Origin: Serinibacter salmoneus
Lineage (GTDB): Bacteria; Actinomycetota; Actinomycetes; Actinomycetales; Beutenbergiaceae
DNA: 64,000 nt
NCBI RefSeq assembly: GCF_002563925.1
Contig: NZ_PDJD01000001.1
Coordinates: forward strand, 1,928,973 to 1,992,972
Reading direction: 5' to 3'
Shown: one piece after another, positions 1 through 64,000 of the stretch
Position numbering within the stretch: the first letter of the stretch is position 1
How the letters are laid out: each line of letters starts with the position of its first letter
Notes under the pieces: generated by a model
Databases searched by the model: none
What the model was told of the DNA's origin: nothing
The model's input: the letters and a program-made list of their open reading frames with translations, nothing else
Made by a program: the position numbers and the translations under genes

Positions 1-624
1 GCCCTGCGCGGCGGGGCGTTCAGCGTGAACCTGTGCCGGGCCGCGGATCTGGAGGTGGAGCTGTTCACCTTCGACGGCGCGGGCACCCTGCTCACCCTCG
101 GCGGCTACACCGCGCTCTCGCCGCTGCGGGTGGACGATCTGCCGGCGGTGGAGTCCCTGGTGGCCCAGGGTGTGGCCGACGGCATCCTCAAGCCACGCAG
201 CCGGGAGGCGATCGCGCGGATCGCCGCCACCGGGTTGGGTGCCCGGCTGCGCTCCACGGGCCACCTGGCGGGCGTGGTGGGGCTGGAGACCACCCCCTAC
301 GCCGCGCAGCGGGTCGGGGAGATCTCCGGGCTGATCACCGTGAGCCAGTTCTCCGGCGCCGGCTCGGGCGGCATGCTGATCGACGGCGTGCTGCAGCTGG
401 CCGCCGAGCGGGGGCTGCGGGCGGTGTTCGCCGTGACGGTCTCGGACGAGGCCGCGGCCTTCTTCCTGCGCCGCGGCTTCCACGAGGTGCCTCAGTCGCA
501 GATACCGCCCGCGAAGTGGGAGGGGTACGCCCCCGAACGGCTCGCGCTGGCGCGCTGCTACTGGCGCGAGGTCACTGCGATCACCGACTCCGCCGCTTCG
601 CCTGCGGCGGATCGGCTTCGCTGA
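1..624 (+). CDS. N-acetylglutamate synthase-like GNAT acetyltransferase (5' partial)
   Basis: The reading frame is open to the left edge of the window, so the true start lies outside. The first visible part (ELFTFDGAGTLL) resembles the linker that joins the amino-acid-kinase-like domain to the acetyltransferase domain in ArgA-type N-acetylglutamate synthases. The rest is a GNAT fold, with a central GEISGLITV strand, an acetyl-CoA loop region (SGAGSGGMLIDGVL) and a C-terminal AFFLRRGFHEV motif typical of amino-acid N-acetyltransferases. The expected reaction is acetyl-CoA plus glutamate giving N-acetylglutamate, the first step of arginine synthesis. The last dozen residues fall inside a dispersed repeat arm (596-632), so the repeat has captured or supplied the stop codon. 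A generic GNAT acetyltransferase remains possible because most of the kinase-like part is not visible. Confidence 0.72.
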   Translation, partial: ALRGGAFSVNLCRAADLEVELFTFDGAGTLLTLGGYTALSPLRVDDLPAVESLVAQGVADGILKPRSREAIARIAATGLGARLRSTGHLAGVVGLETTPYAAQRVGEISGLITVSQFSGAGSGGMLIDGVLQLAAERGLRAVFAVTVSDEAAAFFLRRGFHEVPQSQIPPAKWEGYAPERLALARCYWREVTAITDSAASPAADRLR

Positions 625-764
625 CGGCGGATGTGCGAGCCGCCCGCCGGGGCAACCACGCGCTGACCTGCAGCGACGCCGTCTCGCCCACCGAGCGCCG
701 TCATACAGCCGCCGTGCGCGAAGCCGACCCGCCGTGCGCGAAGCCGACCCGCCGTGCGCGAAGG
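596..764. repeat. Dispersed inverted-repeat element, copy 1
   Basis: The left arm (596-632) contains two tandem units of about 20 bp related to TTCGCGCACGGCGGATCGG. The right arm (711-764) carries the complementary units GCCGTGCGCGAAGCCGACCC twice plus a partial third (711-730, 731-750, 751-763). The centre holds CTGACCTGCAGCGACGCC (663-680). The same plan and core recur at 7873-8040, 19690-19838 and 37251-37372. It lies between two convergent genes and overlaps the stop codon of the upstream one, so it could end transcription in both directions. Confidence 0.8.
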
Positions 765-839
765 ATGGCGCTAACGACGCTGACGGCTCCGACGGCTCCG
801 GACTAAGCCTCGACCACGCGCCCGCTCCTGCTGGCTCCC

Positions 840-1586
840 TCAGCGCACGTCCACGCGGCCCAGCACGCCCGGCAGCTCGGTGAGCGAAGAGATCACCGCC
901 ACGCCGTGCTCCGCTGCCGCGGCGGGGTCCTCCAGGTGTGGTCCGCCGCGCCGGGTGCCGGGCCGGTCCAACCACACCCCGAGTCCCAGGCCCGCGCGCA
1001 GCGCGGCCAGGGCGTCGATGTCGAGCTCGTCGCCCACGTAGGCGGTCTCCCCCGGCGCCGTCCCCAGCCTCGCGCACGCCTGGAGGAACACGCGCGGGTC
1101 GGGCTTGCCGAAGCCGAGGGTGTCGAGCGTGACCAGGAGCGGCACGTCCTCGGCCAGCCCCACCCGCTCGAGTTTGTCTTGCGACAGCGGACCCACGGCA
1201 TTGGTCAGGGCCCCGACGGCGTAGCCCGCCTCCCGCAGCGCCCGCACCGTGGGCAGGGCGTCGGTGTGGGCGCGCCAGCCGGCGCGGAATCCAGTGCGGA
1301 ACACCTCGTCCCACGCGGGGAAGGTCGCCTCGTCCAGCGGCGGTCCGCCGAAGGCGGCATGCACCTCCTGGGCGCGGGCGAGGCGCTGCTGCGCGGCGGT
1401 GAGTTCCCCGCGGGTGTGCCGGCGGTAGTGCCCGGAGGCATCGGCGCGCCACATGGCCACGACCCGTTCGACGTCGACCCCCACCGGCAGGTACACCGCG
1501 GCGACGGCCGCGAGCGCCGCACCGAAGGCGCCGCGGGTGTCCACGAGGGTGTCGTCGATGTCGAGCAGGACGCCCCGGATCGGCAC
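840..1586 (-). CDS. HAD-superfamily hydrolase (phosphatase-like)
   Basis: The 248-residue protein shows all the HAD motifs. Motif I is DIDDT at residues 9-13 (nucleophile D9, acid/base D11), motif II is the T128-N129 pair, motif III is K161 in GFGKPDP, and motif IV is GDELD at 185-189. The helical cap between motifs I and II (about residues 20-110) marks it as a subfamily I enzyme, like phosphoglycolate or small-sugar phosphatases; the substrate cannot be read from sequence. Its start is 2 bases after the gltX stop, so it is the last gene of the methyltransferase-FAH-gltX-HAD run. The 3' end faces the repeat element at 596-764. Confidence 0.88.
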   Translation of the reverse strand: MPIRGVLLDIDDTLVDTRGAFGAALAAVAAVYLPVGVDVERVVAMWRADASGHYRRHTRGELTAAQQRLARAQEVHAAFGGPPLDEATFPAWDEVFRTGFRAGWRAHTDALPTVRALREAGYAVGALTNAVGPLSQDKLERVGLAEDVPLLVTLDTLGFGKPDPRVFLQACARLGTAPGETAYVGDELDIDALAALRAGLGLGVWLDRPGTRRGGPHLEDPAAAAEHGVAVISSLTELPGVLGRVDVR

Positions 1587-1588
1587 GG

Positions 1589-3091
1589 CTACAGGGTCGC
1601 GCGCAGCGCCCGCAGCCGCGCCAGGGTGGACTCGCGGCCCAGGATCTCCATGGACTCGAATAGCGGCGGGGAGATCCGGCGGCCGGAGACCGCCACGCGC
1701 AGCGGACCGAAGGCCAGGCGCGGCTTGATCTCCAGGCCCTCCACGATGGCCTCCCGCAGCGCCTGCTCGATCTGCGCCGTCGTGAACTCCCTCAGGCCCT
1801 CCAGGGCGCCGATCGCGGCGTCCAGCACCGCGGGCGCGGACTCCTTGAGGGTCTTGGCGGCGTCCTCGGTGATCTGCAGATCGCCGTCGGCGGTGAAGAG
1901 GAAGCCCAGCATGTCGCTCGCCTCGCCCAGCAGGGTGACGCGCTCCTGGATGAGCGGCGCGGCGGCGGTGAGGATCGCCTGCTCGCGCACGGTGAGCTCC
2001 GCGAAGGTGCCGGCGGAGACCAGCCCCGGCAGGTAGGGCACGAGGCGGTCGCGGAAGTCCTCGGCCTCGAGCATGCGGATGTGGGTGGCGTTGATCGCCT
2101 CCGCCTTGGCCACGTCGAACGCCGCGGGGTTGGGGTTCACGTCGTGGATGTCGAACGCCTGCGCCATCTCGGCCATCGTGAACACGTCACGGTCCGGGCC
2201 GATCGCCCAGCCCAGCAGCGCCAGGTAGTTCAGCAGGCCCTCGGGGATGAACCCCCGGTCGCGGTGGTGGAACAGGTTGGACTGCGGGTCGCGCTTGGAG
2301 AGCTTCTTGTTGCCCTCGCCGCGCACCAGCGGCATGTGGCCGAAGTCCGGCACCCGGGCGGCGATGCCGAGCTCCACCAGCGCCCGGTACAGGGCGATCT
2401 GGCGGGGCGTGGAGGAGAGCAGATCCTCCCCGCGCAGCACGTGGGTGATGCCCATGAGGGCGTCGTCCACCGGGTTGACCAGCGTGTACAGCGGCTTCCC
2501 GTCGGCGCGGACCACCACGAAGTCGGGCACGGACCCGGCGGCGAAGGTCACCTCGCCGCGGATGGCGTCGGTGAACGTGATGTCCTCATCCGGCATCCGC
2601 AGCCGCCACACGGGCTGACGGCCCTCGGCCTCGTAGGCGGCGATCTGCTCCGGGGTCAGGTCGCGGTCGTAGTTGTCGTACCCCATCTGGGCGCCGCGCC
2701 CGGCGGCGACGTTGCGCTCGGCCGCCTCCTCCGCGGTGGCGTAGGAGGGGTAGAGGTAGCCGCCGGCCTTGAGCTTCTCGACCACCTCGAGGTAGATCTC
2801 CCCGCGCTGGGACTGGCGGTAGGGCCCGTCCGGGCCGCCCACCTCGATGCCCTCGTCCCAGTCCAGCCCGAGCCAGCGCAGCGAGTCGATGATCGCGGCG
2901 TAGGACTCCTCGGAGTCACGGGCGGCGTCGGTGTCCTCGATGCGGAACACGAACGTGCCGCCGGTGTGACGCGCCTGCGCCCAGTTGAACAGGGCCGTGC
3001 GGATCATCCCGACGTGCGGGGTGCCGGTCGGTGAGGGGCAGAAGCGGACCTTCACGGGGGTCTCGGGCGTCACAGGAGCAGCAGTAGTCAC
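1589..3091 (-). CDS. gltX: Glutamate--tRNA ligase
   Basis: This 500-residue class I aminoacyl-tRNA synthetase charges tRNA-Glu with glutamate. The N-terminal Rossmann core begins [14 protein letters not shown], with the HIGH-type signature at about residues 24-29; IEDTD follows near residue 51, and the KMSKS-type loop reads KLSKRD at 263-268. Length is normal for bacterial GluRS. The start is taken as GTG at 3091-3089; a TACCCT box at 3100-3105 sits 8 bases upstream, consistent with a short or absent 5' leader, while the FAH gene upstream is 105 bp away. An FAH-family gene next to gltX is, from general knowledge, a common arrangement in actinobacteria. Actinobacteria usually lack GlnRS, so the enzyme may also serve the amidotransferase route. 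Confidence 0.96.
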
Positions 3092-3152
3092 AGTCGTTCA
3101 GGGTAGTCGCCGTTGACGACTACCCACGAGGCGCCACCGCAGTGCCGCCACC

Positions 3153-3212
3153 ACCGCCGTGGGCGCCTACCGGGTCGGCAGCACCGCCGTGGGCGCCTAC
3201 CGGGTCGGCAGC
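3153..3212. repeat. 30-bp direct duplication at a gene end
   Basis: Two adjacent, essentially identical 30-bp copies each contain CCGTGGGCGCCTACCGGGTC. The right copy holds the last codons and stop (3197-3199) of the FAH-family gene; the left copy repeats this just downstream, reproducing the final residues and stop in the same frame. It looks like slippage or a local duplication and does not disrupt a gene. Confidence 0.85.
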
Positions 3213-3973
3213 ACCGGGTTCGACAGCGTACCGAGGCCCTCGATCTCCACGTCCACGCGCTGGCCGGCATGGATCGGCCCCACACCCGCGGGGGTTCCGG
3301 TCAGGATCACATCGCCCGGCAGGAGCGTGACCACGGAGGAGATGTAGGAGATGAGCTCGGAGACCCCGTGGATCATCTGGCTGGTGCGGCCGTCCTGACG
3401 CAGTTCGCCGTCCACCCGCACCCGCACCGCGAGGTCGGCGGGGTCGAGGTCGGTCTCGATCCAGGGCCCGAGCGGGCAGGCGGAGTCGAAGCCCTTCTTC
3501 AGCAGCCACGGGCCCGTCTCGCCCTGGTCGCGAGCGGTGACGTCGTTCGCGACCGTGTACCCGAAGATCACCTCCAGCGCCTTGGAGGCCGGCACGTCCT
3601 TGCAGATCCGCTTGATCACGACGGCGAGCTCGCCCTCGTGGTCCACGCGCTGGGAGTATCCCGGCAGCACGATCGGGTCGTCCGGGCCGACCACGGAGGT
3701 GTTGGGCTTGAGGAAGATCATCGGGGCCTCGGGCACCTCGTTGCCGAGCTCCGCGGCGTGCTCGGCGTAGTTGCGCCCCACCCCGACCACCTTGGAACGC
3801 GGGATCACGGGCGCGAGCAGCCGCACGCCGTCGGCGTCCAGGATCTGCCCGGTCGGCTCGATCGGGGTGTACAGCGGGTCACCCTTGATGACCGCGTAGC
3901 GGGCGGAATCCCCCTCCCCGTCCACGACGGCGAAACGGGGGTCATCTCCGACGACGATTCGTGCGATGCGCAT
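3197..3973 (-). CDS. Fumarylacetoacetate hydrolase family protein
   Basis: The 258-residue protein has the FAH fold. Metal ligands are visible as E113 and E115 in DHEGELAVVI and D144 in VANDVTARD; the C-terminal GTPAGVG loop of the active site is also present. Members hydrolyse or decarboxylate 2-hydroxy-dienoates, acylpyruvates or oxaloacetate. Actinobacterial copies beside gltX are often assigned to acylpyruvase/oxaloacetate decarboxylase-like roles, but the substrate here is unknown. It starts 14 bp after the methyltransferase stop and leads into gltX, so the three are probably co-transcribed. Its 3' end is duplicated (3153-3212). Confidence 0.9.
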   Translation of the reverse strand: MRIARIVVGDDPRFAVVDGEGDSARYAVIKGDPLYTPIEPTGQILDADGVRLLAPVIPRSKVVGVGRNYAEHAAELGNEVPEAPMIFLKPNTSVVGPDDPIVLPGYSQRVDHEGELAVVIKRICKDVPASKALEVIFGYTVANDVTARDQGETGPWLLKKGFDSACPLGPWIETDLDPADLAVRVRVDGELRQDGRTSQMIHGVSELISYISSVVTLLPGDVILTGTPAGVGPIHAGQRVDVEIEGLGTLSNPVLPTR

Positions 3974-3987
3974 ACCGCCAGCCTAGG

Positions 3988-4791
3988 TCAGCGACTCACC
4001 TTCCGAGCGCGGACCTCGCTGTGCAGGATCACGAACCAGGCGTCCTCCTGCCGGCCCCACGCCGTCCACTCCCGGGCGAGATCCGCGAGTTCACCCTCCG
4101 TGGCTGCCTCCTGCGCGATCGCGTTGCGCGCGAACGCGGAGTGCACCACCCGGTCCGCCCACACCCCGGCCCACCAGGCCGCCTCCTCCTGCGTGTAACA
4201 CCAGGTGTCGGCGCCGGCCTCCACATCGGTGAACCCGGCCTCGCGCACCCAGGCGACCAGGCGCCGTCCGGCATCGGGTTCTCCCCCGGCGCCCCGCGCC
4301 ACCTCCCGGTACAGCGAGCGCCAGGCATCCAGCCCCTCGGAGTCGGGGAACCAGGTCATCGCGCCGTAGTCCGCATCGCGCACCGCCAGCAGCCCACCGG
4401 GCCGCAGCACCCGGCGCATCTCGGCGAGCGCCCCGACCGGGTCGCTCAGGTGCTGCAGCACCTGGTGGGCGTGCACCACGTCGAAGGAGTGGTCGGCATA
4501 CGGCAGGGCGCGCACATCGCCCTCCTCGAAGAGCACGTTCTCCACCCCGCGGGCCACGGCGAGTTCCGAGGCCTTCAGCAGCACCTCGCGGGAGGTGTCC
4601 ACCCCGACCACCCGGCCCGGGGCCACGCGCTGCGCCAACCCGACCGTGATCGTGCCGGGGCCGCATCCCACATCGAGCAGGTCCAGCCCCGGGCCGAGAT
4701 CATCCAGCAGGTAGGCCGCGGAGTTCTCCGCCGTGCGCCAGGAGTGCTGCCGCAGCACGCTCTCGCTGTGGCCATGAACATAGGTGGACAT
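3988..4791 (-). CDS. Class I SAM-dependent methyltransferase
   Basis: This 267-residue cytosolic methyltransferase has a glycine-rich SAM loop DVGCGPG (residues 40-46), an acidic end of strand 2 (VVGVD), a GDVRALPYADHSFD motif that contacts the adenine, and a hydrophobic VHAHQVLQHL strand. It is similar to UbiE/MenG and other small-molecule methyltransferases, but no substrate-specific motif is recognisable. It is the first gene of the minus-strand run that continues into the FAH gene and gltX. It is divergent from the acyltransferase gene, with a 49-bp gap holding both promoters. Confidence 0.9.
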   Translation of the reverse strand: MSTYVHGHSESVLRQHSWRTAENSAAYLLDDLGPGLDLLDVGCGPGTITVGLAQRVAPGRVVGVDTSREVLLKASELAVARGVENVLFEEGDVRALPYADHSFDVVHAHQVLQHLSDPVGALAEMRRVLRPGGLLAVRDADYGAMTWFPDSEGLDAWRSLYREVARGAGGEPDAGRRLVAWVREAGFTDVEAGADTWCYTQEEAAWWAGVWADRVVHSAFARNAIAQEAATEGELADLAREWTAWGRQEDAWFVILHSEVRARKVSR

Positions 4792-4828
4792 CTCAGCCTC
4801 CTTCGCCTGCGATCCGGTGGCCTCACCG

Positions 4829-4834
4829 TAGTCT
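4829..4834 (+). promoter_or_regulatory. -10 box of a leaderless transcript (acyltransferase)
   Basis: TAGTCT lies exactly 6 bases before the GTG at 4841. This spacing puts the transcription start at or next to the start codon and is why 4841 is preferred over the GTG at 4838. No Shine-Dalgarno sequence is visible. Confidence 0.5.
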
Positions 4835-4840
4835 CAAGTG

Positions 4841-5983
4841 GTGACCGATGCCCCGGCAACAACACCGTCACCACCCGCTTCACGCCCGACGGCGCCGCGC
4901 CTGGCGGGTGTGGACGTCGCCCGGGCGGTGGCGATCCTGGGCATGCTCATCGCGCACCTCGGCACCGGGCACCACCCGCAGGGCGGAACCGGCGAGGACT
5001 GGATGTGGTGGTTCGACGGCCGCTCCTCCGCGCTGTTCGCGACGCTCGCGGGGGTCAGCATCGCGCTGATGTCCCGCCGTCTGGACCGCCGCCGGCCCGC
5101 AGGGTGGGGCGTGCTGAGCGGGCGGCTGGTGGTGCGCGCCGTGGTGATCATGGCGATCGGCGTGGCCCTGATGGGGCTGGGGACGCCGGTCGCGATCATC
5201 CTGCCGACCTATGGGGTCATGTTCCTCATGGCGATCCCGGTGCTGCGCGCCCCGACGTGGCTGCTGGTGCTGCTCGGCGTGCTCTCGGCCACCCTGGCGC
5301 CCGTCTTCGTGCTGTGGCTGCGCACCGTGACCACCGGTTCCCCCGATCCCTACGACCACCTGTTCCAGTACGGGGTCGGGGAGATGGTGTGGGGGTACTA
5401 CCCCGCGTTGGTGTGGATCGCCTACCTCGTGGTGGGCATGGTCGTGGGGCGCGGGCTCCTCGCCGCCGGGAACTCGCGCTCGGCCGTGCTCGTGCTCGGC
5501 GCAGCCGGGGTGGCGCTCGCGGCGATCGGGTACGGCGCCGGGGTGTGGCTCAGCGCGGGCCTGACCGAGGAGGAGCTCGCGGCATGGCCCGGGGTGCTGG
5601 CGAACGCCGAACCGCACACCGACTCTCCGCCCGAGGTCGTCGGGAACCTCGGGGTAACGCTCGCGGTCCTCGCCCTGTGCCTGCTGCTGTGCTCGGTGCG
5701 GCCGGTCGAGGTCGCGCTGAGCCCGCTCGCCGCCGCCGGGTCGATGTCGCTGACCGTGTACTCCGCGCAGATCGTGGTGATCGCGATCCTCGGACCGGAC
5801 GCCGTCTGGTACCCCGTCTCCAACGAACCGCTGATCCTGCTGGCCCTGGGCAGCGTGCTCGGCGCGTGGATCTGGCGACTGTTCCTCGGCAGGGGTCCGC
5901 TGGAGCGGCTGGTGACGTGGCTGTCCTCGCTGCCCGAGCGGGCGGTGGAGGCCACCCGCGCGGCGGACTGGCAGCACCGGTGA
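4841..5983 (+). CDS. Multi-pass membrane acyltransferase (heparan-alpha-glucosaminide acetyltransferase / DUF418-like)
   Basis: The 380-residue protein begins with a short Thr/Pro-rich cytosolic stretch and then the motif RLAGVDVARAVAILGMLIAHLG, typical of the HGSNAT catalytic/DUF1624 family; the first His of the membrane domain sits in IAHLG. About nine to ten hydrophobic segments follow, including GRSSALFATLAGVSIALM and paired C-terminal helices. Relatives transfer acyl groups across the membrane to sugars or lipids; the acceptor is unknown. The stop codon overlaps the GTG of the next gene (GTGA), so it is translated together with the phosphatase-like protein. Confidence 0.78.
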   Translation: MTDAPATTPSPPASRPTAPRLAGVDVARAVAILGMLIAHLGTGHHPQGGTGEDWMWWFDGRSSALFATLAGVSIALMSRRLDRRRPAGWGVLSGRLVVRAVVIMAIGVALMGLGTPVAIILPTYGVMFLMAIPVLRAPTWLLVLLGVLSATLAPVFVLWLRTVTTGSPDPYDHLFQYGVGEMVWGYYPALVWIAYLVVGMVVGRGLLAAGNSRSAVLVLGAAGVALAAIGYGAGVWLSAGLTEEELAAWPGVLANAEPHTDSPPEVVGNLGVTLAVLALCLLLCSVRPVEVALSPLAAAGSMSLTVYSAQIVVIAILGPDAVWYPVSNEPLILLALGSVLGAWIWRLFLGRGPLERLVTWLSSLPERAVEATRAADWQHR

Positions 5984-7812
5984 CGATCACGCCCCTGCAC
6001 CCGCTCGTCCTGAGCGATCCCTACCTCCAACTCCCCGGGCCGGGGCAGGTGCACGTGGCCTGGGCCAGCGCCACCCGCCCCGCCGCGAGCGCCGTGCTGG
6101 TGGGCGACGCCGTCGCCGGCCTCACCGCCCAGGACGCGGCCCGCGCCGGCCACGGTGAGGAGATCCCGGGCGTGCGCATGATTCCCGCGCACCCCACCCG
6201 GCTCACCCGCACCGCGGAGGACGCCGACTCCGACCTGCCCGCAGCGCTCCGGCCACCGCGGGAGGCGGGGATCGTGCCGCGCGAGGTGTGGCGCCTCGTC
6301 GCCCGCGTCGCCGACCTGGCCGCGGGCCGGCGCGAGCCGTACCGGGTGGTGAGCGTGTTCGGCCCGCAACCGGATCCGCTGGAGGTGACCGGCGGTGCCG
6401 GCCACGTCTGGCTCTCCGACGTCTTCACCCTGGCGCCCGCACCGGCGCCGGGTGCGGCGCAGCGGATCCTGCTCACCAGCGACCACCAGGCCGAGCCGAA
6501 CACCCCGGCGAACCTGCAGCTCGCGGCCGCGACACTGGGTCCGCTGGATGCGGTGTTCCTCGCCGGGGACATGGTCAACCGCCCCGACCGGGCCTCGGAG
6601 TGGTTCGACGGCGCGGGCGGGGCGGCCTTCTTCGCCACCATGCAGGGGCGCGCCGACCGGGCCGACAGCGCGGGCGCGAGCACCTGGCACGGTGCGCCGC
6701 TCCTGCAGCACGTGCCGCTCTTCCCCGCGATCGGCAACCACGAGGTGCAGGGCCGGCGGATCGGGCAACCCAGCATTGCGGCCTCCTTCGCCGCCCCGGT
6801 GCCCCGCGCGGTCGCGGAGGCGGAGCTCGCCGCGGACGCCGAGGCCCGGGCCGCGCTCGCCGCGAGCGCCGACCCCACCTCCGACCCCACCGCGGACCCC
6901 GCAGCGCAGCGCGAGGCGTGGCTGCGGGACCGCTCCTTCTCCACCACCACCTACGAGGAGCTCTTCACCCTCCCGAGCACCTCCCCCGGCGCGGGCCGGT
7001 ACTACGCCGTCACCGTGGGCGAGGTGCGCCTCGTGGTGCTGTACGCGACCCGGATCTGGCGCTCCGCCGTCGCCGATCCCGACCCTGCCGATCGCGTGGC
7101 CGCGAGTCGGTTCCAGGAGGCGGCCGACGCCCTGGACGAACCGACCCGGCAGGGTCAGGGCGACTTCCTGTTCGACGCGCCGATCGCCGGTTCCGCTCAG
7201 CACGCGTGGCTGCGCCAGGAGCTGGCGAGCGAGGCCTTCCGCGCCGCCGGGGTACGGATGGTGATGCTGCACGAGGGGCCGTACGGGATCGGCACCAACG
7301 TGATGCCACCGTTCACGCCCCCGGTGCGCATCGAGGAACGCGAGCAGGACGGCGCGCTCGTCGGGATCCGCTACGAGTACCCCGGCAACGTGCTGCTGCG
7401 TGACCTGGTGCCGCTGCTGGAGGAGGCCGAGGTGGATCTCGTGTTCTCCGGGCACTCCCACCTGTTCACCCGCTTCACCTCCCCGGGCGGGGTGCACTAC
7501 GTGGAGACCTCCAACACCGGGAACACCCACGGGGCCTTTCACGCCACCTCGGGTCGAGAGCGGGAGGTGCCGCCCGCGCCGTGGCGCTCGGCGGACCACC
7601 TCGCCTCGGGCAGTCCGGGCGGGATGGAGCCGGCGTGGCCGACCGCGCCCCTCGAGGGCGTGCCGTACGTGGCGAGCAATGACCACGTGGTGTTCACGCT
7701 GCTGGATACCGGGGCGCGGGAGGTCGTCAGCTACGTGGCGGACGTGCGGGACCCGGGGACGACGCCGCGGGAGCTGGACCGGTTCGCGCTGCGCCCGCGC
7801 GGGACGCGCTGA
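5980..7812 (+). CDS. Calcineurin-like metallophosphoesterase (purple acid phosphatase-like)
   Basis: The 610-residue enzyme opens with DPYLQLPGPGQVHVAWAS, the pattern of the fibronectin-like N-terminal domain of purple acid phosphatases. The dinuclear metal site is spelled out by SDH at 167-169, GDMVNR at 196-201, GNHE at 252-255, His431 in MLHEGP and GHSH at 491-494. No signal peptide is visible, unlike many family members, so it may be cytosolic. A long Ala/Asp-rich insert (about residues 285-310) lies between the GNHE and HEGP motifs. The start GTG at 5980 overlaps the acyltransferase stop. The longer upstream frame is rejected because it runs through the acyltransferase gene. The 3' end is followed by a dispersed repeat. 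Confidence 0.86.
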   Translation: MTITPLHPLVLSDPYLQLPGPGQVHVAWASATRPAASAVLVGDAVAGLTAQDAARAGHGEEIPGVRMIPAHPTRLTRTAEDADSDLPAALRPPREAGIVPREVWRLVARVADLAAGRREPYRVVSVFGPQPDPLEVTGGAGHVWLSDVFTLAPAPAPGAAQRILLTSDHQAEPNTPANLQLAAATLGPLDAVFLAGDMVNRPDRASEWFDGAGGAAFFATMQGRADRADSAGASTWHGAPLLQHVPLFPAIGNHEVQGRRIGQPSIAASFAAPVPRAVAEAELAADAEARAALAASADPTSDPTADPAAQREAWLRDRSFSTTTYEELFTLPSTSPGAGRYYAVTVGEVRLVVLYATRIWRSAVADPDPADRVAASRFQEAADALDEPTRQGQGDFLFDAPIAGSAQHAWLRQELASEAFRAAGVRMVMLHEGPYGIGTNVMPPFTPPVRIEEREQDGALVGIRYEYPGNVLLRDLVPLLEEAEVDLVFSGHSHLFTRFTSPGGVHYVETSNTGNTHGAFHATSGREREVPPAPWRSADHLASGSPGGMEPAWPTAPLEGVPYVASNDHVVFTLLDTGAREVVSYVADVRDPGTTPRELDRFALRPRGTR

Positions 7813-7872
7813 GCGCCGAGGGGCTCCCCGACCGCGGCGGGTGGCGGCGTCGGCGTCGGCGTCGCTGCGCGC

Positions 7873-8040
7873 GGCCTCGCTGAGGGCGGTGGACCCCTCG
7901 CTCAGGGCGGTGCGATCGGCGCGGGCGACTCCCGACCACGAGGTCCCAACCGCCTGACCTGCGCGGACGCCCGCCGGCACCTGGAACCGAGAGCGGTGCT
8001 TCCTCCCTGCGCGAGGGGTCCACCGCCCTGGGCGAGGGCC
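7873..8040. repeat. Dispersed inverted-repeat element, copy 2
   Basis: The left arm (7873-7911) holds two tandem units built on CTCGCTGAGGGCGGTGG, and the right arm (8001-8040) is its near-complement (GAGGGGTCCACCGCC). The core CTGACCTGCGCGGACGCC at 7954-7971 matches the core of the other copies. It fills most of the 295-bp gap between the phosphatase-like and glycosylase-like genes and probably ends the upstream transcript. Confidence 0.75.
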
Positions 8041-8095
8041 ACCGAGGAGCTTCCCGCCCCACCCAGCGCTCGCGCCGCGCACCCATCCCGTCGCG

Positions 8096-8101
8096 GACAA
8101 T
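8096..8101 (+). promoter_or_regulatory. Probable -10 box, leaderless start at 8108
   Basis: GACAAT lies 6 bases before the GTG at 8108, matching the spacing seen at several other genes in the window. There is no Shine-Dalgarno in the gap. It is weaker than the TAnnnT boxes elsewhere because its first base is G. Confidence 0.35.
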
Positions 8102-8107
8102 GGGAGC

Positions 8108-9037
8108 GTGGAACGACTGGACCGGGCGACCTGGAGCGCCCTCGCGCGCGACCACGCGCAGGCCGCCCGGGACCTGACCGCCGCGCACCGCGAGCGCCGG
8201 GCCACGGGCGAGAAGCACGCCGTCGAGGACTTCCTGTTCACCTACTACCCGCTGCGCCCGGCCGCGCTGGAGCGCTGGTCGCCCGGCGCCGGCGTCGCGC
8301 TGGCCGATGCCGCGGGCAGCGCGTTCGAGGGCGCCCGGTACTTCGCGATGACGCCCGACGGCGCCGCTCACCTGGACACCTCGGCCTTCCTGGCGCAGCG
8401 GGGCGCCGCGGTGCGCTTCCACGCCGAGCTGCTGCGCGCCGTGGCCGGCCGGGCGCCCCGCTTCGACTGCTTCGGGCTGCACGAGTGGGCGATGGTCTAC
8501 CGCGAACCGGCAGGCGGGCACCGCCACGACCTGCCGTTGCGGCTCGGGGAGGCCGCCACCGACGAGGTCGTGGAGACGCACAAGATCGTGTGCACCCACA
8601 TCGACGCCTACCGGTTCTTCACCCCGCCGGCCGAGCCCTTGAACGCCTACCGTCCCACCCGCGAGACCCAGGTGGCGATGGACCAGGGCGGGTGCCTGCA
8701 CGTAGGCATGGACCTCATGAAGCCGGTCATCCACCTCGGGCCGGCGATCCCCGGCGCGCTGGCGCTGCAGGCGTTCGTGCTGGCGCGGGACATCCGTGAG
8801 CTCGACATGCGCGCCTCCCCCTACGACGTCTCCCGCTTCGGCCTGAGCCCCGTCGCGATCGAGACCCCCGAGGGCAAGGCCGCCTACGTCGCGGCGCAGC
8901 GGGACCTCTCCCGCCGCGCAGAGCCGATCCGCGCCGCGCTGCTCGCCGTGTGCGAGGACCTCCTCGACACGTGCAGCCCCGGCGAGGACCCGCGGGACGA
9001 ACGTCCTGCCCACCTGCTCGCCGCTGCGCGATCCTGA
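8108..9037 (+). CDS. Putative 3-methyladenine DNA glycosylase (actinobacterial family)
   Basis: The 309-residue soluble protein belongs to an actinobacterial family that databases, as I recall them, label 3-methyladenine DNA glycosylase. Recognisable blocks are HAVEDFLFTYYPLRPAALERW near the N-terminus, FDCFGLHEWAMVY (His125-Glu126-Trp127) in the middle, and a DQGGCLHVGMDLMK block later. It has no HhH-GPD motif and does not resemble AlkA or Tag, so the catalytic assignment rests on family annotation rather than on visible active-site residues. It is 4 bp upstream of the NrdI-like gene, so the two share a transcript. Confidence 0.6.
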   Translation: MERLDRATWSALARDHAQAARDLTAAHRERRATGEKHAVEDFLFTYYPLRPAALERWSPGAGVALADAAGSAFEGARYFAMTPDGAAHLDTSAFLAQRGAAVRFHAELLRAVAGRAPRFDCFGLHEWAMVYREPAGGHRHDLPLRLGEAATDEVVETHKIVCTHIDAYRFFTPPAEPLNAYRPTRETQVAMDQGGCLHVGMDLMKPVIHLGPAIPGALALQAFVLARDIRELDMRASPYDVSRFGLSPVAIETPEGKAAYVAAQRDLSRRAEPIRAALLAVCEDLLDTCSPGEDPRDERPAHLLAAARS

Positions 9038-9041
9038 GAGG

Positions 9042-9479
9042 GTGCGCGAGACCCCGATCTACTACTACTCCTCGTCCTCGGGGCTGGTGCGCACCTTCGC
9101 CGAGCACCTCCAGCGCCCGGTCTTCAACCTCGCCGAGCGCGAGGTGCGCACCAGCGAGGTGGACGGGCCCTGGGTGCTGCTCACGCCGTCGTACAAGTCC
9201 GGCAACGCCACCAACGACACGATCCCCGAGGCGGTCAAGCGTTTCCTGCGCAAGCCGGCGAACCGCCGCGCGATGGTCGGCGTGATGGGCTCGGGGAACC
9301 GCAACTTCGGCCGGTACTACCAGCAGGCGGCCCGGGACATCGCGCGCGCCTCCGGTCGCCCGATCCTGCTGGAGTTCGAGCTGTCCGGCACCCCGTGGGA
9401 CGTGGCGGAGTGTCGCCGCATCATGGCCGACCTGGATGCCGCGCTGGACCGGTCGGAGCCACCCTCGGAGGCGGTCTGA
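9042..9479 (+). CDS. nrdI: NrdI-like flavodoxin
   Basis: The 145-residue protein has the NrdI hallmarks: an N-terminal YYYSSSSGLVRTF phosphate-binding stretch, TPSYKSGNATNDTIPEAVKRFL, and the FMN loop VMGSGNRNFGRYY followed by LEFELSGTPWDV. NrdI is the flavodoxin that activates the manganese cofactor of class Ib ribonucleotide reductase (NrdF). It is unusual that no nrdH, nrdE or nrdF lies in this window; instead it sits directly behind a putative DNA glycosylase. The protein may be a stray NrdI or a flavodoxin with another partner. Confidence 0.8.
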   Translation: MRETPIYYYSSSSGLVRTFAEHLQRPVFNLAEREVRTSEVDGPWVLLTPSYKSGNATNDTIPEAVKRFLRKPANRRAMVGVMGSGNRNFGRYYQQAARDIARASGRPILLEFELSGTPWDVAECRRIMADLDAALDRSEPPSEAV

Positions 9480-9581
9480 GGCGATTCCCGCCCGTCTACG
9501 ATGGACCGAGGGCGCGGTGTGCGTCAGACTGAGGGCGCGACGCGCGGCACTCGGCCGCGCCCAGCGACGTGGGGATGACAG

Positions 9582-10403
9582 GTGGCGGTACGGCAGGAGG
9601 CCGAGGTTCACGCGCTGTACGGCGAGGAACCCGTGGCGTTCGTGCGCCGTCGTGACGCGATCGCCGCTCGCCTCGCCGACGACGGCGACGAACTCGCTGC
9701 CGCCCGGATCCGCCGCCTCGCCGCCCCCACGGAGGGGGCGTACTGGGTGAACCAGCTGGCCCGGCGCTGGCCGCAGGAACTGGCGGCCCTCCTGGACGTC
9801 GGCGAACGCCTGCGCGCCCGCCTCGCCGCGGGGTCGCCGGATGACCTCACCGACCTGGAGGGTGAGCGCCGCGTGAAGACCGACGCCCTGGTGGCCCTGC
9901 TCTGGTACCACGGGGAGTCCCAGGCCGCGAGCGGCCACCACAGCCCGTCCCCGGAGACCCTCGCGCTGGTGGCCGAGACCCTGCGCTCGGCCGTGGTCTC
10001 CGCCGATGTCGCCGCCGCGGTGCGCTCCGGGACGCTCGCGGAGACCGTCGCGCTGGTCTCCGGGGTCCCGCTCGGACTGACCGGGGCCACGCCCGCCCGT
10101 GGACCCGCCGGACCGCTCGCGCTGCAGCGCGCCACCAGCGACCTGGTCGCCGCCGAGAAGCGACTGGACGCGGTGCGCGAGACGATCGACTCCCTGGCCG
10201 GGATGGTCACCGACCTGCAGGAGCAGCTGGACCGGCTGACCCGCGACCGGGACAAGGCCGCGACCTCCCTGGCGCTGTGGCGCCGCTCCGAGACGGAGGC
10301 CGCGCAGCGACTCCAGGAGGCGCGCAGCCACCTGGCCGCGCTCGTGGAGCCCCCGAACCAGACCGGCACCACCCCCGGGCCGAACGACGATGCCACCGCA
10401 TGA
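9582..10403 (+). CDS. Uncharacterised coiled-coil protein
   Basis: The 273-residue protein starts with a motif seen in an uncharacterised actinobacterial family: ALYGEEPVAFVRRRDAIAARL followed by AARIRRLAAPTEGAYWVNQLAR. Residues about 185-250 form a long charged heptad-rich coiled coil (LVAAEKRLDAVRETIDSLAG onward), and the tail is a short Pro/Thr/Gly-rich segment. There is no signal peptide, membrane segment or catalytic motif. The GTG at 9582 follows a GGGGATGACAG stretch. It is 33 bp upstream of the YigZ gene. Function unknown. Confidence 0.75.
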   Translation: MAVRQEAEVHALYGEEPVAFVRRRDAIAARLADDGDELAAARIRRLAAPTEGAYWVNQLARRWPQELAALLDVGERLRARLAAGSPDDLTDLEGERRVKTDALVALLWYHGESQAASGHHSPSPETLALVAETLRSAVVSADVAAAVRSGTLAETVALVSGVPLGLTGATPARGPAGPLALQRATSDLVAAEKRLDAVRETIDSLAGMVTDLQEQLDRLTRDRDKAATSLALWRRSETEAAQRLQEARSHLAALVEPPNQTGTTPGPNDDATA

Positions 10404-10436
10404 CCCCCCGATGACCACCGGCGGAACCCCCGAGCG

Positions 10437-11090
10437 ATGAGCGAGCCGGGCACCTACCTCACCCTGGCCCGGGAGACCCGCGCCGAACTGATCATCGAAC
10501 GCAGCCGGTTCCTCGCCGTCGTGGCCCCCGCCGCCACCGAGGCCGAGGCCCGCGAGGTGGTCGCCACCGAACGCGCCGCGCACCCCCGTGCCCGCCACCA
10601 CTGCCTCGCGATGGTCATCGGACCGGAGGGCGCCCTGCAGCGCAGCAGCGACGACGGCGAACCCTCCGGGACCGCCGGCGCCCCCATGCTCGAGGCGCTG
10701 CTGTCCGCGGGGGTGAGCGACGTCGTCGCCGTCGTCGTGCGCTACTTCGGGGGCGTGCTGCTGGGCACCGGGGGTCTCACCCGCGCCTACCGCGGCGCCG
10801 TGGCGGCGGCCCTGGAGGAGGGCACGACGGCGCAGCGCACCCGGGTGGAGCGCTTCACCCTGACCCTGGACTACTCCCGCGCCGCCGCGCTGGAGGGCGA
10901 GGCGCGCGGCCGGGGCTGGCAGGTGGACGCCGACTACGGCGCGCAGGTCGAGTTGACCCTGGCCGTCCCGGCCGGCCACGGCCAGGACCTGCGCTCCCTC
11001 ACGGCCCGCCTGACCGAGGGCGCCGCCACTCCCTCGTTCGCGGGGGAGGGATGGATGACCCTAGGCTCACAGGGACACCGACGTGGGTGA
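10437..11090 (+). CDS. YigZ/IMPACT family protein
   Basis: The 217-residue protein is a typical YigZ (UPF0029) member, with the family signatures [14 protein letters not shown] and [23 protein letters not shown] and a C-terminal ferredoxin-like DUF1949-type domain. The family binds nucleic acid/ribosome-related partners; the bacterial role is unsettled. Its 3' end overlaps the first possible start of the trpB2 frame, but the likely trpB2 start is downstream. Confidence 0.9.
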
Positions 11091-11106
11091 GAGACCAGGA
11101 GGATCC

Positions 11107-12414
11107 ATGACCATGCCCGTACCGCCCGTCCAGCGCTCCCTCGAGCCGCTCGGCACCGCCGTGCCGTCCACGGTCCCCAGCCACTGGTACAACCTCGCCG
11201 CGGACCTGCCCGAGCCGATGCCGCCGCACCTGCACCCGGGCACCCGGGAGCCGGTGGGTCCGGACGACCTCGCGCCGCTGTTCCCGCAGGCCCTGATCGC
11301 GCAGGAGGTCACCGCCGAGCGGTACGTGGAGATCCCGCAGACGATCCGCGAGATCTACGCGATGTGGCGGCCCTCCCCGCTGGTGCGGGCCGAGCGCCTG
11401 GAGCGGGCGCTGGGCACCCCGGCACGGATCTACTACAAGTACGAGGGCGTCAGCCCCGCCGGGTCGCACAAGCCGAACACCGCGATCGCGCAGGCGTACT
11501 ACAACGCGATCGAGGGCACCACCACGCTGACCACCGAGACCGGGGCCGGTCAGTGGGGCGCCTCGCTGTCCCTGGCCGGTGCGCTGCTCGGCCTGGACGT
11601 GGAGGTGTGGCAGGTGCGCGCCTCCTACGACTCCAAGCCCTACCGCCGGTTGCAGATGCAGGTCTACGGCGGCATCTGCCACTCCTCCCCCAGCGACCTG
11701 ACCGAGGCCGGCCGCGCGATCCTGGCCTCGGACCCGGACACCACCGGCTCGCTCGGGATGGCGATCAGCGAGGCGGTGGAGGCCGCCGCGAAGAACCCGA
11801 AGGCGCACTACTCCCTCGGCTCGGTGCTCAATCACGTGCTGCTGCACCAGAGCGTGATCGGTCAGGAGGCGCTGGTGCAGTTCGCCGAGGTGGAGTCCGG
11901 CGCGCCGGACGTCATCTTCGGCTGCGCGGGCGGCGGCTCGAACCTGGCGGGCCTGACGTTCCCGTTCCTGGGCCAGAACCTGCGTGAGGGCACCAGCACC
12001 CGGCTGGTGGCCTGCGAACCGGCGGCCTGCCCGTCCCTGACGCAGGGCGAGTACCGCTATGACCACGGCGATGTGGCGGGCCTGACACCCCTGATGAAGA
12101 TGCACACCCTGGGCAAGGACTTCGTGCCGCCCGCGATCCACGCGGGCGGGCTGCGCTACCACGGCATGGCCCCGATGGTCTCCCACGCGGTGAACCTCGG
12201 GCTCATGGAGGCGGTGGCCGTGGAGCAGACGGACGCCTTCCGCGCCGGGGTGGAATTCGCCCGCGCCGAGGGCATCATCCCCGCCCCGGAGTCCACCCAC
12301 GCGGTGGCCGCGGCGATCGCGCACGCCCGCGCCGCCACCACCGACGAGGTCATCGTGCTGGGCCTGTCCGGCAACGGGGTGCTGGACCTGCCCGCCTACG
12401 ACGAGTACGTCTGA
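11107..12414 (+). CDS. TrpB2-type PLP-dependent tryptophan synthase beta subunit
   Basis: The 435-residue enzyme is of the TrpB2 class, which is longer than ordinary TrpB. The PLP Schiff-base lysine is K122 in the GSHKPNT motif, the phosphate-binding loop is GCAGGGSN, and [10 protein letters not shown] is the conserved TrpB segment. TrpB2 makes tryptophan from indole and serine (or phosphoserine in archaea), usually without tight TrpA partnership. No other trp gene is present, which is normal for TrpB2 and suggests indole salvage. The start is chosen at ATG 11107 because AGGAGGA (11097-11103) precedes it; ATG 11113 is an alternative with better spacing. A TAGGCT box at about 11062-11067 could be its own promoter inside the yigZ end. 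Confidence 0.9.
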
Positions 12415-12526
12415 GGCAACACACGCCTGAACCCCTCGGGGCGGCGGCTTCCTGGCCACCCCGAGCACGCGCCGTCGTTCCCCGGCTCCGGCGCGTTCCA
12501 CCCCTCGGCCCACCAGTGAGGTAGCA

Positions 12527-13690
12527 GTGCCTGATCGTCTGCCGGATCGCGTGCCCGACTCCGCGTCGGTCCCCTCCCCCGTGCGCAAGAGCGCGGAATG
12601 GTCGTGGCGATTCCTCGCCATCACCGGCGCGCTCGTGGTGATCGCCTTCCTCGTCATCGCGCTGAAGGTCATCGTGGTGCCGGTGGTCATCGCAGCGCTG
12701 CTCTCGGCGCTGCTGACGCCGGTGGTGCGGGCGCTGCGCGACCGCGCCCACCTCCCGCGCTGGCTGGCCGCCCTGGTCACGCTGCTGGCGACCCTGGGGG
12801 TGGTGGTCACGCTCGTGATCGTGGCCGGCGGGCAGCTCATCAACGGCATCGCGGACCTGTGGGACCAGGTGGTCGAGGGGTTCGACGCCCTCCTGGACTG
12901 GCTGGCCGAGGGTCCGCTCGGCATCGACTCGGGCCAGATCGACTCCTGGATGCACAGCGTCACCTCGATGGTGCAGAACAACTCCGGGAGCATCGTCAAC
13001 GGCACGCTCAGCGTGGCCACCTCGGTGGGGCAGATCGCCGCGGGCACCGTGATCGCCCTGTTCACGCTGTTCTTCTTCCTGCAGGAGGGGCGGTCGATCT
13101 GGGGCTGGGCGGTGCGCCTGTTCCCGCGCGGGGCGCGTGAGCGGGTCGACGGCGCAGGCCACGTCGCCTGGTCGGCGATCGGCAGCTACACCCGCACCCA
13201 GATCCTCGTGGCCTGCGTGGACGCGATCGGCATCGGCCTGGGCGCGCTGATCCTCGGGCTGCCGCTCGTGGCGCCGCTGACCGTGCTGGTCTTCCTCGGC
13301 TCGTTCGTGCCGTTCATCGGGGCGATCGCGACCGGGGCCGCGGCCGTGCTGGTGGCGCTCGTGGACCAGGGCGTCGGCTCGGCGCTCATCATGCTGCTCA
13401 TCGTGCTGGCGGTGCAGCAGATCGAGGGGAACGTGCTGCAGCCGTTCATGCTCGGCCCGGCCGTGCGCCTGCACCCGGTCGCGGTGATCCTCGTGGTGAC
13501 CACCGGGACCCTGGTGGCGGGCATCATCGGCGCGCTGTTCGCGGTGCCGCTGGCCGCCGTCATCAATCAGGTGATCCAGTACCTCAACCGCACCCGGGAG
13601 GACGAGGGCGCCCCCTCGGGCGTGGCGCCACCGGACGAGACCCCACCGGACGAGACCCCACCGGACGAGACACCGGCGATCGAGCCGTAG
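12527..13690 (+). CDS. AI-2E family transporter
   Basis: The 387-residue membrane protein belongs to the AI-2E/PerM family. Two hydrophobic hairpins sit near residues 25-65 and 75-105, then a soluble stretch (residues about 110-165), and then a cluster of C-terminal helices including VAPLTVLVFLGSFVPFIGAIATG, the family's best conserved region. Members export autoinducer-2 or act as proton/sodium antiporters; the substrate is unknown here. The C-terminus carries three copies of a five-residue PPDET repeat, encoded by a 15-bp tandem repeat (about 13629-13673). It ends at a strong hairpin between convergent genes. Confidence 0.88.
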   Translation: MPDRLPDRVPDSASVPSPVRKSAEWSWRFLAITGALVVIAFLVIALKVIVVPVVIAALLSALLTPVVRALRDRAHLPRWLAALVTLLATLGVVVTLVIVAGGQLINGIADLWDQVVEGFDALLDWLAEGPLGIDSGQIDSWMHSVTSMVQNNSGSIVNGTLSVATSVGQIAAGTVIALFTLFFFLQEGRSIWGWAVRLFPRGARERVDGAGHVAWSAIGSYTRTQILVACVDAIGIGLGALILGLPLVAPLTVLVFLGSFVPFIGAIATGAAAVLVALVDQGVGSALIMLLIVLAVQQIEGNVLQPFMLGPAVRLHPVAVILVVTTGTLVAGIIGALFAVPLAAVINQVIQYLNRTREDEGAPSGVAPPDETPPDETPPDETPAIEP

Positions 13691-13700
13691 CCCCTCCCAC

Positions 13701-13773
13701 CGCGAAACCGTGCCTTCCGCGCTCGGCCCGTGCCCGCCGCGCACGTCCTCACCGCGGGAGGCACGGTTTCGCG
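13701..13773. terminator. Long hairpin between convergent genes
   Basis: Arms at 13701-13721 and 13753-13773 match at 20 of 21 bases (CGCGAAACCGTGCC and its complement), separated by 31 bases. It sits between the ends of the AI-2E transporter and the tetR gene, so it can stop transcription from both sides. No T-run follows, as is usual in high-GC actinobacteria. Confidence 0.75.
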
Positions 13774-13827
13774 CGCTGGGCGGCGGAGGCGGTGGGGTGG
13801 CGGAGGGGGCGGGGTGGCGGAGCGCGC

Positions 13828-14430
13828 TCAGGTGCGCAGCGCGGCGACGGCGCCGAGCGCCTCCTCCAGCAGCGGCAGCAGGTCCGCGCGCCCGGCTCCC
13901 GAACCGGCCCACGCCGCAACCGCGGCGAGCAGGGCTCCGGCATACGCCGTCGCCTGCGCCCGCGCGGCCAGCTCGCCCTGCCCGGTGGCCTCCAGGTGCT
14001 CGGCCACCACGTCCGCCACCCCCGCCACGCGCTGCGCCTGCGCGGCTCGCAACTCCTCCCCCAGTCCCATGGCGTGGAATTGGGAGAGGGCAAGCGTGAC
14101 GTTCCCGGGCGGCAGGGTGCGCGCCAGCTCGCGCAGGGCTTCGGCCACCGCGTCCGCCTCGCACGCCCGCCCGGTGGTGCGCCGCCGCGCCCGGTGCTGG
14201 GTGAGCCCCTCGTGCAGATCACGGACCGCGGCGTCGAAGGAGGACCAGAGCAGGTCGCTCTTGGCGGGGAAGTAGTTGAAGAACGTGGAGCGGGAGACCC
14301 CGGCCCGCGAGGTGATGTCCGCCACAGACACCGCGTCGTAGCCGCGCTCGAGGAAGAGCTCGCAGGCCGCTTCTTCCAACAGGTCGCGGGAGGCGGCGGG
14401 GGGCCGGCCGGCGCGACGACGTTCACTCAC
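13828..14430 (-). CDS. TetR-family transcriptional regulator
   Basis: The 200-residue protein has an N-terminal TetR DNA-binding domain: AACELFLERGYDAVSVADITSRAG followed by the recognition helix region VSRSTFFNYFPAKSDLL. The C-terminal ligand domain is alpha-helical and not assignable to a ligand. The start is set at GTG 14430; a TACCAT box at 14437-14442 stands 6 bases before it, so the message is probably leaderless. Longer starts up to 14517 would run across the palindromic operator and the ABC promoter and are less likely. It is divergent from the ABC transporter operon, which it very likely represses. Confidence 0.9.
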   Translation of the reverse strand: MSERRRAGRPPAASRDLLEEAACELFLERGYDAVSVADITSRAGVSRSTFFNYFPAKSDLLWSSFDAAVRDLHEGLTQHRARRRTTGRACEADAVAEALRELARTLPPGNVTLALSQFHAMGLGEELRAAQAQRVAGVADVVAEHLEATGQGELAARAQATAYAGALLAAVAAWAGSGAGRADLLPLLEEALGAVAALRT

Positions 14431-14436
14431 CCGGCG

Positions 14437-14442
14437 ATGGTA
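14437..14442 (-). promoter_or_regulatory. -10 box of tetR (leaderless)
   Basis: Read on the minus strand this is TACCAT, 6 bases upstream of the tetR GTG at 14430. Confidence 0.4.
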
Positions 14443-14469
14443 CGTCGCCTCGCCCCCGGGCGCGGGCCT

Positions 14470-14492
14470 ATTGTTGGACGCAGCCCAACAAT
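14470..14492. promoter_or_regulatory. Probable TetR operator
   Basis: The arms ATTGTTGGA and CCCAACAAT are complementary at 8 of 9 positions around a 5-base spacer (CGCAG), a 23-bp palindrome of the usual TetR operator size. It overlaps a TATTGT -10-like box at 14469-14474 of the ABC operon, lies 15 bp before the substrate-binding protein start, and is 28 bp from the tetR -10 box. Binding would block the ABC promoter and could affect tetR. Confidence 0.7.
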
Positions 14493-14507
14493 CCTGGGAG
14501 GTTCTCC

Positions 14508-16154
14508 GTGCGCGCATCGGCCACCGGCCTCATCGCCTCGCTCACCCTCGTGCTGGCCGCGTGCAGCGGCGGCACGACCGACCCCGCCGACCCCGCCGGC
14601 AGCACCGACGCCTCGGACGCCACCTCGGGCACCGCATCCGGCGGCACCCTCGTGTACGCCACCGGCGATGCGGAGCCCACCTGCCTGGACCCGCACGTGG
14701 GCGGGAACTACCCGCAGGCGCTGCTCGCCTCCCAGGTGCTCGAGCCGTTGCTGCAACGCGACGCCGAGGGCACCATCACGCCGGGCCTCGCGCAGGAGTG
14801 GGAGGTCAGCGAGGACGGCCTCACCCTCACCCTGACCCTGGCCGAGCGCACGTTCACCGACGGCACACCCGTGGACGCCGAGGCGGTGGCCGCGAACATC
14901 GCCCACCTGCAGGACCCGGACACCGGCTCCTCCACCGGATACCTCGCAGTGGCGAAGGTGAGCGAGGTGGAGGCCGCGGACGAGCGCACCGCCGTGCTGC
15001 ACCTGAGCGAACCGGACGCCGCGCTCCTGGAGTCCCTGACCCAGCCGTGGACCGCCATCCAGTCCCCCGCGGGTCTGGAGCGGGGCATGGAGGAGAACTG
15101 CCTCGCGCCGATCGGCACCGGCCCCTTCGTGGTGGCCGGGTGGACCCCGCAGCAGCAGGTGGACCTGGTGCGCAACGAGGACTACGTGCCGGCCGGGGCC
15201 GATGCCCCGCAGCCCGCCGCCCTGGACGCCATCACCTGGCGGTTCGTGCCCGACGCCGCCACCCGGCACGCCGCGCTGATCTCCGGGGAGGTGCACGTGA
15301 TCGACAATCCGCAGCCGGACCAGATCGTGGCCGCGCAGGCCGACGAGGCGATCACCCACCTGGACGCCCCGCGCCCCGGCAGCGTGAACCGCATCGAGCT
15401 CAACGGCGGCCAGGCCCCGTTCGACGACGTGGCGGTCCGCGAGGCCTTCATCCGCGCCGCCGGCCCGAACCCCGGCATCGAGACCCTGTTCGCGGGGGTT
15501 GCCGAGCGCTCCTACTCCCCCCTCGCGTCGGTGGAACCCACCGCCATCAGCGACCCGGACCTGTTCGGCACCGATCTGGAGGCCGCCGCGGCACTGCTGG
15601 ACGAGGCCGGCTGGAGCGAGACCGACGCGGAGGGCTACCGCACCCGGGACGGCGAGCGCCTCACGGTCCGATTCCCGGTCTCCACGAACCAGTCGGTGGC
15701 CGCCGAGCAGTCCCTGTTCCAGCAGATCCAGGCGAACGCCGCGCAGGTCGGCTTCGAGGTGATCCTGGAGCCGATGGACCTCGGCAGCTGGTACGCCGCG
15801 CTCGGCGCGAACGAGTACGAGGCGGTCTCCGCGCCGTACACGAAGGTGGGTCCGGACGTGCTGCGCATCCTGTACCACTCCGACTCGATCGAGCCGGCAC
15901 CCTCGGGCTACTTCGCCAACCACGCCCAGCTCGACGACCCCGCGCTGGACGCCCTGCTGGAGGAGGCCTCCGCCACCCAGGACGAGGCCGCCCGCGCGGA
16001 CCTCATGGCCCAGGCGCAGGAGATCGTGCTCGCGAGCTACAGCATCCTGCCGCTGTATGACCAGCAGAACCACTTCCTGGTGCGCGGCGCCCAAGGCGTC
16101 ACGGCCGCCGGTGGCGTCTCCACGCCGTCGTTCGCGAGCGCCACCCTCGGCTGA
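14508..16154 (+). CDS. ABC transporter substrate-binding lipoprotein (family 5, peptide/nickel type)
   Basis: The 548-residue protein has a lipoprotein signal with lipobox LAAC (Cys19), a Thr/Asp-rich linker, and then the family 5 binding-protein fold. Typical stretches are CLDPHVGGNYPQALLASQVLEPLL, the ITPGLAQEWEVSEDGLTLTLTL block and a late FAGVAERSYSPL segment. It should be anchored to the outer face of the membrane and deliver a peptide, nickel chelate or similar ligand to the two permeases downstream. GGGAGG at 14496-14501 is the ribosome site for the GTG start. First gene of the TetR-controlled operon. Confidence 0.93.
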   Translation: MRASATGLIASLTLVLAACSGGTTDPADPAGSTDASDATSGTASGGTLVYATGDAEPTCLDPHVGGNYPQALLASQVLEPLLQRDAEGTITPGLAQEWEVSEDGLTLTLTLAERTFTDGTPVDAEAVAANIAHLQDPDTGSSTGYLAVAKVSEVEAADERTAVLHLSEPDAALLESLTQPWTAIQSPAGLERGMEENCLAPIGTGPFVVAGWTPQQQVDLVRNEDYVPAGADAPQPAALDAITWRFVPDAATRHAALISGEVHVIDNPQPDQIVAAQADEAITHLDAPRPGSVNRIELNGGQAPFDDVAVREAFIRAAGPNPGIETLFAGVAERSYSPLASVEPTAISDPDLFGTDLEAAAALLDEAGWSETDAEGYRTRDGERLTVRFPVSTNQSVAAEQSLFQQIQANAAQVGFEVILEPMDLGSWYAALGANEYEAVSAPYTKVGPDVLRILYHSDSIEPAPSGYFANHAQLDDPALDALLEEASATQDEAARADLMAQAQEIVLASYSILPLYDQQNHFLVRGAQGVTAAGGVSTPSFASATLG

Positions 16155-16164
16155 CACACCTCGC

Positions 16165-17196
16165 ATGACCACCCTGCTGCTGCGCCGCGCCCTCGCGCTG
16201 CTCGGCCGCGCCCTCCTGGTGGTCTGGGTGACCGCGACGGTGGTGTTCCTCGCGCTGCGCGCCGCGGGTGGGGACCCCGTGGAGGCGGTGCTCGGCGGCC
16301 CCGGGTCCCAGGCGGGACCGGAGGCGGTGGCCGCGGCGCGGGAGCAGTACGGGCTGGACCTGCCGCTGTGGCAGCAGTACCTGCGGCAGATGTGGGCGGT
16401 GGCCACGCTCGACCTCGGCGACTCCTACGCCCGCCGCACCCCGGTGGCCACCCTGATCGGCGATCAGCTCGCCGCCACCGCGGTGCTCGCGATCAGCGCG
16501 CTGGTGCTGGCCTGGCTGCTGGCCCTGGCCGTCACCCTGGTCGCCGCTCCGGCCGCGGCCTCGACCCGCCCGGGCGCAGCGGGGTGGCTCGCCCGCGGCG
16601 CGGCCGGGGTGTTGCGCGGCGGGGAGATCGTCGCCTCGGTGCTCCCCCACTTCCTGCTCGGCGCCCTGCTCGTGGTGATCTTCGCCGTCGACCTCGGGTG
16701 GTTCCCCGCCACCTCCACCCCCGGCTCGGTGCTCGGGCTGGTGCTGCCGACCGTGACCCTGGCGGTCCCCCTGGCCGGGTTCCTCGGGCAGTTGCTGGCC
16801 GAGGGGCTGGTGGAGGCCGAGCGGGCGCCGTTCGCGACCACCGCCCGCGCCCGCGGCGGCACCCGCGTGGGGGTGCTGCTGCGGCACACCCTGCGCCACG
16901 CCGCCACCCCCACGGTCGCGCTGACCGGCTGGGCGTTCGGGTTCCTGATCTCCGGGGCGGTGGTGGTCGAGGTGCTCTTCGCCCGCCCGGGTCTGGGCCG
17001 GTTGCTGGTGGATGCCACCCTGCAGCGCGATGTGCCGGTGGTGATCGGCGGGGTCGTGGTGATCGCGGTGGCCTACGTGCTCCTCACGGTGGTGGTGGAG
17101 GTCGTCGAGGCGCTGCTGGACCCGCGGCTGCGACGCACCCGGTCGGCGGCCGCCGGGGCCGCGCGGGCGGGGACGACGCAGGGCTCGGCCACATGA
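16165..17196 (+). CDS. ABC transporter permease (DppB/OppB type)
   Basis: The 343-residue inner-membrane subunit starts at ATG 16165, 10 bp after the binding-protein gene. It has the family layout: one N-terminal helix (LLVVWVTATVVFLALRAAGG), a cytosolic/periplasmic linker with YGLDLPLWQQYLRQM, and then five helices. The EAA coupling loop for the ATPase reads around ATTARARGGTRVGVLLRHTLRHA. Its stop overlaps the ATG of the second permease. The frame upstream of 16165 is a shadow of the preceding gene. Confidence 0.92.
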   Translation: MTTLLLRRALALLGRALLVVWVTATVVFLALRAAGGDPVEAVLGGPGSQAGPEAVAAAREQYGLDLPLWQQYLRQMWAVATLDLGDSYARRTPVATLIGDQLAATAVLAISALVLAWLLALAVTLVAAPAAASTRPGAAGWLARGAAGVLRGGEIVASVLPHFLLGALLVVIFAVDLGWFPATSTPGSVLGLVLPTVTLAVPLAGFLGQLLAEGLVEAERAPFATTARARGGTRVGVLLRHTLRHAATPTVALTGWAFGFLISGAVVVEVLFARPGLGRLLVDATLQRDVPVVIGGVVVIAVAYVLLTVVVEVVEALLDPRLRRTRSAAAGAARAGTTQGSAT

Positions 17197-17996
17197 GGCG
17201 CGCGTTCGGCGTGCCCGGCTGGATCTCGCTGGCGGCGGCGCTGTGGCTGCTGCTCGCCGTCGCCGCCCCCGGGGTGATCGCCCCCGGCGACCCGACGGCG
17301 ATCGATCCCGCCGCGGCCCTCTCGCCGCCCTCCTGGGCCCACCCCATGGGCACCGACGAGTCCGGCCGGGACGTGTGGACCCGGGTGGTGCACGGCGCCC
17401 GCGACTCCCTCGGGGTGGGGCTCGCGGCCACCGCGATCGGCACCGCGATCGCGCTGGTGCTCGGCTTCGCGGCGGGCCTGGGCCGCCGGTGGGTGGACCT
17501 CGGCGTGGGGCGCGCCATCGAGGTGCTGTACGCCTTCCCCACCCTCGTGCTCGCCCTGCTGCTCGTGGCGGTGCGGGGCCCGGGGCTGGCCTCCTCGGTG
17601 CTGGCGGTGGGGATCGCGAGCGCCCCGGGGTATGCCCGGATCCTGCGCGCCCGGGTGCGCTCGGTGGCCGGCTCGGGGTACGTGCAGGCGGCGCGGCTGG
17701 AGGGCACCGGCGCGATGCGCTCCCTCACGCGCCACGTGGTCCCCAACACCCTGTGGCCGCTCGCGGTGGTGGTCACCCTCGGCATCGGACAGGCGGTGGT
17801 GTGGGTGGCCGGGCTCGGCTTCCTCGGGCTCGGCGCCCTGCCGCCGGATCCGGAGTGGGGGGCCATGCTGAACGCCGGGCGGCTGTACCTGACCACCGCC
17901 TGGTGGATGTCGCTGGGCCCGGGACTGGCGATCACGGTGACGGCGCTGGCCGCCACGGGCCTGGGAAGGGCCCTCGGCCGGGTGGGGGCGGCATGA
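17193..17996 (+). CDS. ABC transporter permease (DppC/OppC type)
   Basis: The 267-residue partner permease carries the HPMGTDESGRDVWTRVVHGARDSL signature of OppC-type subunits after the first helix, then five helices. The EAA loop is at YVQAARLEGTGAMRSLTRHVVPN. It overlaps both neighbours by 4 bases (ATGA), which signals translational coupling. It forms the heterodimeric channel with the upstream permease. Confidence 0.93.
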   Translation: MRRAFGVPGWISLAAALWLLLAVAAPGVIAPGDPTAIDPAAALSPPSWAHPMGTDESGRDVWTRVVHGARDSLGVGLAATAIGTAIALVLGFAAGLGRRWVDLGVGRAIEVLYAFPTLVLALLLVAVRGPGLASSVLAVGIASAPGYARILRARVRSVAGSGYVQAARLEGTGAMRSLTRHVVPNTLWPLAVVVTLGIGQAVVWVAGLGFLGLGALPPDPEWGAMLNAGRLYLTTAWWMSLGPGLAITVTALAATGLGRALGRVGAA

Positions 17997-19603
17997 GCGC
18001 TGGATCGAGCCCGGAGCGCTCCTCGAGCGAGGCCGTGCTGCGGGTACGGGACCTGCGGGTGGCCTTCGAGACCGAGGGTGCACTCACGCCGGTGCTGCAC
18101 GGGGTGGACCTGGAGGTCGCCGCCGGGGAGTGCGTGGCGGTGGTGGGGGCCTCCGGCGCCGGCAAGTCGGTGCTCGCGCGCAGCCTGTTGGGCCTGGCAG
18201 GCGAGGGAGGGGCCCGCGCCCGGGTGAGTGCCGGGGAGTTGAGGGTCGACGGCGTGGCGTGCGCGGGCGCCACCGAGCGGGCCTGGCGCGGCGTGCGCGG
18301 GCGGCGGGTGGGCCTGGTGCTGCAGGACGCCCTGGGCTCCCTGGACCCGCTGCGCACGATCGGCGCGGAGGTCGGCGAGAGCCTGCGGCTGCACACGCGG
18401 GCCCCTCGGGCGGCCCGCTCCCGCCGGGTGGTGGAGGCGCTGCGTGACGTCGGCCTGCCCGAACCGGGCACGCGGGCGCGGCAGCGCTCCGGGGAACTCT
18501 CCGGCGGGATGCGTCAGCGCGCCCTCATCGCCTCCGCCCTGGTCACCGACCCACCGCTGCTCGTGCTGGACGAGCCGACCACCGCGCTGGACGCCACGAT
18601 CGCCGCCGGGGTGCTGGACCTGCTCGCCCGACAGCGGGATGCGGGCACCGGGATGCTGCTGGTCACGCACGACCTCGGCGTGGTGGCGCGCATCGCCAAC
18701 CGCGTGATCGTGCTGGAGGCGGGGCGGGTGGTCGAGGAGGGGCCGACCGCGCGGGTGCTCGGCGCCCCGAAGCACCGCGCGACCCGGGCGCTGCTGGCGG
18801 CCCTGCCGCGGGGCCCGAAGCCAGGCGAGGGCCCTCCGGCGAGCACCGTGGTGCTGAGCGCCGAGCACCTGGTGCGCCGCTACCCGGTGCCGGGCGGTCG
18901 TGGCCTCGTGGCTGCCACGATCGCGGCGGTGGACGACGTCACCCTCGCGCTACGCCGCGGCGAGATGCTCGGCATCGTCGGGGAGTCCGGGTCGGGCAAG
19001 TCAACGCTCGCCCGGCTGCTCCTGGCGGCCGAACCCACCGACGGCGGGGAGGTGCGCCTGGACGGCGGCGCCTGGTCCGCGGGAGGTGAGCGGCGCCGTC
19101 GTGCCGCCCGCTCCCGGATCCGGATGGTGCCCCAGGACCCCCTGGGCGCCATGGACCCGCGCCGCACGGTGGGCCGGATCCTGCGGGACGCCGGAGCCCG
19201 GGACGAGGCCGCGGTGGCCGCGCTGCTGCGCACCGTGCACCTGGAGACCGGCCTCGCCTCACGGATGCCGCGCAGCCTCTCGGGCGGTCAGCGCCAGCGG
19301 GTCGCGATCGCGCGCGCCCTGGCGAGTGACCCGGAGGTCCTCATTCTGGACGAGCCGGTCTCCGCGCTCGACGTCGCGGTGCAGGCGGGGATCCTGGACC
19401 TGCTCGGCGAGCTGCAGCGCGAGCGGGGTGCGGCGATGGTGCTGATCTCCCACGACCTGGCGGTGGTGCGCCGCACCTGCGACCGCGTGGCGGTGATGAG
19501 CGCCGGGCGGATCGTGGAGACCGGGCCCACCGAGCAGGTCTGGGCGCAGCCGCAGCACGAGGTGACCCGCGCGCTGCTCGCGGCGACCGCGCCGCTCCCC
19601 TGA
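17993..19603 (+). CDS. Fused dual ATPase of the peptide-type ABC transporter (OppD-OppF fusion)
   Basis: The 536-residue protein holds two complete ABC ATPase domains in one chain. Domain 1: Walker A GASGAGKS (52-59), signature LSGGMRQR, Walker B LLVLDEP and switch His in LLVTHDLG. Domain 2 (from about residue 285): Walker A GESGSGKS (330-337), signature LSGGQRQR, Walker B VLILDEP and switch ISHDLA. The Opp/Dpp systems normally use two separate proteins; a single fused protein fits the energising pair for this importer. The start ATG overlaps the permease stop. The C-terminal metal-binding extension of OppD appears reduced because the two domains are closely linked. Confidence 0.93.
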   Translation: MSAGSSPERSSSEAVLRVRDLRVAFETEGALTPVLHGVDLEVAAGECVAVVGASGAGKSVLARSLLGLAGEGGARARVSAGELRVDGVACAGATERAWRGVRGRRVGLVLQDALGSLDPLRTIGAEVGESLRLHTRAPRAARSRRVVEALRDVGLPEPGTRARQRSGELSGGMRQRALIASALVTDPPLLVLDEPTTALDATIAAGVLDLLARQRDAGTGMLLVTHDLGVVARIANRVIVLEAGRVVEEGPTARVLGAPKHRATRALLAALPRGPKPGEGPPASTVVLSAEHLVRRYPVPGGRGLVAATIAAVDDVTLALRRGEMLGIVGESGSGKSTLARLLLAAEPTDGGEVRLDGGAWSAGGERRRRAARSRIRMVPQDPLGAMDPRRTVGRILRDAGARDEAAVAALLRTVHLETGLASRMPRSLSGGQRQRVAIARALASDPEVLILDEPVSALDVAVQAGILDLLGELQRERGAAMVLISHDLAVVRRTCDRVAVMSAGRIVETGPTEQVWAQPQHEVTRALLAATAPLP

Positions 19604-19689
19604 CCCACGGCTGACGCCGCGCACCCACCGCACTGGGTCCTCACCGCGCAGCATCCTCACCGCGCAGCCCCTCCACCGGACCCCAGCCG

Positions 19690-19838
19690 CTCCGCGCACG
19701 GCGGATCGGCTTCGCGCACGGCGGATGTGCGACGCCGACACCGCCACCCCGGCCCGCTGACCTGCACAGATGCCGCATCCGCCAACGCCGGGCCTCACGC
19801 ATCCGCCGCCGGCGAAGCCGATCCGCCGCCAGCGAAGG
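19690..19838. repeat. Dispersed inverted-repeat element, copy 3
   Basis: The left arm (19690-19728) contains GCGGATCGGCTTCGC with a second unit, nearly the same as copy 1 (606-632). The right arm (19801-19838) holds the complementary GCGAAGCCGATCCGCC. The core CTGACCTGCACAGATGCC (19757-19774) is shared. It lies between the ATPase gene and the convergent DUF4349 gene. A separate short direct repeat (CCTCACCGCGCAG, twice at about 19640-19670) precedes it. Confidence 0.78.
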
Positions 19839-19900
19839 GGTCAGTCGCCGTCGCAAGCCAGCGCCGTCGCAAGCCGGCCGGGCCAGGCGTCACCCGGGCA

Positions 19901-20953
19901 TCACTCGCCGGTCGGCTCGCTGACCGTCACCTCGCGCGCGGCGCGGCGGCGGCGCACCGAGCGCCGGATCCCCCACACCACGGCGCCGAGGATCGCGGCG
20001 ACGCCGAGCCACGGCAGAGCGGCCCCCAGCGCCACGAGCGTCGCGTTGCCGGCGCGCACGAGCGCATTCCAGCCGTCGGTCAGCCCACCGGCGAACCCCG
20101 GGGTCTCGCCGGCGGCGACGGCCTCGGAGGTCTCGATCTGCACGGTGACGGTGGCGTAGTCGATCTGCCCGCCGAGCCGCTCGGCGGAGGCCCGCAGGTA
20201 CTCCAGTTCCGCCTGCCGCGAGGTCAGCACCTCCTCGGCGTAGATGAGCGCCTCGGTGTCCTCCGCCTCCACGATGAGCTCCAGGAGCCGCTCGATCGAG
20301 GCCTCGGTCGCCGTGATGCGCGCCTGCAGGTCCTGCACCTGGCCGGTGACGTCCTCACTGGTGACCTCCTGCGCGGTGATCTCCCCGAGGTCGCCGAGCG
20401 AGGCGAGGAAGTCCTCCAGGTCGGCGCTCGGCACCCGCGCCGTCACGCTCGCCGCCGGTCCGCCGCCGCCCTCGTAGGTGGTGCCGAGCCAGCGGTTCTC
20501 CACCCAGCCGCCCGCCGCCGCAACGATCGCGGGCACCTGCTCGGCGGCCGCAGCGGGATCGTCGACGGCGAGGGTCAGCCATCCGGTGACGACCACCTCC
20601 CGGTCCTCCCCCGCGGGCGACCCGCCGGGCAGCATCGGCATCGAGTCCGCAGCCACCCCTGACGCAGCAGCATCGCCTCCGCCAGCGGCGTCCATCGCGG
20701 ACTCCTCCATGAGCCGGGCCTCCTCGGCGGCCTCGTCACCGGCGTACGCCTCACCGCCGGACATCTCGCTGCCCTCCGACCACGCGCCGTCGGTGTCACT
20801 CGAGGCATCACCAGCCGACACGCTGCACCCCGCGAGCAGCAACACCAGGGCCAGCGGCAGCGCGAGCAGCGCGATCCACGCCGGCACCCTGCGTTCGAGT
20901 CGACGCCAGTGGACCCAGCCGCGTGCACCAGGTGTTCCCTCGCCTGCGTCCAT
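19901..20953 (-). CDS. DUF4349 domain lipoprotein
   Basis: The 350-residue protein has a basic N-terminus, a hydrophobic helix and lipobox LLAGC, then an Asp/Ser/Gly-rich linker. The DUF4349 domain follows, with VVVTGWLTLAVDDPAAAAEQV, a coiled-coil stretch (VQDLQARITATEASIERLLEL) and the IDYATVTVQIE strand, and ends in a membrane helix with an Arg-rich cytosolic tail. It is therefore anchored at both ends of the extracytoplasmic domain. The role of the family is unknown. The start is set at ATG 20953, preceded by GGGGAGGA, rather than the TTG at 20971. Confidence 0.85.
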   Translation of the reverse strand: MDAGEGTPGARGWVHWRRLERRVPAWIALLALPLALVLLLAGCSVSAGDASSDTDGAWSEGSEMSGGEAYAGDEAAEEARLMEESAMDAAGGGDAAASGVAADSMPMLPGGSPAGEDREVVVTGWLTLAVDDPAAAAEQVPAIVAAAGGWVENRWLGTTYEGGGGPAASVTARVPSADLEDFLASLGDLGEITAQEVTSEDVTGQVQDLQARITATEASIERLLELIVEAEDTEALIYAEEVLTSRQAELEYLRASAERLGGQIDYATVTVQIETSEAVAAGETPGFAGGLTDGWNALVRAGNATLVALGAALPWLGVAAILGAVVWGIRRSVRRRRAAREVTVSEPTGE

Positions 20954-21086
20954 GACGTCCTCCCCGTCCAAGCGCCCACGGTCGCGGGCTCGTTACCACC
21001 TCCATGTCTCGACCCGCCAGGACCTTGCAGCCTCGCCCCACACCGCTGGCAGTGACACGATGGGGGCAGAAGGGACGGTGTCGACG

Positions 21087-23042
21087 ATGACCCACATCCG
21101 GGAGGACCTGAAGGCGCTGCACGCGGGAGCCGCACAGCGGCTGGCGCACGAGAGCGAGGAGCGGCGCACGGAGTTACTGGTGCGGATCGAGCGCTGGTGG
21201 CCGGATGTGCATGACGCGCTCACCGCGCTCTACTCCCCCGAGCAGGTCGCCCTGCTCGAGCCCCGCCTGCTGGAGATCGCCCTCGAGGCCAACCTGCGCC
21301 GTCGCGCGCCGCTGCGGCGGTTGGATCGCGAACGCGAACTGCGCCCGGACTGGTTCCAGTCCGAGACGATGCTCGGCTACGCCGCCTACGCCGACCGGTT
21401 CGCCGGCGACCTGGACGGCGTGGCGGAGCGGATCGACTACCTCAGCGAACTCGGGGTCACCTACCTGCACCTCATGCCGCTGCTTCAGCCGCGACCGGGG
21501 CAGGACGACGGCGGCTACGCGGTGGCCGACTACCGGCAGGTGCGCCCCGACCTGGGCGACATGGCCGACCTCGCCGAGCTCGCCACCGACCTGCGCAGCG
21601 CCGGGATCTCCCTGGTGCTGGACCTCGTGCTCAACCACGTGGCGGCCGAGCACGAGTGGGCGCGGCGGGCCCGCGCCGGGGAGGAGAAGTACCGCGACTA
21701 CTTCTACATCTACCCCGACCGCACGCAGCCGGACGCCTTCGAAGAGACCCTGACGGACGTCTTCCCCGACACCGCGCCCGGGAGCTTCACCTGGGTGGAG
21801 GGCACCGGATGGGTGTGGACCACCTTCAACACCTACCAGTGGGACCTGAACTGGTCGAACCCCGAGGTGTTCACGGAGTTCGCCGACCTCGTGCTGTACC
21901 TGGCCAACCAGGGCGTGGAGGTGCTGCGGCTGGACGCGATCGCGTTCACCTGGAAGCGCCTGGGCACCACCTGCCAGAACCTGCCGCAGGTGCACGCGCT
22001 CACCCAGGCGCTGCGGGCGCTGGCCCGGATCGCGGCGCCCGCCCTGGCGTTCAAGGCCGAGGCGATCGTGGGCCCGCACGATCTGCCCGCCTACCTCGGC
22101 CGCGGTGAGCGGTGGGGGAAGGTCTCCGACATCGCCTACCACAACGCCCTCATGGTGCACACGTGGTCGATGCTGGCCTCGCGTGATGTGCGGCTGGCCG
22201 CGCACGCGCTGGAGTCGCTGCCCGCCACCCCGAGCACGACGGCGTGGGTCACCTACCTGCGCTGCCACGACGACATCGGGTGGGCGATCGACGACGAGGT
22301 GGCCGCCGAGGTGGGCATCGACGCCCACGCCCACCGGGTCTTCCTCGCCGACTACTACGCGGGCCGGTTCCACGGCTCCCAGGCACGCGGCGTGGACTTC
22401 CAGCGCGACGAGGCCACCGGTGAGGCCCGCACCTGCGGGATGGCCGCGAGCCTGCTGGGCCTGGAGGCGGCGCAGGAGGAGGACGCCGCACACCCCCGGG
22501 GCGAGGACGAACCGAGCGCGGTGGACGACGTGGAGGGCCGGATCTTCCTGGCCCACGCCCTCATCCTGGGCTGGGGCGGCATCCCGGTGATCTGGCAGGG
22601 CGACGAGCTCGCGATGACCAACGACCCCGATGCGCTGCTGGAGCACCCCGAGGACACCCGGTGGATCCATCGGCCGGTGATGGACTGGGACCTCGCGCAG
22701 GAGCGGCACGACGTGGAGACCCCGTCCGGGCGCGCCTACCGCAATGTGCTGCACCTGGTGCGCACCCGCAAGCACCTGCCGCAGCTGCACGCCTCCTGCC
22801 CCGCCGCGATCGGGGAGGTGGTGGACCCCGGCGTGCTGCCGGTGGTGCATCGCCACCCCGTGGGCGCCATGGTGGGGCTGTACAACGTGACCGACGACTT
22901 CCGGCCCTACCCGGCCGGGGAGCTCGCGGCCGAGGGCATCTACGGCGGCGTGGACCGGATCTCCGGGGAGAAGGTGCACGTGGAGGGCGACGGGATGATC
23001 TGGCTCGCGCCCTACCAGGCGATGTGGATCGCCGGGATGTGA
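21087..23042 (+). CDS. Amylosucrase (GH13 subfamily 4)
   Basis: This 651-residue enzyme closely follows amylosucrase, which splits sucrose and builds alpha-1,4-glucan while releasing fructose. The catalytic triad is visible: nucleophile D283 in LRLDAIAF, acid/base E325 in FKAEAIVGP, and the transition-state Asp at 395 in CHDDIGW. The pocket salt bridge of Neisseria amylosucrase (an Asp in DRFAGDLDG and an Arg in DTRWIHRP) is kept, which separates it from sucrose hydrolases and trehalose synthases of GH13. Domain B (YFYIYPDRTQPDAFEETL) and WTTFNTYQWDLNW are typical. There is no signal peptide, so it acts in the cytosol. No sucrose transporter or glycogen gene adjoins it. The ATG at 21087 is preferred; GTG 21078 and ATG 21060 are alternatives. 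Confidence 0.88.
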   Translation: MTHIREDLKALHAGAAQRLAHESEERRTELLVRIERWWPDVHDALTALYSPEQVALLEPRLLEIALEANLRRRAPLRRLDRERELRPDWFQSETMLGYAAYADRFAGDLDGVAERIDYLSELGVTYLHLMPLLQPRPGQDDGGYAVADYRQVRPDLGDMADLAELATDLRSAGISLVLDLVLNHVAAEHEWARRARAGEEKYRDYFYIYPDRTQPDAFEETLTDVFPDTAPGSFTWVEGTGWVWTTFNTYQWDLNWSNPEVFTEFADLVLYLANQGVEVLRLDAIAFTWKRLGTTCQNLPQVHALTQALRALARIAAPALAFKAEAIVGPHDLPAYLGRGERWGKVSDIAYHNALMVHTWSMLASRDVRLAAHALESLPATPSTTAWVTYLRCHDDIGWAIDDEVAAEVGIDAHAHRVFLADYYAGRFHGSQARGVDFQRDEATGEARTCGMAASLLGLEAAQEEDAAHPRGEDEPSAVDDVEGRIFLAHALILGWGGIPVIWQGDELAMTNDPDALLEHPEDTRWIHRPVMDWDLAQERHDVETPSGRAYRNVLHLVRTRKHLPQLHASCPAAIGEVVDPGVLPVVHRHPVGAMVGLYNVTDDFRPYPAGELAAEGIYGGVDRISGEKVHVEGDGMIWLAPYQAMWIAGM

Positions 23043-23082
23043 GGGTGCGCCTCGTGCTTGGGAAGCGCTGACGCGCGGCGCC

Positions 23083-23088
23083 TAGGAT
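23083..23088 (+). promoter_or_regulatory. -10 box of a leaderless transcript (rlmC)
   Basis: TAGGAT is exactly 6 bases before the GTG at 23095; a TTGGGA at 23058-23063 could be a -35 with a long 19-base spacer. No Shine-Dalgarno is present. Confidence 0.5.
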
Positions 23089-23094
23089 CGCCGG

Positions 23095-24285
23095 GTGGAG
23101 GTTTCGCCGGGGCTCACCGCACTGCGCTGCGACTACTACGAGCGGGCGCAGTGCCGCTCGTGCGCCCTGCTGCCCCTGGGCTACGACGCGGAGATCGCCC
23201 GCAAGGAGACCGCTGTACGCGAGGTGCTCGACGGCGTCGCCCCCGCGGCCTGGTTTCCCACCGTCCGCAGCCCCCAGGCGCGTTTCCGCAACAAGGCGAA
23301 ACTCGCCGTCGGCGGTACCCTCGCCGATCCTCTGCTGGGCATCCAGCAGCCCGGCGGCGTGCAGGACCTCACCCGCTGCCCGCTGCACACCGAGGCGATC
23401 GAGGCGGCCCTCCCGGCGCTGCGCACCTTCATCACGCGGGCCTCGTTGGCGCCCTACGACGTCGCCGCGCGGGCGGGCGAGCTCAAGTTCGCCCTGGTCA
23501 CCGCCGCCCCGGGTGGGCAGCTCATGGTGCGGTTCGTGTTGCGCTCCACCGAGGCGCAGGCGCGGATCCGCAAGCACCTGCCGTGGCTGCTGGACCAGGT
23601 GCCGGGCCTGGCGCTGGTGAGCCTGAACATCCTGCCGGAGCACAAGGCGGTGCTGGAGGGTGAGCGCGAGATCGTGCTGCACGGCGAGACCCTGACCATG
23701 CCGCTGAACGGCCTCCCGCTGCACCTGCGGCCGCAGTCGTTCTTCCAGACGAACACGCCGGTGGCCGAGGCCCTGTACCGGGAGGCGACCGCCTGGCTGG
23801 TCGAGTCCGCGCCGCGCTCGCTGTGGGACCTGTACTGCGGGGTCGGCGGTTTCGCCCTGCACGCGGCCCGCGCCCTGCCGGGGCTGGCGGTGCGGGGTGT
23901 GGAGGTCTCCGCGGAGGCGATCGCGAGCGCCCGGCGCACCGCCGCGGAGATGGGGCTGACCGGCGCCCGGTTCGAGGTGGGGGACGCGACGGCGCTCGGG
24001 GCCGGGCCGGGCGAGCAGGTACCCGACGCCGTCGTGGTCAACCCGCCGCGGCGCGGCCTGGGCGCGGATCTCGCCGCCACCCTGGAGCGCTCCGGCGTGG
24101 ACACCGTGCTGTACTCCTCCTGCAACGCCGCCTCGCTGGCGCGGGACCTCGCGGCCATGCCGTCGCTACGGGTGACGCGCGCCCGCCTGTTCGACATGTT
24201 CCCGCACACCGATCACGGCGAGGTGCTGGTGGAACTGCGGCGGCATCCAGGAGACTCTCAGGGAACGTCCACCCGCGGCGCATAG
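23095..24285 (+). CDS. rlmC: 23S rRNA m5U747-type methyltransferase (RlmC/RumB-like)
   Basis: The 396-residue protein has the N-terminal iron-sulfur cysteines of the RumA/RumB group: C12, C20 and C23, plus the Cys in LTRCPLH. The SAM domain follows, with LWDLYCGVGGFALH, VNPPRRGLG and the catalytic motif YSSCNAASLARD (nucleophile Cys), and an FPHTDHGEVLVEL end. It lacks the N-terminal TRAM domain of RlmD, which favours RlmC (U747). It transfers methyl from SAM to C5 of uridine in 23S rRNA. The leaderless start at GTG 23095 is supported by the TAGGAT box. Confidence 0.88.
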   Translation: MEVSPGLTALRCDYYERAQCRSCALLPLGYDAEIARKETAVREVLDGVAPAAWFPTVRSPQARFRNKAKLAVGGTLADPLLGIQQPGGVQDLTRCPLHTEAIEAALPALRTFITRASLAPYDVAARAGELKFALVTAAPGGQLMVRFVLRSTEAQARIRKHLPWLLDQVPGLALVSLNILPEHKAVLEGEREIVLHGETLTMPLNGLPLHLRPQSFFQTNTPVAEALYREATAWLVESAPRSLWDLYCGVGGFALHAARALPGLAVRGVEVSAEAIASARRTAAEMGLTGARFEVGDATALGAGPGEQVPDAVVVNPPRRGLGADLAATLERSGVDTVLYSSCNAASLARDLAAMPSLRVTRARLFDMFPHTDHGEVLVELRRHPGDSQGTSTRGA

Positions 24286-24288
24286 ACT
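24283..24288 (+). promoter_or_regulatory. -10 box of a leaderless transcript (coiled-coil protein)
   Basis: TAGACT straddles the end of rlmC and lies 6 bases before the ATG at 24295. This indicates separate, leaderless transcription rather than read-through alone. Confidence 0.5.
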
Positions 24289-24294
24289 CCGGGC

Positions 24295-25650
24295 ATGGCT
24301 GGATTCTGGGGACGTCGCAAGCGCAACGCCGATGAGATCACCGAGCAGGACGAGGTGCTGGCCGCCCGCGCCGCGAAGTCCCTGGTCGCGGCCGACGAGA
24401 AGCTGCGGCTGACCCAGGACGAGGTGGCGTTCGCGACGGCGGAGCTCGGCGAGGCCGCGACCGCCGACCTGCGTGCCGCGATCGAGGGCGTGCGCACGGC
24501 GATGAGCGAGGCGTTCAAGCTGCACCAGCTCAACGTGGACGACATCCCCGACACCCCGCAGGAACTGCGGGAGCGCAACGCGCGGATCGTGCAGCTCACC
24601 GAGTGGGCCGAGGACCTGCTGGAGACCAAGACCGGGGAACTGGAGGTCGCCGTCGCGAAGGTCCGGGAGGCGCCCGCGGTGGTGGAGAGCGTGCAGGAGC
24701 AGTCCCGCGTGGTGCGCGCCCGCCTGGAGGAGACCCAGCAGGCGCTCGCGCGGCTCGCGCAGCGTTACTCCCCCGAGGCGCTGCACCAGGTGGACGCCAA
24801 CGGCACCGAGGCCGAGCAGCTCCTGGGCTTCGCCGACCACAGCCTGCAGGTGGCCGCCCGTCGCCGCGAGGCCGGGCAGAGCCAGCAGGCCACGATGGCG
24901 CTGGAGGCCGCCACCGAGAGCGTGCGCCGCGCCACCACCCTGATCGAGGCGGTGGAGCACTACGAGATCGAGGCGCTGCGGGCGGAGTCCACCCTCTCGG
25001 CCGTGGTCGCCGACTCCCGCAGCGACCTCGTGGCCGCGCGGGAGGCCCCGCCCACGCCCGAGGTGGCGGCCGCGATGACGGATCTGCAGCAGGCGCTCGC
25101 CTCGCTGCCCGCACCCGGTGCCCTGACCGACCCGTTCGCGCTCCTCACCCGGGTGCGCAGCGCCAACACCGCGCTGGACGCGGCCGTGGACAAGGCCCGG
25201 GAGCGGGCCGCGCGCCCCGCCCCGAGCGCGGAACACCTGACGCACGCGGTGGACGACGCCAAGCGGCAGCTCGCGGTGGCGCGCGACGTGATCGCGGGGC
25301 ACCGGGGCTACGTGGGCGCCGATGCCCGCACCCGGCTCGCCGAGGCGGAGAACCTGCTCACCGACGTCTACCGGCTCGGGTCGGGCCCGGACGACCGGGA
25401 GCGGGCGATGAGTCTCGCGCGCCGCGCGGCGGACCTGGCCAGTCAGGCGTTGCAACTCGCGCAGCGCGACATCGACTCCGAGCGCTCCGGTTACGGTGAG
25501 GACTCCTGGGGCGCGCCCGGATACGGACGGCGCCCCGGCCCGCCGGTCGGTTTCGGGGGACCGCCGCGGCGTGGCGGATTCGGCGGGATGGCCGGCGGGA
25601 TCCTCGGCGGCATGGTGCTCGGCGAGATCCTCGAGGACTTCTTCGACTGA
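24295..25650 (+). CDS. Coiled-coil protein resembling the C-terminal part of TPM-domain proteins
   Basis: The 451-residue protein is largely alpha-helical with long heptad stretches (about residues 15-75, 95-165, 190-260 and 280-400), rich in Ala, Glu, Arg and Gln. It ends in a Gly/Pro-rich linker and GGMAGGILGGMVLGEILEDFF, the short tail typical of the large actinobacterial TPM-domain proteins. The extracytoplasmic TPM domain and the membrane helix of those proteins are absent. It may work as a cytosolic scaffold. Function unknown. It converges on the symporter gene through a structured gap. Confidence 0.75.
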   Translation: MAGFWGRRKRNADEITEQDEVLAARAAKSLVAADEKLRLTQDEVAFATAELGEAATADLRAAIEGVRTAMSEAFKLHQLNVDDIPDTPQELRERNARIVQLTEWAEDLLETKTGELEVAVAKVREAPAVVESVQEQSRVVRARLEETQQALARLAQRYSPEALHQVDANGTEAEQLLGFADHSLQVAARRREAGQSQQATMALEAATESVRRATTLIEAVEHYEIEALRAESTLSAVVADSRSDLVAAREAPPTPEVAAAMTDLQQALASLPAPGALTDPFALLTRVRSANTALDAAVDKARERAARPAPSAEHLTHAVDDAKRQLAVARDVIAGHRGYVGADARTRLAEAENLLTDVYRLGSGPDDRERAMSLARRAADLASQALQLAQRDIDSERSGYGEDSWGAPGYGRRPGPPVGFGGPPRRGGFGGMAGGILGGMVLGEILEDFFD

Positions 25651-25662
25651 GCGCTTCCCCTA

Positions 25663-25764
25663 CGCAGCCACCCGCTCTGCACAACCACCCGCCGAGCGTG
25701 CCCCTGCGCAGCGCGCCGTGCGCGAGATGCTGCGGAGGAGCACGCTCGGTGCGGGTGGCTCCTA
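25663..25764. terminator. Split inverted repeat between convergent genes
   Basis: AGCCACCCGC (25666-25675) and CCGAGCGTG (25692-25700) are answered by CACGCTCGG (25741-25749) and GCGGGTGGCT (25751-25760), giving a two-part stem that runs into the stop codon of the symporter gene. A 22-base block starting CGCCGAGCGTGCCCCT (25690-25711) is repeated exactly at 27865-27886. Confidence 0.6.
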
Positions 25765-27366
25765 GTGCTCCACGGCCTTCTCTGCGCCGTATCCCGTCAG
25801 GGAACGCACCTCCATCTCCGCGGCGAGCACGGGGGACTCGACGGTCTTGTCCGTGACGGAGAAGAACCACCCGGCCAGGAACCCGAGCGGGATGGAGACG
25901 AGTCCGGGGTTGGTGAGCGGGAACCACGCGAAGTCGACCCCCTCCCCGAACACCGCCGTGGGCGTACCGGAGAAGACCGGGGAGAAGAAGATCAGCACCA
26001 GCGCACTGATCAGACCGGTGTACATGCTGCCGACCGCGCCCCGGGTGGTGAACCGCTTCCAGAACAGGGAGTACAGGATGGTCGGCAGGTTCGCCGAGGC
26101 CGCGACGGCGAAGGCGAGGGCCACCAGGAAGGCCACGTTCTGACCCTGGGCACCGATCCCACCGAGGATCGCCACCGCACCGATGCCGATCACCGTCCAG
26201 CGCCCGACCTTCACCTCCATCGCCGGGTCGGCCTTGCCCTTCTTGATGACCGAGGCGTAGATGTCGTGCGCGAACGAGGCCGAGGCGGTGATGGTCAACC
26301 CGGCCACCACCGCCAGGATCGTGGCGAACGCGACCGCCGAGACGAGCCCCAGCAGCACCGATCCACCGAGTTCCAGCGCGAGCAGCGGCGCGGCGGAGTT
26401 CACCCCACCGGGTGAGGCGAGCACTGTCTCCGGCCCCACCAGCGCGAGCGCGCCGTACCCGAGCACGAGGGTGAACAGGTAGAACACCCCGATGAGCACG
26501 ATGGCCCACACCACGCTGCGGCGGGCCTCCTTCGCCGTCGGCACGGTGTAGAAGCGCATCAGCACGTGGGGCAGCCCGGCCGTGCCGAGCACGAGCGCGA
26601 GGCCGAGGGAGATGAAGTCCAGGGGGTTGCCGCCGTACTTCAGGCCCGGCGCGAGCACGTCGCCCTCGATGCCCGCCGCCTGCGCGGTCTCGACGGCGCC
26701 GCCCAAGAGCGCGGAGAAGTCGAACCCGAACCGCGCGCCGACCCAGACCGTCATGACGAAGGCGCCGAGGATCAGCAGGAACGCCTTGATGATCTGCACC
26801 CAGGTGGTGCCCTTCATGCCGCCGATCAACACGTAGACGATCATCAGCGCGCCCACCACCACGATGACGATCGACTGCCCGAGCGCGGCGTCGACGCCCA
26901 GGAGCAGCGAGACCAGCCCGCCTGCCCCGGCCATCTGTGCGAGCAGGTAGAAGAACGAGACCGCCAGGGTGGACAAGGCGGCCGCCATCCGGACCGGGCG
27001 CTGCCGCAACCGGAAGGAGAGCACATCGGCCATGGTGAACTTGGCGGTGTTGCGCATGAGCTCGGCCACCAGCAGGAGCGCCACGATCCAGGCGACCAGG
27101 AACCCGATGCTGTAGAGGAAACCGTCGTAGCCGTTGACGGCGATCGCTCCCACGATGCCGAGGAAGCTCGCGGCGGAGAGGTAGTCCCCGGCGATCGCGG
27201 TGCCGTTCTGGGTGCCCGAGAACGAACGACCGCCGGCGTAGTAGTCCGCGGCGGACTTGTTGGTGCGGCTGGCGCGCAGCACGATCACCAGGGTCACGCC
27301 CACGAACAGCACGAAGATGATGATGTTCAGCACCGGGTTGTTGGCCTCGACGAGGTCGTTGTTCAT
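25762..27366 (-). CDS. Cation/acetate (monocarboxylate) symporter
   Basis: The 534-residue sodium:solute symporter family protein has about 13 hydrophobic helices. It matches ActP/MctC: ADYYAGGRSFSGTQNGTAIAGDYLSAASFLG near the N-terminus is the family signature, and GMKGTTWVQIIKAFLL follows in the middle. It takes up acetate, pyruvate or propionate with a cation. The start is ATG 27366; the much longer upstream frame crosses the neighbouring genes and is discarded. The ATG overlaps the stop of the DUF485 gene, the standard yjcH-actP arrangement. It may supply substrate related to the pyruvate oxidase at 34.8-36.5 kb, but no direct link is visible. Confidence 0.92.
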   Translation of the reverse strand: MNNDLVEANNPVLNIIIFVLFVGVTLVIVLRASRTNKSAADYYAGGRSFSGTQNGTAIAGDYLSAASFLGIVGAIAVNGYDGFLYSIGFLVAWIVALLLVAELMRNTAKFTMADVLSFRLRQRPVRMAAALSTLAVSFFYLLAQMAGAGGLVSLLLGVDAALGQSIVIVVVGALMIVYVLIGGMKGTTWVQIIKAFLLILGAFVMTVWVGARFGFDFSALLGGAVETAQAAGIEGDVLAPGLKYGGNPLDFISLGLALVLGTAGLPHVLMRFYTVPTAKEARRSVVWAIVLIGVFYLFTLVLGYGALALVGPETVLASPGGVNSAAPLLALELGGSVLLGLVSAVAFATILAVVAGLTITASASFAHDIYASVIKKGKADPAMEVKVGRWTVIGIGAVAILGGIGAQGQNVAFLVALAFAVAASANLPTILYSLFWKRFTTRGAVGSMYTGLISALVLIFFSPVFSGTPTAVFGEGVDFAWFPLTNPGLVSIPLGFLAGWFFSVTDKTVESPVLAAEMEVRSLTGYGAEKAVEH

Positions 27367-27728
27367 CGCGCGTCCTCCGCCGGGTTCGGGGCGTCTGCGG
27401 CACCCTCGTGCGCCGCGCCGTCCATCTCGGCGAGTTCCTCCCGGAGCGCCGATGCCCGCGGGTCGAGCTCGCGGTTGGCGTACACGACGTACAGGGCGGT
27501 GATGCCGAACGTCGTGACGAACTGGGACAGGCCGAACACGATGCCGACATTGACGTTGCCGACCAACGGTTGTGCCATGAAGCCGGGGGCGTAGGACGCC
27601 AGGAGCACGTAGAGAAGGAACCAGCCGAACGCGAACGCCGTCATGGGGAAGACGAACCGCCGGAGCTTGCTGCGCAGTTCGGTGAAGGGTGGGGACTGCT
27701 GGACTGAGGGGTAGTCGATCCCGCTCAT
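27363..27728 (-). CDS. DUF485 membrane protein (YjcH-like partner of the symporter)
   Basis: This 121-residue protein has two membrane helices (FPMTAFAFGWFLLYVLLASY and VGIVFGLSQFVTTFGITALYVVY) joined by a short loop, and a charged C-terminal tail. This is the DUF485 layout. It is nearly always encoded just before ActP-type symporters and is thought to support them. AAGGAGG precedes the ATG. Its stop and the symporter start share bases. Confidence 0.9.
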   Translation of the reverse strand: MSGIDYPSVQQSPPFTELRSKLRRFVFPMTAFAFGWFLLYVLLASYAPGFMAQPLVGNVNVGIVFGLSQFVTTFGITALYVVYANRELDPRASALREELAEMDGAAHEGAADAPNPAEDAR

Positions 27729-27864
27729 TGAGGCCTCCTTGCCGTCGGGATGGGGACATCTTGGCAGCGCACCCGGGGCTACCGCCGGACGAATCGCAGT
27801 GACTTTGCCGCGGATTGCTCAACGGGTGAACTTTCCCGGAAGTTCTTGCGCTCGTCCGCCTCGC

Positions 27865-27926
27865 CGCCGAGCGTGCCCCTGCGCAGGGTTCAGCGCGCGC
27901 AGCCCGGCGCAACAACCCGCTCGGCG
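27865..27926. repeat. Second copy of a 22-bp block in an inverted repeat
   Basis: The block starting CGCCGAGCGTGCCCCT (27865-27886) is identical to 25690-25711. CCCGCTCGGCG (27917-27926) near the end of this stretch can pair with its start. It sits between the DUF485 and VOC genes, which are divergent. The rest of this 292-bp gap (27729-28020) holds the promoters of both neighbours, which I could not resolve. Confidence 0.6.
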
Positions 27927-28020
27927 AACGCGCATGAGCGCCGACCGATGAGTTCGTGTCGGTGGCCGGGTCTACCCTCCCGACAACGCCAACCGGCGCA
28001 CAGCGAGACGAGGAGTGAGC

Positions 28021-28446
28021 ATGACCATCAACGTGAACCCGTACCTGCAGTTCAAGGGCAAGACCCGCGAGGCCATGGAGTTCTACCACGACCTGCTCGG
28101 CGGCGAGGTCGGCTTCAGCACCTTCGGGGAGTTCGGCATGGGCGGGCCGGAGCAGGCCGAACTCGTGATGCACAGCCAGCTCGTGATCGACGGTCGCGCC
28201 TGGCTGATGGCCTCGGACTGGGTGGACGGCATGGACATGCCGGAGCCGCAGGCCGCGAACATCTCCCTGTTCGGCGGGGTCGAGGACGCCGAGACCCTCA
28301 CAGCCCAGTGGCAGAAGCTGATCGACGGCGGCACGGTCGTCATGCCTCTCGAGCCCGCCCCGTGGGGGGACACCTTCGGTGCGGTCGTGGACAAGTTCGG
28401 CACGTTCTGGCAGGTCAACATCGGTGGGGACGCCCCGCAGGGCTGA
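28021..28446 (+). CDS. VOC/PhnB-like protein
   Basis: The 141-residue protein belongs to the glyoxalase/VOC superfamily, PhnB or 3-demethylubiquinone-methyltransferase-like branch: NPYLQFKGKTREAMEFYHDLLGG, AELVMHSQLVIDG, and the closing WGDTFGAVVDKFGTFWQVNI. Members bind small ligands or act as dioxygenases, epimerases or antibiotic-resistance proteins; the ligand is unknown. The ATG at 28021 is preferred over the GTG at 28015 because AGGAG (28011-28015) is spaced correctly for it. Confidence 0.86.
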   Translation: MTINVNPYLQFKGKTREAMEFYHDLLGGEVGFSTFGEFGMGGPEQAELVMHSQLVIDGRAWLMASDWVDGMDMPEPQAANISLFGGVEDAETLTAQWQKLIDGGTVVMPLEPAPWGDTFGAVVDKFGTFWQVNIGGDAPQG

Positions 28447-28491
28447 GCCCGGCGCCGACACCGGGCGGCGGGCGGCGTCGGTGGTGGGCGG

Positions 28492-28497
28492 TAGCGT
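28492..28497 (+). promoter_or_regulatory. -10 box of a leaderless transcript (helicase)
   Basis: TAGCGT lies 6 bases before the GTG at 28504, with no Shine-Dalgarno between. This spacing supports 28504 over the GTG two bases earlier. Confidence 0.45.
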
Positions 28498-28503
28498 CGG
28501 GGT

Positions 28504-31206
28504 GTGACTGCCCCGACGAGCGCCCACCACCACTCCGCCCGCCACCACGCAGCCGCTCGCCGCGCGCCCCGCACCGCCACGGTCAGCGACGCGCACCCGC
28601 TCGCGTTGCCCGCCGGCACCGCACCGGAGGAGGCCTACGAGGCTTTCGAGGCCTACGCCGTCGGGCGGGGTCTGGATCTCTACCCCCACCAGGAGGAGGC
28701 CGCCCTGGCCCTGGCGGGTGGCGACCACGTGGTCCTGGCCACGCCGACCGGCTCCGGCAAGTCGATGGTGGCGATCGCCGCGCACGCCGTGGCCCTGGCG
28801 CGCGGCGCCCGCACCTACTACACCGCGCCCGTGAAGGCCCTGGTCAGCGAGAAGTTCTTCGACCTCGCCGCGGTGTTCGGCGCCGCGAACGTGGGCATGG
28901 TGACCGGGGACGTCGCGATCAACGGCGATGCGCCGATCATCTGCTGCACCGCGGAGATCCTCGCCGCCCAGGTGCTGCGGGGGCAGCTCGGGGCCTCCGA
29001 GGCCAGCACGGAGAACGACGCCGACCTCGTGGTGGTCGCGGACGAGTTCCACTTCTACGCCGATCCGCAGCGCGGGGTCTCCTGGCAGATCCCCCTGCTG
29101 GACCTGCCCGGCGCCCAGTTCCTGCTGATGTCCGCGACCCTGGGTGACATGTCCGGGATCATCGAGGACCTGGAGCGGCGCACCGGCCGCGCCACCTCCA
29201 CGGTCACGCACACGGAGCGGCCCGTGCCGCTGGTGTTCGAGTACTCCCTGGAGCCGATGACGGAGATCATCGAACAGCTCCTGCACTCCGGGCGCACCCC
29301 CGCCTACCTCGTGCACTTCACCCAGGCTGCGGCGATGGAACGGGCGCAGTCCCTCACCTCGGTGCAGGTCACCTCCAAACCGGAGCGCGCGGCGATCGCC
29401 GAGGCCCTGAAGGGTGAGCGGTTCGGGAAGGGGTTCGGGGTGACCCTCTCCCGGCTGCTGCGGCTGGGGATCGGTGTGCACCACGCCGGGATGCTGCCGC
29501 GCTACCGCCGCCTGGTGGAGCGCCTGGTGCAGGCGGGGCTGCTGAAGGTGGTGTGCGGTACGGACACCCTCGGGGTCGGGGTGAACATGCCGATCCGCAC
29601 CGTGGTGTTCACCGCTCTGACGAAGTTCGACGGCGTGCGGCAGCGCCACCTCAGCGCCCGGGAGTTCCACCAGATCGCCGGGCGCGCCGGGCGGGCGGGG
29701 TTCGACACGGTCGGGGACGTGCTGGTGCAGGCCCCCGAGCACGTGATCGAGAACGCCAAGGCGCTGGCCAAGGCCGGGGACGATGAACGCAAGCGCAAGA
29801 AGATCGTGCGCAAGAAGGCCCCCGAGGGGCAGGTGAACTGGACCGACAAGACCTTCGAGCGGCTGCGGGACGCCGATCCGGAGCCGCTGACCTCGCAGTT
29901 CGAGGTGAGCCACCAGATGATCCTCGGGCTGCTCGCCCGCCCCGGGGACCCCGTCGAACGGGGGTACCGGCTGCTCACCGACAACCACGAGCCACCCCGG
30001 CCCGCCAATCCCCACGTGCGCCGCGCCGTCGGGATCTACCGCTCCCTGCGCGCCGCCGACATCGTGGAGCACACCCCGCGGCAGTACGCCCTCGAGGGCC
30101 ACCCCACCGTGGAGCTGCTCGCGGACGTGCCGGACGACTTCGCGCTGAACGCGCCGCTGTCCCCGTTCGCGCTGGCGGCCCTGGAGCTCCTGGACGTCGA
30201 GGCCGAACCGTTCGCCCTGGCCCTGGACGTCATCAGCGTGGTCGAGGCGATCACGCCCGGCCCGCGCCCGATCCTCATGGGGCAGGAGCGGGAGGCGCGC
30301 GGCGATGCGATCGGCGCGATGAAGGCCGAGGGCATGGAGTACGAGGAGCGGATGGAGGCCCTGGAGGAGATCTCCTACCCCAAGCCGCTGGAGGAGCTGC
30401 TCTCGGCCGCGATGTACACCTACGCGCGGGCGAACCCGTGGGTGTACGGCAGCGAGCTGCAGCCCAAGTCGATCGTGCGGGAGATGATCGAGACCGGTGC
30501 CACGTTCTCGGAGTTGGTCTCCCGGTATCAGGCGATGCGCAGCGAGGGGGTGGTGCTGCGCTACCTCACGGAGGTGTACCGCACCCTGCGCCAGATCCTC
30601 CCGGAGCACCTGCGCACCGAGGAGATGGAGGACATGGTCGCCTGGCTCGGGGAGGTGATCCGGCAGGTGGACTCCTCGCTGCTCTCGGAGTGGGAGTCGC
30701 TCACCGGGGCCCAGTCGGACGCCGCCGACGGCTTCACCGACGAGGAGTTGGAGGAGGCCGAGCGCCGGTTCGGGGACTCCGAGCGGGCCGCGCCGTTCTC
30801 GGCGAACGTGCGCGCGGTGCGGCTGGCGGCGCGCACCGCGGCCTTCGGCCGGGTGGAGCTGCTGGCCCGTCGCGACTACCAGGCCCTGGGCCGGTTGGAC
30901 GCCGAGGCCGGGTGGGATCCGCCGCGCTGGCACGGCGCGTTCGCGCCCTACTTCGAGGAGTACGACGACGTGGGGACGGCCGGTCCGGCCCGCTCCCCCG
31001 CGCTCCTGGAGACGGTGGTGCACGGCCGTTCCTGGCGGGTCACCCAGATCCTGGACGATCCCGAGGGCGATCGGGACTGGCGCCTGGTGCTGGAGGTCGA
31101 TCTGGATGCCAGCGACGAGGCGGGAGAGTTGGTGGTGCGGCCGATCGCCCTCGGTCCGGCCTCCGAGGTGCTGGAGGCCGTGACGGCGTGGGAGGCCGAG
31201 CGGTGA
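28504..31206 (+). CDS. DEAD/DEAH-box RNA helicase with DUF3516 C-terminal domain
   Basis: The 900-residue superfamily 2 helicase shows Walker A TPTGSGKS (80-87), motif II DEFH (180-183), motif III SAT (210-212), a Ski2-like GIGVHHAGMLPRYR stretch and motif VI starting Q390 in QIAGRAGRAGFD. The C-terminal half matches DUF3516, found in actinobacteria, with acidic helical stretches (residues about 600-780) and a final beta-rich WRVTQILDDPEGDRDWRLVLEVD segment. It probably remodels RNA or ribonucleoprotein; the exact role is unknown. YbaK follows 13 bp later. Confidence 0.92.
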   Translation: MTAPTSAHHHSARHHAAARRAPRTATVSDAHPLALPAGTAPEEAYEAFEAYAVGRGLDLYPHQEEAALALAGGDHVVLATPTGSGKSMVAIAAHAVALARGARTYYTAPVKALVSEKFFDLAAVFGAANVGMVTGDVAINGDAPIICCTAEILAAQVLRGQLGASEASTENDADLVVVADEFHFYADPQRGVSWQIPLLDLPGAQFLLMSATLGDMSGIIEDLERRTGRATSTVTHTERPVPLVFEYSLEPMTEIIEQLLHSGRTPAYLVHFTQAAAMERAQSLTSVQVTSKPERAAIAEALKGERFGKGFGVTLSRLLRLGIGVHHAGMLPRYRRLVERLVQAGLLKVVCGTDTLGVGVNMPIRTVVFTALTKFDGVRQRHLSAREFHQIAGRAGRAGFDTVGDVLVQAPEHVIENAKALAKAGDDERKRKKIVRKKAPEGQVNWTDKTFERLRDADPEPLTSQFEVSHQMILGLLARPGDPVERGYRLLTDNHEPPRPANPHVRRAVGIYRSLRAADIVEHTPRQYALEGHPTVELLADVPDDFALNAPLSPFALAALELLDVEAEPFALALDVISVVEAITPGPRPILMGQEREARGDAIGAMKAEGMEYEERMEALEEISYPKPLEELLSAAMYTYARANPWVYGSELQPKSIVREMIETGATFSELVSRYQAMRSEGVVLRYLTEVYRTLRQILPEHLRTEEMEDMVAWLGEVIRQVDSSLLSEWESLTGAQSDAADGFTDEELEEAERRFGDSERAAPFSANVRAVRLAARTAAFGRVELLARRDYQALGRLDAEAGWDPPRWHGAFAPYFEEYDDVGTAGPARSPALLETVVHGRSWRVTQILDDPEGDRDWRLVLEVDLDASDEAGELVVRPIALGPASEVLEAVTAWEAER

Positions 31207-31219
31207 ACGGGACTGCCTG

Positions 31220-31738
31220 GTGAGCAAGAAGGCGAAGAGGGGCACGGGCGGGTCGGGTGGCTCCGCGACGCCGGCCACCCGCGCGCTGGATGCCGCCGGG
31301 GTGACCTACGTGGAGGCGCGCTACACCCACGAGGGTGAGGACCGGGACTTCGCGGCCGAGGCGGTGCGCGAGCTCGGCCTTCAGGCCGCGGAGGTCTTCA
31401 AGACCCTCGTGGCGCGCACCACCGCCGGGGACCTCGTGGTGGCGGTGCTGCCCTCGGACCACAAGCTCGACCTCAAGGCCCTGGCCCGGGCCGTGGGCGC
31501 CAAGGGCGCCGAGATGGCCGCGGTCCCGGACGCCGAGCGCGCCACCGGTTACGTGCGCGGCGGGATCTCGCCGCTGGGGCAGCGCACCCGGATGCGCACC
31601 GTCGTGGATGCCAGCGCCGAGGCGCTCCCCCGGATCTACGTCTCCGGCGGACGGCGCGGGTTCGACATCGGGCTGGCGCCCGCCGACCTGCTGCGGGTCA
31701 CCGGCGCGGCCTACGCCCCTCTGGTCCGCGAGCCGTAA
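31220..31738 (+). CDS. ybaK: Cys-tRNA(Pro) deacylase
   Basis: The 172-residue protein is a YbaK/EbsC-type trans-editing enzyme that removes cysteine mis-attached to tRNA-Pro. Typical residues are EVFKTLVARTTAGDLVVAVLPSDHKLDLKALA, containing the conserved K, and YVRGGISPLGQRTRMRTVVD with the conserved GG-S-P-G loop. It is preceded by a short basic Gly/Ser-rich N-terminus. It starts 13 bp after the helicase gene and is probably co-transcribed. Confidence 0.93.
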   Translation: MSKKAKRGTGGSGGSATPATRALDAAGVTYVEARYTHEGEDRDFAAEAVRELGLQAAEVFKTLVARTTAGDLVVAVLPSDHKLDLKALARAVGAKGAEMAAVPDAERATGYVRGGISPLGQRTRMRTVVDASAEALPRIYVSGGRRGFDIGLAPADLLRVTGAAYAPLVREP

Positions 31739-31752
31739 TCACGCCACGTCCT

Positions 31753-31846
31753 CTCGCGGTGGCTGCAGAACCACCTCGGGGTGGCTGCAGAACCACCTCG
31801 CGGTGGGTGCAGAACCACCTCGCGGTGGGTGCAGAACCACCTCGGG
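31753..31846. repeat. 22-bp tandem repeat, four copies, hairpin-forming
   Basis: The units at 31753-31774, 31775-31796, 31797-31818 and 31819-31840 share CTCGCGGTGGSTGCAGAAC, with one or two substitutions and a partial fifth. Each unit can fold as GGTGG / CCACC across CTGCAGAA. It fills the gap between two convergent genes and ends at the stop codon of the lipoprotein gene. There are no unique spacers, so it is not a CRISPR array. Confidence 0.9.
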
Positions 31847-33010
31847 TCAGGAGCCGGGTGGGAGGGCGAGGTAGCGCTCGCCGTCGATGCGCACCACCGC
31901 GGCGCCCGCGGGTGTGAACAGCAGCGGCAGCGCCGCATCGCCCTCGCCGTCCTCGGGGTATCCGGACGCGGGTGCGCCCGTCACGGCGTTGCGCACGCTG
32001 AGCGCGGTACCGTCCACCACGTAGGCGAGCACGCCCCCCGCGCTGACCAACACACTCTCCGCGCCCACGTAGGCCGTCCACTCCTCGCCGCCGGGCATGG
32101 CGCCGCGCAGTTCACCGGGAACGAGGTACACGGTCGCACCGCTGACGCCGTCCGTCACAGCGCCCGAGACCTGCTGGGCCACGACGGCGCCGCTCGCCAC
32201 GTCGATCAGCGCCCCGACCTGGTCCGGGCTCGTCAGCACCACATGCCCCTCGAGTCCTGGCAGATCACGCCGGGCGGTCACCTCGCCGCTCAGGCCCGCC
32301 TCCGCCAGCGGCAGGCGCCATGCCTCGCCGTCCGGGGTGCGCGCCACCACCGCGTCGCCGTCCAGCGTGATCAGGGAGGTACCGGAGGTGGCCAGCGGGG
32401 TCTCGCCCTCGCCCAGGTCCCACGCCTCTCCGGTGGCGGGGTGCAGCGCCAGGGAGGCGGCGCCGTCGTCCTCCCCGAACACCAGGCCCTCCCCCGCGAA
32501 GGGTCCGGGGACCTCCACCGGCCCCCAGAGGGGTTCACCGGTGACGGCGTCGAAACCGGACGCCGTCGCCTCGGCGCTGGAGGCACCGTCCAGGAGCACC
32601 GCGACCGCGTCCGTACCCAGGCCGATCAGGGCGAACTGGTCGCTCCACGCCGGGCGTCCCACCGACCACAGCGCCGTGCCGTCCGTGCCCAGTGCGGAGT
32701 AGGTCACCGCGTCCTCGGACTGCGCCCCGGACAGCAGCACGGCGCCCGCCTGGCGCGCCGGCAGGGTCCAGCCGGTCGGCAGCAGCGTGGCACCCTCGAA
32801 CTGGAACGGCAGCAGGGCCGTCACCTCGGCCGGCGCCGGGGACCCGGTGGCGGGCACGGGGTCACCGCCCGGCGCCGCGGGCGCCTCCCCCGAGTCCGCC
32901 TGCCCGCCCTCCTGCGTCGCCGTCACATCCTGGTCGGTGTCGACCTCGGCGGTGCAGCCCGCGAGCGCCACCAGCAGCGCCAGTGTGGGCGCCAGGGTTC
33001 GGATCCTCAT
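31847..33010 (-). CDS. PQQ-like beta-propeller lipoprotein
   Basis: The 387-residue protein has a signal peptide with lipobox VALAGC near residue 17, then a Pro/Gly/Ala-rich linker. A series of blade-like repeats follows, such as GTDGTALWSVGRPAW, FDAVTGEPLWGPVEV and RNAVTGAPASGYPEDG. It should sit on the outer face of the membrane. PQQ-like propellers usually bind protein partners or build scaffolds; no cofactor residues are evident. Its ATG overlaps the ccdA stop, so it is translated with CcdA and the DsbA-like protein, which suggests a role in extracytoplasmic protein folding or redox. Confidence 0.8.
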   Translation of the reverse strand: MRIRTLAPTLALLVALAGCTAEVDTDQDVTATQEGGQADSGEAPAAPGGDPVPATGSPAPAEVTALLPFQFEGATLLPTGWTLPARQAGAVLLSGAQSEDAVTYSALGTDGTALWSVGRPAWSDQFALIGLGTDAVAVLLDGASSAEATASGFDAVTGEPLWGPVEVPGPFAGEGLVFGEDDGAASLALHPATGEAWDLGEGETPLATSGTSLITLDGDAVVARTPDGEAWRLPLAEAGLSGEVTARRDLPGLEGHVVLTSPDQVGALIDVASGAVVAQQVSGAVTDGVSGATVYLVPGELRGAMPGGEEWTAYVGAESVLVSAGGVLAYVVDGTALSVRNAVTGAPASGYPEDGEGDAALPLLFTPAGAAVVRIDGERYLALPPGS

Positions 33011-33876
33011 CGGTTCTCCTCGCTCGGGGTCTCGGTCTGCTCCTGGGCCCGCTGATGGCGGCGCCACCACAGCACCCATCCCCCGATCGCCACCGCGCCG
33101 AGGGCGAGGACGGCGATCACGTCCCACTGCCGGCCCGTGAGGGACGCGGCACCCGAGGTCAGGGCGTCCTGCCAGGACGCGGGCACGAGCGACGGCAGGG
33201 TGAGGAAGCCATTCGTCGTCCAGAACAGCACGCCCACGACGACGAAGATCACCCCGGTGACCAGGGAGATCGTGTGCAGCTCGCGTCCGAACACCGTGAT
33301 GGTGCGCCCCCGCATCCGCCGCCGGGCATCCGGGGTGAGCCGCTGCCACACCAGCGCGAGACCGAACAGCGGCAGCACCATCCCCAGGGCGTACACCGCC
33401 ATGAGCGCGGCGCCGTACCCCTGGTCGCCCTGGGCCGCAGCGATGGTCAGGACGGCCCCGAGGATCGGTCCGGCGCAGAAGCCGGCGACGGCGCTGACGA
33501 TGCCGAGCAGGAAGGACTTGGCGTAGCCCGCTGAGCGCGCGGCGCGCGACTCCAACTGCCGCACGCCCGGCATCGCACGCCCGACGTCGAATCCGAACCC
33601 GAGCATCTGCGCCAACCCGAAGACGATCATCAGCACGCTCGCGGCGGCGATCACCTCGCTGCGGTAGGTCGCCAGGAACGTGCCGAGGGTCGCGGCGCCC
33701 AGGCCGAGGGGAACCAACAGCAGCGCCATGCCGAGGTAGAAGACGGCGGCGTGCGCGAGCAGGGTGCCGCGGGAGCCGACCGTCGCCGCGAAGAAGGCCG
33801 GCAGCAGTAGCGCACCGCAGGGGCTCAGCAGCGCCAGGGCACCGCCGAGCAGGGCGGCGAGCAGTCCGATCTCCAC
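33007..33876 (-). CDS. ccdA: CcdA-type thiol:disulfide transmembrane protein
   Basis: The 289-residue protein has six or more membrane helices and the redox-active cysteine pair that carries electrons across the membrane: C20 in LLSPCGALLLP and C134 in GFCAGPILG. In the family, CcdA passes reducing power from cytosolic thioredoxin to extracytoplasmic thioredoxin-like proteins. The likely partner here is the DsbA-like protein encoded just upstream (9 bp away). A charged C-terminal tail (RRHQRAQEQTETPSEENR) is cytosolic. Confidence 0.9.
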   Translation of the reverse strand: MEIGLLAALLGGALALLSPCGALLLPAFFAATVGSRGTLLAHAAVFYLGMALLLVPLGLGAATLGTFLATYRSEVIAAASVLMIVFGLAQMLGFGFDVGRAMPGVRQLESRAARSAGYAKSFLLGIVSAVAGFCAGPILGAVLTIAAAQGDQGYGAALMAVYALGMVLPLFGLALVWQRLTPDARRRMRGRTITVFGRELHTISLVTGVIFVVVGVLFWTTNGFLTLPSLVPASWQDALTSGAASLTGRQWDVIAVLALGAVAIGGWVLWWRRHQRAQEQTETPSEENR

Positions 33877-33885
33877 CGCGCGCCC

Positions 33886-34719
33886 TCAGCCCGTCACCCG
33901 CGCCACCTCAGCGGCCACGGCGTCCTCGAACACCTCGACCGGCTGGGCGCCGACCAGGGTGGAGTTCCCGATCACGAACGACGGCGTGGAGTAGACCCCG
34001 AGGCCGAGACCCAGTTCGGCGTGGTCGGACACGATCTGCGCGGTCTCCTCGGCGGCCATGTCCGTGGTGAAGGTCTCGGTGTCCAGCCCGAGGTCACCGG
34101 CGAGCTGGACGAGCGCGTCCTCGCTCAGCGCCGACGCGGAGCGCGGCGTGCCGCCCTCGTACAACGCGTCGTGGAACTCCCAGAACGCGCCCTGCAGCCC
34201 CGCCGCGTACGCGGCGCGCGCGGCCCGCTCGGAGAGTTCCCCGTAGAAGTTCACGTCGTGCCACTCGATGCGCAGGTCGCCGGCGTCGGCCAGTTCCCGC
34301 ATCCGCGGCAGGGTCTCCGCGGTCCACTTCGCGCAGTACGTGCACTGGTAGTCCGAGAACACTACGAGCACCGCGGGTGCGTCCACGGGGCCGTAGGCCT
34401 GGATCTCCTCGGGGTCGCGCTGCACGGCCTGGGCGGACAGATCGGGCTGCACCGGCTCGAGGTCATCCGCGATGTCCTGTGCCGGGTCGCCGGTGGCCGC
34501 AGTGCCGTCAGTGCCGTTCTCGCCGCCGTCGCCCGCGGCTCCGTCCGCCTCGCCCGCCGTCTCCTCAGTGCCCGTCGCGCCGTCGCCCGCCTCGGCCGCG
34601 CCGTCGTCGGGCCGCGAGAGCAGCAGGGCGACGACCACGACCACGACGATCGCGATTCCGGCGATCGGCAGCCAGAGCGTCAGTGCGCGCGAGGAGGTGC
34701 TGGACGACGTGCTGGGCAT
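33886..34719 (-). CDS. Membrane-tethered DsbA-family thioredoxin-fold protein
   Basis: The 277-residue protein has one N-terminal membrane helix (LTLWLPIAGIAIVVVVVVALLL), an Asp/Glu/Gly/Ala-rich spacer, and a DsbA-like thioredoxin domain. The active site CTYC is at residues 126-129 in FSDYQCTYCAKW. It acts outside the membrane as a thiol oxidase, isomerase or reductase. The start is taken at ATG 34719, preceded by a GGGAGA ribosome site; an upstream ATG would add 8 residues. First gene of the DsbA > CcdA > propeller operon. Confidence 0.88.
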   Translation of the reverse strand: MPSTSSSTSSRALTLWLPIAGIAIVVVVVVALLLSRPDDGAAEAGDGATGTEETAGEADGAAGDGGENGTDGTAATGDPAQDIADDLEPVQPDLSAQAVQRDPEEIQAYGPVDAPAVLVVFSDYQCTYCAKWTAETLPRMRELADAGDLRIEWHDVNFYGELSERAARAAYAAGLQGAFWEFHDALYEGGTPRSASALSEDALVQLAGDLGLDTETFTTDMAAEETAQIVSDHAELGLGLGVYSTPSFVIGNSTLVGAQPVEVFEDAVAAEVARVTG

Positions 34720-34818
34720 AGCGATTCTCTCCCGAGGGGTCATGGACCCCACCACTGTCGCACGAGTTCCTCGGAACTCCGCCCCGACCACGGGAGGCGT
34801 GACCCGCAGCCGGCGCTG

Positions 34819-36534
34819 CTACAGCAGCTGGCGCGCGTTCGCGCGGGCGAGTTCCACGATCTCGTCGCCGCGGCCGGAGAGCAGCGTGCGCAGCGCGTAC
34901 AGGCCGAACCCCTTGGTCTGCTCGAACGTGATCGAGGGCGGCAGCACGAGCTCCTGGCGCTCGGTGACCACGTCCACCAGCGCGGGGCCGTCGTGCGCGA
35001 ACGCGGCCTTGAGCGCCTTGGGCAGGTCCTTGGACTTCGCCACCCGCTGCGCGTACAGCCCCGACGCCGAGGCGATGCCGGCGAGGTTCGCCGACTCCAG
35101 TCCCGTGGCGGTCGGCACGAACCCGGCCGCCTTCATCTCCAGTTCCACGAAGTTGTAGGAGGAGTTGTTGAACACCACGAGCTTCACCGGCAGTCCGAGC
35201 TCGGCGAGGGTCAGCAACTCCCCCATCATCATCGTCAGGCCGCCGTCGCCCGCGAGCGCCACGATCTGGCGGCCGTGTTGGCTGGACTGCGCGCCCACGG
35301 ACTGGGTGATCGCGTTCGCCATCGACCCGTGGATGAAGGAGCCGATCAGGCGGCGGCGGGAGTTCATCGTCAGGTACCGTGCGGCCCACACCACCGGCGA
35401 GCCGACGTCCGGGATGAACACCGCGTCATCGGCCGCGACCTCGTCGATCATGCGCGCCACGTACTGCGGGTGCAGGGCGGCGTCCCCGCGCCGCGGGGTG
35501 GCCAGGTCGTCCAGGCTCTCGCGGGTCTTGCGGTAGTGCTTGAGGCTGCGCTCCAGGTGACCGCGGTCGCTGACCGGCGTCAGGCGCGGCAACAGCGCGG
35601 TGACGGTCTCCTTCACCCCGCCCACCACGGGCAGGTCCACCGGGATGCGGCGCCCGATGTTCTCCCCGCGGATGTCCACCTGGATCACGTGGGCGTCCTC
35701 GGGCAGGAACGGGCGATAGGGGAAGTCGGTGCCGAGCATGAGCAGGGTGTCGCAGGACTCCATCGCCCGGTACCCGGACTCGAATCCGAGGAGCCCGGTC
35801 ATCCCGACGTCGAACGGGTTGTCCCATTCCAGGATGTCCTTGCTGCGCAGCGTGTGGACGATGGGGGCGGCCAGGGCATCGGCGAGCGCCACCACCTCGT
35901 CGTGCGCGCCGGCACACCCGGCGCCCGCGAGGATCGTGACCTTGCCAGTGAGTTGCTCGGCCAGGGCGACCAGGTCCTCCTCCACGGGCACGGTCTGGGA
36001 GCGCGGGGCGCGCACGTTGGTGGCGGTCTCGTCCTGCGCGGTCAGCATCGCGACGTCGCCCGGGATGACCAGCACGGCTACCCCGCGCTTGCTGAGGGCC
36101 GCCTGCATCGCGGTGCGCAGCATGCGCGGCATCTGCTTGGCGTTGGAGACCTGCTCCACGTACACGCTGCACTCCCGGAACAGATCCGTGGGGTGGGTCT
36201 CCTGGAAGTAGCCGGAGCCGATCTCCTCGCTGGGGATGTGCGCCGCGATCGCCAGGACCGGCACCCGGGAGCGGTTGGCGTCGTAGAGTCCGTTGATGAG
36301 GTGAAGGTTCCCGGGGCCGCAACTGCCGACCGCGACCGCCAGCTCGTCGGTGAGCTGGGCCTCCGCGGAGGCGGCGAATCCCGCCGTCTCCTCGTGCCGC
36401 ACCGGGATCCACGCGATGTCGCTTGAGCGCAGCGCATCCGTGAGCCCGTTGAGGGAATCACCGGGGATCCCGTACATCCGGCTCACCCCGCTCGCCTCGA
36501 GCGTGCGGACGATGGTCTCAGCGATGGTGGTCAC
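34819..36534 (-). CDS. poxB: Pyruvate oxidase / pyruvate:quinone oxidoreductase
   Basis: The 571-residue ThDP enzyme has the three-domain layout. The N-terminal part carries the catalytic Glu in the RHEETAGFAASAEAQL stretch, and the middle domain binds FAD. The C-terminal ThDP-binding motif is GDGGLTMMMGELLTLAELGLPVKLVVFNNSS. It converts pyruvate to acetate (or acetyl phosphate) and CO2 with electrons to quinone. Close resemblance to PoxB, including SGYFQETHPTDLF, favours the quinone-linked form. The last residues (about 40) could be the membrane-binding segment. The GTG at 36534 follows AGGAAGG. Confidence 0.92.
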   Translation of the reverse strand: MTTIAETIVRTLEASGVSRMYGIPGDSLNGLTDALRSSDIAWIPVRHEETAGFAASAEAQLTDELAVAVGSCGPGNLHLINGLYDANRSRVPVLAIAAHIPSEEIGSGYFQETHPTDLFRECSVYVEQVSNAKQMPRMLRTAMQAALSKRGVAVLVIPGDVAMLTAQDETATNVRAPRSQTVPVEEDLVALAEQLTGKVTILAGAGCAGAHDEVVALADALAAPIVHTLRSKDILEWDNPFDVGMTGLLGFESGYRAMESCDTLLMLGTDFPYRPFLPEDAHVIQVDIRGENIGRRIPVDLPVVGGVKETVTALLPRLTPVSDRGHLERSLKHYRKTRESLDDLATPRRGDAALHPQYVARMIDEVAADDAVFIPDVGSPVVWAARYLTMNSRRRLIGSFIHGSMANAITQSVGAQSSQHGRQIVALAGDGGLTMMMGELLTLAELGLPVKLVVFNNSSYNFVELEMKAAGFVPTATGLESANLAGIASASGLYAQRVAKSKDLPKALKAAFAHDGPALVDVVTERQELVLPPSITFEQTKGFGLYALRTLLSGRGDEIVELARANARQLL

Positions 36535-36638
36535 GGTGAGCCTTCCTGTCGGCGGCGGGGTCGTTGCGGGGGCAACGTCTCTTCACGCTACTCCCGGCAC
36601 CGGGGCCGGCGCCCGGACCGACGCCAGATTCGCCGGAC

Positions 36639-37208
36639 TCACCCGTTCTTGGCGGCCGCCTTCGCGGCGCGCTTGGTCTCGCGCACCTCATGCAGGCTGG
36701 CCTCATCGACCACGTCCGCGATGGATCGCCGCGATCCCTCCTCGCCGTAGGCGCCGGCCACCTCGCGCCACCCCGCGGGCTGGATCGCGAACTGCTTGCC
36801 GAGCAGCGCCAGGAAGATCCTGGCCTTCTGGTCCCCGAAGCCGGGCAGCGCCTTCAGTCGCTTGAGGACGGTGGCGCCGTCGGGCTCCCCGTCGCTCCAC
36901 AGGCGCGTGACGTCGCCGTCATAGTCCTCGACGACGGCCGAGGCCACCTTCTGGATGCGCCCCGCCATGGAGCCGGGGTAGCGGTGCACGGCGGGCGGGG
37001 TGCGGCACAACTCGACGAACGCCTCGGGGTCGGCCTGCGCCACGGCGCGCGGGTCGATGCTGCCGAGTCGCTCGGCGATCTTGGCGGGGCCGGCGAAGGC
37101 GGTCTCCATGGCGACCTGCTGGTCCAACAACATCCCGATCAGCAGGGCGAAGGGGTCGCGCTCCAGCAGGGCATCGGCGTCGGCGTCACCGGTCATCCAC
37201 AGGCTCAT
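36639..37208 (-). CDS. HhH-GPD family protein (base-excision repair type)
   Basis: The 189-residue protein has an HhH motif in LKALPGFGDQKARIFLALLG and a preceding LLIGMLLDQQVAMETAFAGP helix pair typical of HhH-GPD glycosylases, matching a small uncharacterised actinobacterial subgroup. The catalytic Asp expected after the hairpin is not obvious, so activity as a glycosylase is inferred from the family only. It ends in an Arg/Lys/Ala-rich basic tail (RETKRAAKAAAKNG) that could bind DNA. Confidence 0.8.
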   Translation of the reverse strand: MSLWMTGDADADALLERDPFALLIGMLLDQQVAMETAFAGPAKIAERLGSIDPRAVAQADPEAFVELCRTPPAVHRYPGSMAGRIQKVASAVVEDYDGDVTRLWSDGEPDGATVLKRLKALPGFGDQKARIFLALLGKQFAIQPAGWREVAGAYGEEGSRRSIADVVDEASLHEVRETKRAAKAAAKNG

Positions 37209-37250
37209 GACCTCGATTCAACCACCGCCGCGCCCGTCGGACGGACCTTC

Positions 37251-37372
37251 GCCTCGCTCAGGACGGAGAATCTGCGGGTACCGCGGCACGGCCGCACCCG
37301 CGCACGTCCCTGACCTGCCACGACGCTTCCGCGGCCGGAGTCGCCGCACGGATTCTCCGTCCGCAGCGAGGT
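37251..37372. repeat. Dispersed inverted-repeat element, copy 4
   Basis: The left arm (37252-37273) starts CCTCGCTCAGGACGGAGAATC and matches the complement of the right arm (37350-37370) at about 20 of 22 bases. The core CTGACCTGCCACGACGC (37310-37326) lies between. It follows the end of the lipoate ligase gene and precedes the HhH-GPD gene, both read on the minus strand. Confidence 0.75.
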
Positions 37373-37402
37373 CGCGCTCGCCGCCAAGCGCTCCCGCGGC
37401 CC

Positions 37403-38470
37403 TCAGGGCACGCGCGTCAGCCACGCGGGCGTGGCGAACTTGGACTCCACGAGCTCCTCCGCGCGTCGCCGCTCCGCGGGACGGATCTCCCCGGGCACCG
37501 TGTCGTAACGCGAGGCGAAGTGCGCCGCGAAGGAGTCGATGATCGCCTCGCGGCTCATCCCGGTCTGGCTGCGCAGCGGGTCCACGCGCTTGTTGGCGCT
37601 GCGGGTGCCCTTGTCGGAGAGCTTCTCCCGGCCGATGCGCAGCACGTCCAGCATGGCGTCGGCGTCGATGTCGTAGGACATCGTCACGTGGTGCAGCACC
37701 GCGCCGGTCGCGTACCGCTTCTGCGCCGCGCCGGCGATCTTGCCGCTGGGCGAGGTGATGTCGTTCAGCGGCACGTACCGCGCCTGGATGCCGAGCTCCT
37801 TCAGCGCGCCGAGCACCCAGTCGTCCAGGAACGCGTAGCTCTGCTCGAAGCTCAGGCCCTCCACCAGGGAGGCGGGCACGTACAGCGAGTACGTGATGGT
37901 GTTGCCGGGCTGGATGAACATCGCCCCACCGCCGGAGACGCGGCGGGTGACGGTGATGTCGTGGCGCGCCACGCCGTCGGGGTCGACCTCGTTGCGCATC
38001 GACTGGAAGGAGCCGATCACCACCACGTTGCGCTCCCACTCCCAGAACCGCAGGGTGGGCGGGCGGGTGCCGGCACCGACCTCCTGCGCGAGCACCTCGT
38101 CCAGCGCCATCTGCATGAACGGCAGCTCGGCCTCGCCGCGGATCACCTCGAAGGTGTGATCGGCCCAGCCGGTGGCGTGCCCGAGCGCGCGGCGCACCGC
38201 GATCGCCACGGCCTCGGGGCTGAATCCGCCCATCACCACGTCCTCGCCGAGCGCCCGGGCCAGGACACCCGCCATCGTCTCGACGCTGGAGGTGGCGGGC
38301 AGACCCTGCAGGGCGCCGTTGATGGTCTCCAGCGCGTCGTCGGGTTCGAGGAAGAAGTCCCCGGAGATCCGCACCTGCGCGAGCGATCCGGGCGTGCCCT
38401 GCGCCTCCTGGGAGGTCTCGACGTCGGCGATGACGAGTTTGCCACCGGGAACCTTGTACTCACCGTGCAT
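37403..38470 (-). CDS. Lipoate--protein ligase family protein
   Basis: The 355-residue protein joins an N-terminal LplA C-like domain (MHGEYKVPGGKLVIADVE) to a C-terminal BPL/LplA catalytic domain. The lipoate-binding loop is RRVSGGGAMFIQPGNT, and the conserved catalytic lysine lies in SGKIAGAAQKR. It attaches lipoate or octanoate to E2 or GcvH proteins. The order (accessory domain first) is the reverse of E. coli LplA but known in Gram-positive relatives. The start is ATG 38470; the longer frame overlaps the divergent proline-rich gene. Confidence 0.88.
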   Translation of the reverse strand: MHGEYKVPGGKLVIADVETSQEAQGTPGSLAQVRISGDFFLEPDDALETINGALQGLPATSSVETMAGVLARALGEDVVMGGFSPEAVAIAVRRALGHATGWADHTFEVIRGEAELPFMQMALDEVLAQEVGAGTRPPTLRFWEWERNVVVIGSFQSMRNEVDPDGVARHDITVTRRVSGGGAMFIQPGNTITYSLYVPASLVEGLSFEQSYAFLDDWVLGALKELGIQARYVPLNDITSPSGKIAGAAQKRYATGAVLHHVTMSYDIDADAMLDVLRIGREKLSDKGTRSANKRVDPLRSQTGMSREAIIDSFAAHFASRYDTVPGEIRPAERRRAEELVESKFATPAWLTRVP

Positions 38471-38562
38471 GCCCCCATCTTCCACCCAGTGACGGCCGCA
38501 CAGCGATGTCCGACGGCGCCGGGCACCTTGCACCATTGCCCCGCCTGCGTGAGGCTGAGGCC

Positions 38563-39333
38563 ATGGCGTGGTTCCCGTGGCGGAAGAAGAAGAACGAGCA
38601 GGCCCAGCAGGAGGCCCCCGAGGAGACTCCGGCACCACCTGCCGAGCCCTCGGCTCCCGAGACTTCGCCTGAGGACGATGTCGCCGGGGAATCCGGCGAC
38701 GCCCTCTCCAGCCTGGAGCACAGCCCGCTGGACGACCCGGGGACGATCCCCGAACCCGGCGAACCCGCCCCGGCGCCCGTGGACCCGGACGAACGCTCCT
38801 CGTTGGAGGAAGAACCCGAGGAGCCGCCGAGGGTTCCCTCCCCGGAGTCGACGTCGGAGCCCGAGCCCACGGCCGAGCCCGAGCCCACTCCGGCACCGGC
38901 GCCCACCCCCGCGCCCGCACCAGCACCCGCGCCCGCACCAGCACCTGAGCGCGCGCCCGCCCCGGCGCCGGCACCGCCGAGCGAGCACGCCGCGTACGAC
39001 GTCGACTCCTCCCTGCCCACCGTGGCCTGGCGCGCGGGGCTGGGCGGCGTGGTCGTGGGCATCGTGCACGCCCACACCTCCGCGGCGGGCAGCGCCGCCG
39101 ATCTGGGCGCGGCCATGGAGCGTGGCTTGGCGATGGCGGTCGGCGAGGACTCCCCCGCCCCGACGGACGCCCCCGAGGACTACCCGATCGTGCTGAACGT
39201 GCAGGTCGCGGAGGAACTCGTGGACGAGGAGGTCACCGGAACCCTGGCGGCCTACCGCAAGCAGCTCGCGCGCAAGGCACCGCGCGTGCGCCTGGTGGTG
39301 GAGCAGGTCCCCCTGGCGGAGCTGGACGCCTAG
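38563..39333 (+). CDS. Proline/alanine/glutamate-rich protein with small folded C-terminal domain
   Basis: The 256-residue protein starts MAWFPWRKKKNEQ and then runs through about 130 residues of low-complexity Pro, Glu, Ala and Ser, including an EPEPTPAPAPTPAPAPAP tract. Residues about 160-256 look folded: LPTVAWRAGLGGVVVGIVHAHT, then alternating strands and helices to the end. There is no membrane segment. ATG 38563 is chosen because the conserved-looking basic start follows it; an upstream ATG at 38506 is possible. Divergent from the lipoate ligase gene. Function unknown. Confidence 0.65.
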   Translation: MAWFPWRKKKNEQAQQEAPEETPAPPAEPSAPETSPEDDVAGESGDALSSLEHSPLDDPGTIPEPGEPAPAPVDPDERSSLEEEPEEPPRVPSPESTSEPEPTAEPEPTPAPAPTPAPAPAPAPAPAPERAPAPAPAPPSEHAAYDVDSSLPTVAWRAGLGGVVVGIVHAHTSAAGSAADLGAAMERGLAMAVGEDSPAPTDAPEDYPIVLNVQVAEELVDEEVTGTLAAYRKQLARKAPRVRLVVEQVPLAELDA

Positions 39334-39361
39334 CCCAGGCTGGCCGTCCCGCGACCCGGCT

Positions 39362-39377
39362 GCGCGACCGGTCGCGC
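39362..39377. promoter_or_regulatory. Perfect 16-bp palindrome between convergent genes
   Basis: GCGCGACCGGTCGCGC is followed at once by CTGACCCACACGACGACGC, which resembles the core of the dispersed repeat elements. It could be a terminator remnant or a decayed repeat. The rest of the 120-bp gap (39334-39453) shows nothing clear. Confidence 0.4.
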
Positions 39378-39453
39378 TGACCCACACGACGACGCGCCCG
39401 GACAGGAGCCTTCCCGGCGCGCATCGACGGGATTCGTCAACCGACAGGGTTCC

Positions 39454-41436
39454 TCAGATGTCGAGGAGGCTCGGCTGTGCCGGAGTGGCACCGGCACCGG
39501 CAGAAGTAACGGCCACGGCGTCCTGCCCCGACGGCCCGGGCGGACTCCCCCGCCCCGGAGCCACCGAGTCCGGTCTGGGCGGACTCTCGCCCGGCCCACC
39601 TGATCCGTCCGATCTCGGTGGACACTCGCCCGGCCCACCTGATCCGTCCGATCTCGGCGGACACTCGCCTGACCCACCTGATCCGTCCGATCTGGGCCGA
39701 CTCTCGCCCGGCCCACCTGATCCGTCCGGTCCGGGCCGACTCTCGCCGGGCCCACCTGATCCGTCCGGTCTCGGCGGACACTCGCCGGGCCCAGCCGACC
39801 CGTCCGGTCGATCTGGCCCGTCTGCCCCGCTTCGGGTGGCCTGGCCTGGTGGTCGTCGTCGCGGGACAAGAAGCTCATCCGCGAGACGGGTGGTCTGCCC
39901 GATCACCTCACCGTTACTGCGAGTGAAGCGGAACCCACCACGCACCCGGGTGATACCGATCCCCAACGCGTGCACGTCATGGTGGTGACGCGAGCACAGG
40001 GTGATCCCGTTCTCCAGCGTCGTCTCACCCTTCCTGGACCACTCCCAGATGTGATGCACCTGGCACCACGTCGCCCGCATCCCACACCCCGGGAACTGGC
40101 AATGCCGATCCCGCGTCAAGATCGCCCGACGCAGATCCCCCTCATACGTCCGCTCCGAACGACCCACATCCAACGGCACACCCGCCGCATCCAGCACCAC
40201 CCGCTGCACCAACGCGTCACACGCCAACACCTCCAGCGCCGCGAACGGAACCAACGTCCCATCCTGCAACTGCGCCAACGGCGGCTCCGCCACCAACCCC
40301 GACACACCAAACGCCTCACTCGAACGGCAACCCAACCCACCCCGCCCAGCACCATCGCCCGCCAACCCCGCAGACCCCGCGGCGGGAGCGGAACCCGACG
40401 CGCCCGCCGCAGACGGGTCCGCGGCACCCGACGCGCCCGGGGGACCCGATGCACCCACCGAGCCGGGCCGCCCGCAGGAGCGCCGCCGGCGGTGCATCAA
40501 CAACAACCACGTGTCCTCACGCACCAGAACCGACAGATGCGGACGGATCTGCGCACCCGAGCGGCGATCCCCCAACCCCAACGTCCGCTCCGCCAGATCC
40601 ACCAACGCATCAGCCCGACGCGCATCCGCAGAACGCTCATCACCCACCGCGGGCGCATCGGTCAACGACTCCAACGCCGTGCGCACCGTCGCGCCCGCCA
40701 CCGGATCCAAGAACCCCTCCACCTGCACCCCACCGCTGCGCGACATCAACCGCAGCCCCCGCCGCGCCCGCGCCCCCTCAAAGGACCGATCAGCCGCATC
40801 CGCCTCCCACGCCGCCGCCTGCGCCGCGAGCTCCTTACGGAACGTGGGCACCGGCACCGACCTGGCGCGCTGCACCCACTCCCCCTCACGCGCCGCCAAC
40901 CGCTCCCGCGTTCCCTGCGAGGACCGCTCCAACACCCCCGCGATCACCCGCAGATGACCCTCGCTCACCTCACCCGCCGACGACGCCTCCCGCACCTGCG
41001 GCAGCAACTCCAGCGCCTGACCAGCAGCAGCCTCCGCCTTTGCCACCCCCAGCCCCTGCTTCGAGGACGACGCACGCCAACTCTCAAAGTCCCGCGCACT
41101 CCCCTTGCACCACTCACTCTCCCGGCGAGCCAGCTGCGACATCCGCGTGCGCTGCACCCCCAACACCGACACCGCCGTATCCACCACCACCAACGCCCGC
41201 GACACAGCACCACCCACACCACCCGCACCGTTCGCGCCGCCCGCACCAACCCCGACACGGCCGCGTTCCACCGCCTCAACCCGGGCCGCCAGATCAGCAA
41301 CCGCCTCCCTCACCCGCCGCGCCGCGAACGCCAGATCCGCCTCCACCGTCGAAGGCACCGGCACACCGGGAGCAGGCACGCGATCGCGAACCCCGACCCC
41401 ACCATCAACACTCGACTCCGCCACCACCACACCCAC
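39454..41436 (-). CDS. DUF222 / 13E12-type HNH endonuclease-domain protein with C-terminal repeats
   Basis: The 660-residue protein has an N-terminal helical DUF222 region (residues about 90-310), a glycine/alanine-rich insert, and an HNH motif: HCQFPGCGMRATWCQVHHIWEW followed by NGITLCSRHHHDVH. The two metal Cys pairs and active His residues of HNH nucleases are kept. The C-terminus has six 13-residue units of the form GGPGECPPRSDGS. Members are multi-copy in actinobacterial genomes; nuclease activity and biological role are unproven. GTG 41436 follows GAGAGGGG. Confidence 0.85.
   Translation of the reverse strand: MGVVVAESSVDGGVGVRDRVPAPGVPVPSTVEADLAFAARRVREAVADLAARVEAVERGRVGVGAGGANGAGGVGGAVSRALVVVDTAVSVLGVQRTRMSQLARRESEWCKGSARDFESWRASSSKQGLGVAKAEAAAGQALELLPQVREASSAGEVSEGHLRVIAGVLERSSQGTRERLAAREGEWVQRARSVPVPTFRKELAAQAAAWEADAADRSFEGARARRGLRLMSRSGGVQVEGFLDPVAGATVRTALESLTDAPAVGDERSADARRADALVDLAERTLGLGDRRSGAQIRPHLSVLVREDTWLLLMHRRRRSCGRPGSVGASGPPGASGAADPSAAGASGSAPAAGSAGLAGDGAGRGGLGCRSSEAFGVSGLVAEPPLAQLQDGTLVPFAALEVLACDALVQRVVLDAAGVPLDVGRSERTYEGDLRRAILTRDRHCQFPGCGMRATWCQVHHIWEWSRKGETTLENGITLCSRHHHDVHALGIGITRVRGGFRFTRSNGEVIGQTTRLADELLVPRRRPPGQATRSGADGPDRPDGSAGPGECPPRPDGSGGPGESRPGPDGSGGPGESRPRSDGSGGSGECPPRSDGSGGPGECPPRSDGSGGPGESPPRPDSVAPGRGSPPGPSGQDAVAVTSAGAGATPAQPSLLDI
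39566..39810. repeat. 39-bp coding tandem repeat
   Basis: About six copies of a 39-bp unit (for example from CTCGCCCGGCCCACCTGATC at about 39587) lie inside the HNH protein gene and keep frame, each encoding 13 residues. Small substitutions differ between copies, so length could vary among strains. Confidence 0.9.
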
Positions 41437-41631
41437 CCCCTCTCACATCACGCTCACCTTCGAACTGATGTGTCAAACCTACCCAAGGGGACTGACATCC
41501 TCACCACCAGCACCAGGCCTGTGGACAGACCCACCTCAACCCCCGAAGTGATCCCACCCCACCGACACCCGCGGCACCACACCATCCGGCGTCACCGAAG
41601 CCGCGACCCCGCGGCGCGGCCCCGCGCCCCC

Positions 41632-42471
41632 TCAGGGCGCAGTGAGGAAGATGTCGAACAGGTCCGGGTGGTGGGCGTGCACCAGCACCCCGAACACGAC
41701 GGCGTCGAACAGCAGGTGCACCACCACCACGTACGGCAGCGACTTCACGCGGGCGAACAGCCAGCCCTGAACGAGCGCGAACGGGATGGTCAGCGCCGGC
41801 CCCCACTCGCGGTAGCCGAGCTCCCACAGGAACGAGACGAACACCGCGGCCTGGAGCACGTTCGCCAACCAGAACGGGAAGTGCCGCTGCAGCAGGGTGA
41901 ACACGGTGGCGATGAAGAACAGCTCGTCCCACAGCCCCACGGCGTTCACGCCGATGAACAGCCGCACGATCTCCCCGCCGGTCTCCAACGTGGGCCAGTT
42001 CGCGTACACCCCTGAGCCGATGAAGTAGAACGGCAGGATGAGGTAGCCGACCACCACCACGACGGCGATGTAGATCCACTGCCAGCCCTGCCACCGCCAG
42101 CCGCCGGCCATCGGGAACCGCACCGCGTCCTCGCGGTAGAGGTACCGCGAGATCGCCCATGGCACGAGCACCGCAAGCCCCAGGGCCACGGTGAATCGCG
42201 CCATCCCGGCGTTGGAGAGGTCGGCCTTCAGCGAGATCGTGGAGACGATGCCCTGCCCGATCGCGATGAGCAGCAGGTCCTTGCCCAGCGCTCGGTCGGC
42301 CCACAGCCCCAGTGCCACGCCCGCCACCAGCGGCAGGTAGCCCAGCGGCCGGACGTGGACGGCGAACAGCAGCACCGCCGCCCCGCACACCAGCGCGGCG
42401 GCCGCGATACGCAGGGCGGGCCTCAGGACGGCGCCGGTCTGCGCCGTCGTGCCCTCAGCGGGGGTCGACAC
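41632..42471 (-). CDS. CPBP/Abi-like intramembrane protein
   Basis: The 279-residue protein has about eight membrane helices. The C-terminal half resembles CPBP intramembrane proteases: GLWDELFFIATVFTLLQR stands where the EExxxR motif is expected, and VVVVHLLFDAVVF provides the third-motif His. The first motif has DE instead of EE and lacks the Arg at the usual position, so protease activity is doubtful. The gene overlaps the 3' end of cimA by 17 bp, so the two are likely co-transcribed even though no link to amino acid synthesis is known. Confidence 0.65.
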   Translation of the reverse strand: MSTPAEGTTAQTGAVLRPALRIAAAALVCGAAVLLFAVHVRPLGYLPLVAGVALGLWADRALGKDLLLIAIGQGIVSTISLKADLSNAGMARFTVALGLAVLVPWAISRYLYREDAVRFPMAGGWRWQGWQWIYIAVVVVVGYLILPFYFIGSGVYANWPTLETGGEIVRLFIGVNAVGLWDELFFIATVFTLLQRHFPFWLANVLQAAVFVSFLWELGYREWGPALTIPFALVQGWLFARVKSLPYVVVVHLLFDAVVFGVLVHAHHPDLFDIFLTAP

Positions 42472-44065
42472 CCGCCTGCAGCAGACCGTAGACCAGGGAG
42501 TCCACGAGCGCCTCGTAGGCGGCCTCGAGGATGTTCGGGCCGACCCCGACCGTGCTCCACGTCTCCGCGCCGGAGGAGGTCTGGATCAGCACACGGGTGA
42601 CGGCGTCGGTGCCGTGGGAGGTGTCCAGCAGTCGCACCCGGAAGTCGGTGAGCTCGAACTGCTCGATCTCCGGGTACACGCCCACCAGGGCCTCGCGCAG
42701 GGCGTGGTCCAGGGCGTTGACGGGCCCGTTGCCCTCCCCGGTGCGCACGACCCGGGAGCCGCCAGCCCGCAGCTTGACGGTCGCCTCACATTCGCCGTCG
42801 CCCCCGATCGCCTCGGTGAAGTGCACCGAGGCGCGCCAGCTCTCCATCTGGAAGTACCGCGGCCGCTCGCCGCCGACCTCCTCGTGCAGCATGAGCGCGA
42901 AGGAGGCGTCCGCGGCGTCGTAGGTGTAGCCCTGCGCCTCGGACTCCTTCACCCGGTCCACCACGCGCCCGAGGATCTCCGGGCGGCCGGCCAGGTCGAA
43001 TCCGAGTTCGCGGCCCTTGAGCTCGATCGAGGCGCGCCCGGCCATGTCCGAGACCAGCATCCGCATGTCGTTGCCGACCAGGGTCGGGTCGATGTGCTGG
43101 TAGAGGTCGGGGTCCACCCGGATGGCGCTGGCGTGCAGGCCCGCCTTGTGCGCGAAGGCGCTGGAACCCACGTACGGCTGGCGGGTGTAGGGCGGGATGT
43201 TGGTGACCTCGCTGATGGCGTGCGCGGTGTGCGTCGCGTCCGCGAGCTTGCCCTCCGGCAGGCACCGCGCGCCGAGCTTCAGCTCGAGGTTCGCGGCCAC
43301 CGCCAGCAGGTCCGCGTTGCCGGTCCGCTCGCCGTACCCGTTCACCGTGCCCTGCACGTGACGCGCCCCGGCGGCCACCGCGGCCACGGAGTTCGCGACG
43401 GCGCAGCCGGAGTCGTTGTGTGCGTGGATGCCGAGGCGGCCGTCGGTGGCGGCGCGCACCTCGGTGACGATGCGGTGCACCCAGTCCGGCAGCATGCCGC
43501 CGTTGGTGTCGCACAGCACCACGTCGCTGGCGCCGGCCTCGAAGGCGGTGGCGACGGCGCGCATCGCGTAGGAGGGGTCGAAGACGTAGCCGTCGAAGAA
43601 GTGCTCGGCGTCCAGGATGACCCGGCGCCCCTCGCCGACCAGGTAGCGCACCGAGTCGGCGATCATCGCGAGGTTCTCCTCCGGTGTGGTGCGCAGGGCC
43701 CGCTCCACGTGCCGGATGTCGCTCTTGGCGACCAGGGTGATGACCGGCGCCTCGGAGTCCAGCAGCGCGCGCACCTGGGTGTCCTGGTGGGCGCTGGTGC
43801 CGGCCTTGCGGGTGGAGCCGAAGGCCGCGAGCTGGGCGGAGGCGAAGTCGAGTTCCTTCGCGGCGAGCCGGAAGAACTCGGTGTCCTTCGGGATCGCCCC
43901 GGGCCAGCCGCCCTCGATGACCCCGACCCCGAGCGCGTCGAGCATCGGCGCGATCGCCATCTTGTCGGCGACGGTGAGGTTCATGCCCTCCTGCTGCGCG
44001 CCGTCGCGCAGGGTGGTGTCATACATCTCGACGACGGTGCCGTCGAGCGCCAGGGGCGTGGTCAT
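42455..44065 (-). CDS. cimA: (R)-citramalate synthase
   Basis: The 536-residue enzyme condenses pyruvate with acetyl-CoA to citramalate, a threonine-independent route to 2-ketobutyrate and isoleucine. Typical markers are VEMYDTTLRDGAQQEGMN at the start of the TIM barrel, VIEGGWPGAIPKD, the metal-binding HAHND, and the NGYGERTGNADL motif of the family. The regulatory LeuA-dimer domain fills the last 130 residues. It resembles the dedicated CimA type rather than 2-isopropylmalate synthase. It is controlled by an attenuator (44173-44251) with its own leader peptide. Confidence 0.93.
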   Translation of the reverse strand: MTTPLALDGTVVEMYDTTLRDGAQQEGMNLTVADKMAIAPMLDALGVGVIEGGWPGAIPKDTEFFRLAAKELDFASAQLAAFGSTRKAGTSAHQDTQVRALLDSEAPVITLVAKSDIRHVERALRTTPEENLAMIADSVRYLVGEGRRVILDAEHFFDGYVFDPSYAMRAVATAFEAGASDVVLCDTNGGMLPDWVHRIVTEVRAATDGRLGIHAHNDSGCAVANSVAAVAAGARHVQGTVNGYGERTGNADLLAVAANLELKLGARCLPEGKLADATHTAHAISEVTNIPPYTRQPYVGSSAFAHKAGLHASAIRVDPDLYQHIDPTLVGNDMRMLVSDMAGRASIELKGRELGFDLAGRPEILGRVVDRVKESEAQGYTYDAADASFALMLHEEVGGERPRYFQMESWRASVHFTEAIGGDGECEATVKLRAGGSRVVRTGEGNGPVNALDHALREALVGVYPEIEQFELTDFRVRLLDTSHGTDAVTRVLIQTSSGAETWSTVGVGPNILEAAYEALVDSLVYGLLQAGVDPR

Positions 44066-44172
44066 CTGGTGCCTGCCTTCGGTGAAGCTGGTGCTCGATC
44101 CGCTCCGGCGGGGGTGGTGCCGGTCGGCCCGATCGAGTGGTTGTCCCGTCCGCTGTGCCCACTCCGGGCACG

Positions 44173-44226
44173 AAAAAGCCTCCCGGGTTGCGGGAGGCAG
44201 CGCGTCCGGGAGGGGCCGGACGCGCT
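44173..44226 (-). promoter_or_regulatory. cimA transcription attenuator (two competing hairpins)
   Basis: In the minus-strand transcript the first hairpin is AGCGCGTCCGG / CCGGACGCGCT (44226-44199), beginning right at the leader stop codon. The terminator is GCCTCCCG / CGGGAGGC (44198-44178) followed by five T (44177-44173). CCTCCCGG inside the first hairpin is complementary over 8 bases to CCGGGAGG of the terminator's second arm, so opening the first hairpin can give an antiterminator. Confidence 0.75.
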
Positions 44227-44251
44227 AGGTAATGATGACGAGGTGTGCCAC
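44225..44251 (-). CDS. cimA leader peptide (MAHLVIIT)
   Basis: This nine-codon frame starts at GTG 44251 and reads M-A-H-L-V-I-I-T-stop. Four of its seven codons after the start are Leu, Val, Ile, Ile, the end products or relatives of the pathway. It stops directly at the first hairpin. A CATACT -10 box ends 7 bases upstream, so the peptide is read from a leaderless transcript. Stalling of the ribosome at the Leu/Val/Ile codons would alter the fold of the RNA and let transcription reach cimA. Confidence 0.75.
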   Translation of the reverse strand: MAHLVIIT

Positions 44252-44258
44252 GTCGGCC

Positions 44259-44264
44259 AGTATG
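44259..44264 (-). promoter_or_regulatory. -10 box of the cimA leader transcript
   Basis: CATACT on the minus strand lies 7 bases before the leader GTG. A convincing -35 is not seen; GTGACC at 44284-44289 is weak. Confidence 0.55.
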
Positions 44265-44329
44265 CCACAGCCGACGTGGCGGCGGTCACATTCGTCCGTG
44301 ACCGCCGCCACGGCAGACTGCCGGACAAC

Positions 44330-45445
44330 TCAGACCAGGCGGGTGAGCCACCCGTGGGTGTCCTCGGCCCGGCCGTACTGGATGTCGGTGAGGGTCTGGT
44401 ACACCCACTGCGTGGTCTCCCCGGCCTCGCCCTCGCCGACTGTCAGGTCGAAGCCCTCCCCCGCCAGGCGCCCGATCGGGGTCACCACGGCGGCGGTGCC
44501 GCACGCGAACACCTCGGTCACCTCACCGGAGCGCACGCCCTCGATCAGTTCCTCGACCGGGATGTCGCGCTCCTGCACGTCGAAGCCGCGCTCGGACAGC
44601 AGCGTGATGATCGAGGAGCGGGTGACGCCCTCGAGGATCGAACCGGTCAGCCGCGGCGTGCTGGCGGTGCCGTCCTTGCCGATCACGAACACGTTCATCC
44701 CGCCGAGCTCCTCGAGGTGGGAGTCGGTGGAGTCGGTGAACAGGATCTGGTCGAAGCCCTTCTCCGAGGCCTGGGCCTGCGGCAGGAGGGAGGCGGCGTA
44801 GTTGCCGCCGCACTTCGCGTCCCCGGTGCCCCCGGGCGCCGCGCGCTTGATGTCGCGGGTGAGCCAGATGGAGACCGGCTTGATGCCGGAGGGGAAGTAC
44901 GGGCCGACAGGCGAGGCGATCACGAGGTAGTCCACGCGCTGCGCGGCCCGCACGCCGAGGAAGGACTCCGAGGCGAACATGAACGGCCGCAGGTAGAGCG
45001 AGGAGCCCGGCGTGGTGGGCACCCACTCGGCGTCCACGTTCACCAGAGCGCGGATGGACTCCAGGAAGTCCTCCTGGCTCAGCACGGGCAGGGCCAGGCG
45101 CAGCGCGCTGCGCGCGAACCGGGCGGCGTTCGCCTCCGGGCGGAAGGTCCACACCGACCCGTCCGGGTGGGCGTAGGCCTTCATGCCCTCGAAGATCTCC
45201 TGGGCGTAGTGGAGAACGGCGGCGGCCGGGTCGAGCAGGAGCGGGGCGTAGGCCTCCACGCGACGCTCGTGCCAGCCGTCGGCCGGGGTCCACGTGGCGC
45301 GGGCCATGTGGTCGGTGAAGTCGACGCCGAATCCGAGGGCGGCGAGCATCGCCTCCCGCTCCGCCACGGTGCGCGGATTCGAGGACGGTCGCACCTCGAA
45401 GGGCTCCACGGAGCCGGTGCGCGGTGCGGTCGCAGGGGTGGACAT
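44330..45445 (-). CDS. ilvE: Branched-chain amino acid aminotransferase
   Basis: The 371-residue fold-type IV PLP enzyme carries out the last step of leucine, isoleucine and valine synthesis. K211 in GDAKCGGNYAASLL binds PLP. EIFEGMKAYAHPDG, RSALRLALP, YLRPFMFA and EELGGMNVFVI are family signatures of the longer (BCAT type II) proteins. GGAGG precedes ATG 45445. Its 3' end is about 80 bp from the cimA leader promoter, so cimA is transcribed at least partly on its own. Confidence 0.94.
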   Translation of the reverse strand: MSTPATAPRTGSVEPFEVRPSSNPRTVAEREAMLAALGFGVDFTDHMARATWTPADGWHERRVEAYAPLLLDPAAAVLHYAQEIFEGMKAYAHPDGSVWTFRPEANAARFARSALRLALPVLSQEDFLESIRALVNVDAEWVPTTPGSSLYLRPFMFASESFLGVRAAQRVDYLVIASPVGPYFPSGIKPVSIWLTRDIKRAAPGGTGDAKCGGNYAASLLPQAQASEKGFDQILFTDSTDSHLEELGGMNVFVIGKDGTASTPRLTGSILEGVTRSSIITLLSERGFDVQERDIPVEELIEGVRSGEVTEVFACGTAAVVTPIGRLAGEGFDLTVGEGEAGETTQWVYQTLTDIQYGRAEDTHGWLTRLV

Positions 45446-45537
45446 GGTGGTGCCTCCAAGATCAGGTGAGTAGAACCTACGCCTTGGACGCGACCGGGCG
45501 GAAACGCCGCATGGAGTGCGGCGGCCCGCGTCGCGTC

Positions 45538-46587
45538 TCAGCCGGCTACTCGCGCGGCGATGGCGTCGCCGATCTCGGTGGTGGAGCGCGTGGTCTCGTT
45601 GCCGATCCGGGCGGCGATATCCGCCGCCACGGCCTCCTGGATGCGCGCGGCCTGCTCGGTCATCCCGAGGTGTTCGAGCATCAGGGCGACCGAGAGCACG
45701 GTGGCGGTCGGGTCGGCGATGCCCTTCCCGGCGATGTCCGGAGCGGAGCCGTGCACCGGCTCGAACATCGAGGGGAACTCGCCGTCGGGGTTGACGTTCC
45801 CGGAGGCGGCCAGGCCGATGCCGCCGGTGATCGCGGCGGCGAGGTCGGTGAGGATGTCGCCGAAGAGGTTGTCGGTGACGATCACGTCGAACCGCGAGGG
45901 GTCGTTGACCAGGTAGATGGTGGCGGCGTCCACGTGGGCGTAGTCCACGGTGACCTCGGGGAAGTCCGCCGAGACGGCCTCCACGGTGCGGCGCCACAGG
46001 TGGCCGGCGTGCACGAGCACGTTGTGCTTGTGCACCAGGGTGAGCTTCTTACGCGGACGCGCCTGCGCGCGGGCGAACGCGTCACGCACCACACGCTCCA
46101 CGCCGAAGGCGGTGTTCACGCTGACCTCGTTGGCGACCTCGGCGGCGGTGCCCACGCGGATGGCGCCGCCGTTGCCCACGTAGGGACCCTCGGTGCCCTC
46201 GCGCACGACGACGAAGTCCACCTCTCCCGGATCGGCCAGCGGGGTGGGCACCCCCGGGTACAGGACGGAGGGGCGCAGGTTGACGTAGTGGTCGAAGGCG
46301 AAGCGGAGCTTGAGCAGCAGCCCGCGCTCCAGCACGCCGCTGGGCACACCCGGGTCGCCGATGGCGCCGAGCAGGATGGCCTCGTGCTGGGCGATCGCGG
46401 CGAGGTCCTCATCGGTGAGGGTCTCCCCCGTGGCGTGCCAGCGCTTGGCGCCGAGCTCGTAGGGCGTGGTGGCCACGGCCACATCGGACCCGGCCAGGAC
46501 GGCGTCGAGCACCTTCAGGCCCTCGGCGACCACCTCGGGGCCGATTCCGTCACCGGCGATAACTGCGAGATCCAGGGTGCGCGTCAT
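45538..46587 (-). CDS. leuB: 3-isopropylmalate dehydrogenase
   Basis: The 349-residue NAD-dependent enzyme oxidises and decarboxylates 3-isopropylmalate in leucine synthesis and, by analogy, also methylmalate derivatives on the citramalate route. Visible residues are the N-terminal [18 protein letters not shown], the catalytic [10 protein letters not shown] (Asp), and the Mg-binding [11 protein letters not shown]. The start ATG at 46587 lies 7 bases after a TAGGCT -10 box (46595-46600), so it is probably leaderless; the longer frame to 46614 is not needed. Confidence 0.94.
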
Positions 46588-46594
46588 GCCGGTC

Positions 46595-46600
46595 AGCCTA
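46595..46600 (-). promoter_or_regulatory. -10 box of leuB (leaderless)
   Basis: TAGGCT on the minus strand is 7 bases before the leuB ATG. Just upstream, ACGGG and CCCGT (46618-46630) form a small inverted repeat that may be a regulator site. Confidence 0.45.
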
Positions 46601-46668
46601 GTGCGGCGTCCCACCTAACGGGATGCCCGTCTCATAGTGCGAACACCTCCGCGGGGGTGGGCAGGGGC

Positions 46669-47190
46669 CTACTCGAACATCGCCGGCAGTTCCGGCTCGC
46701 GCGGGTCGATCACCTGGAACGTCTCGCAGAGGATCTCCATGTCGTCGCTGAAGCCGTCCTCGCCCAACTCCGCGCGGTAGTAGGCCTCCCGGGCGGCGCG
46801 CCAGGCTTCCAGCGAGCCGTCGCCCTCGCCCTCGAGCGCGGCGAACTCGGGCGTGACGTCGCGGAACGCCGTGGTCAGCACCGACGCGGTGCGGATGAGG
46901 GCGCGGGGGTGCTCGTTGCCGTCGAGCACGATCCACAGGTCGCCCACCCGCGGCGGATTGTCCTGCGGTCCGAGCTCCGCCACGGCCGTGGAGGTCGCGC
47001 TCTTCGTGCCGGCGAGAACCCGCTCAAGGGTCTCCTGCGCCTCCTCGGGGGTGGCACCGAAGGAGATCGCGGGCGGCGGCACCGCCGAGATGTCGTCGAG
47101 CCCCACGTAGGCGGCCGCACGCCCGATCCGGGCCTTGGCCCGAACGGACTCCCAGTAGCGAACGACGGCGTCATCATCGGCGATCCTCAT
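46669..47190 (-). CDS. ASCH domain protein
   Basis: The 173-residue protein has the ASCH fold, a PUA-like RNA-binding barrel. NPPRVGDLWIVLDGNEHPRALIRTASVLTTAFRDVTPEFAALEGEGDGSLEAWRAAREAYY contains the family G-K-like loop and the DGS-WR motif in order. The likely activity is binding or hydrolysis of modified nucleosides in RNA. The start is ATG 47190. It sits between leuB and the repeat-flanked island, probably with its own promoter. Confidence 0.82.
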   Translation of the reverse strand: MRIADDDAVVRYWESVRAKARIGRAAAYVGLDDISAVPPPAISFGATPEEAQETLERVLAGTKSATSTAVAELGPQDNPPRVGDLWIVLDGNEHPRALIRTASVLTTAFRDVTPEFAALEGEGDGSLEAWRAAREAYYRAELGEDGFSDDMEILCETFQVIDPREPELPAMFE

Positions 47191-47239
47191 GGGCGCCATT
47201 CTCGCAGGCGAAGCGCGCGAGAGCGTCCCGCGACGCGAC

Positions 47240-47331
47240 GGGCGTGCCACCCCACGCGCGTAACACCCCCCACTTCCGCGCCACGCGCGCCTCGCCCGGA
47301 CGGACCCAGCGGGCGTGCCACCCCACGCGCG
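47240..47331. repeat. Dispersed repeat K, copies 1 and 2
   Basis: GGGCGTGCCACCCCACGCGC occurs at 47240-47259 and 47311-47330; the first copy continues with GTAAC, a C-rich run and GCGCCACGCGCGCC. The same block occurs twice again at 48813-48944. It is placed before a strong hairpin in both places. Confidence 0.8.
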
Positions 47332-47384
47332 CTGGACACGAGCTACGCAACACACGCACCCAGCACCTGCCCATGCAGCACGAA

Positions 47385-47427
47385 CGTGACGGCGCCCGGC
47401 CACCAAAGGTGACCGGGCGCCGTCACG
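47385..47427. terminator. Strong hairpin T1, left flank of the island
   Basis: Arms of 15 bp (CGTGACGGCGCCCGG, 47385-47399, and its perfect complement, 47413-47427) enclose a 13-base loop with a small CACC/GGTG pairing. It lies downstream of the small membrane protein on the minus strand. It is almost identical to the hairpin at 49006-49042 that ends ilvC. Confidence 0.85.
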
Positions 47428-47442
47428 TCCCACCCCGGCACG

Positions 47443-47766
47443 CTACGAGAAAGCGAGCACGAGGCCTGCTGCAGAAGCCAACACCGTTGCCAGCACCGAG
47501 ATCAATGTCGACTCGAACCGCTGATTGATGACTGCCCCGAAACCACCCGGCACAAGAACTGCAAGCAGGACAACCAGGAGTCCATCCTTCTCTCCAGGAA
47601 AACTCAGCACCCCGATCAATGCCACGGCGAGTGCGACCAACCACACCACCGGCGGGCTCGACTCCAGCGAGCCCGAACGCCATCGACTCCTTCGGCGCGC
47701 AGCGAACTCACCCACCACCAGAATCAATCCAGATGCTGCAACGACGACTCCAGCCACCAACTCCAT
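47443..47766 (-). CDS. Small three-helix membrane protein (island)
   Basis: The 107-residue protein has hydrophobic helices at about residues 2-23, 45-62, 68-82 and 88-107, with a basic loop RRRSRWR after the first. It is related to the truncated frame at 48341-48712: the stretch around VLSFPGEKDGLLVVLLAVLVPGGFGAV shares about 22 of 37 residues. ATG 47766 lies 4 bases after the stop of the secreted protein, so it is translated by coupling; a separate ribosome site is not seen. Its position behind a small secreted cationic protein is that of an immunity or export protein, but this is inference. Confidence 0.65.
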   Translation of the reverse strand: MELVAGVVVAASGLILVVGEFAARRRSRWRSGSLESSPPVVWLVALAVALIGVLSFPGEKDGLLVVLLAVLVPGGFGAVINQRFESTLISVLATVLASAAGLVLAFS

Positions 47767-47770
47767 CTGT

Positions 47771-48340
47771 CTAGAATCCGCATCCGACCTGGAGCCCACC
47801 GACTCCACTGAGCGCCTTGGCGAGGTCAATGAACTCCTCTTTTGCCGTCCGCCCGCTCAACTTGTAGGCACCCGTGAAGATCTTCACTGTCTTTGAGAAT
47901 CCATACTTGCTGACGAACTGTCCCAATCGGACCACTAGACGCGCGATCTTTACGCTCGGGAACACTGTCTGCCCAATGAACCAAGCAATCGCTGCGGAGC
48001 AAGTCCAGAAGTTTGCAGAGACGGAATGCTCGGGACCCCCAGCACCTAGACGGGTCTGAGCGAGGGAGAGCGGCAGCCGATCCTGCGCCGACTCCGCAAT
48101 GGCGTATCCAACGATTTCGCCCGACTCGTCGACCATCTCGTAGATGTCGACTCCGCTCTCTCGGGCAACGACGCCGCCGCGCTCGGCGTCCACGATTTCA
48201 TGCTGCTGGGTCGCCGTGGACTCAGCGCTAGCCGCAGTTCCTGGCGCCGCGACAACAAAAGATACAAGGAGTGCCATAGCAACTCCAAATGCGACTACGC
48301 GCGCTCGCGCACCACTAAGCGTGAAGTCGGTTCGGTACAT
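47771..48340 (-). CDS. Small secreted, cationic two-cysteine protein (possible toxin or bacteriocin)
   Basis: The 189-residue protein has a Sec-type signal (VVAFGVAMALLVSFVVAAPG, cut near ATASA). After it comes an acidic propeptide-like stretch (about residues 40-110) and then a C-terminal region of about 80 residues, rich in hydrophobic and Lys/Arg residues: CSAAIAWFIGQTVF, VRLGQFVSKYGFSKTVK, ending VGCGF. Two cysteines frame this region and could form one disulfide. GGAGG precedes ATG 48340. Base composition is clearly lower in GC than the neighbours: 28 of 60 bases at 47881-47940. No family is recognised with confidence. Confidence 0.7.
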   Translation of the reverse strand: MYRTDFTLSGARARVVAFGVAMALLVSFVVAAPGTAASAESTATQQHEIVDAERGGVVARESGVDIYEMVDESGEIVGYAIAESAQDRLPLSLAQTRLGAGGPEHSVSANFWTCSAAIAWFIGQTVFPSVKIARLVVRLGQFVSKYGFSKTVKIFTGAYKLSGRTAKEEFIDLAKALSGVGGLQVGCGF

Positions 48341-48712
48341 CGTCGCCTCCTGATCAGGGCTCATCCGAGTGAGCCACACACACCGTAGGCACTTTGGCAT
48401 CGCACCACCTATAGTCAAAAGACTAGTTCCGCCTCGAGACGCGACGGCCATGCGCAAGGAATCGCGACACCGCGCCACGACGGCGCCGAAGCCGCCGGGG
48501 ATCAGGACGCCGAGCAGCACCACCAGGAGCGGCTCGCGGTCACCGGGGAGGGCGAGAACTCCGAGCAACGAGACGGCGAGCGCCGTCACCCACACGGCGG
48601 CGGGCCTGGGCGCCACCCCGCGACGCCAACCACTCCGCCGCCACGACACGAGTTCTCCCGCCAGCATGCCGAGTGCGGAGGCGAAGGAGAGCACGCCCGC
48701 CACGATCACCAT
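48341..48712 (-). pseudogene. Truncated membrane-protein paralogue reading into the secreted protein
   Basis: From ATG 48712 (MVIVAGVLSFASALGML) the frame encodes helices matching the 107-residue island protein up to about GAVVARCRDSLRMAVAS. It then loses the last helix and continues without a stop, through a short Cys-containing stretch, into the start of the secreted protein. The loss of the last helix and a shift to AT-richer DNA at about 48430 mark a junction. A TTGACTAT promoter-like stretch lies near 48410-48420 (minus strand). It could also be translated as a 314-residue fusion. Confidence 0.5.
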
Positions 48713-48812
48713 CTCGACCCCGATCCCGCGCCACACGGCGCCTGGGGCGAGCATGAGTCGCTCGACAGCGCGAGCGCATCATCCTTTCGACCACCTCGCG
48801 ACGGGGACGCTG

Positions 48813-48944
48813 CGGGCGTGCCACCACACGCGCGTAACCCTCCCCCACATCCGCGCCACACGCGCCACCCGCCGCCGGGGCAGGCGGGCGCGCCACCCCA
48901 CGCGCGTAACCCACCCCCATTTACGCGCCGCCCGCGCCACCCGC
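48813..48944. repeat. Dispersed repeat K, copies 3 and 4
   Basis: Two copies, about 48813-48870 and 48886-48944, have the form GGGCGTGCCACCACACGCGC then GTAACCC, C-run, and CGCGCC..CGCGCCACCCGC. They match the block at 47240-47331 and sit at the right side of the island. Confidence 0.8.
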
Positions 48945-48950
48945 GGACGG

Positions 48951-49010
48951 CGCGCCCCGCTCAGCCAGAACACGCGACGGCGCGCCCCGCTCAGCCAGAA
49001 CACGCGACGG
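48951..49010. repeat. Perfect 30-bp tandem duplication
   Basis: The 30-bp unit beginning CGCGCCCCGCTCAGCCAGAA occurs at 48951-48980 and 48981-49010 with no change. Its second copy runs into the ilvC terminator. Confidence 0.95.
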
Positions 49011-49042
49011 CGCCCGGCCACCTGAGGTGACCGGGCGCCGTC
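49006..49042 (-). terminator. ilvC terminator hairpin T2, right flank of the island
   Basis: GACGGCGCCCGG (49006-49017) pairs perfectly with CCGGGCGCCGTC (49031-49042) around CCACCTGAGGTGA. It lies 25 bp after the ilvC stop. It differs from T1 at only two bases in 37. Confidence 0.88.
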
Positions 49043-49067
49043 GGGCACTACCGAGCGACCAAGTCGA

Positions 49068-50691
<1,624 letters not shown>

Positions 50692-50694
50692 CGC

Positions 50695-52563
50695 TCAGTC
50701 CTCCCGGTCCCAGCTCGGGGTGATGCCCCGGGCGTACTGGATCGCATCGTTGCTGACGCCGGCGGCGACCATCGGCCACACCATGGCGTTGCTGCTGACG
50801 GTGAAGTCCACGACGACGGGCACGTCGTTGATCTCGTTCGCCCGCTTGATCGTGGCCTCCACGTCCTTCTCGCTCTCGCACCGCAGCCCCACGCAGCCGT
50901 AGGCGTCGGCCATCTTCACGAAGTCGGGGATGCGCCGGGACTCGTGGCCGGTGTTCAGCTCGGTGTGGCTGTAGCGGCCCTCGTAGAACAGGGTCTGCCA
51001 CTGCCGCACCATGCCGAGGGAGGAGTTGTTGATGATGCCGACCTTGATCGGAATGCCCTCGATCGCGCAGGTCGCGAGCTCCTGGTTGGTCATCTGGAAG
51101 CAGCCGTCGCCGTCGATCGCCCACACCGTGCGATCGGGCGAGCCCACCTTGGCGCCCATGGCGGCGGGCACCGCGAAGCCCATGGTGCCCAGGCCCCCGG
51201 AGTTGATCCAGGCGTTGGGGCGCTCGTACTTGATGAACTGCGCGGCCCACATCTGGTGCTGCCCCACACCCGCCACGTAGATCCCCTCGGGGCCGGTGAT
51301 CTCGCCGATCTGGGAGATCACGTGCTGCGGGGCGAGCAGGCCGTCGTCGGTGGGTGTCCAGCCCAGCGGGTAGGTCTCGCGCAGCCCGTCGAGCTGCTTC
51401 CACCAGCCCTCCAGGTCCGGCTGACCGTGCTGGGCGTGCTCGGCGCCGAGCTCGGCCACCAGCTCCACGATGACCTCGAGCAGGTCACCCACGATCGGAA
51501 CATCGGCGCGGCGGTTCTTGGAGATCTCCGCCGGGTCGATGTCGGCGTGCACCACGGTCGCCAGCGGCGCGAAGCTGGACAGCTGCCCGGTCACGCGGTC
51601 GTCGAACCGGGCACCGAGGGCCACCACGAGGTCGGCGCGCTGCAGTGCGGCCACCGCGGGCACGGTGCCGTGCATGCCGGGCATGCCGAGGTTCTGCGGG
51701 TGGGAGTCGGGCACCGCGCCGCGCGCCATCAGGGTGGTGACGACGGCGGCCCCGGAGGCGTCCACGAGGGTGCGCAGGGCGTCACTCGCCCCGGCGCGGA
51801 CCACGCCGCCGCCCACGTACAGCACGGGGCGCTTGGCCGTGGCGAGCAGACGCGCGGCCTCCTTGACCTGCTTCAGGTGCGGCTTCGTCGTCGGGCGGTA
51901 GCCGGGCAGGTCCAGTTCGACCGGCCAGCGGAAGGTGGTCTGCGCCTGCTGCGCGCTCTTGGCGATGTCCACCAGCACCGGGCCCGGCCGGCCGGTCTTG
52001 GCGAGGTGGAACGCCTCGGCGATGCGGGCGGGGATGTCGTCGGCGTCGGTGACCAGGAAGGAGTGCTTGGTCACGGGCATCGTGGCGCCCACGATGTCCG
52101 CCTCCTGGAAGGCGTCGGTGCCGATCATGGAGGCGCCCACCTGGCCGGTGATGGCCACCATGGGAATGGAGTCCATGTTGGCATCGGCCAGCGGCGTCAC
52201 GAGGTTCGTGGCGCCCGGGCCGGAGGTGGCGATGCAGACGCCCACGTTCCCGGTGGCGTGCGCGTAGCCGGCGGCGGCGTGGCCGGCTCCCTGCTCGTGC
52301 CGCACGAGGATGTGGCGCACCGTGGTGGAGTCGAGCAGCGGGTCGTAGGTCGGCAGGATCGCCCCGCCGGGGATCCCGAAGATGACCTCGGCGCCGACGG
52401 ACTCGAGGGAGCGCACCACGCTCGCCGCCCCGGTGACACGCTCGGACACCGCGTTCCCGGCAGCCCGACCGGCGTTCGCCGGCCCTGGCCGCGGCCCGGG
52501 GACTGCGGTGGGGCGCGGCGTCGCCGCCCGCCCGCTCGATGCCGTCGCATTCGCTCTGGCCAT
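50695..52563 (-). CDS. ilvB: Acetolactate synthase large (catalytic) subunit
   Basis: The 622-residue ThDP/FAD enzyme joins two pyruvates (or pyruvate and 2-ketobutyrate). The N-terminal Ala/Pro/Arg-rich extension (about residues 1-40) is variable. The catalytic Glu is in [15 protein letters not shown], and the ThDP motif is [35 protein letters not shown]. The start is placed at ATG 52563 with GGAGG 7 bases upstream; GTG 52569 would add two residues. It is preceded by a leader peptide and terminator typical of attenuated ilv operons. Confidence 0.95.
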
Positions 52564-52592
52564 CGTCACACCTCCACTCGCTCAGAACAGAC

Positions 52593-52628
52593 AAAAGCCC
52601 CTCGAGCCGGTGCCGGCTACGGAGGGGC
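52593..52628 (-). promoter_or_regulatory. ilvB attenuator terminator
   Basis: In the minus-strand transcript GCCCCTC / GAGGGGC with an inner AGCCGG / CCGGCT stem is followed by TTTT (52596-52593). GGGCGA in the leader coding part (52659-52654) can pair with TCGCCC (52630-52625), which overlaps the first arm of the terminator and gives a simple antiterminator. Confidence 0.75.
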
Positions 52629-52649
52629 GATGAGACAACGCTCGGTCGA

Positions 52650-52697
52650 CTAGTCGCCCAGGTGGGATACGACGAGTACGAGGAGTCCGTTGCGCAT
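52650..52697 (-). CDS. ilvB leader peptide (MRNGLLVLVVSHLGD)
   Basis: The 15-residue peptide contains a run Leu-Leu-Val-Leu-Val-Val at positions 5-10, the hallmark of branched-chain amino acid attenuators. ATG 52697 follows a TAGGGT -10 box by 6 bases, so the transcript is leaderless. Shortage of charged Leu or Val tRNA would stall the ribosome on these codons and favour read-through into ilvBN and ilvC. Confidence 0.82.
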   Translation of the reverse strand: MRNGLLVLVVSHLGD

Positions 52698-52703
52698 GCG
52701 CTC

Positions 52704-52733
52704 ACCCTACGCCCCCGCCCGCGGAATGCCCAA
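52704..52733 (-). promoter_or_regulatory. Promoter of the ilvB leader
   Basis: The -10 is TAGGGT (52709-52704 read on the minus strand) and a -35-like TTGGGC is at 52733-52728, with an 18-base spacer. Confidence 0.5.
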
Positions 52734-52906
52734 CCCGCGGAATCACCATCTCACATGATGGAGCACGGGACGGGTGGCAAGGCGCTTCTGCACACCCCCT
52801 GACGCGATTGGGTGCCACATGGCGCCGCTCGAGCGGCCGCCGCGACCGGCATCCGGGGCCTCCGCCGCGCCGCCGCCACCCGCCACCCCTGTGCGGCTCG
52901 TCATAG

Positions 52907-52925
52907 TTAGGTGAGGGTTACCTCA
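52907..52925 (+). promoter_or_regulatory. DtxR/IdeR-type iron box
   Basis: TTAGGTGAGGGTTACCTCA matches the palindromic consensus of iron-dependent DtxR-family repressors at about 15 of 19 positions. It overlaps a CATAGT -10-like element (52902-52907) and lies about 70 bp before the siderophore-binding protein gene, so iron should repress the whole transporter operon. Confidence 0.75.
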
Positions 52926-52993
52926 CTGTGCGCTAGGCTCGCCTGGTTGAGTCGACCGCCCGCGCCCGCGGGCCCAGCACCCGGGGAGTTCCT

Positions 52994-54070
52994 GTGACCC
53001 TGTCCCGACCCGTGGCCGCAGCCACGGCACTGTTCGCCACGCTCGCGCTCGCCGCTTGCTCCTCCAGCACCGACACGGCCGAGGAGACCGAGGCCGCCAC
53101 GAGCGGCGGGGCGGAGTCCGCCACGGACTTCGAGGGCGACGGCGCCGCCTCCGGGTCCTTCCCCGTCACCATCGAGCACGCCTACGGCGAGACGGTCATC
53201 GAGAGCGCACCCGAGCGCGTCGCCTCCGTCGCGTGGGGCAACCACGAGGCCGCCCTCGCGCTCGGCGTGGTGCCCGTCGGCATGGCGTCGGCCTCCTGGG
53301 GCGATGACGACGGCGACGGCGTGCTGCCGTGGGTCGCCGAGACCCTCCAGGAGCTCGGCGCCGAGACCCCGGTGCTGTTCGATGAGACCGAGGGGATCGA
53401 CTTCGAGGGGGTCGCCGACACCAATCCGGACCTCATCCTCGCCGCCTACTCCGGGCTGACCCAGGAGGACTACGACACCCTCAGCCAGATCGCACCCGTC
53501 GTGGCCTTCCCGGAGACCGCCTGGGCGACCACCTGGCAGGAGACCCTGCTGGTCAACGGCGCGGCGCTGGGCCTGCAGGCCGAGGCCGAGGAGCTCGTGA
53601 CGCAGCTCGAGGCCGAGCAGGCCGAGCTGGTCTCCGGCTACCCCTCGCTCGCGGGGCAGCGCACGATCTTCTCCTACTACGACCCCACCAACCTCTCCAC
53701 GCTCGGCTTCTACACGCTGCTGGACCCGCGCGCTGCCTACCTCACGGAGATCGGCCTGAGCCCGGCGCCCGTGGTGGAGACCGCCTCGGAGGGCAGCACC
53801 GAGTTCTGGGCCGCCTACACCACCGAGGAGATCGAGCAGTACGAGGACGTGCAAGTCATCGTCACCTACGGCGACGACACCACCATCGGCGCCTGGCAGG
53901 GCGACCCCCTCATCTCCCGGATCCCGGCGGTGGCCGACGGCGCCGTGGCGGTCCTGACGGACAACACCCCGATCGCCGCGGCGGCGAACCCGAGCCCGCT
54001 GTCGATCGGTTCCACCTGGGGCAACGACTACATCGCCCTGGTCGCCGAGGCCGCGGAGCAGGCGTCCTGA
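52994..54070 (+). CDS. Iron-siderophore ABC transporter substrate-binding lipoprotein
   Basis: The 358-residue protein has a lipoprotein signal ending LAAC (Cys22), a Glu/Ser/Thr-rich linker, and the two-lobed FepB/FhuD-type fold: GETVIESAPERVASVAWGNHEAALALGV, then NPDLILAAYSGLTQEDYDTLSQIAPVV. It is tethered outside the membrane and hands a ferric siderophore to the permeases. The start is GTG 52994. Regulated by the upstream iron box. Confidence 0.92.
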   Translation: MTLSRPVAAATALFATLALAACSSSTDTAEETEAATSGGAESATDFEGDGAASGSFPVTIEHAYGETVIESAPERVASVAWGNHEAALALGVVPVGMASASWGDDDGDGVLPWVAETLQELGAETPVLFDETEGIDFEGVADTNPDLILAAYSGLTQEDYDTLSQIAPVVAFPETAWATTWQETLLVNGAALGLQAEAEELVTQLEAEQAELVSGYPSLAGQRTIFSYYDPTNLSTLGFYTLLDPRAAYLTEIGLSPAPVVETASEGSTEFWAAYTTEEIEQYEDVQVIVTYGDDTTIGAWQGDPLISRIPAVADGAVAVLTDNTPIAAAANPSPLSIGSTWGNDYIALVAEAAEQAS

Positions 54071-54099
54071 CGGCGCCGGAGCCGTCACCCCGCTCCGCC

Positions 54100-54105
54100 T
54101 AGGCT
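54100..54105 (+). promoter_or_regulatory. Possible internal -10 box before the permease genes
   Basis: TAGGCT lies 5 bases before the permease GTG at 54111, in a 40-bp gap after the binding-protein gene. It matches the leaderless layout seen elsewhere and could give iron-independent basal expression. Confidence 0.35.
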
Positions 54106-54110
54106 GCCCC

Positions 54111-55145
54111 GTGACCCTGACCCTCACCGAGTCGGCCCCGCGCGCGCGTTCGCGCCGGGGCCGGCTCGGCGTCGGGCTGGCGGGTGCCGCCCTGGTCGTG
54201 GCCGTGGTCGCGGTGCTCTCGGTCGCCTTCGGCGCGCGCGGGGTGGCGCTCGGTGATGTCATCGCCGCCCTGGGCGGGGCCACCGAGACCGCGTCACAGG
54301 CCGCGGTCGCCAGCCGCATCCCGCGCACCCTCCTGGCCCTGCTCGTCGGCGGCGCGCTGGGCGTGGCGGGCGCCGTGATGCAGGGGGTCACCCGCAACCC
54401 GCTCGCCGACCCCCAGATCCTCGGGGTCAACATGGGCGCCTCCCTCGCCGTCGTGGTCGGCATCGCCTACTTCGGCCTGGGCTCCCAGACCGGGTACATC
54501 TGGGTCGCGATGGCCGGGGCGGCCGCCGCCGCGGTGTTCGTCTACCTGATCGGCTCCATGGGCCGCGGCGGAGCCACCCCCCTGAAGCTCGCCCTCGCGG
54601 GCGCGGCGACGTCGGTGGCGCTCGGGTCCCTCGTCAGCGCCGTGCTGCTGCCGCGGGTGGATGTGATGACCCAGTTCCGGTTCTGGCAGATCGGCGGGGT
54701 GGGCGGGGCGACCTACCCGGCCATCGCGCAGGTGTTGCCGTTCCTGGTGGTCGGCATCGCCCTGTGCTTCCTCTCGGCGCGCACCCTGAACTCCCTCGCG
54801 CTCGGCGACGAGCTCGCGGCCGGGCTCGGCGAGCACGTGCTGCGCGGCCGCCTGCTGGCGGCGCTCGGCGCCGTGGTGCTGTGCGGGGCCACCACGGCGG
54901 TGGCCGGCCCGATCGGGTTCGTGGGCCTCGTGGTCCCGCACGTGTGCCGCCTGGTGGTCGGCGTGGACCATCGCTGGCTCATCCCCTATTGCGCCCTGAT
55001 CGGTGCCGCCCTACTGACGGCGGCGGACATCGTGGGCCGGATCGTGGTGCGGCCCGAGGAACTGGAGGTGGGCATCGTGACCGCCTTCATCGGTGCCCCC
55101 GTGTTCATCGCCATCGTGCGCCGCACCCGGATGCGTGCCCTGTGA
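54111..55145 (+). CDS. FecCD-family iron-siderophore permease (first)
   Basis: The 344-residue membrane protein has about ten helices. Family marks are SRIPRTLLALLVGGALGVAGAVMQGVTRNPLADPQILGVNMGAS near helices 2-3 and GPIGFVGLVVPHVCRLVVGVDHRWLIP, the ATPase-coupling stretch, near the end. It pairs with the following permease. The stop overlaps the GTG of the next gene. Confidence 0.93.
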   Translation: MTLTLTESAPRARSRRGRLGVGLAGAALVVAVVAVLSVAFGARGVALGDVIAALGGATETASQAAVASRIPRTLLALLVGGALGVAGAVMQGVTRNPLADPQILGVNMGASLAVVVGIAYFGLGSQTGYIWVAMAGAAAAAVFVYLIGSMGRGGATPLKLALAGAATSVALGSLVSAVLLPRVDVMTQFRFWQIGGVGGATYPAIAQVLPFLVVGIALCFLSARTLNSLALGDELAAGLGEHVLRGRLLAALGAVVLCGATTAVAGPIGFVGLVVPHVCRLVVGVDHRWLIPYCALIGAALLTAADIVGRIVVRPEELEVGIVTAFIGAPVFIAIVRRTRMRAL

Positions 55146-56212
55146 GCGGCACGACGGCGCAGCTCACCGAGGGTGGACCGCCCACGGTGACCACGGATCA
55201 GGTGGCGGCGCTGCGCCAGGCCAGGGGGCGCCGTCGCCTCCTCATCCACCTGGGCCTCGCCGTCGCCCTGCTGGGCGTGGTGATCGCCTCCCTCTGCCTC
55301 GGGCAGACCGCCTACTCCCCCGCGCAGGTCTGGCAGGTGATCCTCGGCCAGGACGTGCAGGGGGCCGGCTTCACCGTGGGAACGCTGCGGCTGCCGCGAA
55401 CCTCCTTGGCGCTGCTGACCGGCCTGTGCTTCGGCCTCGGCGGTGCGACGTTCCAGACGATGCTGCGCAACCCGCTGGCCAGCCCGGACGTGATCGGCGT
55501 GAACGCCGGCGCGAGCGCCGCGGCCGTGGTGTGCCTGGTGCTGCTGGGTCTGAGCGCGACCACCACCTCGATCGTGGCGGTGATCGCGGCCCTGGCCACG
55601 GCCGGAGCGATCTACCTCATGGCGTATCACGACGGCGTGGCCGACACCCGCTTCATCCTCATCGGGATCGGGGTGGCCGCCTTCCTGGACAGCGTCATCG
55701 CCTACGCCATCTCGCGCGCCTCGCAGTGGGACCTGCAGGTGGCGATGCGGTGGCTGACCGGGAACCTGAACGGCGCCAGCTGGACCCAGGTGCTCCCGGT
55801 GCTGGCCGCCGTGGTGGTGCTGACGCCGCTGCTGCTCGGGCAGTCGCGGAACCTCGATCTGCTGCGGCTGGGAGATGACACCGCGGCCGCGCTGGGCGTG
55901 GCCGTGCCGCGCACGCGGTTGCTGCTGATCCTGGCGGCGGTGGGGCTGCTCGCCTTCGCGACGGCGGCCACCGGCCCGATCGCGTTCGTGGCCTTCCTGT
56001 CGGGACCGATCGCCGCGCGCATCATGGGTCACCTGGGCAGCTCGTTGCTCGCCTCCGGCCTCATCGGGGCGCTCCTGGTCCTGCTGGCCGACTTCGCCGG
56101 GCAGTACGCCTTCGGCGTGCGACTGCCCGTCGGCGTGATCACCGGGGCGCTCGGAGCACCGTTCCTGCTCTACCTGCTGACGCGAACCAACCGAGCCGGA
56201 GGCTCCCTGTGA
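55142..56212 (+). CDS. FecCD-family iron-siderophore permease (second)
   Basis: The 356-residue permease contains LRLPRTSLALLTGLCFGLGGATFQTMLRNPLASPDVIGVNAGAS and GPIAFVAFLSGPIAARIMG, the equivalents of the first permease's motifs. A 30-residue soluble N-terminus precedes the first helix. GTG 55142 overlaps the upstream stop, and its own stop overlaps the ATPase GTG, so three genes are translationally coupled. Confidence 0.93.
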   Translation: MSGTTAQLTEGGPPTVTTDQVAALRQARGRRRLLIHLGLAVALLGVVIASLCLGQTAYSPAQVWQVILGQDVQGAGFTVGTLRLPRTSLALLTGLCFGLGGATFQTMLRNPLASPDVIGVNAGASAAAVVCLVLLGLSATTTSIVAVIAALATAGAIYLMAYHDGVADTRFILIGIGVAAFLDSVIAYAISRASQWDLQVAMRWLTGNLNGASWTQVLPVLAAVVVLTPLLLGQSRNLDLLRLGDDTAAALGVAVPRTRLLLILAAVGLLAFATAATGPIAFVAFLSGPIAARIMGHLGSSLLASGLIGALLVLLADFAGQYAFGVRLPVGVITGALGAPFLLYLLTRTNRAGGSL

Positions 56213-57018
56213 CCACATCCCACACCCTGCGCGCCGAGGGCGTGCGGCTGGGCTACGGCGAGCGCACCGTGGTGCCCGGACTGGATCTGACGGTGCCCGC
56301 CGGGAAGATCACCGTCATCGTGGGCGCCAACGCCTGCGGGAAGTCGACGCTGCTGCGCTCCATGGCGCGCCTGCTCAAGCCCCAGGCCGGCGCGATCCTG
56401 CTGGATGGCGAACAGATCCACCGGATGCGCACCAAGGAGGTGGCGCGGGTGCTCGGGCTCCTCCCCCAGTCCCCCGTGGCACCGGAGGGGATAGCGGTCA
56501 GCGACCTGGTCAGCCGAGGGCGCAACCCGCACCAGGGCATGTTCACCCGATGGACGGCGCAGGACGACGAGGCTGTCGCCCGCGCGCTCGAGGCCACCGG
56601 CACCACCGAGCTCGCGGAGCGGCCCGTGGACGAGCTCTCCGGCGGGCAGCGTCAGCGGGTGTGGATCGCGATGGCGCTGGCGCAGGAGACCGATCTGCTG
56701 TTGCTGGATGAGCCGACGACGTTCCTGGACATCTCCCATCAGGTGGAGGTGCTGGATCTCCTCACCGACCTCAACCACGACGCGGGCACCACCATCGTGA
56801 TGGTGCTGCACGATCTGAACCTCTCGGCGCGCTACGCCCATCACCTGGTGGCGATGGCCGGTGGTGACGTGGTGGCCGCGGGTGCGCCCGCCGAGGTGCT
56901 GACGCCGGAGCTGGTGAAGAAGGTCTACGGCATGGAGGCGGCGGTGGTACCGGATCCGACCACGGGTGCGCCGCTGGTGCTGCCGCTGGGGCGCCATCAC
57001 GTGGCTCGGCCGGCCTGA
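56209..57018 (+). CDS. Iron-siderophore ABC transporter ATPase (FecE/FepC type)
   Basis: The 269-residue ATPase has Walker A GANACGKST (39-47), Q-loop in LGLLPQSP, signature LSGGQRQRVW, Walker B LLLLDEPTTFLD and switch VLHDLNLSARYAHH. These are the patterns of siderophore importers of the FepC group. It powers the two FecCD permeases. It is the last gene of the operon and converges on the rRNA operon. Confidence 0.95.
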   Translation: MTTSHTLRAEGVRLGYGERTVVPGLDLTVPAGKITVIVGANACGKSTLLRSMARLLKPQAGAILLDGEQIHRMRTKEVARVLGLLPQSPVAPEGIAVSDLVSRGRNPHQGMFTRWTAQDDEAVARALEATGTTELAERPVDELSGGQRQRVWIAMALAQETDLLLLDEPTTFLDISHQVEVLDLLTDLNHDAGTTIVMVLHDLNLSARYAHHLVAMAGGDVVAAGAPAEVLTPELVKKVYGMEAAVVPDPTTGAPLVLPLGRHHVARPA

Positions 57019-57129
57019 GGACCTCGAGCGGCAGGCATCGCTCGAGTCGCACGCCCGGTGCCGCTGTCATCCGCGGTTCCCTTACGTGGCGAGAAGCTGG
57101 GTCAGTGCTTGTTCGTGTGTGGGTGTGCG

Positions 57130-57162
57130 AGAGCCCCCAGACCCGGGTGGGTTGGGGGCTCT
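57130..57162 (-). terminator. Terminator hairpin after the rRNA operon
   Basis: AGAGCCCCCA (57130-57139) pairs with TGGGGGCTCT (57153-57162), with an inner ACCCGGGT. It lies just past the 5S end and also follows the convergent transporter operon, so it can serve both. Confidence 0.8.
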
Positions 57163-57176
57163 CGGCTTAATGGGTG

Positions 57177-57297
57177 TTCGGCGGTGTCCTACTCTCCCAC
57201 CCCGTCTCCAGGGCAGTACCATCGGCGCTGAGGGGCTTAGCTTCCGGGTTCGGAATGGATGCCGGGCGTTTCCCGCCTCGCTATGGCCGCCGTAACT
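57177..57297 (-). rRNA. rrf: 5S ribosomal RNA
   Basis: Read on the minus strand the region starts GTTACGGCGGCCATAGCG and ends GGACACCGCCGAAC, with the central CATTCCGAACCCGGAAGCTAAG motif universal to bacterial 5S rRNA. Ends are good to a few bases. Confidence 0.95.
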
Positions 57298-57409
57298 CGT
57301 GTGAACTTGTACCAGACCCTACCCGGAGGCTCCGGGTGGTGGGTGTGGTGGTTCGGGAACCGCACAGTGGACGCGTAGCACATTGTTTTTAGTGAGTGTG
57401 TTGGTGTTG

Positions 57410-62420
<5,011 letters not shown>

Positions 62421-62598
62421 AAAACCAACACCCCACAAGGAGTGAAGATCCATACAAAGAAACCCTGACCCACCCACCACCACAGTGGCAGGCAAATCAA
62501 AACATAAACAAACAAGCAACAACCACCCACCAACACCCACCCCACAACGGAGCAGGCACACGATGAGCAGCCATCACATGGCATCTACATCACAAAAC

Positions 62599-62623
62599 AC
62601 ACTGTTGAGTTCTCAAACAACAC
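62599..62623 (-). promoter_or_regulatory. boxA-like antitermination element in the 16S leader
   Basis: Minus strand reads GTTGTTTGAGAACTCAACAG followed by TGTG, a sequence conserved in the leaders of actinobacterial rRNA operons. Confidence 0.65.
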
Positions 62624-62684
62624 ACCCACACACACCAAACCCACCAACACTCAGCCAGCAGACCCGATCCGGGGCAACTTCTCC

Positions 62685-62713
62685 ACCCTACACCCCCCAC
62701 ACCCAAACCGCAA
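62685..62713 (-). promoter_or_regulatory. Probable rRNA operon promoter
   Basis: The -35 TTGCGG (62713-62708) and -10 TAGGGT (62690-62685) are separated by exactly 17 bases on the minus strand. The predicted start is about 258 nt before mature 16S. Further promoters may lie upstream. Confidence 0.55.
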
Positions 62714-63012
62714 ATCGCGATCCAGACCCAGAAAGAGGAAGGATGAGGAACCTCCGACCAACCACACAGGCTGTCCGTACCAGTCCCGCGTCACACACCA
62801 TCAGCCCTCACAGGCCGTTCGGCGCAACAGGAGAAGAACTTACCCCCACACCACCCCACACGCAAATCGAGGCCCCCACCCCCACCACACGACAGGCGCC
62901 CAAGCCCCTGACCAGCACAAACACACCATCAACCACTCACCGACACCGCACCCAACACCCGCCGACCCCGACGCAACACGATGTGACGACCACCACTGAT
63001 CGGGTGGTGTTG

Positions 63013-64000
63013 CTACCCGTCCCCTAGCCTCCGGCGGGCCACGCGGCGGATGACCTGCCGCTCGGTGGCGCTCGGGCACAGGTCCTCCGCGCGGGTGAAG
63101 GCGGCCTCGGCGAGCGTCCTCTCACCGGCGTCGATCAGCATGTCGGCTCGCGCGAGGTGGTAGTAGTGATACTCCCCCAGGGCGCCGGAGAGTTGCTCGA
63201 GGCGCATCAGCCCCTGCTCGGCGCCCTCCGCCTGGGCCACGGCGACGGCCTCGTTCAGTCGCACGATCGGCGTGGGTTCCAGTCGTACCAGCAGTCCGTA
63301 GAGCCGGCGGATCGTCGGCCAGTCGGTCTGCTCGAACGTGGGGGCGGTGGTGTGTGCTGCCGAGATCGCCGCCTGGATCTGGTAGCTACCCAATCGGCGG
63401 GCTCGTAACGCCGTCGCCAGCATCCGCCTGCCCTCCCGGGCGGCGTCGTCGTTCCACTGGCTGCGATCCTGGTCCCGGAGTGGGCGCACGGTTCCGTGCG
63501 CATCGAGCCTGCCAGGCCGGCGCGCGTCGGTGAACGCGAGCAGTGCGGCAAGTCCCCAGACCTCCGGTTCCCCCGGCAAGAGGGTCGTGAGGTAGCCGGC
63601 CAACCAGCGCGCCTCGTCACAGAGATCACCACGGATCAGCTCACCAGTCGGCGAGGCGTGGCCCTGCGTGTAGATCAGGTACACCACGCGCAGGACCTCA
63701 TCCAGGCTCTCGCGCGCCGAGCCGGGATCGGGTGAGCGGAACGGGATGCCGGAGGCCACGATCTTCTTCTTCGCGCGGACGAGGCGCTTCGCCATCGTCG
63801 GCTCCGAGACGAGGAAGCTCCGCGCGATGTCAGCGGTGCTCAGGCCGACGACGTAGCGCAGCGTGAGCGCCACCTGCGCCTCCGGATCCAGCGCTCGGTG
63901 GCAGCACCCGAAGACCATGGCGAGCAGGTCGTCGGCCACGGCGCCACGCTGCCGCTGCGGCATCTGGAGTTGCCGGCGCAGCGTGTCCTCGCGCGCCTGG
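63013..64000 (-). CDS. ECF-type RNA polymerase sigma factor with C-terminal helical domain (5' partial)
   Basis: The frame is open to the right edge (…REDTLRRQLQM…), so the N-terminus with most of the region 2 domain lies outside. Visible are LLAMVFGCCHRALDPEAQVALTLRYVVGLSTADIARSFLVSEPTMAKRLVRAKKKI, that is, region 4 with its helix-turn-helix. A long all-helical domain (about 210 residues) follows, as in the ECF42-like group (DUF6596/TPR-like). These sigma factors usually sit beside a DGPF/YCII-domain protein, which would be outside this window; the C-terminal domain replaces a classical anti-sigma factor. Confidence 0.88.
   Translation of the reverse strand, partial: QAREDTLRRQLQMPQRQRGAVADDLLAMVFGCCHRALDPEAQVALTLRYVVGLSTADIARSFLVSEPTMAKRLVRAKKKIVASGIPFRSPDPGSARESLDEVLRVVYLIYTQGHASPTGELIRGDLCDEARWLAGYLTTLLPGEPEVWGLAALLAFTDARRPGRLDAHGTVRPLRDQDRSQWNDDAAREGRRMLATALRARRLGSYQIQAAISAAHTTAPTFEQTDWPTIRRLYGLLVRLEPTPIVRLNEAVAVAQAEGAEQGLMRLEQLSGALGEYHYYHLARADMLIDAGERTLAEAAFTRAEDLCPSATERQVIRRVARRRLGDG

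Follow-up and report, generated by a model that had tools for sequence, protein, structure and literature searches.

The window, meaning the whole 64,000-nucleotide stretch of Serinibacter salmoneus DNA that was analysed, contains the citramalate synthase gene cimA downstream of the branched-chain aminotransferase gene ilvE. Citramalate synthase serves isoleucine synthesis. A compact element lies between the two genes, and its features are collected in Table 1. A sequence-only reading of this stretch had described a CATACT box, a nine-codon MAHLVIIT leader 7 nt further on, a stem at the leader stop and a terminator with five T. All of these are present, on the minus strand. The leader GTG begins 7 nt 3' of the -10 box and the reading frame is VAHLVIIT-stop by the code, although the first residue would be Met (MAHLVIIT). 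The G of the leader TAG is the first G of the hairpin HP1. The end of ilvE is about 65 nt from the -10 hexamer and the cimA ATG is 107 nt past the T tract.

Table 1. Features of the ilvE-cimA interval in the window
Feature	Position	Strand	Remarks and basis
cimA attenuator (predicted)	44264-44173 (92 bp)	minus	between ilvE and cimA; order 5' to 3': -10, leader, HP1, terminator, T tract
Extended -10 element TGG-CATACT	44259..44267	minus	sequence; hexamer CATACT at 44264-44259
Candidate -35 GTGACC, weak	44284..44289	minus	19 nt 5' of the -10 hexamer; sequence only
Leader ORF GTG GCA CAC CTC GTC ATC ATT ACC TAG	44225..44251	minus	predicted leaderless; 9 codons
Control codons ATC ATT (Ile6-Ile7)	44231..44236	minus	codon conservation among relatives
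HP1 hairpin	44199..44226	minus	begins inside the stop codon and abuts the terminator; fold and covariation
Intrinsic terminator stem-loop GCCTCCCG-CAACC-CGGGAGGC	44178..44198	minus	terminator scan and covariation
Terminator T tract TTTTT	44173..44177	minus	sequence
cimA, citramalate synthase	42455..44065	minus	NCBIfam TIGR00977, 602.5 bits (cut-off 450)
ilvE, branched-chain aminotransferase, upstream neighbour	44330..45502	minus	NCBIfam NF009897, 477 bits against 307

The predicted 79-nt RNA folds at -41.9 kcal/mol, compared with -22.8 (sd 2.95) for 200 dinucleotide shuffles (z -6.5). A terminator scan returned 1 site, on the minus strand, where 0.0 were expected. No promoter was called at the element by a sigma-70 scan, the promoter being weak by E. 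coli standards. At curated thresholds the only Rfam matches in the window are to rRNA; the cimA element has no match, its best sub-threshold score being 19.8 bits against 49.5 for anti-hemB, and 12 related regions gave 0 matches. Identity with a known Rfam family (ilvB motifs, T-box and others) was rejected on these results.

Two-sided repeats are also seen close by. An inverted repeat at 44247-44280, GCCACGTCGGC...GCCGACGTGGC, spans the -10 box and the leader start and is by eye absent from the near relatives L083 and L084. A hairpin at 44281-44306, GGCGGTCAC...GTGACCGCC, lies just 3' of ilvE without a T tract and is perhaps ilvE's own terminator.

Distribution of the element and its association with cimA

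The same layout is found upstream of cimA in all 24 genomes of the family (Beutenbergiaceae) examined, with leaders such as MAHLVIIT, MAHPALLIT, MAHLALVIT, MTHTSALIIG, MAHQAHTQLIIG and similar. The sequence-only reading had proposed that an attenuator controls cimA through a very short leader peptide, and that loss of both stems from close relatives that keep cimA would speak against this. Such loss was looked for and is not seen in these genomes; both stems and the Ile codons are retained in 24 of 24, which is consistent with the proposal. The element could be parsed in 45 out of 80 named loci, mostly from other actinobacteria, including Cellulomonas, Cellulosimicrobium, Demequina, Pedococcus, Nocardioides, Nonomuraea, Streptomyces, Amycolatopsis, Kutzneria, Lentzea and Pseudonocardia. 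The S. coelicolor gene for citramalate synthase is presumably SCO5529. Among the loci without the element, cimA follows ilvE directly in L008, L032, L035 and L038. Where ilvE is not a neighbour, as at L083, cimA still has the element.

A covariance model (R1) was built from 53 sequences of the element. At E ≤ 0.01 it matches 233 of 394 genomes sampled from the class, in 97 of 138 genera. Citramalate synthase is present in 308 of the same 394 genomes. R1 matches are found in 227 of the 308 cimA-bearing genomes and in 6 of the 86 that lack cimA (Fisher p about 1e-30, uncorrected for relatedness), leaving 81 cimA-bearing genomes with no match. In 77 out of 80 R1-match regions, picked among the best matches listed and mostly one per genus, cimA is the downstream gene. 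The three others have ilvB at L188 (checked) and at L207 (read from translation), and a small protein at L212. At E 0.001, R1 matches 45 of 296 genomes sampled across the phylum, the class included. By these sequence comparisons the cimA attenuator is real and widely conserved in actinobacteria.

The module copy at L212 (G125:C6:196130-196860) has the leader MFTPRIII and precedes a 103-aa protein for which there is no NCBIfam match. From its look this protein is taken to be a relative of the acetolactate synthase small subunit. The genome also has cimA.

The relatives compared below come from 110 loci, many places having been fetched twice, from which 3 without cimA and 9 without an automatic leader or terminator were removed. 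The remaining 98, some of whose long leaders were probably called from too early a start, were joined by 69 further loci to give 167. L190 and L205, with a basal stem of GCGCA/TGCGC, failed the anchor, so that 165 were retained, 135 of them distinct. Geometry was measured in the 133 relatives with the last Ile in frame.

A TGN-NANNNT box was found by automatic search 6-8 nt 5' of the leader start in 63 of 70 cimA loci. The -10 and the start codon lie 6 or 7 nt apart in every one of the 24 family genomes; in L017, L021, L028, L030 and L031 (Nonomuraea, Acrocarpospora, Planotetraspora) the spacing is about 10 nt. Of the 98 loci kept from the 110, 21 lack the TG of the extended -10. It is probable that the cimA leader peptide starts at the 5' end of the RNA. 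Such a leaderless start is not new, because the S. lividans leaders and the C. glutamicum ilvB leader (PMC8079986, PMC11857589) precede it. The earlier view that the arrangement is unusual therefore does not hold for leaderless leader peptides, already reported from S. lividans (PMC8079986). Citramalate synthase as the target does seem unreported in the full-text searches made.

Leader codons and downstream genes

The last Ile codon is present in 135 of 135 relatives by construction of the set. The codon preceding it is also Ile in 117 of the 135 distinct relatives, and the codon two before it encodes Leu, Ile, Met or Val in 115. Within the family the pair is Ile-Ile in 18 of 24 genomes and Leu-Ile or Val-Ile in six, these six being the nearest by cimA identity (L083-L088, 77-83%). 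In this branch Leu or Val may therefore count too. The leader stop codon is TAG in 82 of 135. The control site seems to favour a rare Ile codon: 75 of 135 relatives have ATT as the last Ile codon, and in six genes of the window ATC is used 113 times and ATT twice.

Twenty regions containing the module were fetched from other classes of the phylum, and the genes behind it are mostly other than cimA. Leaders ending LLLT or LLLR are followed by leuA (L230, L249), while LVLIT, VLLIT, LVLID, VVVFV and similar endings are followed by ilvB (L231, L232, L235-L240, L243, L246-L248). VIIIE precedes leuB (L244) and IIIIA precedes cimA (L233). NCBIfam confirms these leuA, ilvB, leuB and cimA genes except L237, which was read from translation, and no downstream gene was assigned at L241, L242 and L245 among the 20 regions. 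Leader codons for the amino acid of the pathway, a hallmark of trp-type attenuators, are thus found with one exception. This is L234 (G469:C11:6840-7970), from another class, where a VLLI leader lies near a prephenate dehydratase gene and so falls outside the pathway rule.

The genome of the window has a second, weaker R1 match (L113; G000:C1:1788657-1788750, minus strand), with the leader MSHQELLTGPR before leuS (TIGR00396, 453 bits for a 483-aa piece). A TAGGCT box is located 6 nt 5' of the ATG, the HP1-terminator layout is that seen at cimA, and the terminator is closely similar. The best evidence that the control codons are what is sensed is provided by these natural swaps between cimA, leuA, ilvB and leuS in the same RNA frame. 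On the codon comparisons, the cimA leader very probably reads isoleucine.

A second leader within the window, MRNGLLVLVVSHLGD, lies before ilvB at 52697-52650 on the minus strand, with TAGGGT 6 nt 5' of its ATG, and is followed on the same strand at 52628-52593 by a terminator, GCCCCTC...GAGGGGC-TTTT. This ilvB leader site (52697-52593) is not among the R1 matches listed for its own genome.

Stems, spacing and the search for an antiterminator

Covariation of both stems in relatives, suggested as a check in the sequence-only reading, was looked for and found in HP1 and in the terminator. The upper five pairs of HP1 have two-sided changes in 7 to 24 of 53 sequences. The basal five pairs, GCGCG/CGCGC, are identical in 53 of 53 within the class and vary in other classes. 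The anchor used for the 135 relatives demands CGCG, and basal invariance in that set is therefore partly by construction; the 53-sequence set is without this anchor. Against a species-swap control the varying stacks of HP1 reach z 8.6 to 12.9 and those of the terminator z 2.0 to 8.2 (67 effective sequences). Only HP1 and the terminator stand out in a species-swap scan of 4-bp helices present in at least a quarter of the relatives. The terminator 3' arm is off by a column or two in alignment A1, hence the 53-sequence terminator counts cover only 4 pairs. In the shuffle test the number of pairs changed on both sides, 7, is not above the shuffles, 116 of 500 of which reach it; the other measures are above. 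Sequence and covariation together point to an intrinsic terminator between the leader ORF and the gene, as in trp-type attenuators.

The end of the last Ile codon is 5 nt from HP1 in 96 of 135 relatives; in another 22, of which 16 have Streptomyces-type leaders, it is 8 nt away. HP1 varies in length from 22 to 80 nt, and the gap between it and the terminator is 0 or 1 nt in 134 of 135. With HP1 counted as closed (zero length), the distance from an A-site at the last Ile to the terminator has a median of 9 nt, an sd of 1.5 and a maximum of 15 nt (n=133). The same distance taken linearly is 31-91 nt with an sd of 17.2 (n=133). From the stop codon to the terminator the linear median is 29 nt, with all 133 at 20 nt or more and 86 of 133 above 27. 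In folding models with a ribosome on Ile, covering 9 or 12 nt from the first base of the codon, the predicted pairing of the HP1 basal five pairs is 0.81 or 0.30 and that of its first ten bases 0.86 or 0.60, respectively. HP1 is predicted to be opened by a ribosome at the stop codon.

A putative small hairpin, HP0, lies just 5' of HP1 in many taxa and would hold the Ile codons in its loop (-2.71; with the sides swapped -2.03, sd 0.12); it is not in the fold of the window RNA. It is seen in L017, L021, L028, L030 and L031 and in Streptomyces loci such as L016, with CUGCU-CAUUAUC-AGCAG in L017 and GCCA-UGAUUAU-UGGC in L016 as examples.

The sequence-only reading had also seen a clean antiterminator in the pairing of CCTCCCGG in HP1 with CCGGGAGG in the terminator. 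Both sequences are present and complementary, but there are relatives without this antiterminator. In a classical attenuator of this kind ribosome stalling would let the two pair, and the 8-nt complementarity in the window would favour this, as would the run of 8 in the near relative L084 and of 8 or 9 in 13 of 135 relatives, the window included. In 79 of 135, however, the longest such run is 5 or less (L083 and L085-L088, from the same family, are among them), and an all-pairs scan of the relatives did not find a helix of this type. The HP1-to-terminator pairing energy in the 135 relatives, -12.78 kcal/mol, equals that with arms swapped between species (-12.83, sd 0.17) and is no better than the letter-shuffled control (-13.21, sd 0.27). 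For the terminator's own stem the energy is -18.86 kcal/mol against -15.22 (sd 0.22) when swapped. In the folding models the terminator is folded with a mean of 0.92-0.94 in the 135 relatives, whether there is no ribosome, a ribosome at the last Ile or a ribosome at the stop. Values under 0.5 are predicted for one of the 135 when there is no ribosome (L121, 0.47), for none with the ribosome at Ile, and for two with it at the stop, namely L171 (0.24) and the window (0.05), where the terminator 3' arm is modelled as 0.75 paired upstream. A ribosome would be at the stop codon when isoleucine is plentiful, a state in which readthrough would be pointless, and the pairing in the window thus follows the wrong logic. 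The CCTCCCGG-CCGGGAGG antiterminator, no stronger than swapped arms and favoured in that state, was rejected, and the classical scheme is very improbable. Nor was a mutually exclusive antiterminator overlapping the terminator, as in trp-type attenuators, found in the form of a conserved alternative helix in the 135 relatives. A short or transient antiterminator that sequesters the terminator 5' arm, as modelled for C. glutamicum ilvBNC with a shared boundary trinucleotide, would suit the same broad layout of that system (PMC11857589). Invariant pairs cannot covary, so that a short invariant switch could escape detection. Against this, the mean predicted upstream pairing of the 5' arm before the 3' arm is made is 0.006-0.07 with a stalled ribosome; with no ribosome, or with one at the stop, it is 0.20-0.21. 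Sequestration exceeds 0.5 in 0 of 135 stalled, 2 of 135 with no ribosome and 9 of 135 at the stop. There is no third covarying helix, in that none of the other 4-bp helices occurring in at least a quarter of the relatives stands z 2 above the swap control, and this alternative is considered unlikely.

Pausing hairpins are standard in attenuators, and HP1 is directly 5' of the terminator. Its main role could be to pause RNA polymerase and so set the timing of the ribosome, with regulation by pause release. A pause hairpin alone gives no reason for the terminator to fail on stalling, however, and it is doubtful that this is the main role of HP1. The location between ilvE and cimA, about 65 nt from the end of ilvE to the -10 hexamer, would also suit a terminator that simply ends ilvE or readthrough transcription, the ORF being there by chance and nothing being regulated. 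This is hard to credit in light of the conserved Ile codons, the fixed geometry, the pathway-matched codons and the retention of the element with cimA where ilvE is elsewhere (e.g. L083).

Proposed mechanism and relation to known attenuators

From the comparative evidence, the element likely ties cimA to the supply of isoleucine by ribosome-mediated transcription attenuation. Comparison of the relatives establishes the conserved codons, both stems, their geometry and the match of codon to pathway at the level of sequence. Since the layout of Ile codons, hairpin and terminator is fixed across many actinobacteria, a stalled ribosome very probably decides cimA transcription. RNA polymerase would start at or beside the leader GTG, a presumed leaderless start, and a 70S ribosome would read the nine-codon leader from the 5' end. 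If charged tRNA-Ile is ample, the ribosome would reach the stop codon and open HP1, because the stop codon overlaps the HP1 base; the terminator would then fold and cimA would be off. If tRNA-Ile is scarce, the ribosome would presumably stall on the Ile codons with its leading edge at the HP1 base, HP1 would be mostly folded, and cimA would be on. The direction of control is likewise presumptive. Biosynthetic genes should be on in starvation, hence a closed HP1 must accompany readthrough, even though HP1 and the terminator have no base in common. The closure of HP1 on stalling depends on the assumed footprint (0.81 vs 0.30). The link from a folded HP1 and a stalled ribosome to blocked termination is the least certain step.

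Based on the geometry and on ribosome-proximity thresholds in E. coli (PMC4824070), HP1 is thought most likely to be a distance switch rather than a pairing partner, although the numbers are borderline. With HP1 folded, the stalled ribosome would be about 8-12 nt from the terminator, while about 29 nt would be left with HP1 opened. In E. coli, a ribosome near a terminator is reported to repress it, at least 10-15 nt of free RNA being needed for the terminator to fold fully and full function requiring more than 27 nt (PMC4824070). The 8-12 nt are at the edge of the quoted 10-15 nt and HP1 itself adds width; also, the linear stop-terminator distance is above 27 nt in only 86 of 133 relatives. 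The E. coli case, tR2, is like the proposed switch in that a nearby ribosome blocks the terminator (10-15 nt, about 27 nt to the stop), but it is an engineered reporter, with no folding linker or amino-acid sensing seen in the available part of the report (PMC4824070). Mutation of the start codon of the C. glutamicum ilvB leader is reported to lower expression by 80% (PMC11857589), as expected if no ribosome means termination. As a counterpoint, codon changes in the S. coelicolor ilvB leader are described as without effect (cited in PMC1262725). A class of actinobacterial attenuators without an antiterminator is tentatively suggested, in which the closed HP1 may be a folding ruler, flush with ribosome and terminator, so that the ribosome blocks closure of the terminator. 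Opened at the stop, the linker of about 29 nt would permit termination. A change of control codons alone would retarget the device, as for leuA, ilvB and leuS.

Compared with known attenuators, the cimA target seems new, and a search of the 135 relatives for the antiterminator that such a system should have did not find one. Full-text searches, which covered few subscription papers, turned up no attenuator of citramalate synthase. The element would place citramalate synthase, where the threonine-independent isoleucine route begins, under an isoleucine switch in much of the actinomycetes. At less than 100 bases in the window, it would lend itself to testing and reuse. Candidate attenuators of ilvB and leuS in Actinobacteria are similar to it in their branched-chain leader codons and terminators (PMC1262725). 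They differ in that 'citramal' has 0 occurrences in the available text of that study and that their leuA element is a pseudoknot. Attenuator components are missing from the actinobacterial candidates, as noted by the authors (PMC1262725), and the natural codon swaps together with the fixed geometry offer a means to settle why.

Leaderless leader peptides are reported before leuA, ilvB, leuS, trpE and other genes of S. lividans (PMC8079986). There leuL1, leuL2, ilvL, trpL1 and trpL2 are like the cimA element in having a short leaderless leader, pathway codons and one or more hairpins, in several cases with a U-tract like that of the cimA terminator. The S. lividans leuS leader MRAVRLLLSEPR resembles MSHQELLTGPR from the genome of the window. 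Unlike here, cimA and citramalate have 0 occurrences in the main text of that study, and the Ile pair with fixed spacing is a feature of the cimA element that is not seen for the S. lividans leaders in the available text (PMC8079986). The C. glutamicum ilvBNC attenuator also has a hairpin followed by a terminator, and branched-chain codons; its ilvB leader starts one nt from the 5' end and its dependence on translation is reported to have been shown by mutation (PMC11857589). The Corynebacterium ilvB-II motif (PMC10272879) is likewise among the closest known systems. The model proposed and tested for C. glutamicum has three hairpins, its antiterminator overlapping the terminator (PMC11857589). 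No conserved overlap was found at cimA, and the gene and codons of these corynebacterial systems are other than those of the cimA element. The M. tuberculosis ilvB1 attenuator differs in its gene, its 166-nt leader and its predicted mutually exclusive antiterminator (PMC13236596). It shares with the cimA element a short uORF rich in BCAA codons and a terminator, and is reported to be induced when BCAA synthesis is inhibited (PMC13236596).
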